A stretch of 39,398 bases of DNA, taken from Chitinophagaceae bacterium (GTDB lineage Bacteria > Bacteroidota > Bacteroidia > Chitinophagales > REEL01). The notes under the pieces were generated by a model. The model saw only the letters and a list, made by a program, of their open reading frames with translations, made no database searches and was not told the DNA's origin. A program made the translations under genes and the position numbers. Of this stretch, positions 1 to 39,398 are shown in pieces (positions within the stretch are counted from its first letter, which is position 1; each line of letters begins with the position of its first letter). The DNA lies in contig REEL01000072.1 of NCBI GenBank assembly GCA_007695095.1, positions 1 through 39,398 on the forward strand, given 5' to 3'.

Positions 1-3000
1 TTAGCCGGTCATTATATTACCGATGATTTTTCAGATCCCTTAAAATTTCAATTTGATTCTAATTCCTTAGACTTAGTTGTGCCCGCAGGCGGATATTTGC
101 TTTTATGGGCCAGCGGTGACACTTCCAGAGGGGAGTTTCATATACCTTTCAGGCTTTCAATTTCCGGGGATGCCGTTGGCTTGTATCGCTATGATACGGA
201 GGATGTGATTGATACGATGAGCTTTGATTTTATCCCTACTGATGTTTCATTCGGCAGGTATCAGGATACTCTCAGGCGATTTTTTCAAACACCAACACCT
301 GAAGCGCCTAATACATCACAGGCTTATACCGGCATATTAGATCCTCCGGTATTTTCACACCCGGCAGGCTTTTATTCCAATAGCTTTCAATTAGGTATTT
401 CTCATACAAATCCGGACGTTACCATAAAATATACTTTAGACGGCAGCAATCCTGATAATAATGGAGTAGTTTATTCAAACTCCATTTCAATTTATGACAG
501 AAGCAGTGAGCCAAATAATATTTCCTTAATCCCAACTAATACTTGGCATTCGGGACATAGTCAAGGGTGGAATCCTCCGGATGGCTTAATTTCTAAAGGA
601 AATGTCGTGAAAGCCAGAGCTTATCATCCCGAAAAAATAGATGCTTCTGCAAAAGGAACATTTTTTGTTTTTCCGGACAGTTCTGACGCCTATTCATTTC
701 CGGTAATTTCCATAATAACAGACAGTTTAAACCTATTTGATGCCGATACAGGGATTTATATTCCCGGTTCAAACTCTATCCCAAATCAATATGAATCGAA
801 TAATTTTGCCGGCAGAGGAATAGAATGGGAAAGAAAAGCTCATTTTGAATATTTTGATACTTATGGTGATTTAAAGCTTTCACAAGGGGTCGGTTTACGT
901 ATACATGGCGCATACTCCAGAAGCTTTCCGCAAAAATCTCTTCGAGTTTATGCCCGAAATTTGTATGGGAATAACCATTTGGAATATCCTTTTTTTGATG
1001 AAATACCGGATGATGCTTTTCGACGAATTATTCTCAGAAATTCAGGTAATGACTGGAATTGGACAATGTTTAGAGATGCCGTAGCACAAAGTCTTGTTTC
1101 CCATTTTAATATGGATGTGCAGGCAACACAACCTACAATTACATTTATAAACGGCGAATACTGGGGCGTTCATAACATTAGAGAACGATACGATAAGCAT
1201 TACTTAAACAGGGTTTATGGCGTAGATCCTGAAAATATTGACCTTTTGGAAGGAGTTGCAGTTGTAAAAGAAGGAGACTCTGTATTTTTTACTGATATGC
1301 TAGACTTTTTGGATAATAATGACCTCACTGATGACAGCATTTATTCTATTGCTAAAACTATGCTGGATGTTGATAATTTTATGGATTATAACAGTGCCCA
1401 GGTATACTTTGGAAATACAGACTGGCCTCATAACAATATCGATTACTGGAGGCTGCGTGTACCTTATGATTCTACAGCACCAAAAGGCCATGACGGTCGC
1501 TTTCGCTGGTTATTGTATGATGTTGACAGATCACTTGGGTTTACTCCTGCATCAACTGATATGATGACCATAATTACCAGTACCGCTCCGGATGAAATTG
1601 AAGCTACCGTAATTATGCGCAACCTAATCCAAAATCAGAATTTTCAATATGATTTCATAAACCGTATGGCAGACCATCTGAATACTGTTTTTAAGGAAGA
1701 TTATGTTCTTAATCGCATACTTGAATTTGAAGATTATTATGATTCAGAAATGAGTGAACACAGTAGTAGGTGGCGGAGACCAAGTAGTTACAGCCAATGG
1801 CAATTTCGAGTAAGTGTTATGAAAACCGCAGCAAGTCAAAGACCCGGCCATGTCAGAAATCACATTCGCAATTACTTTAACATTTCTCAACTTCATGATC
1901 TAACTATAGACGTGTCAAATACTGCTAAAGGAAAAGTACAAATTAACTCCATTTTAATTGATGGGGAAAGTCCGGGTGTGGATACTCACCCCTACCCCTG
2001 GACCGGTAAATATTTTGATGGAGTGCCATTAAAACTAAAAGCCATTCCCGATTCAGGTTATATTTTCTCTCACTGGGAGATAGATACTCAAAGTTTGTAT
2101 TCTTCATCAATTAATTATGTCTTAAATAATCAGCAAACGATTATTGCACATTTTGAAGCAGACAGCAGTTTGTTTGATTGTGGAAATGAAACATCTTTTG
2201 TATTGACTTGTCCTTATTCTTTTGACTATTGGTCTGAAAATGCTGATACCGGATCGTTTCCATTGGCCATGAATTTTGTATATATGGATCAGCAAGACCC
2301 CGGTATAGATGCTGAAATTGACGGAATAACCTACGGTGAATATAATCTGGATAACAGAACACGCATACTGGGCTTAAATCAACAGGGAGTAGGATTTATT
2401 AATACCGGCAATGCAGACGGAAATCCCGGATATCCCGGAACCCGATTGGGTGGTGCTATTTTGCGTATAAACACTACAGAGGTAGATGATGCTCATATTC
2501 AATGGACAGGCGGAACTGTTTTGGCTCAATCAAGGAAATATAACATCCGTTTACAATACAGAATTGGTAGTCAGGGTGCTTTTATTGATTTTACAGATGA
2601 AAACGGGCAAATCGTGGAGTATGAAGGAAATCTAAATGATGGTCATGATAGTATTTTTGGGCCTTACAATCTTCCGGAACATCTTATCAATCAGGAATGT
2701 ATTGAATTTTTCTGGAGGTATTATTATAGCGGTGAACGTTTATCTCAAAGTTCCGGTGCCCGTGACTTATTGCGAATTGACGACATTATAGTTGCTCCCG
2801 GTGAAGCTCCTGAAAATCCTATTATTCCGGATAACCTTATTCAGGAATTTGATATAGGTGGCCCACCTGAAGTAAATTTACACGATACCGTTACTTTGTT
2901 TACAATTTTTAATCCTGAATTCAATTATGATTGGCATGTTTTAAATGGAGCGGTAGTGGACGAATCAAATGATTACAGCATAATTGTTACCTGGTTGGAA

Positions 3001-3381
3001 GAAGGTAACGGAGAAGTCGGACTAACAGTCAGTGATAGTTTTAACTGCTCATATACAAGTTATTTTCCGGTATTGATTCATCCACAGGAAGAAGATGACA
3101 CAACTTCAGTAAATGAAATAAAAGCGGATGAAAACTATATAAACATATACCCCAATCCCAATGATGGTGTTTTTAATATTGAAATTGAAAGCAATCAGAC
3201 AAATAGATACGAAGTGAAATTATATAATGTTTACGGTCGATTGGAAGGCGTTTATAAGCTTCAATCCAATCAAACCAAAATTGTTAATACTGATTTACCA
3301 CCCGGCATTTATTTCTTAGAATTTAAAAACTTAGACAATACTTCGATAGAAAAAAGATTCAAAAAGATCGTATTACATTGA
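1..3381 (+). CDS. LTD/CotH-domain surface protein with T9SS tail, 5' end outside window
   Basis: The reading frame is open from base 1, so the gene starts upstream and 1126 residues are visible. Residues 1-90 look like a lamin-tail domain (AGHYITDDF, AGGYLLLWASGD, DVSFGR). Residues about 115-225 resemble a chitobiase-type C-terminal sandwich (IKYTLDGSNP). Residues about 230-585 are a CotH kinase-like domain, with GLRIHGAYSR, RNSGNDWNW and a candidate metal-binding LLYDVDRS around 507. An InlB-repeat-like segment (GYIFSHWEI), an unassigned beta-rich part and a PKD-like part follow. The last 80 residues are a type A sorting tail (IYPNPNDGVFNI ... GIYFLEF ... KKIVLH). Family knowledge makes it a T9SS-exported, probably surface-attached protein. 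CotH-domain proteins in spores phosphorylate coat proteins; whether this one is an active kinase is inference. A GTG at 79 is only an internal codon. Confidence 0.88.
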   Translation, partial: LAGHYITDDFSDPLKFQFDSNSLDLVVPAGGYLLLWASGDTSRGEFHIPFRLSISGDAVGLYRYDTEDVIDTMSFDFIPTDVSFGRYQDTLRRFFQTPTPEAPNTSQAYTGILDPPVFSHPAGFYSNSFQLGISHTNPDVTIKYTLDGSNPDNNGVVYSNSISIYDRSSEPNNISLIPTNTWHSGHSQGWNPPDGLISKGNVVKARAYHPEKIDASAKGTFFVFPDSSDAYSFPVISIITDSLNLFDADTGIYIPGSNSIPNQYESNNFAGRGIEWERKAHFEYFDTYGDLKLSQGVGLRIHGAYSRSFPQKSLRVYARNLYGNNHLEYPFFDEIPDDAFRRIILRNSGNDWNWTMFRDAVAQSLVSHFNMDVQATQPTITFINGEYWGVHNIRERYDKHYLNRVYGVDPENIDLLEGVAVVKEGDSVFFTDMLDFLDNNDLTDDSIYSIAKTMLDVDNFMDYNSAQVYFGNTDWPHNNIDYWRLRVPYDSTAPKGHDGRFRWLLYDVDRSLGFTPASTDMMTIITSTAPDEIEATVIMRNLIQNQNFQYDFINRMADHLNTVFKEDYVLNRILEFEDYYDSEMSEHSSRWRRPSSYSQWQFRVSVMKTAASQRPGHVRNHIRNYFNISQLHDLTIDVSNTAKGKVQINSILIDGESPGVDTHPYPWTGKYFDGVPLKLKAIPDSGYIFSHWEIDTQSLYSSSINYVLNNQQTIIAHFEADSSLFDCGNETSFVLTCPYSFDYWSENADTGSFPLAMNFVYMDQQDPGIDAEIDGITYGEYNLDNRTRILGLNQQGVGFINTGNADGNPGYPGTRLGGAILRINTTEVDDAHIQWTGGTVLAQSRKYNIRLQYRIGSQGAFIDFTDENGQIVEYEGNLNDGHDSIFGPYNLPEHLINQECIEFFWRYYYSGERLSQSSGARDLLRIDDIIVAPGEAPENPIIPDNLIQEFDIGGPPEVNLHDTVTLFTIFNPEFNYDWHVLNGAVVDESNDYSIIVTWLEEGNGEVGLTVSDSFNCSYTSYFPVLIHPQEEDDTTSVNEIKADENYINIYPNPNDGVFNIEIESNQTNRYEVKLYNVYGRLEGVYKLQSNQTKIVNTDLPPGIYFLEFKNLDNTSIEKRFKKIVLH

Positions 3382-3409
3382 TGCTATAAATGTGTTTAAA
3401 AAAAGCAGC

Positions 3410-4990
3410 TTAATTGATAATTACTTCAATTTCATTAGTTCTCAAACGGGCATCAACTATACTCTCATGTGTTACTTCAACATACCATTGCCCTGAATGA
3501 CTTGCATCTGCACTTTCAATTAAAAGCAAAGGTTCTTCAGTTTCAGCTATTAGTTCACCATCTCTATACCACTGATAAAGCAAAATGCTCCCGTTTAAAT
3601 CAACTTCTATTTGCAGAGCATTGCCATTTTCTGAACTAATATTCTCTAAAAGCACAATTGGCTTTTGCTCTGAAGTGGCAAGCACAAATCCGTTGTTTAC
3701 AATAGTTTCCATTACATCAAACTGAAAATAGTTTTGCTGTATGCTAAACTCCGGGCGGGTTACAAATTGATTTTCTGAAAGATCGGGAAATCCGGTAAGT
3801 TGATTATTATCAACCTGAAATTCATGTAAATACGTCAGGTTCAATAATTCATCAGGTATAGCACCGGTAAAATTATTGTAACCAATAGCAATAGAACGTA
3901 AATTTTTCAACTCAAACAACTCTTTAGGTATTTCTCCTTCAAGTCCGGTATTCCAAAGGTATAAAAACTCTAAGTTTTTAAGATTGGTCAATATCATGGG
4001 AAATTCGCCTCCCAATTTATTGTGATTTAATGATAAGCCTTTCAGGTTTGTCATATTGCCGATTTCTTCCGGTACAGACGTTAAACCTGTTTTATTGTAA
4101 TAAAGAATTTCCAGCTTTGGCAATTCAGTTAAAAAAAGAGGAAACTCTTCTCCCCAATTATTATGACCTATGTGCATTTCTGTCACATTTATTAAATCTT
4201 TCATTGACTCCGGTAATGGACCGCTAAAATCATTTCCTGCAATATCCATATATTCCAGATTTTTCAGATTTCCTATTTCAGGTGGTAACATGCCTGACAA
4301 TTGATTATCCCAGATTATAAGTTCCTTAAGATTTTCAAGACTCCCCCATTCGGCAGGCAATTCTCCGGTAAACTCATTAGAATTGAGTGCCAGGTATATC
4401 AGGTTCTCCAGCTTTCCATAAGATGGAGGAAGCTCACCGGAAAGATTATTCGTTTGAAGGTATAAATCTCGTAGATTAATTAACTCTCCCCATGATTCAG
4501 GTAATGATCCGGAAAAATTATTAATTCCAAAACCAATAACTTCAAGCGAAGTTAATTCAGACAAAAAGTCCGGCAGAGGACCTGACAGTTGATTATCGGT
4601 GACTGAAATATCTTTAAGGTGTTTTAAATTTCTAAAAGATTCCGGAAAATTGCCTTTAATATTATTTTCATTAAAATTAAATTCTTTTAAAAAAGTCAGA
4701 TCGCCCATTTCTTCAGGTAATTCACCAGTCATACCGTTTCTCCATAAATTCAGCCGGGTTACCCTAAAACCTTCATCCGAAATTTCTTCTACTGTTACTC
4801 CACTCCAACTTGAAACAGGGAAATTTTTACTCCAATTTCTCCAGAAAGTCCAATTTTCACCTTCTAACGCTTCATAAATTGCTAATAAAGCCAGTGAATC
4901 CTGTTCGGCTACCTGTGATTTGACAATTTTAAAAGAACTGCTAAGTGCTATTGTCATGAAGACAAATAATATGACAAAATGTTTTTTCAT
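3410..4990 (-). CDS. Secreted leucine-rich-repeat protein with C-terminal Ig-like domain
   Basis: The start at 4990 (MKKHFVILFVFM) gives a clean signal peptide of about 26 residues; an ATG 69 bases upstream only adds an unlikely hydrophobic leader. Residues about 30-60 carry the WxxNW motif typical of an LRR N-terminal cap (ENWTFWRNWS). A long row of 24-residue repeats of the plant/SDS22-like kind follows (LxGxLPxxxGxLxNLxxLxLxxN) up to about residue 430. The last 80 residues form an Ig-like domain (YQWYRDGELI ... SGQWYVEV). No T9SS tail is visible, so surface attachment is unclear. Such proteins usually bind proteins or glycans, but no ligand can be inferred. It is convergent with the CotH gene, with 28 bases between the stops. 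Confidence 0.85.
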   Translation of the reverse strand: MKKHFVILFVFMTIALSSSFKIVKSQVAEQDSLALLAIYEALEGENWTFWRNWSKNFPVSSWSGVTVEEISDEGFRVTRLNLWRNGMTGELPEEMGDLTFLKEFNFNENNIKGNFPESFRNLKHLKDISVTDNQLSGPLPDFLSELTSLEVIGFGINNFSGSLPESWGELINLRDLYLQTNNLSGELPPSYGKLENLIYLALNSNEFTGELPAEWGSLENLKELIIWDNQLSGMLPPEIGNLKNLEYMDIAGNDFSGPLPESMKDLINVTEMHIGHNNWGEEFPLFLTELPKLEILYYNKTGLTSVPEEIGNMTNLKGLSLNHNKLGGEFPMILTNLKNLEFLYLWNTGLEGEIPKELFELKNLRSIAIGYNNFTGAIPDELLNLTYLHEFQVDNNQLTGFPDLSENQFVTRPEFSIQQNYFQFDVMETIVNNGFVLATSEQKPIVLLENISSENGNALQIEVDLNGSILLYQWYRDGELIAETEEPLLLIESADASHSGQWYVEVTHESIVDARLRTNEIEVIIN

Positions 4991-5364
4991 AAAAAGTATA
5001 AAAAGGTTGAATAAAAATGAAAGTCGGCAAAAATAAAAAACAATTGTAATGTGGTTCAATATTTATGTAGAAATCACTTCAAATAATTTAATAAGGCATA
5101 ATAGCTATAATTCATCAGTCACTATTTATTGGAGAAATATCGTTTTAAAATCGCTCTAAACAACCACCCATTTATTACTAATGCAATTAATTTTAAAGAT
5201 AAAGTAGAACATATAATTTTAGTCATTAAATGCAAAAAGCTTTTCATACTAATGGCTAAAATTAATATGTATATTTCGTTCAACAATTAATTAGTTACCC
5301 AAACAATTACTATTTTAGACCGTAAAAATGATTATATATAAATATAGATCGTAAAAAATTCAAC
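4991..5364. other. Divergent intergenic region, 374 bp
   Basis: AT-rich DNA between the LRR gene (minus) and the STAS gene (plus). It should hold both promoters, but no convincing Bacteroidota TTTG/TAnnTTTG pair is seen; TATATTTC at 5270-5277 is the nearest match. The only clear structure is the short direct repeat listed separately just before the STAS start. No conserved RNA or ORF was recognised. Confidence 0.5.
5316..5357 (+). repeat. Imperfect 13-bp direct repeat upstream of the STAS gene
   Basis: TAGACCGTAAAAA (5316-5328) and TAGATCGTAAAAA (5345-5357) match at 12 of 13 bases. They are 29 bp apart start to start, and the second ends 7 bases before the ATG at 5365. The placement suits an operator or translational control element for the exopolysaccharide operon, but this is inference from position only. 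Confidence 0.35.
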
Positions 5365-5655
5365 ATGCAATCCCTTAGTAAAATAAGTGAAAATCAATAT
5401 AAAATAATCTTTAATGAACTTGATGCAAATTCCCGCCTTTTGCTGTTAAAAGATTTTGATGAGCTGAAAGCTGAAGACAAAAATACGATTTACTTAAATT
5501 TTGATAATGTTAAACATATCAACAACTCCGGTATGCTCGCTTTAATAGAACTGAATCAAGCAGCAATTAAAGAAAACATTAACTTAGTGTTTACCGGATT
5601 GAGACAGGAAATAAAAGAACAGATTTATTTTAAAGACATTTTAGAAATTAAATAA
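5365..5655 (+). CDS. STAS-domain protein (anti-sigma-antagonist-like)
   Basis: A 96-residue stand-alone protein with the STAS pattern: beta strands, then YLNFDNVKHINNSGMLALIEL (residues about 48-68), then the closing helix and strand (NLVFTGLRQEIKEQI). STAS proteins bind partner proteins in sigma-factor, stressosome and polysaccharide regulation; SypA of Vibrio fischeri is an example controlling biofilm polysaccharide. In SpoIIAA-type proteins the phosphorylated serine lies in DSSG; here that stretch reads NNSG, so the usual phosphosite appears to be Asn. It lies 63 bases before the glycosyltransferase gene on the same strand, so a regulatory role for that synthase is the simplest inference. 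Confidence 0.7.
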   Translation: MQSLSKISENQYKIIFNELDANSRLLLLKDFDELKAEDKNTIYLNFDNVKHINNSGMLALIELNQAAIKENINLVFTGLRQEIKEQIYFKDILEIK

Positions 5656-5718
5656 CAAAATCATAGTTCTAAAAATCCTTAAAGTTTTTCCTAATTATCA
5701 ATTACAAATAAAAATTAC

Positions 5719-7539
5719 TTGAAAGAGTTTTACTTTACAAAATTTGAAACCAGAAAGCCCTACAAATCTCTTCCTGAAAATGAAGCCAGAGATTATTTCT
5801 TCCAACTTCTTGCAGTAATTACAATTGCATTAGGTTGTTTGTATCTTTATTGGAGATGGACTTTTTCACTTAATCTTGAAGCCATTTGGTTTTCTGTACC
5901 TTTGGTAGCTGCTGAAACTCTTAGTTTTGTGGGTACTTTTTTGATTGTAATTAATTATTGGTCAAATAAAGACCAAAAAAAGAAAAAACCTGTTAAAAAC
6001 CTTTCTGATATTGAACCACTAAACGGAAGAGAAGACCGTCCGTTAAAGATTGATGTTTTTATTGCTACTTACAATGAAGATGCTGAGTTAGTCAGATACA
6101 GCATCCGGGATGCCTGTAAGATGAAATATCCACACAAAGAAGTAGATGTTAAAGTTTATGTGATAGATGACGGCAGGCGGGATGGCCGGAATCCGGAAGC
6201 ACAAAACATGAAGCAGGTTGCAATTGAAGAAGGTGCCGGATATTTTACACGTGAAAACAACGAAGGCTACAAAGCCGGGAATTTACGAAATGCGCTGGCT
6301 CAAACTTCCGGAGATTTGTTTGTTATTCTTGATGCAGACACTCGCCCTTTTGAAGGATTATTGGAAAATACCACCGGCTATTTCAGGAATCACCAAATGG
6401 CCTGGGTACAGACACCACAGTGGTTTTATGACCTTACTGAATCTGTATCTTTAAAAGATTATCTCATTAGTCGAAAATCAGGTGTATGGAAAGCCCTAGG
6501 AAAAATTAGCGGTTTTATTACACAGAGAATTAAAATGCAAAATGATGTTTTCGGTAATGACCCCAGGGTTTTTTATGACGTGATTTTAAGAAAAAGAAAT
6601 TTATATAATGCTGCTTTTTGTTGTGGTGCAGGCTCTATTCAAAGAAGGGAAGCTGTTATGAATCTGGCGGTAAAGACCTACACAAAAAATGTGCAAAATA
6701 AAATCAGTTACTTAAAAAAGTCTGTTAAAAATGAAGCTGATTTAACTGAGCAAATAAATGAAGCCATTACTGCTGAACAACCACGTCCTTTTCATTATCA
6801 TGCTTCTGAGGATATTTACACTTCACTTTTATTACATGCAGACAAGGAAAAAAAATGGAAAAGTTATCAGCATCCTGACGTAGAGTGTAAAATGTTGTCA
6901 CCACAGGATTTGGATAGTTGGGTAAAGCAACGAACCAGATATGCCTCCGGATCACTGGAAATTGCATTTAAATCTAACCCAATAACGATGGGTGGGCTAA
7001 GCCTGATGCAAAGACTCTCCTACTTTACGACAATCTGGTCTTATTTTGCTCCTTTATGGATTATTGTTTTTTTACTTAGCCCCATCATTTTCTTTTTTAC
7101 CTTAACTCCCCCCATTCAGGCGTTTAATTTTGATTTCTTCAAATTTTTTGTGCCATTTTTGGTCATGCATACAGTCTTAATGGCTGTTGGCTGCTGGGGC
7201 ATTTCTACAAAAAGAGGTGACCAGTATTATATCAATAGCTTTTGGTTAATGCTTATGTCTTTATTTACTGCTATTTCAGGAAAAAAAGTGCAGTTTAATG
7301 TAACACCAAAAGATAGGCAAACAGGAAAAAATTTAGTACATGTCATTCCCCATATTGTTATTATTACATTAACTGTTTTAGGTATTTTATACAATTCCTG
7401 GCTCATTGCTTTTAATTTACACCCCAGTGTTTCCGGATTTGCCGCTAATGTATTTTGGGGTCTATTTAATATTTATAATCTAAATGTCATTATCAGGGCT
7501 GCTTATTGGCAACCTGACGAATTAGAATTATCTTCATAA
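5719..7539 (+). CDS. BcsA-like processive family 2 glycosyltransferase
   Basis: A membrane glycan synthase of 606 residues starting at a TTG; an in-frame stop lies at 5692-5694 and no ATG is available between. Two N-terminal membrane segments (about 27-46 and 57-80, including YLYWRWTF) precede a cytoplasmic GT-A domain. Catalytic motifs are VIDDG (D150/D151), DAD (205-207), SED (363-365, the TED-type position) and QRTRY (404-408, equivalent to QxxRW). About five C-terminal membrane segments follow. This matches cellulose-synthase-like enzymes that polymerise a sugar nucleotide at the inner membrane and pass the chain outward. No C-terminal PilZ domain is present, so BcsA-style c-di-GMP control is not expected. 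The product could be a beta-glucan or beta-mannan; the sequence does not decide. Confidence 0.88.
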   Translation: MKEFYFTKFETRKPYKSLPENEARDYFFQLLAVITIALGCLYLYWRWTFSLNLEAIWFSVPLVAAETLSFVGTFLIVINYWSNKDQKKKKPVKNLSDIEPLNGREDRPLKIDVFIATYNEDAELVRYSIRDACKMKYPHKEVDVKVYVIDDGRRDGRNPEAQNMKQVAIEEGAGYFTRENNEGYKAGNLRNALAQTSGDLFVILDADTRPFEGLLENTTGYFRNHQMAWVQTPQWFYDLTESVSLKDYLISRKSGVWKALGKISGFITQRIKMQNDVFGNDPRVFYDVILRKRNLYNAAFCCGAGSIQRREAVMNLAVKTYTKNVQNKISYLKKSVKNEADLTEQINEAITAEQPRPFHYHASEDIYTSLLLHADKEKKWKSYQHPDVECKMLSPQDLDSWVKQRTRYASGSLEIAFKSNPITMGGLSLMQRLSYFTTIWSYFAPLWIIVFLLSPIIFFFTLTPPIQAFNFDFFKFFVPFLVMHTVLMAVGCWGISTKRGDQYYINSFWLMLMSLFTAISGKKVQFNVTPKDRQTGKNLVHVIPHIVIITLTVLGILYNSWLIAFNLHPSVSGFAANVFWGLFNIYNLNVIIRAAYWQPDELELSS

Positions 7540-7551
7540 AAAAGTAAAAAA

Positions 7552-8886
7552 ATGTCCAAGTTCAATGCTAACTTTTTGATTAAGCCTGTTTTTTTTATTG
7601 TTTGCCTTTTGTTGGCTGTTCATTTAGTCTTATGGCTTGAGCAGCTCAAGCCTTCTGATTTCGGCTTCTACAGAGATATATTCACTAAAGAAGTCATTAT
7701 TCAAAAAAGAGCAGAATATCCGCTTCGTGAGCCTAAAGGTACTTTGTCTGAACAAGAAATGGAGTTTGCCCGGATTGCCTGGACATATTTTGAGAATAAT
7801 TATCATGAAGAAACCGGATTTGTCAATAGTGTACAAGATTATCCGGCGGCTACATTATGGGACTTAACCAGTTATATGTTAGGGATGATTTCAGCTTATG
7901 AAATAGGTATTATTGACAGTTTTGAGTTTGATAATAGACTAACTACCTACATTCAGTCTCTTTCTGAAATTCAACTATACAGGGACAAATTACCGAATAA
8001 AGTTTATAATGCCATTTCCCTTCAAATGGTTGACTATGCCGATCAGCCTACAGAAATGGGTGTTGGTTGGTCAGCTCTTGACATTGGAAGATTTTTTAGT
8101 TTTGTTAACAAAGTAGTTTTTGATTATCCGGCATATCATTCATTGCTCAGAAATGCCATCGGTCATTGGCAAATAGATAAAATGATAGATAAAGCAACCA
8201 TGTATGGTTTGGTATTTAATCCAAAAGACGGGCAACCAATGAGTGTGCAGGAAGGGAAACTCGGCTATGAGCAATATTGCGCAAGAGGCTTAATGATGGC
8301 CGGTTATGATGTTTCTGAAGCCATGAAATATACCGACTTCCTAAGATTTGTAAGAATATTTGGCGAAGACATTGCCGTTGACACCAGGGAAATTCGCAGG
8401 CATCCTGCACATAACTATATTTTAAGTGAGCCTTATATGCTTGATGGCATTGAATATGGTTGGGATTTTACCTCAAGGGAGTTAGCATACAGAGTTTATA
8501 AAGTTCAAAAAGAAAGATACAAAAGAACAGGAATTATAACTGCTGTGAGCGAGGATCATGTTGATGAATCTCCTTATTTTGTATACAATTGCGTATATGC
8601 CGATGGTAAAACCTGGGTTTGTGTTGCTGAAAACGGAGATGATGCTGATGAATTCAGGTCACTAAGTACAAAAGCTGCTATTTCATGGTATGTTCTTTAT
8701 GAAGATGACTATTCAGATGTATTACTCAATGCTGTAAAAAATCTGTACGACCCGGAAAGAGGTTGGTATTCAGGCAGGTATGAAAAAACCGGTGAGATAA
8801 ATACGGCCATCACTGCAAATACCAATGGTATTATTCTTACAGCTTTAAATTATCTGAAAAATGGTCGGGTTGTAGGGTTTAAATAA
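7552..8886 (+). CDS. DUF3131-family exported protein of the polysaccharide locus
   Basis: 444 residues with one N-terminal membrane anchor (about 9-29). The rest is a helical, tryptophan- and acid-rich domain resembling DUF3131. Visible features include FARIAWTYFENNY and TGFVNSVQDYP near residues 70-98, WDLTSYMLGM, GVGWSALDIGR, and a C-terminal YDPERGWYSGRYEKTG with TANTNGIILTAL. The fold family looks like alpha/alpha-barrel glycan-active enzymes, so a glycosidase or glycan-binding role in the periplasm is likely but unproven. It starts 12 bases after the synthase stop, so the two are almost certainly co-transcribed and probably act on the same polymer. Confidence 0.75.
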   Translation: MSKFNANFLIKPVFFIVCLLLAVHLVLWLEQLKPSDFGFYRDIFTKEVIIQKRAEYPLREPKGTLSEQEMEFARIAWTYFENNYHEETGFVNSVQDYPAATLWDLTSYMLGMISAYEIGIIDSFEFDNRLTTYIQSLSEIQLYRDKLPNKVYNAISLQMVDYADQPTEMGVGWSALDIGRFFSFVNKVVFDYPAYHSLLRNAIGHWQIDKMIDKATMYGLVFNPKDGQPMSVQEGKLGYEQYCARGLMMAGYDVSEAMKYTDFLRFVRIFGEDIAVDTREIRRHPAHNYILSEPYMLDGIEYGWDFTSRELAYRVYKVQKERYKRTGIITAVSEDHVDESPYFVYNCVYADGKTWVCVAENGDDADEFRSLSTKAAISWYVLYEDDYSDVLLNAVKNLYDPERGWYSGRYEKTGEINTAITANTNGIILTALNYLKNGRVVGFK

Positions 8887-9020
8887 AACTACACAGCTAA
8901 ATACTATAATAAAAGCTAAATACATAGATGCATAGAGTTTAGGGAATTCCATTTCAATTGTAATTTGTTGTCTGAATATAATGCCTTCTAGTATTTTTCT
9001 CCAAAACACTAGCTGTTTCA
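8887..9020. other. Convergent intergenic spacer with one arm of a 13-bp inverted repeat
   Basis: This 134-bp stretch separates the stops of the DUF3131 and GH26 genes. No strong hairpin terminator was seen. It contains ATAGATGCATAGA (8924-8936), whose exact reverse complement lies at 11731-11743, on the other side of the GH26/barrel pair. Confidence 0.4.
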
Positions 9021-10688
9021 TCAGTCATTGCTATTCTCAAAATATCTATTGCCTGATTGAAAGTGAGGATTTTCCCAAATGTACTTCAAAAAAGCCATTC
9101 TTGATTCAAAAGAAGATTCTACCTTAAATGGTTCATACTGATTGAACCAGACTACCAGGCGAAATTTAGAGAAATCCGTTGTCAAGGCCTCACTCATTTG
9201 CTCTATCCATTGGGCTTTTGATTGAAAATATTGGCCTTCCTCTTCATTCATTCGTTCCCGTGAAGCAGTTTCACATAATAATAGAGGTTTATGAGGTAAC
9301 TCCTGAGTCAGCATATAATAAATATCAGCTGTTTCTTTCCTGAATGAGCGCCAAACAGGAACTCCGGTTTGACCGGCACCATTAAAAACATCCAGACCTA
9401 CAAAATCGACATATTCGTCTCCGGGGTAAGCATCCATAATATAATTCCAATGCTCCTGCGGTGTTGACATCGAATTCGGACACCAGACAAATTGTACATT
9501 ATCTACACCGAGATTCCTGAATATATTCCTGATATGTCTATATGCCCGGATATACAAGTCCGGATTTCTGTCATTTTGTGCGATTGACCATGGATACCAA
9601 TCTCCGTTAAATTCGTGTAATATACGTAAAAGTACTACTCCTTCTATCTGACTAACCTGCCTTGCCCAATTGGAGAGAAAGTTATCAAAATGTCCTTCAA
9701 CAATACTGTATAAATTTGGCTGAACACTTTCGTCTTCGAGACCAATAAATCTGGTCTCAAGTGTAATCATTGGAGTATATCCGGCTTGAACAATTGTATT
9801 AATACTTTTAACATCCGGATATAGATTCTCAACATGGCCTCCATCAACAGCAAAAGGCTTAAAAAAATGAATGACTCCAAGCTGCTTCTTTTCTTTTTCA
9901 CTACAATTAAAAAGATTTTCAAAATCTTCAGCAATATTAGAAATCTTTCCTTCAAGACCTTTTTCTGTCCAGGCACCTAAAGTGCTAAAATCGTCTTCAT
10001 CAGCAGGGTGCGGATGAAAAATAGTTTCTCCGGTAGGTAATTTACCATTTGAAAATGAAAGAAAGTCAAAGTACCACTTTTGGTGCGAGCTATATTGCTC
10101 TATATCGGGAAAATCAAACACTACACCCAGCAACATACCACCCCTGTAATTAATATTAAATATTCCGTCTCCCCCTTCATTTGCATTTTCAAAATCTTTG
10201 AGTGGAACAGAAATCAACTGCCATTCATCTGAAGCTTTTAATTCTAAAGTATATTCCCATGAATCATCATGTTCTTCTTCAAATTTTCCACTATGGTTAT
10301 CATCATCTTGAATAATAATTCTCAATGTGTTTTTATCATTTTTTACCGGATTTAAAATATAAAAATTAAAATGGTCTGTTTCATGGTTTAAATGTTTGAA
10401 CAAGCCAAGTCCTTTCCCCCAACCTCCAAAGTATTCATCACCGGACCATTTAACTTGCATTGCCCTCCTACCGGAATACCCAAAGCCTTTTGTCTTTTCA
10501 CGTATTGTTTTTAATTCGATACTGCCATAGGAGAACAGCCCTTCTTTTTCAAAGCTCTTTTGCCCATCTGCAAAACCTTCAAAATCTTCTATTAAAGATT
10601 TCAATTGTGCATTAGCTGAATTAACAGTAAATAAAGCAGTGATTAAAACACACATCACAGAAAAATAATGTAAACTTTTAATTTTCAT
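9021..10688 (-). CDS. GH26-family glycoside hydrolase with N-terminal carbohydrate-binding-like domain
   Basis: The start at 10688 gives MKIKSLHYFSVM with a good signal peptide ending near SANA-Q (residue 28). It begins one base after the stop of the barrel gene, which supports coupling. Residues about 32-213 form a beta-sandwich resembling CBM11/CIA30-type modules (EDFEG, WSGDEYFGGWG, WQLISVPLKDF). Residues about 225-550 are a GH26-like barrel: LLRILHEFNGDWYPW gives the predicted acid/base E359 and LLCETAS the predicted nucleophile E473. GH26 enzymes cut beta-mannans, beta-1,3-xylan or mixed-linkage glucan. No lipobox or T9SS tail is visible, so it is probably periplasmic. Beside a glycan synthase it may trim the exported polymer, as BcsZ or PslG do. 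Confidence 0.85.
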   Translation of the reverse strand: MKIKSLHYFSVMCVLITALFTVNSANAQLKSLIEDFEGFADGQKSFEKEGLFSYGSIELKTIREKTKGFGYSGRRAMQVKWSGDEYFGGWGKGLGLFKHLNHETDHFNFYILNPVKNDKNTLRIIIQDDDNHSGKFEEEHDDSWEYTLELKASDEWQLISVPLKDFENANEGGDGIFNINYRGGMLLGVVFDFPDIEQYSSHQKWYFDFLSFSNGKLPTGETIFHPHPADEDDFSTLGAWTEKGLEGKISNIAEDFENLFNCSEKEKKQLGVIHFFKPFAVDGGHVENLYPDVKSINTIVQAGYTPMITLETRFIGLEDESVQPNLYSIVEGHFDNFLSNWARQVSQIEGVVLLRILHEFNGDWYPWSIAQNDRNPDLYIRAYRHIRNIFRNLGVDNVQFVWCPNSMSTPQEHWNYIMDAYPGDEYVDFVGLDVFNGAGQTGVPVWRSFRKETADIYYMLTQELPHKPLLLCETASRERMNEEEGQYFQSKAQWIEQMSEALTTDFSKFRLVVWFNQYEPFKVESSFESRMAFLKYIWENPHFQSGNRYFENSND

Positions 10689-10689
10689 C

Positions 10690-11607
10690 TTACCATGCAT
10701 AATTAAATGAAAGTCTGAACTCTCCGTCAATAAATCCGTAATTCTCAATTTCTTTTTCATTCCAGGGCAATCTGTTTACCACCCAATTCCCATAAGTTAG
10801 CGAAAGCCTGAAAGCTCTCCAGTCAAAATACCCGAAACCATAAGTAAAATCAGGATCCCAGGGAGCTTTTTTATGTTCTTCAGGATAATAGTAAAATGCA
10901 CTTTCCAAATAAAAATTTTTAAAAACAGTGAAACGACAGGAAACACCTGTGATAAGCTTACCATCAAAAATCCCGCCATGAATTTCTTCAAACTCATCTA
11001 AATAATTAATATGATAACGAAGAAACCAGTTAAAAATTAAACTTGTGCTTTCATCCAATCTGATTGCCTCCATAAACTTAGTGGGTAAACTGTGTTTATA
11101 AGAACCGAAAAAAAATCCTTGCAAAAACTTATCCCCAAGTGTTTGAATATTATCAGTAAATTTGTTGTTTACATAATTTTCATAACCGTAATCAAAAGTA
11201 TTCGGTCTCCAGTTAAAACGGCCAATAGAATAGTAGAAATCAGCTGTCCAAATCTGAACAGCGTCTTTATTAAAATCCTTAAACAAGCTGGTTTGTACAA
11301 AAAACTCCTCAAACATTCGCGCTCTCAAAGAAAAGTATGCTGCATGACGGTATTCTCTGACAAATCCACTTTCTGCCTGAACAGGAACACCGGCAAATAA
11401 ATAACCAAAACTTCCATTGAAAACATTTTCACCTAATAAAAGCTTATTTGAGTTAAAGACATGCCCCATGTGCTCGTAGTCTTTAAATGCTCTTTGTTCT
11501 AAAGTATCTGCATCATTTGCAAAAAGACCTGTAGCAACCAATATGACAACCCAAAATGTAGTTAGAAACTTTAAAATCAATGTGTTTGGTATATATTTAA
11601 TAACCAA
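10690..11607 (-). CDS. Putative outer-membrane beta-barrel protein
   Basis: Up to 305 residues. The start is uncertain: TTG at 11607, or a second TTG at 11580 that gives a tidier signal peptide (ILKFLTTFWVVILVATGLFA). The mature part is rich in alternating aromatic/polar strands (AAYFSLRARMF, WTADFYYSIGRF, FRLSLTYGNWV). It ends in FRLSFNYAW, the C-terminal aromatic signature of BAM-inserted outer-membrane proteins. No TPR scaffold of the BcsC or PgaA kind is present. No named family is recognised. The one-base gap to the GH26 gene makes an operon nearly certain, and the context suggests a pore or anchor for the polysaccharide. Confidence 0.65.
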   Translation of the reverse strand: MVIKYIPNTLILKFLTTFWVVILVATGLFANDADTLEQRAFKDYEHMGHVFNSNKLLLGENVFNGSFGYLFAGVPVQAESGFVREYRHAAYFSLRARMFEEFFVQTSLFKDFNKDAVQIWTADFYYSIGRFNWRPNTFDYGYENYVNNKFTDNIQTLGDKFLQGFFFGSYKHSLPTKFMEAIRLDESTSLIFNWFLRYHINYLDEFEEIHGGIFDGKLITGVSCRFTVFKNFYLESAFYYYPEEHKKAPWDPDFTYGFGYFDWRAFRLSLTYGNWVVNRLPWNEKEIENYGFIDGEFRLSFNYAW

Positions 11608-11730
11608 ACTTAAGAAATCCGTAAATCTAACAGTAATTTTTTATGAAAAAACATTTAGGATTTCTGAAAAATAAATTTTGATTTTTACATTATTTATTGT
11701 GCCTGCATTTTCTTTAATAAATTTCAATAA

Positions 11731-11743
11731 TCTATGCATCTAT
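11731..11743. repeat. 13-bp inverted-repeat partner of 8924-8936
   Basis: TCTATGCATCTAT is the exact reverse complement of the site at 8924-8936. The pair brackets the GH26/barrel operon at a distance of 2.8 kb. It could be a coincidence in AT-rich DNA; no transposase or recombinase is linked. Confidence 0.3.
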
Positions 11744-11810
11744 ATTCAAATGACTAATAATTAACTGCACTTTAAAATACTTTCAAAGAACACCTAATGT
11801 ATATAACTTA

Positions 11811-11853
11811 TTGATTTAGATCCAATTATGCTTGCATTGTTGAAAAAATGATC
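11811..11853 (+). promoter_or_regulatory. Leader of the methyltransferase gene with two GATC sites
   Basis: GATC occurs at 11819-11822 and 11850-11853 within the 70 bases before the methyltransferase start. The 13-mer TTGATTTAGATCC at 11811-11823 recurs exactly at 11961-11973 inside the gene, where it encodes part of the FDLDPC motif. Adenine methylation or DpnI-type cutting could touch these sites, but no regulatory function can be shown from sequence. Confidence 0.25.
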
Positions 11854-11878
11854 TGATATTTGCTTTAAATTCTCAAAA

Positions 11879-12370
11879 ATGAATGTTACTTTCGATAAAT
11901 CAAAAGATTCAACAATTGAATGGTTGACACCACCGGAACTTGTAAAAAAGCTGGGAACATTTGATTTAGATCCTTGCACACCTATCAATCCGCCTTTTCT
12001 TCATGCTAAAGAAAATTATAACATGAATGATGATGGATTATCTAAAAAATGGTTTGGACGAGTTTACATGAACCCACCGTATGGAAGAGGTATGGAAAAA
12101 TGGATTGAAAAGTTAAAAATACACGGGAACGGAATAGCTTTGATTTTTGCCAGAACGGAAACTAAATGTTTTTTCAATCATATCTGGGATGATGCTGATG
12201 CCATTTTATTTGTAAAAGGCAGGATTAAATTTTATAATATAGAAGGTAAGCAAAAAGGAACTCCCGGCTCTCCCAGCGTATTTATAGCCTACGGCAAAGA
12301 AAACGCTGATAAACTTGAACAATCTAGGATAGAAGGTAAATATATTCGACTAAATCAACGTAATTCATAG
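11879..12370 (+). CDS. Phage-type DNA N6-adenine methyltransferase (Dam family)
   Basis: A 163-residue protein with the compact architecture of the phage DNA N6-adenine methyltransferase family: WLTPPELVKKLGTFDLDPC at residues 15-33, the catalytic NPPYGRGMEKW from residue 65 (NPPY, typical of N6-adenine enzymes), and IALIFARTETKCFF and GSPSVFIAYG further on. It transfers methyl groups from S-adenosylmethionine to adenine; some family members, such as phage T1 Dam, act on GATC. All expected motifs look intact. It is convergent with the DpnI-like gene pair and its last 16 bases overlap the small partner gene. If it methylated GATC it would create the substrate of its neighbour, so its specificity or expression must be special. 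It may be a prophage remnant. Confidence 0.85.
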   Translation: MNVTFDKSKDSTIEWLTPPELVKKLGTFDLDPCTPINPPFLHAKENYNMNDDGLSKKWFGRVYMNPPYGRGMEKWIEKLKIHGNGIALIFARTETKCFFNHIWDDADAILFVKGRIKFYNIEGKQKGTPGSPSVFIAYGKENADKLEQSRIEGKYIRLNQRNS

Positions 12371-12558
12371 ATTATAAATTCTGACACATTGAATTCTGCT
12401 TCGATTATCCATGAGTTTTCTTTAAGCAAATTTACAATGGCCTCATTTTCATTATTGACATTTTCAATGATTCCTAATACTTGTAAATTTTCAACTTCAA
12501 AATCAGCATTAGGTGCAATCGTATGCCCTTCAGGAGTTAGTATGATGTATTTTTTCAT
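12355..12558 (-). CDS. Small unknown protein linked to the DpnI homologue
   Basis: A 67-residue protein from the ATG at 12558 (MKKYIILTPEGHTIAPN). The start lies one base after the stop of the DpnI-like gene, which argues for translational coupling. It ends in an acidic, hydrophobic stretch (WIIEAEFNVSEFIIYELR). A longer 78-residue version from 12591 would overlap the upstream gene. No family is recognised. The classical DpnI cassette of pneumococcus also has a second gene, dpnD, after the endonuclease gene, so the position matches; homology to DpnD is not established here. It overlaps the methyltransferase 3' end by 16 bases in antisense. Confidence 0.6.
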   Translation of the reverse strand: MKKYIILTPEGHTIAPNADFEVENLQVLGIIENVNNENEAIVNLLKENSWIIEAEFNVSEFIIYELR

Positions 12559-12559
12559 T

Positions 12560-13324
12560 TTAAATTTTTCTATATTTTCCACGACCCTCAAATTCTAATA
12601 TCCCTCTATCTCTTAACAACTGTAATTGCTGCCTGATTTTATCCTTAATGTAATTGTTATTAGGATACTTGTTTTTGAGGCTATCTTCAAATTTATATAC
12701 TTCATCAAGTGAAAAAGATTCTTTATCAATTGAGTCAACGCAGTTCATTATATCTAATATCCAACCTTTTGCAACTTTTGATTTTTGTCTTAGAAACAAA
12801 GTTTTTTTAAAGGATTCATTTACACGTTCTGCATCTATAACATTTGAGTTTTTAACTAAAAAAACTTTTCCTGCTTTAGAAATTTTTGAAATATCTATAT
12901 TGCAGCCAATCCAACCTGCTCTTCTTGCAGTTTCTTTCAAAGGTGCCCGTTTAATTATGATGTCTTCAGTGAAAAACTGCTTTGGAATAATCAAAAAGTT
13001 TTCAACTTTCAATTCTTTATTGTAATTGAGAAAAAAGAAATTAGGGTTATTCTCCGCTTTTATTCTTTCAATCATAGAAGTATACGCACCATCTATTATT
13101 ACATTTGAAAACTTGCCATTTTTACTTTTTAACTCAAACTCTTCATCACAAGAATTACAAAAAAAGTCAGCTACAGGTCTATTGTTAACAAATTCATTAA
13201 GTGGGAGCTTTCCGCAACTTGGGCAGTATCCATTACTTTTGACCCAATCCTCTGATATTACACGGCCTATTTGAGACTTGCTAATATAACCTTCAGCCTT
13301 TGAGATGTTTAATGTTAAATTCAT
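12560..13324 (-). CDS. dpnC: DpnI-type methyl-dependent restriction endonuclease
   Basis: The start at 13324 (MNLTLNISKAEGY) gives 254 residues, the length of DpnI as remembered, and aligns from the first residue; upstream in-frame codons are probably untranslated. Near-identical blocks include NNRPVADFFCNSCDEEFELK, NNPNFFFL, TARRAGWIGCNID and the C-terminal KIRQQLQLLRDRGILEF. Catalytic PD-(D/E)xK residues fall at D53, E64 and K66, and the methyl-pocket W138 is kept. C34, C37, C56 and C59 form a metal-binding set. The last 70 residues are the winged-helix reader domain. Known DpnI cuts GATC when adenine is methylated, destroying Dam-methylated phage or plasmid DNA, so the host should lack GATC adenine methylation. 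It sits near tRNA-Arg, a common site for acquired genes. Confidence 0.95.
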   Translation of the reverse strand: MNLTLNISKAEGYISKSQIGRVISEDWVKSNGYCPSCGKLPLNEFVNNRPVADFFCNSCDEEFELKSKNGKFSNVIIDGAYTSMIERIKAENNPNFFFLNYNKELKVENFLIIPKQFFTEDIIIKRAPLKETARRAGWIGCNIDISKISKAGKVFLVKNSNVIDAERVNESFKKTLFLRQKSKVAKGWILDIMNCVDSIDKESFSLDEVYKFEDSLKNKYPNNNYIKDKIRQQLQLLRDRGILEFEGRGKYRKI

Positions 13325-13467
13325 AATTGAGATTTCATGAGATATTGAAACCTGATAGCAAAATAACTTCTCCCTTCCCCCAAAAATCCCCCTACTTCTC
13401 AAATATACTTTAAAAAATCATTTTTCTTTTAGTAACATTCAACACTTTCGTTCTACTTTCTCCCCCC

Positions 13468-13502
13468 AAAAAAAAGGTTTGCACTTTTAACAAGTACAAA
13501 CC
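13468..13502 (-). terminator. Rho-independent terminator of tRNA-Arg
   Basis: On the minus strand GGTTTGTACTT pairs with AAGTGCAAACC (one G-T pair) around a five-base loop, followed by eight T residues. It starts 14 bases after the tRNA 3' end, so it ends the tRNA transcript and isolates it from the DpnI gene. Confidence 0.85.
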
Positions 13503-13516
13503 CTTTAATTTTTGCG

Positions 13517-13590
13517 TGATCTCGGAGGGATTCGAACCCCCAACCTCCTGATCCGTAGTCAGGTGCTCTATCCAGTTAAGCTACGAGACC
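13517..13590 (-). tRNA. tRNA-Arg(ACG)
   Basis: A 74-base cloverleaf on the minus strand. The acceptor pairs GGTCTCG with CGAGATC (one G-T pair), with A as discriminator. The anticodon stem is CCTGA/TCAGG with loop CTACGGA, giving anticodon ACG (read as ICG after deamination by TadA). The T arm is GGGGG TTCGAAT CCCTC. CCA is not encoded. Confidence 0.97.
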
Positions 13591-13620
13591 GCTATTTCGA
13601 TAGATTCCGTTTTCGAACGG

Positions 13621-13628
13621 CAAAAATA
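13621..13628 (-). promoter_or_regulatory. -7 box of tRNA-Arg promoter
   Basis: On the minus strand TATTTTTG fits the Bacteroidota -7 consensus TAnnTTTG, about 30 bases before the mature tRNA 5' end. A TTTG -33 box at the expected spacing is not visible. A CCGTT/AACGG hairpin directly follows in the tRNA leader. The 14-mer TATTTTTGCCGTTC recurs before aspartate kinase. Confidence 0.5.
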
Positions 13629-13662
13629 AAAATATTTTACGGCTTTTTACCCGATATCTATA

Positions 13663-14658
13663 TTATTTTTTCTTGTCGTCATCTTTTGATTTCGAAGACG
13701 TATCTCCTTTAGATATTGATTGACGCATATCCGTATCCGAAACTATATTCTCTAAACGATAATAATCCATAGCTCCCATATTTCCGGAACGTAAGGCTTC
13801 TGCTAAAGCTTTTGGAACTTCTGCCTCTGCCTGTATTAGGTTCGCTTTTGCCTCCTGTGCTTTTGCTTTCATTTCCTGCTCCAATGCAACGGCCATTGCT
13901 CTACGCTCTTCCGCTTTTGCCTGTGCAATATTTTTATCTGCATTCGCCTGATCAATCTGAAGTACCGCTCCAATGTTTTTACCAATATCAATGTCTGCAA
14001 TATCAATAGATAAAATCTCAAAAGCCGTACCGGAATCCAAACCTTTTTCTAACACTAAGGTAGAGATAACATCCGGATTTTCTAATACAGATTTATGACT
14101 GGATGCAGAACCAATAGATGTTACTATACCTTCACCAACTCTTGCAATAATTGTCTCTTCACCGGCACCACCAACTAACTGCTTAATGTTTGCACGAACG
14201 GTAACTCGTGTTTTAGCAATCAACTGTATACCGTCTTTTGCAACAGCAACAACCGGCGGCGATTCAATTACTTTCGGATTTACCGACATTTGAACCGCTT
14301 CAAATACATCACGACCGGCTAAATCAATAGCAGCTGCAGCACCAAAGACCAAATCAATATTGGCTTTATCTGCTGAAATCAATGCACTAACAACTCTGGT
14401 TACATTACCACCGGCCAGAAAGTGAGCTTCCAAATCATTTCTCGTAACCGGCACACCTGCTTTTGTAGCTGTAATTAATCCGTTTACAATAACCGAAGGC
14501 GGTACCTTTCTGATACGCATAAAAATCAACTGAATCAGGCTTATTCGAACACCTGAAAGTATCGCTGAAAACCATAACCCTAAAGGGATAAAGTAAAAGA
14601 ATATAAAAATTGCCAGTATAATGGCTATACCTATGAGAACTAATGATATTGGATCCAT
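13663..14658 (-). CDS. floA: Flotillin-like membrane scaffold protein FloA
   Basis: 331 residues. An N-terminal hydrophobic hairpin (about 5-45) and the FloA signature [19 protein letters not shown] are followed by an SPFH/PHB-like core (VKVIESPP-type segment, [29 protein letters not shown]). An Ala/Glu/Lys coiled coil follows (about 235-290). A charged tail (KSKDDDKKK) ends it. Flotillins organise membrane microdomains and are associated with envelope stress and secretion. It begins 6 bases after the NfeD gene, the usual partner order, so the two form an operon. Confidence 0.93.
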
Positions 14659-14664
14659 AATTTA

Positions 14665-15132
14665 TTAATTATTTTTTTTAACAAAAATTTTATTTCCACT
14701 TATTTTAACTACTACTATCTTCTCACCTTTTTTAATATATGCGCCTGAAGAATAAACTTCTATTCTTTCATCGTTAAACAACCCTTTTCCGTTAGGTCTT
14801 AAATCATTAAAAGCTTCACCCTCATCCCCCGGCTTTATGTGCACATTTTCAAAAACATTTACTTTATCAGATACATACTCATTTAAAGTTATTTTTTTTG
14901 AAGTTATGACTTTAAATCCTGCTATTATAAGAGCAAAACTGGCCAAACCCGAAGACACTAAAGTGATATTTCCGGCCTGTACACCATGATGACGATAAGC
15001 AAAGAAAATACCTAATACTATTAATATCCCACCAATTATTCCTGTTATAGTTGTACCCGGAATAAGAAAGAATTCAATAGTAATAAAAATTAAGCCAATA
15101 AGTATGATAAATATAATAATCGTCAAGCTCAT
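14665..15132 (-). CDS. NfeD-family membrane protein
   Basis: 155 residues with about three N-terminal membrane segments (residues 3-22, 27-46, 55-75) and a C-terminal OB-fold domain containing GDEGEAFNDLRPNGKGLFNDERIEVYS-like motifs, seen as EAFNDLRPNGKG and IEVYSSGAYIKKG. It is the short form without the ClpP-like protease domain. NfeD proteins act with flotillin/SPFH proteins in the membrane, and it lies directly upstream of floA. Confidence 0.88.
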   Translation of the reverse strand: MSLTIIIFIILIGLIFITIEFFLIPGTTITGIIGGILIVLGIFFAYRHHGVQAGNITLVSSGLASFALIIAGFKVITSKKITLNEYVSDKVNVFENVHIKPGDEGEAFNDLRPNGKGLFNDERIEVYSSGAYIKKGEKIVVVKISGNKIFVKKNN

Positions 15133-15192
15133 TCTTAGGTATTATGGCTTATAAATAAATGAAAATGGGAAATGTTCAAACAATCTAAATCT

Positions 15193-15588
15193 CTATGATT
15201 CGTGAGGAACCATAGTAACTTTCATTGTTGCCCCGTCTGCTTCACCTTCTACTACTAATTTGCTTTCAGTAAGTTCAATTATTGTTAATTCCTGCTCGTC
15301 ATCAACATCCTGACCTACAGTAATTAATTTATCGTTCTGAATCTTCCATGTTCCGCCTTCTTCCATTCCACCAAACTCCATATTGTAAGTTCCGTCTGCT
15401 CTAAACTCCATAATCGGGCTTCCTAACATATCACCAGACATAGTCTGTCCGCCAACTTCCACTTCTTCATAAACCCATTTTTTGGCTAATAAATCTGTTT
15501 GGCTGTCAGCACTGTCACACGCTGTGATAAATAACATAAAAGAAATGGCCAAAACTGCCATTGAACTAAATCTCGTTAACTTTTTCAT
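15193..15588 (-). CDS. Lipocalin-like small lipoprotein
   Basis: The start at 15588 (MKKLTRFSSMAVL) gives a lipoprotein signal with lipobox FITAC (Cys about residue 24), so the protein is probably lipid-anchored in the envelope. The mature part of about 108 residues has the lipocalin-like pattern of Bacteroidota DUF-type lipoproteins: LLAKKWVYEEVEVGG, IMEFRADGTYNM, GGTWKIQNDKLIT, LTIIELTESKLVV. Ligand and role are unknown. TACCTTTG at 15622-15629 on the minus strand is a fitting -7 box. It is divergent from the deacetylase gene. Confidence 0.75.
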   Translation of the reverse strand: MKKLTRFSSMAVLAISFMLFITACDSADSQTDLLAKKWVYEEVEVGGQTMSGDMLGSPIMEFRADGTYNMEFGGMEEGGTWKIQNDKLITVGQDVDDEQELTIIELTESKLVVEGEADGATMKVTMVPHES

Positions 15589-15694
15589 TTTAAAATTGTT
15601 TATTTTTTTAATAATCAGGGACAAAGGTAATAAAACTTTTTTTACGTTTTATATTTTTGTTTTGTACCTTTTAAACTTTAACCAACAACTATAT

Positions 15695-16597
15695 ATGCTG
15701 AAAATAGCCTATAATGAAATATACAAGCACCCATTGCCGGAAGGTCATCGTTTTCCCATGGAAAAATATGAATTAATTCCACAGCAGCTACTTTACGAAG
15801 GTACTATTACGAGTGATAACATATTTAACCCTAAAGCAATAGAAGATCATATATTAAAAAAGACTCACTGCACTAAGTACATTTCAAAATTAAAAAACAA
15901 TCAATTAAGCCGGGCAGAAGAGCGAAGAATTGGATTTCCGCACTCAGAACAATTACTAAAAAGAGAATATTTGATTACCGGTGGTACTGTTGAAAATGTT
16001 TACCACGCATTGGAATATGGAATAAGTTTTAATGTAGCCGGTGGCACACATCATTCATTTGCAGATTACGGAGAAGGATTCTGTATTTTTAATGATTTTG
16101 CAGTTGCCGCAAATCATTTTACAAAGAGCAATTATCTGAATAAAATTTTAATTGTAGATCTGGATGTTCACCAGGGTAACGGAACCGCCAGTTTGATGCA
16201 GGATAACAAAAATGTTTTTACTTTCAGCATGCACGGGAAAAATAACTTCCCTTTAAAAAAAGAAAAATCAGACCTTGATATACCATTAGAAGATAACATC
16301 AATGATGATCAATATTTAGATATTTTGTTTAAAACTCTTCCGGAATTGACTGAAAGGGTAAAACCTCAATTTATAATGTACCTTTCAGGGGTAGATATTT
16401 TAGCCAATGACAAATTAGGAAGGCTTGGTCTAAGCATTAATGGTTGTAAGGCCAGAGATCAATTCGTAATAGAGCATTGTTTTCAAAAAAAAATCCCGCT
16501 TACGGTAAGTATGGGTGGCGGTTATGCTGATAAAATATCTGATATAGTTGAAGCTCATTCAAACACCTATCGTATAGCAGCAAATCTATATTTTTAA
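15695..16597 (+). CDS. HDAC-family zinc deacetylase
   Basis: A 300-residue protein of the arginase/deacetylase fold, close in length to the HDAC11-like class. The start at 15695 (MLKIAYNEIYKHPLP) matches the family N terminus; earlier in-frame codons run into the neighbouring gene's coding sequence. Motifs are GGTHHSFADYGEGFCIFND (active-site H119/H120), LIVDLDVHQGNG (zinc ligands D157, H159), SGVDILANDKLGRL (ligand D234) and GGGY (Y277). All catalytic positions are present. Bacterial relatives deacylate lysines, polyamines or small molecules; the substrate is unknown. A possible -7 box TATTTTTG lies at 15652-15659. Confidence 0.9.
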   Translation: MLKIAYNEIYKHPLPEGHRFPMEKYELIPQQLLYEGTITSDNIFNPKAIEDHILKKTHCTKYISKLKNNQLSRAEERRIGFPHSEQLLKREYLITGGTVENVYHALEYGISFNVAGGTHHSFADYGEGFCIFNDFAVAANHFTKSNYLNKILIVDLDVHQGNGTASLMQDNKNVFTFSMHGKNNFPLKKEKSDLDIPLEDNINDDQYLDILFKTLPELTERVKPQFIMYLSGVDILANDKLGRLGLSINGCKARDQFVIEHCFQKKIPLTVSMGGGYADKISDIVEAHSNTYRIAANLYF

Positions 16598-16602
16598 TTA
16601 TT

Positions 16603-16893
16603 TTAGAAGAAACTCACTTCGTAAATTGAAGCAACCGGTATAAACGTATCTCTTTTTAAGAGTACAAAACCTTCAGTAAGTCCCCAGACAGTTGTTTCAA
16701 CATATCTGTTTCCCTCTGTCGTTTTAAAGAAAATTTTCACTTTCCCTTTGCGTGTATTGCCTAAAATTAGTGCTTTGTATAAATCCTTATATCTGGATTG
16801 GCGGTCTTCAATTTTATCGATAACGTCAGTAGTGAAAAATCGATAATTTTTAATATCTTCTCTGTCGATTACAAATGTGTCTGCATTTATCAT
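16603..16893 (-). CDS. Small conserved-looking protein of unknown function
   Basis: 96 residues, soluble. The N-terminal half is charged and helical (DIKNYRFFTTDVIDKIEDRQ), the C-terminal half beta-rich (KVKIFFKTTEGNRYVETTVW, GFVLLKRDTFIPVASIYEV). The TTVW...LKR...IP pattern resembles a small family frequent in Bacteroidota, recalled but not named. It ends 5 bases past the deacetylase stop on the opposite strand. Confidence 0.6.
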   Translation of the reverse strand: MINADTFVIDREDIKNYRFFTTDVIDKIEDRQSRYKDLYKALILGNTRKGKVKIFFKTTEGNRYVETTVWGLTEGFVLLKRDTFIPVASIYEVSFF

Positions 16894-16958
16894 GTATATT
16901 ATTTTAAAACCTGAATGGCTTTTTATACTGATAAAGGCAATCGAATGTTACGTTTCTG

Positions 16959-17192
16959 TTAGAATTTTTCTGAAAGAACTCTTATTAAGACAAGGTAAAC
17001 ACTTCCCAGAACAAAAGTCATGAGTATAGAGTATACTAAAGATGTTTCAACTATATAAGGCAGTGCAAAAGGCACCCCAATGAGCAAACCTATTATAAAG
17101 TGCGTGACGCCAAACATAAGTCCGAAAAGCAAAAACAGCTTAACATAAAATAGTATCGCACTCTTAACATCAAATTTCATAGAGAAGTACAT
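16959..17192 (-). CDS. Small two-helix membrane protein
   Basis: 77 residues with two hydrophobic segments (about 12-36 and 44-70) and a short polar tail (RVLSEKF). No family is recognised. It lies 61 bases after the MgtE stop on the same strand and may share its transcript. A shorter start (MKFDVKS) is possible. Confidence 0.55.
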   Translation of the reverse strand: MYFSMKFDVKSAILFYVKLFLLFGLMFGVTHFIIGLLIGVPFALPYIVETSLVYSILMTFVLGSVYLVLIRVLSEKF

Positions 17193-17253
17193 ATAATGTT
17201 TTCCTATAAAGATATGAATTAAATTCCAAATTTTTTGAAATTTTTTGAAAATT

Positions 17254-18639
17254 TTAAAATAGAAAGTAAGTAGTTACAGAAAAATAAATCAAAAATCCGG
17301 TAATATCTACAAAAGTAGTAATGGCGGGGCTTGCTACTACAGCCGGGTCAAATTTAAAATACTTGGCAGTCAATGGCAACAAAGCACCTATAGATGTAGA
17401 ACTAACTACCTGCAGAGCTATTGCCAGGGATATTACTAAAGCCACTTTTGTAAGTGATAATCCCATAGGTAATTCAGTACCGTAAGATAAAAACACTACT
17501 TTTAGAAAGGCTAAAATTCCTAAAATAAAAGACATTACAAAACCTATACGAAACTCTTTCCAGACAACTTTTAACCAATCTACCATTCTTATTTCACCTA
17601 TAGCTAATGCTCTGATAATAACTGTAGCAGCCTGACTGCCGCAATTACCACCGGCATCTGCAAGCATAGGTGCATATAATGCTAATATAACCAGACTGTC
17701 TAAAATATCTTCATATTGATGTATTACAAAAGCTGAAAGAATCCCCAGTATGGCCAGTGAAATCAGCCAAACAGAACGATTTTTAACATGTTGAAAAACT
17801 GAATTTCTGAGATAGGTATAATTTTCGTGAGCACCGGAAATACCCATAAATTTTTCCATATCTTCCGTTTGCTCCTGACGTAAAATATCAATTGCATCAT
17901 CGTGGGTAACGATACCTAAAATCTGATGTCTTGAATTAACAATCGGGATAGCAATCAAATCGTAGGTTTCAATTTTCTTAGCAACTGTCTCCTGATCGTC
18001 ATCTACATGTGCAAAAGAATACTCCTCAACAACCATTTCCTTTATTCCATCTTCCGGTTTAGCAAGTATCAGGTCTTTCAGGGAAATAAAACCCATAAGC
18101 TTCATATTATCATCCACAACATAGATATAGTAAATAGTTTCTTTAGAAGGAGCATCTTGCCGGATTTTATCCAAGGCACCTTCAACAGTCATATCAACAG
18201 TTATGGTTGCAAAATCAGAACTCATCACAGATCCGGCTGTACCATCCTTGTATGAGCTCAGGTGTAAAATATCTTCCCTAACCTGTTTGGTCAGAAATGG
18301 CAACAGTTTATTCTGTAATTCAACATTTAACTTCTTAAAAACATCTGCCCTGTCATCAGAAAGCATATTCGACAGTAGCTTTGAAAAATCACGGGGAGTC
18401 ATTAAATCAATAATGTCTTCCTGCAATCTTTCATTCAGATCTGAAAAAATATGAGCTTGAATTTTTGGTTCAAATTGTTGTAAAACAAAAAGAGATTCCT
18501 CTATAGGTAAGTCAGCCAAAAACAAAGCAACTTCAACAACAGGCATTTCATTCAACACCTCTATAAGGCCTGTTAAATCACCACTTTGATATAAATTATG
18601 TAAATTTTGTTTTAACGATTTTTCTAAAAAATCTGACAT
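17254..18639 (-). CDS. mgtE: Magnesium transporter MgtE
   Basis: 461 residues with full MgtE architecture. The cytoplasmic N domain is superhelical (LPIEESLFVLQQFEP ... MSDDRADVFKKL type repeats). Two CBS domains span about 130-255 (GTAGSVMSSDF, FISLKDLIL, VEEYSFAHVDDD, LGIVTHDDAIDIL). A linker helix and five membrane segments follow, with the pore signature LYAPMLADAGGNCGSQAATVIIRALA. The cytoplasmic domains sense Mg2+ and gate the channel in known members. It lies 22 bases after the DUF6150-like gene. Confidence 0.95.
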   Translation of the reverse strand: MSDFLEKSLKQNLHNLYQSGDLTGLIEVLNEMPVVEVALFLADLPIEESLFVLQQFEPKIQAHIFSDLNERLQEDIIDLMTPRDFSKLLSNMLSDDRADVFKKLNVELQNKLLPFLTKQVREDILHLSSYKDGTAGSVMSSDFATITVDMTVEGALDKIRQDAPSKETIYYIYVVDDNMKLMGFISLKDLILAKPEDGIKEMVVEEYSFAHVDDDQETVAKKIETYDLIAIPIVNSRHQILGIVTHDDAIDILRQEQTEDMEKFMGISGAHENYTYLRNSVFQHVKNRSVWLISLAILGILSAFVIHQYEDILDSLVILALYAPMLADAGGNCGSQAATVIIRALAIGEIRMVDWLKVVWKEFRIGFVMSFILGILAFLKVVFLSYGTELPMGLSLTKVALVISLAIALQVVSSTSIGALLPLTAKYFKFDPAVVASPAITTFVDITGFLIYFSVTTYFLF

Positions 18640-18661
18640 TAGGCAATCTTTTCATGTGAAA

Positions 18662-18997
18662 TTAATCGATACCTGCTGACTGCCAACCGGCTTCATTTAT
18701 GTCTTTAGTTACATAAATAATTAAGTCCGCACGACTTTTCGTCTTTGTCACAAAGATAACCCAATCTGCGTCAAATGCACTATCTGTATAGTACCAAATT
18801 CCGGGATGTTGATCAGATGCTTTTCTGTCGTTCGTTACATATACAATCAAGTCAGCTTCTGACTTCCATTGTGTAACATAAACAATTTTATGAGCTTCTC
18901 TTGGCCAATTAGTTCTAGAAATAACTATTGAAAAAATCTCAGATACAGGAATTACCAATAACAGCAATAAAATAGCAAAAAATTTCCTGATTTTCAT
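18662..18997 (-). CDS. Exported DUF6150-like repeat protein
   Basis: 111 residues. An N-terminal signal or anchor (MKIRKFFAILLLLLVIPV) is followed by about five short copies of a repeat around (A/D)xxIVYVTxxxxxAD, for example HKIVYVTQWKSEADLIVYVT and SRADLIIYVTKD, with one aromatic variant PGIWYYTDSAFDADWVIFVT. This resembles DUF6150 proteins, small beta-repeat proteins of unknown role. It is probably periplasmic. It is upstream of mgtE by 22 bases, so co-transcription is likely. Confidence 0.65.
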   Translation of the reverse strand: MKIRKFFAILLLLLVIPVSEIFSIVISRTNWPREAHKIVYVTQWKSEADLIVYVTNDRKASDQHPGIWYYTDSAFDADWVIFVTKTKSRADLIIYVTKDINEAGWQSAGID

Positions 18998-19204
18998 TTT
19001 ATTATTTTAAACTCTAAATAACAAATTCAATAAATTCGTATTCCTTTCTTTTTTAATTCCCGGGTTGATCTAAAAACAATATAACTAAAAGCACTTATAA
19101 TCAGCAAATTACTGATTTAGTAACGAAAAAGCAAACTTTTTAATTATAAAATTTAGCTGTAAAACCACAGTATATACAAATGAAATGAAAAAAACTTTAT
19201 TCTT
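18998..19204. other. Intergenic spacer, 207 bp
   Basis: AT-rich DNA between the DUF6150-like gene start and the stop of the TVP38-like gene, both on the minus strand. It should hold the mgtE-operon promoter, but no clear TAnnTTTG box or terminator hairpin was seen. Confidence 0.4.
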
Positions 19205-19927
19205 TTAGTTTCTTAAAATCTTTTTTATGACTATTATCATGCCAATTGTTGAAAAAATAACCAAAAAAACAGGCACTAATTCTAACCCATCCCTAAGACT
19301 TGGACTTCTTAAAAAAGCCCATATCTGCGTAGTTTGCATTCCCGCATAAAAAAATAAAAGTGTGCGTGGTAACATTCCTGCGATACTACCCAGCAAATAA
19401 CTCCTAAAAGGAGGATTTAAAGAAGCAAAGGCGACATTCATCATTGCAAAAGGTAAAACAGGAGAAAGTCTTCCAAAAATAATTACCGGTAATGCATTTT
19501 TTCTGATATTCTCTCTAAAGGGTTGTAATTCAGGTAGTTCAATTAGTCTTTTTGAGGATAATAAAGTATTGAGAAACCTACCGAAATACAACCCGGCTAT
19601 TGCAGCTAAAGTATATGCAATCAATAGACCGGGAAATGCCTCCCAACCTAAGTAATGGCCTGTTAAAATAGCCACTACCGTCGTTGGTATTAACGCAAAA
19701 GTCATTGTTAAAAAGCTGATGATAAAAAAGATAATATAGAATGAAATACTAATATCTTCAAACCAATGATTATTTGACTGTAACAAAAAAATGAAATTGG
19801 AAGACACTAAAATCGGAATAACAGCCAAAAAAAATAAGGCTATAAAAAACCCATACTGACCTCTGAAAACTTTATAGGCCGGTTTATTCTTTATTCTTTC
19901 AATATATTTCTGAAAGGGTAATTTCAA
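19205..19927 (-). CDS. TVP38/TMEM64 (DedA-like) membrane protein
   Basis: 240 residues starting at a TTG; no in-frame ATG lies between it and the upstream stop. About six hydrophobic segments carry the VTT/SNARE-associated core: TGHYLGWEAFPGLLIAYTLA, GLYFGRFL, and FGRLSPVLPFAMMNVAFAS with the conserved GR...P loop, then GSIAGMLPRTLLFFYAG. Relatives act in envelope homeostasis and lipid scrambling or transport. It follows a lipoprotein gene by 24 bases on the same strand. Confidence 0.85.
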   Translation of the reverse strand: MKLPFQKYIERIKNKPAYKVFRGQYGFFIALFFLAVIPILVSSNFIFLLQSNNHWFEDISISFYIIFFIISFLTMTFALIPTTVVAILTGHYLGWEAFPGLLIAYTLAAIAGLYFGRFLNTLLSSKRLIELPELQPFRENIRKNALPVIIFGRLSPVLPFAMMNVAFASLNPPFRSYLLGSIAGMLPRTLLFFYAGMQTTQIWAFLRSPSLRDGLELVPVFLVIFSTIGMIIVIKKILRN

Positions 19928-19951
19928 TACAGATATGTGTTTTGTAATAAA

Positions 19952-20506
19952 TTACCTAATGTGTAACTGATTATTCATAAAGTCAGACTGAGCTTCGTCA
20001 AACTCAAGCAACACTTCAAATTCTTTAACTTCCGTCTCATAAAGAATTTCAAATGCCTGTTCATAATCTGCTTCGGTTATATCACCGGTTTCCTCTTTTC
20101 TTAATATTTCTACAACCCTAACCAAATACTCATTAGCCATAAAAGCATAATAATCAACAACTTTTATTGCTTTAGCTCTAAAGTCATTATCTTCACTAAA
20201 CGGCTTAAGTTCATTTATATTTGAAAGGGATTCTTTTGCTGTGGATTTAATCTCCAGACGAATTTCGTCCATAACACCGGCACTATAACTTTGATTAAAA
20301 GCCTCGAGAAATTCAATGAATTTAGCTGAAACTGTATCAATATTTTTCACCATGAAGTCATTGTACTCCAAAGGTGTTTCCTTCTCATAAGTATATTGCT
20401 TTGAACTAAATACATCACAAGAAATCAAGAGCGCAATAAATATAAAAGTGTAAGGCAACTTATAAGAGATTAATTCTGATAAAAGTGTCATTTGCTTAGA
20501 TAGCAT
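19952..20506 (-). CDS. Helical lipoprotein of unknown function
   Basis: 184 residues. The hydrophobic N terminus ends in a lipobox (FIALLISC, Cys about residue 30), so lipid anchoring is expected; ATGs at codon 1 and codon 6 are both possible starts. The mature part is acidic and almost all helical (NIDTVSAKFIEFLEAFNQ, KAIKVVDYYAFMANEYL), like small surface-exposed helical-bundle lipoproteins. No function is assigned. It is upstream of and close to the TVP38-like gene. Confidence 0.6.
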   Translation of the reverse strand: MLSKQMTLLSELISYKLPYTFIFIALLISCDVFSSKQYTYEKETPLEYNDFMVKNIDTVSAKFIEFLEAFNQSYSAGVMDEIRLEIKSTAKESLSNINELKPFSEDNDFRAKAIKVVDYYAFMANEYLVRVVEILRKEETGDITEADYEQAFEILYETEVKEFEVLLEFDEAQSDFMNNQLHIR

Positions 20507-20616
20507 TTAAATAATTACTTTTTGTATTCCAAAAATAGTTAAAAGCTTGAAAGAAATTGCATTTTTAATTCTATTATAATGAATCCTCTTAAATCTTTTA
20601 AAAGGGAATAACTTAC

Positions 20617-21588
20617 TTATTTAATATTTAAACGACTAATTCCTGAATTTACTATTTCAGCGTAATGAGGCTTATCGCATGCATACTCATGAATAAAATC
20701 AGAAATTATTTCTCCGTCTTTAATGAAGAAAATACCGGGCATCTGAAATAAGTCTCCCTTTTCAGCGCCAATTCCGTGTTTAAAAATTGATCCTGAAAAA
20801 ATGCTTCTCAGTATTACTCTGTAACCTGCCAATTGCTTGAAAGTACCTCTTTTCAGCTTAAATAACTTATACAAAATACCTTCCGGGTCGCTTAATACAG
20901 GAGTATCCTCTAAACCGTATTTTGCTAAGACTTCATCTGCTTCATGCTCATCTTCTAACATATGCACTAATAAGACTCTCACACCTTTTTTTTCAAAAAA
21001 CTCTTTTTGCTCGCCTATATCCTTTAAGGTTTCCCTGCAAAAAGTACAACCGAAATGACGTAAAAAAATGACGAGAGTAGGCCATCTGTTACTCATCTCG
21101 TTCAAATCAATACCTTCGCTGGTTTCAAACATTTCCCATTTATACATACCTTTATTATACATTTCAATCAGCATCTCATCAAGCAAATAAGGCTGATTAA
21201 AAGCTCTTCTTATAATCATAAAGAAAGGTATTAACCAAACTAAATCATTAAAAATATTAATAATTCCAAATGTCCATGGTAACTGATGCGTAGAGGCTGC
21301 ATATAAAAAACCAATAGCACTTAGGAATTTACTTAAAAAACCAATAAAAACAATTGGCCAATGAGTGAAAGGTTTAGTAGAAGCTATTAAATAACCAATT
21401 CCAAAAACCACTGACAGCATCCCAATTGTTTGCCATAATTGAGGATATAAAGGCACATCCATAGAAGACAATGAAAACATTAAATTAGGAAAAAGAATCA
21501 CAATGACTCCCCAAATAATATTATAAACACCTGCAACAACTAAAACTGCTTTCATCCAGCCTTCTATACCTATTTTGGTTTTACTCAT
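20617..21588 (-). CDS. Membrane-anchored peroxiredoxin-like (SelL/PRXL2-type) protein
   Basis: 323 residues. The N-terminal half has four membrane segments (about 12-35, 48-66, 76-97, 103-125). From about residue 155 a thioredoxin-fold domain follows, with the redox motif FLRHFGCTFCRE (CxxC, about 177-186) and FEKKGVRVLLVHML, GLEDTPVLSDPEGILYKLF typical of AhpC/TSA-like SelL relatives. The CxxC would face the cytoplasm or periplasm depending on topology, which cannot be fixed here. Known relatives reduce peroxides or disulfides. It lies 16 bases after the SDR gene and is likely in one operon with it. Confidence 0.75.
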   Translation of the reverse strand: MSKTKIGIEGWMKAVLVVAGVYNIIWGVIVILFPNLMFSLSSMDVPLYPQLWQTIGMLSVVFGIGYLIASTKPFTHWPIVFIGFLSKFLSAIGFLYAASTHQLPWTFGIINIFNDLVWLIPFFMIIRRAFNQPYLLDEMLIEMYNKGMYKWEMFETSEGIDLNEMSNRWPTLVIFLRHFGCTFCRETLKDIGEQKEFFEKKGVRVLLVHMLEDEHEADEVLAKYGLEDTPVLSDPEGILYKLFKLKRGTFKQLAGYRVILRSIFSGSIFKHGIGAEKGDLFQMPGIFFIKDGEIISDFIHEYACDKPHYAEIVNSGISRLNIK

Positions 21589-21604
21589 TCTTCAATTAAT
21601 TATT

Positions 21605-22435
21605 TTAATATCTTAATTCTGTCAACTCTTCGCTAATCACCCAAAGCTTGTTCGTGTTATCCTGAGATAGTGCTGCTCTTGAAGGTCTTTTAGCTTTGCA
21701 CTTCACAAAGTATTTACCTGTCACATCAGTAACTTCATCTGAAAGTGAAAGATATATAGTTGTTTGAGCTCCTTTTTGTGCGTCTATCATAAAAAATGAT
21801 AATATTTTTTTCAAAAATGAATTTATATTTTCAAACAACCCAGTTGAAACAAAGCCGGGGTGCAAACTGTTCACTGTAATGCTTTTATTTTTTAACTTTT
21901 CACTAAGTTTATTGGTAAATAAAATATTACAAAGCTTTGAATGACCGTAAACCCGAAATGCATTATAACCTTTTGCATGATTAATATCTGTAGCATTAAA
22001 AGAAGCTGCTCTATGTGCTTCTGAAGCTACATTAACTATGCGACTACCGGCTGGCATAATGTCTATAAGCAAACCGGTTAATAGAAATGGTGCTAGATGA
22101 TTAACTGCTAACATTCTTTCATGACCTTCATTGCTTAATACTCTCTTGCTGTCCATTATCCCTGCATTATTCACCAGTAGATCCAAGGTTTTATGATTTT
22201 TAATATAATTTGCAGAAAATTCTCGTACAGATTGCAATGAGGCTAAATCACAGTACATCAAATCAATATTATTACCATTGTCGTTTTCATTCCAGTAAGT
22301 CAAACAATCCTCTGCCTTTTCCATGTTTCTGGCCGGTACGATTACCTGATAATCTTTATTTAAAAGAGCCTTAACCGTCTCTTTACCTATACCTGAAGTT
22401 GCACCTGTCACTATAGCTTTTTTTTGTGTTTGCAT
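21605..22435 (-). CDS. Short-chain dehydrogenase/reductase, retinol-dehydrogenase-like
   Basis: 276 residues with a classical SDR fold: cofactor motif TGATSGIG (10-17), NNAG (89-92), catalytic S138 and YGHSK (Y163, K167). The PARN after the second strand favours NADP(H). The C terminus (VTGKYFVKCKAKRPS) resembles the retinol-dehydrogenase-like group. The substrate is unknown. It is the first gene of a pair with the peroxiredoxin-like membrane protein. Confidence 0.85.
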   Translation of the reverse strand: MQTQKKAIVTGATSGIGKETVKALLNKDYQVIVPARNMEKAEDCLTYWNENDNGNNIDLMYCDLASLQSVREFSANYIKNHKTLDLLVNNAGIMDSKRVLSNEGHERMLAVNHLAPFLLTGLLIDIMPAGSRIVNVASEAHRAASFNATDINHAKGYNAFRVYGHSKLCNILFTNKLSEKLKNKSITVNSLHPGFVSTGLFENINSFLKKILSFFMIDAQKGAQTTIYLSLSDEVTDVTGKYFVKCKAKRPSRAALSQDNTNKLWVISEELTELRY

Positions 22436-22679
22436 AGAACTTAATAATTATAGTTAATAAAAGCTTTTAGATTAAACGTGTTAATTAAAACAGTTTACCT
22501 TAGTTATACATTTCAAACGCATAAAGGTTTAGCTATCTCCTCCTCTTTTTATTCAAAAAATAGAATTCGCAAAAATGAGAAAAGTTGAATTTAAACAAAA
22601 AATTTATACCTATAAATTTAAAAACCATCTGAGACGGTTTCCTAAAAAAATCATTAAGTTTGCCCGAATTAATGTGTTT

Positions 22680-23138
22680 ATGATAAAAATTTATACCGAC
22701 GGCTCATCAAAAGGAAATCCCGGTCCGGGAGGCTATGGGGTAGTTATGCTCTATAAAGATAAAGAAAGAATTATTTCACAGGGCTATCGAAAAACTACAA
22801 ACAACCGCATGGAGCTTTTGGCCGTAATTACCGGTTTAGAAGCAATTAAAACTGAAGGTTGGGATGTAACAATCTATTCAGATTCCAAATATGTAATAGA
22901 TGCAGTTGAAAAAAAGTGGGTTTTTGGCTGGGCAAAAAAAGGATTTGTAAAAAAGAAGAATAAAGATTTATGGACGCGTTTTTTAAAAATTTATGCAAAA
23001 CACAATGTGAAATTCATCTGGGTAAAAGGACATAGCAACAACTACTATAATGAACGCTGCGATAAACTCGCTGTTGAAGCAGCAGAATCTGATAATTTAT
23101 TGATAGACACCTACTATGAAAGCAATGAATCAGTCTAA
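22680..23138 (+). CDS. rnhA: Ribonuclease HI
   Basis: The start at 22680 (MIKIYTDGSSKGNPGPGG) gives 152 residues, the normal length. Catalytic residues are present: D7 in YTDGSS, E in NNRMELLA, D in YSDSKYVID and D in NERCDKLA. The handle region GWAKKGFVKKKNKDLW is present. It degrades the RNA strand of RNA-DNA hybrids and removes primers and R-loops. A reading frame from 22575 would add a basic 35-residue N terminus with no known domain, so it is probably not translated. It is convergent with fbp, 10 bases between stops. Confidence 0.95.
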   Translation: MIKIYTDGSSKGNPGPGGYGVVMLYKDKERIISQGYRKTTNNRMELLAVITGLEAIKTEGWDVTIYSDSKYVIDAVEKKWVFGWAKKGFVKKKNKDLWTRFLKIYAKHNVKFIWVKGHSNNYYNERCDKLAVEAAESDNLLIDTYYESNESV

Positions 23139-23148
23139 ATTTTTAAAT

Positions 23149-24165
23149 TTAGCTCATCTCAAATTGATGAAGATACTTCAAGGCTTTATTCACCATATTC
23201 TTTGAGCCGGTAAATATAGGCGTTCGTTCATGTAACTTCTTTGGCTCAATTTCCATAATTCGACCACTTCCACTATCTGCTATACCACCTGCCTGTTCCA
23301 CTATAAAAGCGATAGGATTACATTCATATAACAACCTCAACTTTCCGGAGGGTTGACTTTTTGTAGCCGGATAAATAAAAATACCACCCTGAATTAAATT
23401 TCTATGAATATCTGCTACCATAGAACCAATATATCTTAAAGAACAGGGCTTTTCTTGTTTTTGACAATCGTCAATAAATTGCTTAACACCTTCGGAAAAA
23501 GAATGATAGTAACCCTGATTGATCGAATAAACACTGGCCTCTTCTGGTATCTGCAATGAAGGATGAGAAAGACAAAACTCCCCAATAGACGGATCTAAGG
23601 TAAAACCGTTAACACCTTTCCCTGTCGTAAAAACAAGCATGGTCGATGAACCATAAATTATATATCCTGCGGCGACTTGCTCAGTGCCTTTCTGCAAAAA
23701 ATCTTCAACTTCACACTTCTTTCCGGAAGATTTTCTCCTGTAGATTGAAAAAATAGTGCCTATAGAAACATTTACATCTATATTGCTGGAGCCATCTAAA
23801 GGGTCAATGGTTACTATATATTTGGCGTGCTGACTCTGCTCATTTTCTAATGAAACAAAATCTTCATTCTCTTCCGATGCAATTCCGGCACACTGGCCAC
23901 CACTGGCTAAAGAAGATATAAATTGTTCATTGGCAAACACATCTAACTTTTTAACCAACTCACCCTGTACATTTTGTAAACCAACATTACCGAGTATATC
24001 TACTAACCCGGCTTTATTTACTTCTCTGTTAACAATTTTAGCTGCAATTCCTATGTCGGTTAATAAAGAAGTTAACTCACCCGTAGCATAGGTAAAATCT
24101 TTTTGTCTCTGAAAAATAAATTCATTTAGAGTTATAACCTCACGGCCGTAAATATGGTCAGTCAT
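23149..24165 (-). CDS. fbp: Fructose-1,6-bisphosphatase class I
   Basis: 338 residues, normal length. The N terminus has [10 protein letters not shown]; metal/phosphate motifs are [25 protein letters not shown] and the substrate loop [25 protein letters not shown]; the C terminus has [21 protein letters not shown]. It hydrolyses fructose-1,6-bisphosphate to fructose-6-phosphate, the committed step of gluconeogenesis. It is divergent from a GNAT gene with 115 bases between starts. Confidence 0.97.
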
Positions 24166-24280
24166 ATTATTTATTGGTTTAATTCCTTCTTTTTAAATCG
24201 AATCAAAAATAAGAAAAGCCTTCAAAATAGTATACTTTTCTGCATTATACCCTTAAATTTAAAACATAAAAAAGTAAAAA

Positions 24281-24748
24281 ATGAAAATTACCACTAGAAA
24301 GGCAGAAAAAGAGGATGTTAAGGGTATCTATAAGCTGATAGAAGAGTTAGCAAAATATGAGAAAGCAGCTCATGAAGTCAAAGTTACAGAAGAAATTCTG
24401 AGAAAAGACGGTTTTGAAACCTTCCCTCCTCTTTTCAGAGTTTTATTAGCTGAAAATGAGGAAAAAGAAATCTTGGGTATGGCTTTTTATTATACAGCCT
24501 ACTCAACCTGGAAAGGTAAAATCATTTATTTAGATGATTTGGTGGTAAACAGTACTTACAGAAGATCAGGAATCGGTAAGAAACTACTGGATGAGTTAAA
24601 GCTAATTGCTAAAAAAGACAATTGCAATCAAATTCGCTTTCATGTTTTGGATTGGAATCAGCCGGCTATTTCATTTTATGAAAAGGAAAAGGTAATGCTT
24701 GACCCGGAGTGGATCACCTGCAAAATCGAGGATATTCAACTGCAATAG
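24281..24748 (+). CDS. GNAT acetyltransferase, diamine N-acetyltransferase-like
   Basis: 155 residues of GNAT fold. The acetyl-CoA loop is RRSGIGKKLL (about 107-116). The family-specific stretch FYYTAYSTWKGKIIYLDDL and RFHVLDWNQPAISFYEK closely follow spermidine/spermine (SSAT-like) acetyltransferases, so a polyamine or related amine is the likely acceptor; this is inference from family resemblance. It precedes aspartate kinase by 39 bases. Confidence 0.85.
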   Translation: MKITTRKAEKEDVKGIYKLIEELAKYEKAAHEVKVTEEILRKDGFETFPPLFRVLLAENEEKEILGMAFYYTAYSTWKGKIIYLDDLVVNSTYRRSGIGKKLLDELKLIAKKDNCNQIRFHVLDWNQPAISFYEKEKVMLDPEWITCKIEDIQLQ

Positions 24749-24763
24749 ATGCTAAACATTTAG

Positions 24764-24771
24764 TATTTTTG
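24764..24771 (+). promoter_or_regulatory. -7 box upstream of aspartate kinase
   Basis: TATTTTTG fits TAnnTTTG and lies 16 bases before the ATG at 24788, so a transcript from here would have a leader of about ten bases. The extended 14-mer TATTTTTGCCGTTC is identical to that before tRNA-Arg. No good -33 TTTG is seen. Confidence 0.4.
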
Positions 24772-24787
24772 CCGTTCAAATAAAAAT

Positions 24788-26053
24788 ATGGTTGTTTATA
24801 AATTTGGAGGTGCATCTATTAAAGATGCTGAAGCTGTAAAAAACATGGCTAAAATACTTTCACTCAGAGAGAAAAAGCCTTGCATAATTGTTATTTCTGC
24901 TATGGGAAAAACAACTAACTCCCTGGAAGAACTTTGTAATTCATTTTATAAAAATGATGCGGCAACTCCCTTTTTATTAAAAGAAATTAAAAATCGCCAC
25001 TTAAAAGTATTGAATAAACTTTTTGAAGATGAGGAACATGCAGTTTTCAAAAAAGTACATTCAATCTTCAATCAATTGGAAGGATTTATTTCAAAAAAAT
25101 CTAAATCTCCATTTGATTTTATTTATGACAAAATAGTTTCTCACGGAGAGTTGTTATCTACGACTATCATCAGTGAATATTTAAATTTTCAGGGTATCAA
25201 AAATACTTGGATTGATGTTCGTGAAGTAATTAAAACAAGCTCTGAGCATCGTGATCCAAAAATAAACTGGAATCTTACAGATACCAAAGTGCAGGAAATC
25301 ATAGTGCCTGTTTTACAAAAATCAACTGACCTGATAGTAACTCAGGGATTTTTAGGTTCAACAACAGAAGGGCATACGACAACGCTCGGAAGAGAAGGCT
25401 CGGATTTTACTGCTGCCATTTTTTCAAATATTCTAAACGCTGAAAAACAAGTTGTTTGGAAAGATGTTCCCGGAATTCTTAATGCCGACCCCAATCAATT
25501 TCAGGAAGCTGTAAAAATTGATAAATTATCCTACGATGACGCCGTTGAAATGACATTTTACGGGGCAACTGTTATTCACCCAAAAACAATAAAACCCCTT
25601 CAAAATAAGAATATTCCACTATATGTTCAGTCTTTTTTAAATCCAGGATCTAAAGGAACTACCATTCTTAACAGCACTTCAAGGGAAGAAAAAGTACCTA
25701 TTATCATTTTGAAGAAAAACCAAATTATACTTCGCATTTCTACCAAAGATTTTTCTTTTATGGCTGAGGATAACTTAAGCTTTATTTATAAAATTTTTGA
25801 TAAGCTGCGTATAAGTATTACAATGACTGAAAATGCGGCTATTTCATTGACAGTTTGCTTAGATAATAATCCGGGCAGAATCAATAAATTGCTTGAAAAG
25901 CTGGAAGACCGTTACGAAATTTCCGTATTAAAGAATGTGGAAGTGCTGACTGTAAAAAACTATAATGAGGATTTAATAAAAAAATTGACCAGCCACAGAA
26001 TCATTCGTTTTGAACAAAGAAGAAATGACTTAATCCGCTTTATTCTTCAATAG
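24788..26053 (+). CDS. lysC: Aspartate kinase
   Basis: 421 residues. Begins MVVYKFGGASIKDAEAV (nucleotide/aspartate site KFGGAS). Middle motifs are VSHGELLSTTIISEYL, TQGFLGSTTEGHTTTLGREGSDFTAA and KDVPGILNADPNQF, AVEMTFYGATVIHPKTI. The C-terminal 125 residues are two divergent ACT-like domains, the site of amino-acid feedback control in the family. It phosphorylates aspartate, the first step to lysine, threonine, methionine and diaminopimelate. It is monofunctional; no homoserine dehydrogenase is fused. A GNAT gene follows after 21 bases. Confidence 0.95.
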   Translation: MVVYKFGGASIKDAEAVKNMAKILSLREKKPCIIVISAMGKTTNSLEELCNSFYKNDAATPFLLKEIKNRHLKVLNKLFEDEEHAVFKKVHSIFNQLEGFISKKSKSPFDFIYDKIVSHGELLSTTIISEYLNFQGIKNTWIDVREVIKTSSEHRDPKINWNLTDTKVQEIIVPVLQKSTDLIVTQGFLGSTTEGHTTTLGREGSDFTAAIFSNILNAEKQVVWKDVPGILNADPNQFQEAVKIDKLSYDDAVEMTFYGATVIHPKTIKPLQNKNIPLYVQSFLNPGSKGTTILNSTSREEKVPIIILKKNQIILRISTKDFSFMAEDNLSFIYKIFDKLRISITMTENAAISLTVCLDNNPGRINKLLEKLEDRYEISVLKNVEVLTVKNYNEDLIKKLTSHRIIRFEQRRNDLIRFILQ

Positions 26054-26074
26054 AAAACTAAAGACAATTAAAAA

Positions 26075-26563
26075 GTGCAATTAACTTTCAGAAAACTCAC
26101 CCAAAAAGATTGGGAAAAAGTATCAGAAATCTACCGGGATGGAATTAATACCGGAATTGCCACTTTTCAAACAGAAGTTCCCGAATGGTCGGATTGGGAC
26201 AAAAGTCATTTAGAAAAAGGAAGAATTATTGCATTACATAACAATCAAATAATAGGTTGGGCAGCACTTACAGCCGTTTCTGACCGCTGCATTTATGCCG
26301 GTGTTGCTGAAGTTAGCCTTTATATAGCAAAAGATTTTTGGGGAAAGAAAGTTGGCACAAAACTACTGCAGAAACTCATCTATATTAGTGAGAAAGAGGG
26401 GATTTGGACTTTACAGGCCGGCATTTTCACAGAAAACATTGCCAGTCTTAATCTGCATAAATCAGTTGGTTTTCGAACAGTAGGTATGAGAGAAAAAATC
26501 GGTAAGCTAAACAATCAATGGAAAGATCTTTATCTGCTTGAAAGGAGAAGTAAGATAGTTTAG
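26075..26563 (+). CDS. GNAT acetyltransferase, phosphinothricin-acetyltransferase-like
   Basis: 162 residues starting at a GTG. The pattern FRKLTQKDWEKVSEIYRDGINTGIATFQTEVPEW followed by AEVSLYIAKDFWGKKVGTKLL (acetyl-CoA loop) and FTENIASLNLHKSVGFRTVGMREKIG is typical of the PAT/MddA-like group that acetylates small amines or amino-acid analogues. The exact acceptor is unknown. It follows aspartate kinase by 21 bases and probably shares its transcript. Confidence 0.85.
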   Translation: MQLTFRKLTQKDWEKVSEIYRDGINTGIATFQTEVPEWSDWDKSHLEKGRIIALHNNQIIGWAALTAVSDRCIYAGVAEVSLYIAKDFWGKKVGTKLLQKLIYISEKEGIWTLQAGIFTENIASLNLHKSVGFRTVGMREKIGKLNNQWKDLYLLERRSKIV

Positions 26564-26618
26564 GTTTCACTAGAATTTACTATTCACTTTTATTTATCGA
26601 AATTTAATAGAGGGATTG

Positions 26619-28697
26619 TCAAAAACCGGGCTCATAAATTCTAACAGCATTTTCAAAAATTATTTCTTTGTCAAATGACATTTTTTTAAATTGTTCATTA
26701 GTAAACATTTCCATTTGATCTGTAAAATGCGGACTATCCACATTGGCTGAAGCTCCATAGGCATGAACGGAATAGACCTCTACTCCTTCTTCAGAAAATT
26801 TTATAGCCTGAATATATGAATCGCCGCCGGTTACTTTAAATATTCCCTTTTTCTCGTCAATTAATTCAGCATCTGCTGCCCTGGGGACTTCACGTAAACC
26901 ACTGGCCGGAAAACTAACATCACCTCGTATATGTCTTTGAATGTCTCCTAAAGCAACATTAATATGACCATGTGTTTTCAATAAAAAATCCTTTGCTTCC
27001 CGAATCGCCCAAACAGCATCTTCTTCTTTTACCTGCTCTTCATGAATCATGAATAAAGCAAAAGGAAAATTGGTTCTTTTGATTAAAAAGTGATGCATTA
27101 CCAATACAAATCCGGCAGTTGTGTTTGTAATATCCCCCTGAAAATCCCAGTTTCTCAATTTTATAATTGCATCAGCTATATCAGGATATTCCTTCTCATC
27201 CAGCTCATAAAATATCCGAAAACTATTATGGTAAGTGCCGTTTTTAACATAACCTTTATCAAACTTTATTTGATTAAACGCTTCCCAGCTCATTGTTTCT
27301 TCCATATTTTCAAAAGTTCGTTGAAAATACTCGCCTCTGTTATAATTAAATCGCTGTAAACCAATAAAATCCCCTTCCCATTCACAACCTGAACCACTGG
27401 CAATCAATGGCGTTTGGTTTGCATTAAAAACATAACCACATTCCGGGTTAATTAAAGTAGGTTTACTTTCAAATTCCAACACTTCAACCCATTTATTATC
27501 GCTTGTTATACCTGCTATTGGTTGAGACCAATCTAAGTTTTTATCTCTGTCAGGTATTCGACCGGCTGAATGAAACATGATATTCCCTTCTACATCTGCA
27601 TATACAATATTAAATAATGGTAAAGCATCCATTTGAAGTGTATTTGTAAACTCATCCAAATTTTTAGCTTTATTCATTTTATACCATTGTTCACCCGACC
27701 TTATATCCTTATAAGCCGGAAAGCGAATTGCATAATAATTATCTTCATGCTCAATCACAGGTCCGAAAATGCTGACTTTGACATTTCGTCGAATAGGAAT
27801 ACCTATCCCCAGAAATTTCACATTCATTCGGATCCTACGCTCCTCAAAATCTACCCATTCCCCATCAAGTTTATATGCTGTGGCTCTTCTGTTAGTTTTT
27901 AGCTTATAAATATCCCCGAAAGTATGATAATTTACAGTATGTGACCAGCCTAAATATTGATTAGCACCGGCAAAAACAGTTATACCACCCGGGAAAAGCC
28001 CACCCATAATATTTAATCCCTCATCACTGACCAAATGCGCTTCATACCATGAAAACCTCCCTTCCTTGGGTTGATGCGAATTATTCATTAGATAAGTTTT
28101 GCCTGATTCAGTTCTTGAAGGAGCCAGCGCATAGGCGTTTGAACCTCTGTCGTTTGGAGTAGCATAATCAGCAATCCGATTGTTTGTAATAGCTTCTAAG
28201 GCCATCCCCACACCTCCCATTAATGAAGTTATCAGAACATACCCTTTAACAACATCTTTGCCGGTCATTGGAAATCCTTTTCTCAACAAAACTTCACTTC
28301 TGTTCTTTGAGGCATATTTATTTAAACCGGCACTATAAGCGTCCAGTAAATATCTGTATTCTTCACTTAAGTCCTTTTCATACCTTTTTTCAACAAGACT
28401 ATCAATTCCCAAGGCCTTTACCGCATAATCAAACAAAACCCCTTCCCTGCCCTGATAACGGCTCAGCATACCTTTAGCAGCCAATAAATTCAATTGTATA
28501 TTGTAAAAATCATCCTCGGCATGAGCCCATGCAAGTCCGTAAATAGCATCTGCATCTGTTTTTCCGTAAATATGCGGAACACCCCACTGGTCTCTAACTA
28601 TAGTTGTACTTCCTTCTTCATAAACATAACTCCCGATTGCTTTAGTTTGAAACAAAAAGAAAGCAAGTATTGAAATTAAACTACATCTGATTAACAT
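26619..28697 (-). CDS. Penicillin-acylase-family Ntn hydrolase
   Basis: 692 residues with a signal peptide (ILAFFLFQTKAIGS). The pro-alpha chain shows IVRDQWGVPHIYGKTDADAIYGLAWAHAEDD and MLSRYQGREG. The nucleophile serine is S186 in NDRGSNAYALAPS, where autocleavage would create the beta-chain N terminus. Downstream are GGLFPGGITVFAGANQYLGWSHT and YVFNANQTPL. Family members cleave amide bonds of penicillins, acyl-homoserine lactones or other N-acyl compounds in the periplasm. The real substrate is not predictable. Confidence 0.92.
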   Translation of the reverse strand: MLIRCSLISILAFFLFQTKAIGSYVYEEGSTTIVRDQWGVPHIYGKTDADAIYGLAWAHAEDDFYNIQLNLLAAKGMLSRYQGREGVLFDYAVKALGIDSLVEKRYEKDLSEEYRYLLDAYSAGLNKYASKNRSEVLLRKGFPMTGKDVVKGYVLITSLMGGVGMALEAITNNRIADYATPNDRGSNAYALAPSRTESGKTYLMNNSHQPKEGRFSWYEAHLVSDEGLNIMGGLFPGGITVFAGANQYLGWSHTVNYHTFGDIYKLKTNRRATAYKLDGEWVDFEERRIRMNVKFLGIGIPIRRNVKVSIFGPVIEHEDNYYAIRFPAYKDIRSGEQWYKMNKAKNLDEFTNTLQMDALPLFNIVYADVEGNIMFHSAGRIPDRDKNLDWSQPIAGITSDNKWVEVLEFESKPTLINPECGYVFNANQTPLIASGSGCEWEGDFIGLQRFNYNRGEYFQRTFENMEETMSWEAFNQIKFDKGYVKNGTYHNSFRIFYELDEKEYPDIADAIIKLRNWDFQGDITNTTAGFVLVMHHFLIKRTNFPFALFMIHEEQVKEEDAVWAIREAKDFLLKTHGHINVALGDIQRHIRGDVSFPASGLREVPRAADAELIDEKKGIFKVTGGDSYIQAIKFSEEGVEVYSVHAYGASANVDSPHFTDQMEMFTNEQFKKMSFDKEIIFENAVRIYEPGF

Positions 28698-28766
28698 GAA
28701 TAAAATTGTAAGTTCTAAAAAAAGGATTTAAGTTCTGAAGCAGGTTTTAGTTAAAAATAGTTGCCT

Positions 28767-28798
28767 TAAAGATAAAAACTAGTTTCAGATTTAATCAA
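28767..28798 (-). promoter_or_regulatory. Possible promoter of the acylase gene
   Basis: On the minus strand TTG (28796-28798) and TATCTTTA (28767-28774) are separated by 21 bases, close to the TTTG/TAnnTTTG arrangement. It lies about 70 bases before the acylase ATG and after the ahcY terminator. Confidence 0.35.
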
Positions 28799-28816
28799 GC
28801 AATTCAATTTTTTACC

Positions 28817-28850
28817 AAAAAAAAGAGCTGCCAAATTTGACAGCTCTTTT
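28817..28850 (-). terminator. Rho-independent terminator of ahcY
   Basis: A perfect ten-base stem AAAAGAGCTG/CAGCTCTTTT with a ten-base loop, followed on the minus strand by a run of T. It lies 19 bases after the ahcY stop. Confidence 0.9.
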
Positions 28851-28868
28851 AAAAATTTTCAATGAATT

Positions 28869-30176
28869 CTAATAGCGGTAATAATCCGGTTTGTAAGGTC
28901 CTTCTACCGGCACTCCAATATATTTAGATTGCTCAGGAGTAAGTTCTTCCAATACTACCCCAATTTTCATCAAATGCAGTCTGGCTACTTTTTCGTCCAA
29001 ATGCTTTGGTAAAGTATAAACTTCATTTTTATACTCATCATTGTTATTCCACAATTCCATTTGAGCCAAAGTTTGGTTAGTAAATGAATTTGACATAACA
29101 AATGACGGGTGGCCGGTTGCACAACCTAAGTTCACCAATCTGCCTTCCGCTAAAAGAATAATATCTTTTCCGTTAATGGTATATTTATCAACCTGTGGTT
29201 TGATATTATCTTTTGAATCTCCATGGTTTGCATTTAACCATTCAACATCAATTTCATTATCAAAATGGCCAATATTACAAACAATGGCTTTGTCTTTCAT
29301 TTTCATAAAATGATCGCCATGAATGATATCTTTGTTTCCTGTTGCCGTTACAACTATATCTGCTTCTTCAACAGCATCTATCATTTTTTTCACTTCAAAG
29401 CCATCCATAGCTGCCTGTAAAGCACAAATTGGATCTATCTCAGTTACTATAACTCTTGCTCCTGCTCCTCTTAAACTTTCAGCAGAACCTTTTCCAACAT
29501 CTCCGTATCCGCCAACAACAGCAACTTTTCCGGCAATCATAATGTCCGTTGCTCTTCTGATTGCATCTACCAAAGATTCACGACAACCGTATTTGTTATC
29601 AAACTTAGATTTTGTCACAGAATCGTTTACATTAATACATGGAACAGGCAAAGTCCCTTTTTTCATACGCTCGTACAATCTTAACACACCTGTAGTGGTC
29701 TCTTCTGATATACCTTTTAGACTTTTTATCATTTCAGGATATTTGTCTAAAACTATATTTGTCAGGTCTCCCCCGTCATCTAAAATCATATTCAATGGGC
29801 GCTCTTCGTTTCCGAAAAATAAAGTTTGTTCAATACACCAGTCATATTCTTCTTCTGTCAGGCCTTTCCATGCGAATACAGGAACTCCTGCTTTCGCAAC
29901 TGCAGCAGCTGCATGGTCCTGAGTTGAAAAAATATTACACGATGCCCATCTCACTTCAGCTCCCAAATGAATCAAGGTTTCAATCAAAACTGCGGTTTGT
30001 ATAGTCATGTGCAAACATCCGGCGATGCGAGCACCTTTCAATGGTTTTGAGTTTCCATATTCCTCTCTTAATGCTATTAAACCGGGCATTTCGGCTTCTG
30101 CCAGTGAAATCTCTTTACGTCCCCAATCGGCAAGAGTAATGTCTTTAACTTTGTAATTTAACTTTGTGTCTATCAT
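28869..30176 (-). CDS. ahcY: Adenosylhomocysteinase
   Basis: The start at 30176 ([20 protein letters not shown]) gives 435 residues, the normal length; a longer frame from 30239 is unlikely. Motifs: [32 protein letters not shown], the NAD+-binding [35 protein letters not shown], and the C-terminal [18 protein letters not shown]. It splits S-adenosylhomocysteine to adenosine and homocysteine and keeps methyltransferases active. TAATTTTG (30192-30199, minus) is a -7-like box very near the start. Confidence 0.97.
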
Positions 30177-30332
30177 TCTATCTTTTTTTTGCAAAATTAT
30201 GAAAAAAATCTTTATTATGTTTGTATTTAACTTAAACACTGAATAAACAGCTTAAATCTGTTTTTAGTTTAGGAAATTCAGGTATGTTTTATCATTTATA
30301 ACGGGAAAAAGAAATTTTTAAAATCAAAGCAA

Positions 30333-30776
30333 ATGAAAAATATTAAAATCGAGGGTATAACTATTATCAACGGACCTAATTTAAATAAGTTAGGAAGCCG
30401 GGAACCGGAAGTCTATGGAAAAGATCAATTTGAACAATTTTTTAAAAAAAGTTGCCTGCAATTTCAACAGGTTCCATTGAAACTCAAACAATCAAATATT
30501 GAAGGGGAAATAATCAACTTCATACAGGAATGTGAGGAAAAAAAGCAAGCTATAGTTATTAATCCGGGAGGATACACCCACACTTCTGTTGCTATTTCAG
30601 ATGCATTAGCCTCTGTAAACAATCCGGTTATTGAAGTACATATAAGTAATATTTATGCGCGGGAAGACTACCGGCAAAAAAACCTGACAGCAAAAAATAC
30701 AGATGGTGTAATTATAGGATTTGGACTGGAAGGCTATAATATTGCCATTCGCTCCCTGCTTCACTATTTTAACTAA
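30333..30776 (+). CDS. aroQ: 3-dehydroquinate dehydratase type II
   Basis: 147 residues, the normal type II length. Motifs: IINGPNLNKLGSREPEVYG, INPGGYTHTSVAISDAL with the catalytic His region, VIEVHISNIYAREDYRQKN and GFGLEGYNIAI. It dehydrates 3-dehydroquinate in the shikimate pathway. A 20-residue block around residue 40 (FFKKSCLQFQQVPLKLKQSN) is somewhat divergent. Its last 8 bases overlap the convergent helical-repeat gene. Confidence 0.95.
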   Translation: MKNIKIEGITIINGPNLNKLGSREPEVYGKDQFEQFFKKSCLQFQQVPLKLKQSNIEGEIINFIQECEEKKQAIVINPGGYTHTSVAISDALASVNNPVIEVHISNIYAREDYRQKNLTAKNTDGVIIGFGLEGYNIAIRSLLHYFN

Positions 30777-32244
30777 GCTTTTGAGAAATAATCTCAACTT
30801 CTCTTTTTAGCCATGTTAGAGGTAAATAATCTTTTAAATGAGGATTTAATTTCAAATCAGATTGCTGAATTTTTGTTTTCATTTTTTCAATTTGAGGCCT
30901 CAGTTCTTCCTTAGGTAAATGCTTTACCATAGTATTGAAAAACTTTTGCATCAACCTGGAAGTAACATTTACCACTTCCTCTGCTCTTTCATGATAATCT
31001 ATAAGCCTTCTGAAATTTAAAATTTCCCTTATAGAACTATCTATATCACCTCTTTGATAAAAAACGATTATATAAATAAATCGAAAGTAAAAATATTCCG
31101 TATAGGGTCTTTGCTGAATATTTTCCGGAATTTTATCATAGGCTTTTTCATGTTCTCCTTTAAAAATATAAGCCATACAAATCAAGCATTCAAACCGAAA
31201 CTTAAGCTTTTGGTGAATCTCAATATCACTTTCATACTCAACCAGTAATTCCAGTGCTTCATCATAACTCTGTAATTTCATTAAACTGCTGGCATAATTC
31301 AGTACAATTCCCAAATTAACTTTCAGTTTATGTTTTTTAAGGATTGAAATAGCCTCACTGAAGTACTCATTAGCTTTTTCATATTTACTGTCAAAAAAAT
31401 ATCCTAAGCCTATATTTGACTGACAAATTGCCTTTTCCTTGTTATACTTTGGGTAATAATCTTTGGTTTGTTCCAAATATTTGAGGGCTTCAATAAGCAC
31501 ATCGTTATTCTTAACTATATTTTTAATATTGGTTATTGAGTAGTATTCACTTTTAAGTAAAAAATAATTTGCCAGAGGGTCTGTAATGTCAGTATCAGAG
31601 TGGTCAAAAAATTCCGGTGAGGATGTTGTTTCGTAATCAGATTCGAAAATTTTGATTATTCGTTGAGTAAACATTTCCTTTTGTTTCAAATCAAACCATT
31701 CTCTTTGAAAACTTGTAATCAAACTACTTCTGGACTCTCTCGTTAAATCATGAAGCTCTTTATATACTTCAGCGCCAATCTCTTTATGATCAATTAAGTA
31801 ATTAAACAAAAACTCTTTTAATTTAAATACCCGGCTATTATCCTTTTCATTTATAGCATTAGTAAGTGCTTTTCGTATATCACTTTCAATATCCGGCAAA
31901 ATATCCGAGAGCTCACTCAACAGATGTAAATCAAGTTTTTTCGGATTTAACTTATATTCTTTTAAAACATTTGAAACGACCAGTACTTTATATATCTCCT
32001 CATTTAATAAACGCAATTCATTTCTTAGAATGTAATCTTTTTCTTTATTCCATTTATCATCATATAGTTTTTTAAAAACCTCAGTTTTTTCAAGATCCGT
32101 TTTTTCACTATTAATGAAATCAAAAATAATTTGATAAAGCTTATCAAGTTGTTTTCTGGGATTTGATGAAAGATTAAATTTTAGTTGTTCATGGTGATTT
32201 TTATTTAAACTTTTTAATAATGCATAGGTTTTGGAATTTTTCAT
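30769..32244 (-). CDS. Helical-repeat (TPR-like) protein of unknown function
   Basis: 491 residues from the ATG at 32244; a GTG two codons upstream is possible. It has no signal peptide and is nearly all helical, rich in Leu, Lys and Glu. Residues about 270-370 show TPR-like pairs (AICQSNIGLGYFFDSKYEKANEYFSEA, LNYASSLMKLQSYDEALELL, CMAYIFKGEHEKAYDKI). TPR proteins scaffold protein complexes; no partner is indicated. Minus-strand TAGTTTTG at 32274-32281 is a fair -7 box just upstream. Confidence 0.65.
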   Translation of the reverse strand: MKNSKTYALLKSLNKNHHEQLKFNLSSNPRKQLDKLYQIIFDFINSEKTDLEKTEVFKKLYDDKWNKEKDYILRNELRLLNEEIYKVLVVSNVLKEYKLNPKKLDLHLLSELSDILPDIESDIRKALTNAINEKDNSRVFKLKEFLFNYLIDHKEIGAEVYKELHDLTRESRSSLITSFQREWFDLKQKEMFTQRIIKIFESDYETTSSPEFFDHSDTDITDPLANYFLLKSEYYSITNIKNIVKNNDVLIEALKYLEQTKDYYPKYNKEKAICQSNIGLGYFFDSKYEKANEYFSEAISILKKHKLKVNLGIVLNYASSLMKLQSYDEALELLVEYESDIEIHQKLKFRFECLICMAYIFKGEHEKAYDKIPENIQQRPYTEYFYFRFIYIIVFYQRGDIDSSIREILNFRRLIDYHERAEEVVNVTSRLMQKFFNTMVKHLPKEELRPQIEKMKTKIQQSDLKLNPHLKDYLPLTWLKREVEIISQKLS

Positions 32245-32410
32245 ACTCACAGTTTACATTCATCACAAAAATACAAAACTAAAAAAAAATAACTGCCGAA
32301 ATGCAATATTAATCTTACTTTTAAAAATACTAATATATTTCTTAATTCATTATTATCATCACAATTACTTTTTTTTGCATTTTTTGCTTTTAAAATAAAC
32401 TGTATCTTTA

Positions 32411-32480
32411 ATAGTCCTTTTTAGTTTAGCACATAATTGCAAACTTAAAAGAGCCTTGTGAAATTCATGAGGCTCTTTTT
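32411..32480 (+). ncRNA. Candidate small RNA ending in an orphan terminator
   Basis: TATCTTTA (32403-32410) preceded by TTTG (32383-32386, spacing 16, shorter than usual) could start a transcript of about 65-70 bases that ends at the GAGCC/GGCTC hairpin and T run. No coding frame and no known RNA family is recognised. Function unknown; the call rests only on a promoter-like box and a terminator. Confidence 0.25.
32447..32478 (+). terminator. Rho-independent terminator without an upstream gene
   Basis: AAAAGAGCCT pairs with AGGCTCTTTT around a short inner stem, followed by seven T on the plus strand. The only gene upstream on this side runs the other way, so it must end a non-coding transcript or guard the subtilase gene against read-through. 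Confidence 0.7.
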
Positions 32481-32502
32481 TTATGCATATCCTTTCTCAA
32501 AT

Positions 32503-32533
32503 TATGTTTTTAGAGTCATTGAGATTAACTTTG
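32503..32533 (+). promoter_or_regulatory. Candidate promoter of the subtilase gene
   Basis: TAACTTTG (32526-32533) fits TAnnTTTG exactly; a weak TATG -33 (32503-32506) stands 19 bases upstream, the standard spacing. The expected start of transcription is about 30 bases before the ATG at 32572. Confidence 0.5.
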
Positions 32534-32571
32534 GAATGATTTATATCAATCTAAAAATCTAATTATTACTA

Positions 32572-34473
32572 ATGAAAGCATTGAGCTCTTTTATATTATT
32601 TTTATTCGTTTTCAGCTTTTCATGTTTAATTTTCGCAGCAGATTATGAAAAGTATTTGGAAAATGATAAAATGGTAATCTTCTTCCCTGAGGATGAAAAA
32701 TATGATGTCGGTGAGTTATTGAAAAAAAGTGAGCAGTTCCATGATATTGAAATTGTAAAAAGCTACTTTATCCCTTCCCCTAAGTTGCAGATTATTAGCT
32801 TTAACAAGGCCATAAGCTGGGAGCAAAAAGAAGAGATATTCAGTAGTGTAAACTTAGCCGGAGATGTGATGCATTTGCCCTATCTAAAAAATAATGAGGG
32901 TTTCTGGCTGGGTATTTTGCCCGATATTTTTGTATCTGTAAATTCTGAGGCTGAAAGAAATTCATTGATTTTAAATATGGGTAAGCAAGGCTGGGAGTTT
33001 GAACCTGTGAATCACTTACCTAAAAATGTATATAAATTCAGTAACCGTCAATCAAGCGGTAAGGAAATTTTAGATTTGGCAATTAGCTTAAATAATGATG
33101 CTGATTATCTATGGGCAGAACCGGGTTACTTCTTTTTTCCGGATGTGCATGATGTACCAGATGACCCTATTTTTTTCAGGCAATGGCATATAGAAAATGA
33201 AGGAACGGCTGCACAGGGAAATGGTGTAGTTGGAGCGGACATTTCAGGTTTGGATGCATGGACAGTTTCAAAAGGAAATCCGGATATTAAAGTAGCTATA
33301 GTTGATAGTGGTGTAGATACATTGCATCCTGACCTGAGTGCCAATTTTTATATGGGATTTGATGCAACCGGTGGCAACAGCAATGGTTTCCCCAATCAAA
33401 ACTACTCACAGGATGCACATGGAACAGCAGCTACCGGAATCATTTCAGCAATAGCAGATAATGGTATTGGAGTTGCCGGCATTGCCAATGAGTGTAAATT
33501 TATGGCTGTAAAATCTTTTTATTATATCGACAGTTTAATTGGAATTATACCTTTTGCTACATCAGAGTATTTTTCAAGCGGACTAATATGGGCATATCAA
33601 AATGGAGCAGATGTGATAAACAATTCATGGACGATTCCTCCTTTATTTTTAGCATTGCTACCGGGCAATCCCGCTCTCATAGATGCTGCTCTTGAAGAGG
33701 CATCCACTAATGGAAGAAACGGGAAAGGAACCGTCTTGTTTTTTTCATCCGGAAATGATGGTGACCCGCCTTACTGGCCTTCAGACCTTGAAATGACAAT
33801 AGCCGTAAATGCTACCAGTATGTGTGATGAAAGGAAAAGCCCTGATTCGTGTGACGGAGAAAACTGGGAAGGAAATTACGGTGAAACCATTAATATTTCA
33901 GCCCCGGGTGTTAGAATCCCAACTACGGATATGCAGGGTACAAAAGGATATACAAACGGCAATTATACCTTGTCTTACAATGGCACATCTGCAGCATCTG
34001 CAGTAGCAAGTGGAGTAGGCGCACTCATACTTTCTGTAAATCCGGACCTCACAGCAGAAGAAGTTGCTTATATTCTATATACTACAGCCGATAAAATTGA
34101 AGGTTGTGATTATAGTACCTATAAAAATGGCAGCACCTGGTGTCCCGAATTAGGACATGGCAGAGTGAATGCTTATCAGGCACTTTTAAGTGCTCAGGAT
34201 TTTGAAGGTATAAGCTCGGTAAACAATTCGGTTAAAAATCATTATTTAAGAATTTACCCGAATCCGGTTAGAAAAAGCATTCATTTTAACCACAACTTTA
34301 ATCATCCGGTTAAACTGACCATTTATAATATCAACGGTCAGTTTGTTTATGATAAAATATTTACTATATTACCTAATAAAATTAATATTGATGAAATATT
34401 ATCTTCGGGTTTTTATATCTTAAAACTTACAAGTGACCGGGAGAGTATTACTAAGAAAATTATTGTTCAATAA
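32572..34473 (+). CDS. Subtilisin-like (S8) serine protease with T9SS tail
   Basis: 633 residues. Signal peptide 1-22 (FSCLIFAAD). A propeptide of about 170 residues precedes the S8 domain, which has D245 in AIVDSGVD, H283 in DAHGTAATG, oxyanion N395 in SSGNDGD and S473 in NGTSAASAVASG; the triad is complete. The last 70 residues are a type A sorting tail (LRIYPNPVRKSIHF ... SGFYILKL ... KKIIVQ), so it is exported by T9SS and released or attached at the surface. It probably degrades external protein. An SDR gene follows 7 bases after the stop. Confidence 0.95.
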   Translation: MKALSSFILFLFVFSFSCLIFAADYEKYLENDKMVIFFPEDEKYDVGELLKKSEQFHDIEIVKSYFIPSPKLQIISFNKAISWEQKEEIFSSVNLAGDVMHLPYLKNNEGFWLGILPDIFVSVNSEAERNSLILNMGKQGWEFEPVNHLPKNVYKFSNRQSSGKEILDLAISLNNDADYLWAEPGYFFFPDVHDVPDDPIFFRQWHIENEGTAAQGNGVVGADISGLDAWTVSKGNPDIKVAIVDSGVDTLHPDLSANFYMGFDATGGNSNGFPNQNYSQDAHGTAATGIISAIADNGIGVAGIANECKFMAVKSFYYIDSLIGIIPFATSEYFSSGLIWAYQNGADVINNSWTIPPLFLALLPGNPALIDAALEEASTNGRNGKGTVLFFSSGNDGDPPYWPSDLEMTIAVNATSMCDERKSPDSCDGENWEGNYGETINISAPGVRIPTTDMQGTKGYTNGNYTLSYNGTSAASAVASGVGALILSVNPDLTAEEVAYILYTTADKIEGCDYSTYKNGSTWCPELGHGRVNAYQALLSAQDFEGISSVNNSVKNHYLRIYPNPVRKSIHFNHNFNHPVKLTIYNINGQFVYDKIFTILPNKINIDEILSSGFYILKLTSDRESITKKIIVQ

Positions 34474-34480
34474 AAAACTA

Positions 34481-35233
34481 ATGAAAATGTTAAAAGGAAA
34501 AACAGCTATTATTACCGGAGCATCTTCCGGAATTGGCGCATCTATTGCTGAAGAAATGGCCAAAGAAGGAGCCAATTTAATTCTTTCCGATATTAATGAT
34601 AAGGAAGGACAAAAATTAACAGAACAATTAAAACAAAAATTCAACATTAAAGCTTTTTATGTCCACGCAGACGTAAGCTCTGAAAAAGACTGTAATTTAC
34701 TTACTGAAAAAGCTTTAGAGCATTTTAACAAACTGGATATAGCCGTAAATAATGCCGGCATTTCCGGTGAACAAGGTCCTTTGATTGACTGCACAGTAGA
34801 AAATTGGAAAAATATTATGGCTGTAAATTTAGACAGTATTTTTTACTGTATGAAAAGCCAAATTCCTGCAATGATTAAATCCGGTGGTGGCAGTGTAATA
34901 AATATGTCTTCCATTTTAGGTTCGGTTGGGTTTCCAAATGCAGCTCCGTATGTAGCTACAAAACATGCTATGAATGGATTAACAAAAACAGCTGCATGGG
35001 AATATGCTCAGCAAGGTGTGAGAGTTAATGCCATCGGTCCGGCCTTTATTAAAACACCACTTTTGGAAGCGCTGGATGATGATATGTTAAAAATGCTGGA
35101 AACAAAACATGCTTTTAACAGACTGGGAAAACCGGTTGAAGTAGCAAACTTAGCTGTATTTTTAGCTTCTGACAAAGCCTCATTCCTGACAGGTAGTTAC
35201 TTTCCTGCAGATGGCGGATATTTAGGTATTTAA
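34481..35233 (+). CDS. Short-chain dehydrogenase/reductase, classical family
   Basis: The start at 34481 (MKMLKGKTAIITG) gives 250 residues; a frame opening at 34433 overlaps the subtilase and is unlikely. Motifs: TGASSGIG (12-19), Asp at the end of strand 2 (LILSDIND, favouring NAD), NNAG (90-93), S144, Y157xxxK161 and the C-terminal GSYFPADGGYL. It resembles FabG-type or alcohol-oxidising SDRs; the substrate is unknown. It sits 7 bases after a protease gene with no obvious functional link. Confidence 0.85.
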   Translation: MKMLKGKTAIITGASSGIGASIAEEMAKEGANLILSDINDKEGQKLTEQLKQKFNIKAFYVHADVSSEKDCNLLTEKALEHFNKLDIAVNNAGISGEQGPLIDCTVENWKNIMAVNLDSIFYCMKSQIPAMIKSGGGSVINMSSILGSVGFPNAAPYVATKHAMNGLTKTAAWEYAQQGVRVNAIGPAFIKTPLLEALDDDMLKMLETKHAFNRLGKPVEVANLAVFLASDKASFLTGSYFPADGGYLGI

Positions 35234-35262
35234 GTAAACTCAACTTGTAAAAACAGTTCTTT

Positions 35263-36441
35263 TTATACAATTGCATTAATTCCGGTAACATCCATTCCGG
35301 TTATTAGCAAATGTATTTCGTGGGTACCTTCATATGTGATAACGGATTCTAAATTCATCATATGTCGCATGATGGAGTATTCCCCAATAATTCCCATACC
35401 TCCAAGTATTTGTCTGGATGTGCGAGCTATATCAAGTGCCATTTCAACATTATTTCTTTTAGCCATAGAAATCTGAGCCGGAGTAGCTTTGCCTTCATTC
35501 ATCAAAGTCCCCAAACGCCAGGCAAGTAGTTGTGCTTTGGTGATTTCAGTAATCATCTCCGCTAATTTCTTTTGTGTGAGCTGAAAAGCAGCAATCGGCT
35601 TATCAAACTGTTCTCTTTCCATTGAGTATCTCAATGCAGTATCATAACAATCCATTGCTGCCCCAATAGCACCCCAGGCGATTCCGTATCTTGCTTTTGA
35701 TAAACAACTCAAAGGACCTTTCAAACCTTTTACGCCGGGTAATATATTTTCTTCGGGAATTTTCACATTATCAAAAACCAATTCTCCTGTTGAAGAGACT
35801 CTCAAAGACCATTTATTCTTAGTTTCCGGAGTGGTAAAACCTTCCATTCCGCGTTCAACAATTACACCTTTTATAACACCCTCATCATCTTTAGCCCAAA
35901 CAACAGCTACATCACAAAAAGGACTGTTGGAAATCCAAAGTTTGCTTCCATTTAAAATATATTCAGATCCTTTTTTAGAAATTCTGGTTTCCATTCCTCC
36001 CGGGTTGGACCCGTGATTGGGCTCGGTAAGTCCAAAAGAACCTAAAAACTCTCCTGAGCCTAATTTTGGCAAAAACTTTTGTTTCTGCTCTTCTGAGCCA
36101 AATCGAAAAATCGGATACATAACCAAAGACCCCTGAACAGAAGCCGTTGACCGCACACCTGAGTCACAACGCTCTAACTCTTGCATAATCAGTCCATAAG
36201 CGATTTCATCCATTCCTCCCCCTCCGTATTCCTGGGGCAGTGAAGGTCCGAAAGCACCGATTTCAGCCAGTTCCTTCACGATAAACTGCGGAAATTCAGA
36301 TTTTTGAGCATACTCTTCAATGATTGGGCTTAAACGCTTTTTTACCCAAGAGCGAACACTTTCTCTGACTAACTTATGTTCATCACTCAATAATTCATCT
36401 ACATTATAATAGTCGTGAGATTGAAATTTATCTGCTGCCAT
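35263..36441 (-). CDS. Acyl-CoA dehydrogenase, glutaryl-CoA-dehydrogenase-like
   Basis: 392 residues, the usual length. The pattern RSTASVQGSLVMYPIFRFGSEEQK, FGLTEPNHGSNPGGMETR, and NFQ-type AAFQLTQKKLAEMITEITKAQ, ending with the catalytic base in ITYEGTHEIH, follows glutaryl-CoA dehydrogenases, which oxidise and decarboxylate glutaryl-CoA to crotonyl-CoA in lysine and tryptophan breakdown. FAD is the cofactor. The R in RSTAS is the substrate-binding arginine position. A general acyl-CoA dehydrogenase remains possible. It stands alone, next to tRNA-Leu. Confidence 0.88.
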   Translation of the reverse strand: MAADKFQSHDYYNVDELLSDEHKLVRESVRSWVKKRLSPIIEEYAQKSEFPQFIVKELAEIGAFGPSLPQEYGGGGMDEIAYGLIMQELERCDSGVRSTASVQGSLVMYPIFRFGSEEQKQKFLPKLGSGEFLGSFGLTEPNHGSNPGGMETRISKKGSEYILNGSKLWISNSPFCDVAVVWAKDDEGVIKGVIVERGMEGFTTPETKNKWSLRVSSTGELVFDNVKIPEENILPGVKGLKGPLSCLSKARYGIAWGAIGAAMDCYDTALRYSMEREQFDKPIAAFQLTQKKLAEMITEITKAQLLAWRLGTLMNEGKATPAQISMAKRNNVEMALDIARTSRQILGGMGIIGEYSIMRHMMNLESVITYEGTHEIHLLITGMDVTGINAIV

Positions 36442-36496
36442 AAGGATATGATTTGTAAGATTAACAAAAGGAATTTGTAATAGTTGAAAGTTTATG

Positions 36497-36580
36497 TGTC
36501 CGGAGGGGGATTCGAACCCCCACAGCCGTTAGGCCACCACCCCCTCAAGATGGCGTGTCTACCAGTTTCACCACCCGGAC
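36497..36580 (-). tRNA. tRNA-Leu(GAG)
   Basis: An 84-base class II tRNA on the minus strand. Acceptor GTCCGGG pairs with the 3' strand (one G-T pair), discriminator A. The D arm carries GGTAGACACG. Anticodon stem CCATC/GGTGG with loop TTGAGGG gives anticodon GAG. A long variable arm and T arm GGGGG TTCGAAT CCCCC follow. CCA is not encoded. Confidence 0.96.
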
Positions 36581-36605
36581 TCAGGTATCTTAATTATCAA
36601 ATTGT

Positions 36606-37175
36606 TTATTCTTTAAACAACTTTTTAATATCAACATTTTGTCTTTCCTGTTCCGTGATTTCAAACAATGTTCTAGGTTTAAAATTAAACATTCCGGCTA
36701 TCATGTTGGAAGGAAACATTTGCATAGTATTATTAAAGTCAGTAACAGCCGCATTATACGAACGTCTTGAAGCGGCCAATTGCGCTTCAACTTCATTTAA
36801 AGAACGCTGCAACTGCATAAAGTTTTCGTTTGCTTTTAGCTCAGGATAGTTTTCAACAGCAATATTAATTCTCGCCAAATCCTGCGTAACCCGGTCTTCC
36901 AGTTTAACTCTTTCATCCGGAGCCACATTACCTGAAATTGCCCGTGTACGAAGCTCTGTAATTTCCTTTAAAGTCTCTTTTTCATGCGTCACATACTGTT
37001 GCACGGAAGCGACTATATTAGGGATTAAATCGTACCTCTTTTTACTTTGTGCATCTATACCGGCAAATGCTTTGTCTACCATATTACGCTTTACAACCAA
37101 ACGGTTGTAGGTAATTATAATAAACAAGATAAATAAACCGAGAAAGATCAGTAGTAATAAAACACCTGTATCCAT
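36606..37175 (-). CDS. lemA: LemA-family protein
   Basis: The ATG at 37175 (MDTGVLLLLIFLGLF) gives 189 residues; a TTG five codons upstream is less likely. One N-terminal membrane helix, then the LemA helical bundle: YNRLVVKRNMVDKAFAGIDAQ, KKRYDLIPNIVASVQQY, HEKETLKEITELR, AVENYPELKANENFMQLQ, and the C-terminal YNAAVTDFNNTMQMFPSNMIAGMF. LemA proteins are membrane-anchored helical proteins of unclear function. It follows tRNA-Leu by 25 bases in the same direction of the strand but upstream in transcription. Confidence 0.92.
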   Translation of the reverse strand: MDTGVLLLLIFLGLFILFIIITYNRLVVKRNMVDKAFAGIDAQSKKRYDLIPNIVASVQQYVTHEKETLKEITELRTRAISGNVAPDERVKLEDRVTQDLARINIAVENYPELKANENFMQLQRSLNEVEAQLAASRRSYNAAVTDFNNTMQMFPSNMIAGMFNFKPRTLFEITEQERQNVDIKKLFKE

Positions 37176-37253
37176 ATCTTTTTTTTGCAAATATCGTACT
37201 TTTTAGAATAAAAATACGAGTAATTGAAGTTTTTAAATGGCTGTAAAAATATT

Positions 37254-37751
37254 TTACAATAAAACTTTTTTGGGATATATAAAATAGACTAATTCGCCTG
37301 ATTTTGCTGTAATCTTATTCCAATTATCTGTTGCAAACTGAATTTTCACAATTCCACTTGTAGGAACCTTTTCAAAATATTTATTGGTTAAAAATTCCGT
37401 ATAACTACTCAAAGTGGGTTCGTGGCCAAAAATCATTGCCGAATTAACATCCTGTGGGATTGAAAGAGTTATGGCAAAAAGCTCTTTTAGTGAAGATTCA
37501 TAGATGGAACTGTTCAGCTGAATTTTTTCAGGATTGTATTCCAATTTTTCAGCAAAGATCAATGCCGTATCATGTGCTCTTTTTGCCGGGCTGCTGACAA
37601 TTAAATCTACAGATTCACCCATTTTTTTGATGTATTCAGCCATTTTTGCACCATTTTCAAGACCTCTTTGATTTAAAGGCCTTTCATAGTCTCTTTTTTC
37701 TCTGAATTTCCAGCTGGATTTGGCATGCCTGACAATATATAATGTTTTCAT
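37254..37751 (-). CDS. SixA-like histidine phosphatase
   Basis: 165 residues. N-terminal RHG-type motif LYIVRHAKSSWK with the phosphorylated His, then RPLNQRGLENGAKMAEYI, VSSPAKRAHDTALIFAE and the second His in IFGHEPTLSSYTEFL. Short SixA-type members dephosphorylate phosphohistidine of phosphorelay or phosphotransferase proteins; others act on small phosphates. The start is an ATG at 37751. Confidence 0.9.
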   Translation of the reverse strand: MKTLYIVRHAKSSWKFREKRDYERPLNQRGLENGAKMAEYIKKMGESVDLIVSSPAKRAHDTALIFAEKLEYNPEKIQLNSSIYESSLKELFAITLSIPQDVNSAMIFGHEPTLSSYTEFLTNKYFEKVPTSGIVKIQFATDNWNKITAKSGELVYFIYPKKVLL

Positions 37752-38119
37752 TTATTTTGCTTGAGGTAAGCTAATAAGATACTTAAACTATGCTTGATGA
37801 CCATAAAATCTTTTAAATCAGGAATTAAACAGCTTTTTATTAATTTTTATTGCGCGACGCCAATTTAGATAAAAAAGTAGAATATTTGTTTAATATTTGT
37901 ATTAAGTTTAACGCACTAAGTGTTAAATAATGTTCCTTAAAAGTCTTTGAATTTTCTTTATATCTGTGAAACCCTTGTACTTTCGATATTTAAACGTATC
38001 TTTGCACCCGATATACATGCGGTATTCTATGCCGGTTCTACATAATTTTTGTTCCCGAACTACGATAAAATAAAAACTCAGGTTTTTCCCGCTTCTTTTT
38101 CAATTTTTAATATTTTATT
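37752..38119. other. Divergent intergenic region, 368 bp
   Basis: Between the SixA gene (minus) and the helicase gene (plus). It contains an imperfect dyad around 37907-37927 (TTTAAC ... GTTAAA), the strong helicase promoter at 37974-38004, and a helicase leader of about 110 bases rich in pyrimidines near its end. No coding frame or known RNA was recognised. Confidence 0.6.
37974..38004 (+). promoter_or_regulatory. Bacteroidota-type promoter of the DEAD-box helicase
   Basis: CTTG (37974-37977), 19 bases, then TATCTTTG (37997-38004), matching the primary-sigma pattern TTTG-N19-TAnnTTTG with one mismatch. Transcription would start near 38011, giving a leader of roughly 110 bases before the TTG start at 38120. 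Confidence 0.8.
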
Positions 38120-39379
38120 TTGATATTTTCAGACTTAGGCATAATTAAGCCGATTTTAGACGCTCTCATTGCAGAGGGCTACACAACTCCTACTCCTATT
38201 CAACAAAGAGCCATTCCTCATATTTTAAAAGGTAAAGACCTAATTGGATGTGCTCAAACAGGTACGGGAAAGACAGCAGCATTTGCTATTCCAATTTTAC
38301 AGCTTCTTAATGAAGTTTCACCGTCAAAAGGACACAGGAAACCGATTAAGGCGTTAATTCTTACACCGACCAGAGAGTTAGCTATCCAAATAGAGGACAG
38401 TTTCAATACTTACGGAAAAAATGTACCGCTTAAAAAACTCGTAGTATTTGGGGGAGTAAATCAAAACCCACAGGTAAATGCTTTAAAAAAGGGTATTGAT
38501 GTTTTGGTTGCCACACCCGGAAGATTGCTGGATTTGGTTAATCAGGGATTCCTGCATTTAGACCAAATTGAAATATTTGTTTTGGATGAGGCCGACCGTA
38601 TGCTGGACATGGGCTTTATACATGATGTAAAACGTATTATAAAGTTAATCCCCGAAAAAAGACAAACACTTCTCTTTTCGGCAACTATGCCTAATGAAAT
38701 TAAATCTTTGGCAGATAGTATTTTGATTAATCCTGTTAAAGTTGAAGTCACTCCGGCATCATCAACGGCGGATACCATAAACCAATCTCTGTATTATGTT
38801 TCAAAACAAAATAAAAAGGATCTGTTAGTACATTTACTGAATGATCGTTCAATAGAAACGGCTTTAGTTTTTACACGTACAAAACATGGTGCTGATAAAT
38901 TAGTTAAACACCTGGTAAGTTGCGGAATTTCTGCTCAAGCAATTCATGGAAATAAAAGTCAAAATGCAAGGCAAAACGCCCTTGAAAACTTTAAAAACAG
39001 AAAAACACGTGTGTTAGTTGCTACGGATATTGCAGCGCGCGGCATTGATGTCGATGAACTAAGCCACGTAATTAACTATGAAATTCCTGAAGTACCCGAA
39101 ACTTATGTTCATCGCATTGGCAGAACAGGCAGAGCCGGACTTAGCGGAGTTTCCTATACCTTTTGTGAGGAAGAAGAAACAAGTGACTTAAGGGATATTC
39201 ACCATTTGATTGGAAAAACAATCCCGGTTGTAGAAGATCATCCTTTTCATGAGGTTTATAAGGGCATTACAAAACGACCACCGAAAGCTGCCAGACCTCC
39301 CAGAAATTCAAGTTCTTCTAAGCGCTCACATTCAAGCTCTAAAGGCTCTTCTAATAACAAAAACAGAAGACGCTATTAA
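38120..39379 (+). CDS. DEAD-box RNA helicase, RhlE-like
   Basis: 419 residues starting at a TTG just before [12 protein letters not shown]; no nearer ATG fits. All motifs are present: Q motif TPTPIQ, Walker [21 protein letters not shown] (about 155), SAT, ARGIDVD and HRIGRTGR. The tail from about 380 is basic and Ser/Lys/Arg-rich ([10 protein letters not shown] ... NNKNRRRY), a typical RNA-binding extension. Members remodel RNA in ribosome assembly, decay and cold adaptation. The long leader fits cold or autoregulatory control, which is inference. Confidence 0.95.
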
Positions 39380-39398
39380 ATTAGAGAGATTGAGTTTT

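Follow-up and report, generated by a model that had tools for sequence, protein, structure and literature searches.

A conserved DpnI cassette of Bacteroidota with a convergent, probably GATC-specific adenine methyltransferase and paired GATC sites in the methyltransferase promoter

We identified a 1.5-kb cassette of three tightly packed genes in the window, i.e. the whole stretch of 39,398 nucleotides analysed here, which represents contig C72 of a 3.49-Mb genome (186 contigs, 98.6% complete). An operon of dpnI and a small middle gene, sm, on the minus strand meets the convergent gene of a PF05869 adenine methyltransferase on the plus strand. The arrangement, in which the methyltransferase gene runs toward the dpnI-sm operon and overlaps it at the 3' end, is conserved as a unit and not due to chance, and a pair of GATC sites in the methyltransferase promoter is under selection. 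The cassette nuclease appears to attack what its neighbour would make, and its target site stands twice in the neighbour's promoter. Our leading interpretation, which we hold tentatively and rate somewhat short of probable, is a DpnI-type methyl-directed restriction system with a built-in GATC methyltransferase that would normally be off. The cassette comprises the following features of the window.

11819..11822, no strand: GATC site 1 of the methyltransferase promoter, -60 from the ATG (sequence; comparison of cassette promoters)
11850..11853, no strand: GATC site 2 of the same promoter, -29 from the ATG, 31 bp from site 1 and just upstream of the -7-like box (sequence; comparison of cassette promoters)
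11855..11862, plus strand: candidate Bacteroidota -7 box GATATTTG (consensus TAnnTTTG), tentatively assigned from sequence and upstream-region alignment
11879..12370, plus strand: adenine-N6 methyltransferase of family PF05869 (phage Dam family), 163 aa (PF05869 match; NPPY and FDLDPC intact)
12355..12558, minus strand: sm, 67 codons, conserved 67-aa protein, directly behind dpnI (sequence conservation across cassettes)
12560..13324, minus strand: DpnI homologue, 254 aa, Type IIM Gm6ATC-dependent endonuclease family, with a C-terminal winged helix (Pfam, PDB, residues)

The 3' ends of sm and the methyltransferase gene overlap by 16 bp (12355-12370). A first-pass annotation of this DNA had given correct coordinates and reading frames for the methyltransferase and DpnI genes and had rightly described both as present and intact. 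It had placed them 0.5 kb apart, whereas their stop codons are separated by only about 190 bp, and it had overlooked both the third gene between them and the GATC pair upstream of the methyltransferase. On the other side of the cassette, 190 bp from dpnI, lies a tRNA-Arg(ACG) gene (13516-13590, minus strand) with its 3' end toward the cassette, a possible integration site. Insertion of the cassette at this tRNA gene with direct repeats was considered and rejected, as no convincing repeat pair flanks the cassette and no integrase was found.

DpnI cuts DNA solely where GATC is methylated, and by every feature compared the nuclease of the window is an ordinary member of the DpnI family. It matches PF06044 (E=5.8e-77) and the HTH domain PF17726 (E=5.5e-34), and aligns end to end with DpnI in PDB entry 4esj (E=1.5e-100, 56% identity). 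This alignment upheld the earlier description of an intact 254-codon gene with D53, E64, K66, four cysteines and W138: the catalytic PD-(D/E)XK residues (D53, E64, K66), the four-cysteine zinc site (C34, C37, C56, C59) and the residues of the methyl pocket and base reading (N48, D78, R126, L129, R135, W138, G140) are all kept, with residue roles taken from PMC4117772. Across 21 cassette DpnI proteins the Gm6ATC-reading residues are unchanged, bar one substitution at R126, and closely similar DpnI proteins exist without a methyltransferase (L007 and L010 versus L008). Given the unchanged m6A-reading site and these similar dpnI genes without a methyltransferase, the cassette does not appear to be a classical Type II restriction-modification system, in which the methyltransferase shields the host from the nuclease. 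DpnI is present in only three of 60 relatives, own genome counted, and a search of phages and plasmids found it to be essentially absent there.

The methyltransferase of the window scores 43.8 bits against PF05869 'Dam' (cut-off 28.1) and 32.8 bits against the equivalog TIGR01712 phage_N6A_met, below the curated cut-off of 97.05. Its motifs FDLDPC (residues 28-33) and NPPY (residues 65-68) are intact, as had been noticed before, and are invariant, together with dozens more positions, across 20 cassette methyltransferases. In a tree, all 23 cassette methyltransferases fall into a single clade (SH-aLRT 99) whose nearest neighbours are phage enzymes; they share 47-58% identity with phage relatives, and the best IMG/VR match is at 58%. 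M.Phi93DAM, retrieved with the window methyltransferase as query (E=1e-9), is only about 33% identical to the cassette enzymes and sits on another branch; this phage enzyme makes DNA DpnI-sensitive, i.e. it methylates GATC (PMC4190342). PamA, a methyltransferase of an S. aureus prophage whose place in PF05869 was taken from the literature and not from an alignment of our own, likewise methylates GATC (PMC12435837). The cassette methyltransferase thus has GATC-methylating relatives and probably methylates GATC itself. Searches of the own genome found neither a second PF05869 protein nor a D12-type Dam. The structure model of the methyltransferase had a mean pLDDT of 60 and was left out of the reasoning.

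All three cassette genes are under purifying selection, the methyltransferase as strongly as DpnI. The methyltransferase has a median pairwise dN/dS of 0.13, sm and DpnI have 0.16 each, and the close pair L040/L051 has values of 0.09, 0.09 and 0.13, respectively. Because dN/dS is low (0.06-0.13) and the catalytic motifs are invariant, the methyltransferase gene is not decaying, which contradicts the option of a decaying prophage gene that the first-pass annotation had listed. Apparent in-frame stops in the methyltransferases of L118 and L120 were dismissed, each being the terminal stop codon.

A search for the gene pair in other Bacteroidota, suggested with the first-pass annotation, started from a DpnI scan of 84,980 species genomes (GTDB), which yielded 80 DpnI loci. 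Among these, dpnI-sm with the convergent methyltransferase occurs in 19 further GTDB genomes; a twentieth possible locus, L068, has dpnI and then sm, after which the contig ends. In 395 genomes of the class, a profile search recovered six close methyltransferases besides that of the window. Two were already counted (G209 = L036, G177 = L033), two add loci with DpnI, sm and the methyltransferase (L119, L120), one has sm and the methyltransferase with a different nuclease in place of dpnI (L118), and one (G274, 50% identity) clusters among phage enzymes and lacks all cassette partners. In total, the three-gene unit is found at 21 other Bacteroidota loci besides the window, so the genes are not chance neighbours, and the absence of conserved co-occurrence that the first-pass annotation had named as a refuting condition does not apply. 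At 17 of 20 loci the convergent genes share 6-16 bp at their ends, and 22 of the 23 members of the cassette methyltransferase clade adjoin DpnI, a repeated pairing that a functional link predicts. On a DpnI tree of 80 rows, the presence of the sm-methyltransferase tail needs at least 12 changes. Two tails are exchanged behind mobile dpnI genes, sm with the methyltransferase versus DpnD (PF14207), the latter sometimes with a CcrM/DpnA-like methyltransferase. Carriers of the cassette include culturable Flavobacterium and Pedobacter, among them Pedobacter glucosidilyticus DSM 23534, Flavobacterium glaciei DSM 19728 and F. alvei.

At least two GATC sites lie within 75 bp upstream of the methyltransferase start codon in 20 of the 23 cassettes. 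Sixteen promoters have exactly two sites 31-33 bp apart and three have them 12 bp apart. The promoter of L029 has four, at -62, -52, -42 and -30, which span 32 bp in steps of 10-12 bp, approximately one helical turn; counted with L029, 17 promoters have their outermost sites at a distance of 31-33 bp. Only one of 79 methyltransferase promoters of phage relatives has two GATC in 75 bp, and among 75-bp control windows of the cassette loci two GATC occur in 0.7% of random and 2.0% of AT-rich windows. Within 110 bp upstream of dpnI, the cassettes have no GATC. The downstream site abuts the -7-like box, which is kept as ..ATATTTG in most relatives according to the upstream-region alignment. The cassette loci are related by descent, and the bases around the GATC sites have diverged; within one subclade (L013, L118 and L120 versus L036 and L119) the spacing has changed and the pair was retained. 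That the pair stayed while neighbouring bases and spacing changed argues for selection on GATC as such. A distance of 31-33 bp corresponds to three helical turns and would make the two sites face the same side of the helix. Such pairs, rare in phage relatives, point to GATC as the target of the enzyme and to methylation-dependent control, and we infer that the promoter reads GATC methylation. When methylated, the pair would be a good DpnI substrate, because a second site in the substrate improves DpnI activity (PMC4117772). The three promoters without GATC sites (L033, L038, L045) have an imperfect palindrome, ACTTATTGTATGTA, upstream of the methyltransferase; the same palindrome stands upstream of the GATC pair in L022, L024, L025, L031 and L035 and is a possible operator for a methyltransferase regulator.

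The small protein Sm has no family match in Pfam, NCBIfam or PADLOC. Its AlphaFold2 model (pLDDT 92) has the order beta-beta-alpha-alpha-beta, and comparison of this fold with the PDB gave no match at E<=0.001, just weak viral look-alikes. Homology to DpnD was rejected (no PF14207 match; hhalign profile comparison probability 1.6%). The gene stands directly behind dpnI in every cassette with dpnI, and a role on the nuclease side is probable, since sm likewise follows nucleases that have no methyltransferase: dpnI in a Bacteroidaceae genome (L081:957-1160) and a second nuclease in L132 and L139. This second nuclease family of about 245 aa has no Pfam match. At L118 (7122-7865) a 247-aa member (PADLOC REase_II, E=2.7e-9) replaces dpnI and is followed by sm and the convergent methyltransferase. 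Other members occur with sm only (L132:2674-3417, L139:1501-2235), directly before another PF05869 methyltransferase (L135-L137), or stand alone, e.g. on a Halobacterium plasmid. Because it is able to live without a methyltransferase, this nuclease is probably modification-dependent and a candidate new m6A-dependent nuclease, and the pairing of such nucleases with a methyltransferase may thus be wider than DpnI.

Many DpnI loci have the remnant of a different methyltransferase. Directly upstream of dpnI in about 25-30 loci (L008, L011, L013, L018, L019, L040-L042, L044, L048, L049 and about 15 others), a D12 methyltransferase of the GATC-specific DpnM/MboI type is truncated at very different lengths, from 19 to approximately 300 codons, and its reading frame often runs on into an inverted-repeat element. 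It seems that dpnI was repeatedly inserted into or behind a GATC methyltransferase gene. At many loci (e.g. L015:5915-5998, L049:5890-5998, L008:5905-5985) the junction preceding dpnI contains the inverted-repeat element of about 80-100 bp, GGGCGTTCCC...AAAAGGATTT...CCCTAACGC, which looks like a recombination or cassette boundary; its core sites do not fit an integron attC, a candidate that was therefore rejected. D12 Dam matches were present in nine of 20 carrier genomes. They were rejected as functional Dam, those examined being truncated DpnM-like remnants or distant YYGGK-type or other enzymes, and two near-complete DpnM-like genes (L013, L049) have the C-terminus missing. A separate arrangement was observed in L007, L011, L015, L019, L044, L053, L072 and L080, where a CcrM/DpnA-like adenine methyltransferase of the beta class, apparently intact, comes after DpnI-DpnD on the same strand; this is a second architecture in which DpnI has a possible GATC or GANTC methyltransferase as its neighbour.

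The conflict that the first-pass annotation saw between an intact DpnI and a probable GATC methyltransferase is thus real, as both genes are intact and conserved together. A cell with an active DpnI would not survive constant GATC methylation, and the methyltransferase would therefore have to be silent, conditional, exclusive with DpnI or limited to special substrates. Among the four options raised earlier, 'silent until triggered' appears to us the best. Under this model, the cassette methyltransferase would methylate GATC, and its promoter would be nearly silent in the uninfected cell; host GATC would stay unmethylated and DpnI would cut only incoming Dam-methylated DNA. The promoter GATC pair would tie transcription to GATC methylation by the own enzyme or a phage-encoded Dam and create a feedback. 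Infection would fire the promoter, phage and host GATC would become methylated, DpnI would cut both, and the infection would be aborted, through conditional self-destruction or through 'mark-and-cut'. Such two-enzyme 'mark-and-cut' immunity, in which infection induces a host GATC methyltransferase via a methylation-reading promoter and turns own and phage DNA into DpnI substrate, is a possibility that we hold with more doubt than the general interpretation given at the outset. In restriction-modification, the methyltransferase normally protects from its nuclease. If the model is true, this logic is reversed, with the methyltransferase as the trigger and not the protector, in an inducible system that marks self-DNA for destruction. 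A phage adenine methyltransferase acting at GATC is known to trigger abortive retrons (PMC12548924).

A host with fewer GATC sites might suffer less self-damage, and the balance would tip further against the phage. The ratio of observed to expected (O/E) GATC is 0.53 in the own genome (306-kb sample G000), 0.42 in cassette hosts and 0.79 in seven control genomes, which spread from 0.21 to 1.0. Depletion is equally strong (0.34) in the flanks of DpnI hosts without the methyltransferase, and for this reason it argues only weakly for the model; as proof of self-cleavage it was rejected, being suggestive and not specific to methyltransferase-bearing cassettes. In the same 306-kb sample, the most avoided palindromic tetramers are CTAG (O/E 0.28) and GATC, followed by GTAC and GGCC at about 0.7.

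Among the rival explanations, an expression toggle with two heritable states, methyltransferase on and DpnI off or the reverse, survives best and is nonetheless unlikely. The methyltransferase-on state would be Dam-plus and protected from DpnII/MboI-type enzymes, and the population would hold both pneumococcal-style specificities in one genome. The overlapping convergent ends would make read-through transcripts mutually antisense, the GATC sites 31-32 bp apart are reminiscent of pap-type switches, and the absence of GATC near the dpnI promoters can be read in its favour. Against the toggle, no methylation-responsive element was found in the dpnI promoter, and a cell leaving the methyltransferase-on state for the DpnI-on state would die unless its methylation had been diluted beforehand.

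We also consider it unlikely that the methyltransferase recognizes another sequence, in which case there would be no conflict and the two would be partners for some other purpose, such as dual marking or the clustering of defence cassettes. PF05869 is a diverse family whose characterised members do not include the closest phage relatives of the cassette enzymes, but GATC pairs stand in the promoters of exactly this gene in nearly all cassettes and in a single phage relative, and the characterised related enzymes methylate GATC; another target, as proposed in the first pass, thereby loses ground.

Action on single-stranded, incoming or hemimethylated DNA only, like that of pneumococcal DpnA in the DpnII system, or methylation that leaves host sites merely hemimethylated, would likewise avoid the conflict, as DpnI cuts hemimethylated GATC poorly (PMC12707154). 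Also in favour of such action, beta-class CcrM/DpnA-type enzymes occupy the corresponding place at other DpnI loci. This explanation is improbable: methylating incoming DNA protects nothing in a DpnI cell, no link to competence genes was seen, and the phage enzymes tested modify double-stranded DNA in vivo.

The truncated D12 genes fused to the inverted-repeat element, and the swapping of cassette tails between DpnI lineages, would fit a passenger from module exchange, with the methyltransferase as what remained of a GATC restriction-modification locus after DpnI had inserted into it; this is very improbable, because the PF05869 gene, unlike the D12 remnants, shows no truncation at any of 23 loci and strong purifying selection acts on it. 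A shift in DpnI specificity, e.g. to unmethylated GATC, would turn DpnI and the methyltransferase into an ordinary Type II system and had been another of the earlier options, but it is hardly credible in view of the conserved Gm6ATC-reading residues and of the similar DpnI proteins without a methyltransferase, a state that would be lethal for a conventional endonuclease.

Compared with known systems, the cassette is closest in its nuclease to pneumococcal dpnC-dpnD, with which it shares a full-length homologous nuclease with identical specificity residues and a small protein encoded directly behind it, in a genome without D12 Dam. The small protein of the window is Sm and not DpnD/PcfM (PF14207), which occurs behind other Bacteroidota DpnI genes, and the pneumococcal DpnI cassette has no methyltransferase, whereas the window unit includes a convergent intact one with a GATC-paired promoter. 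Some restriction-modification methyltransferases, e.g. CfrBI, act on a site in their own promoter. The cassette resembles these in that the predicted target of the enzyme lies in the promoter from which the enzyme itself is expressed, but it has two GATC three turns apart and a partner nuclease that is methyl-dependent, not methyl-blocked. With the phage PF05869 Dam enzymes (M.Phi93DAM, PamA, Bacteroides phage B40-8 gp15), some of them proven GATC-specific, the cassette enzymes have family and catalytic motifs in common; they differ in forming their own clade and, one phage relative aside, in the promoter GATC pair.

The meningococcal drg of Neisseria, or 'dam replacing gene', is a DpnI homologue inserted at dam, a GATC methyltransferase locus that it replaces or disrupts (PMC516771), and the D12 remnants before dpnI at other loci resemble this case; the window has no such remnant and retains a second, unrelated methyltransferase intact. 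For McrBC, a methyl-specific nuclease, chromosome methylation activates the enzyme and the host dies (PMC2614495). The likeness is a methyl-dependent nuclease that would kill the cell once a methyltransferase acts on the genome, but in the McrBC case the methyltransferase is the invader, whereas in the window it belongs to the cassette of the nuclease itself and is conserved there. When m6A-dependent nucleases with a winged helix were surveyed, few adjacent methyltransferases were noted, those described being frame-shifted or inactivated (PMC11037411). A conserved intact methyltransferase beside an m6A-dependent nuclease, described neither there nor in other literature found, is new here, as is the GATC pair in its promoter. 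If the proposed reading is true, the cassette runs counter to the expected absence of intact GATC methyltransferases beside m6A-dependent nucleases.
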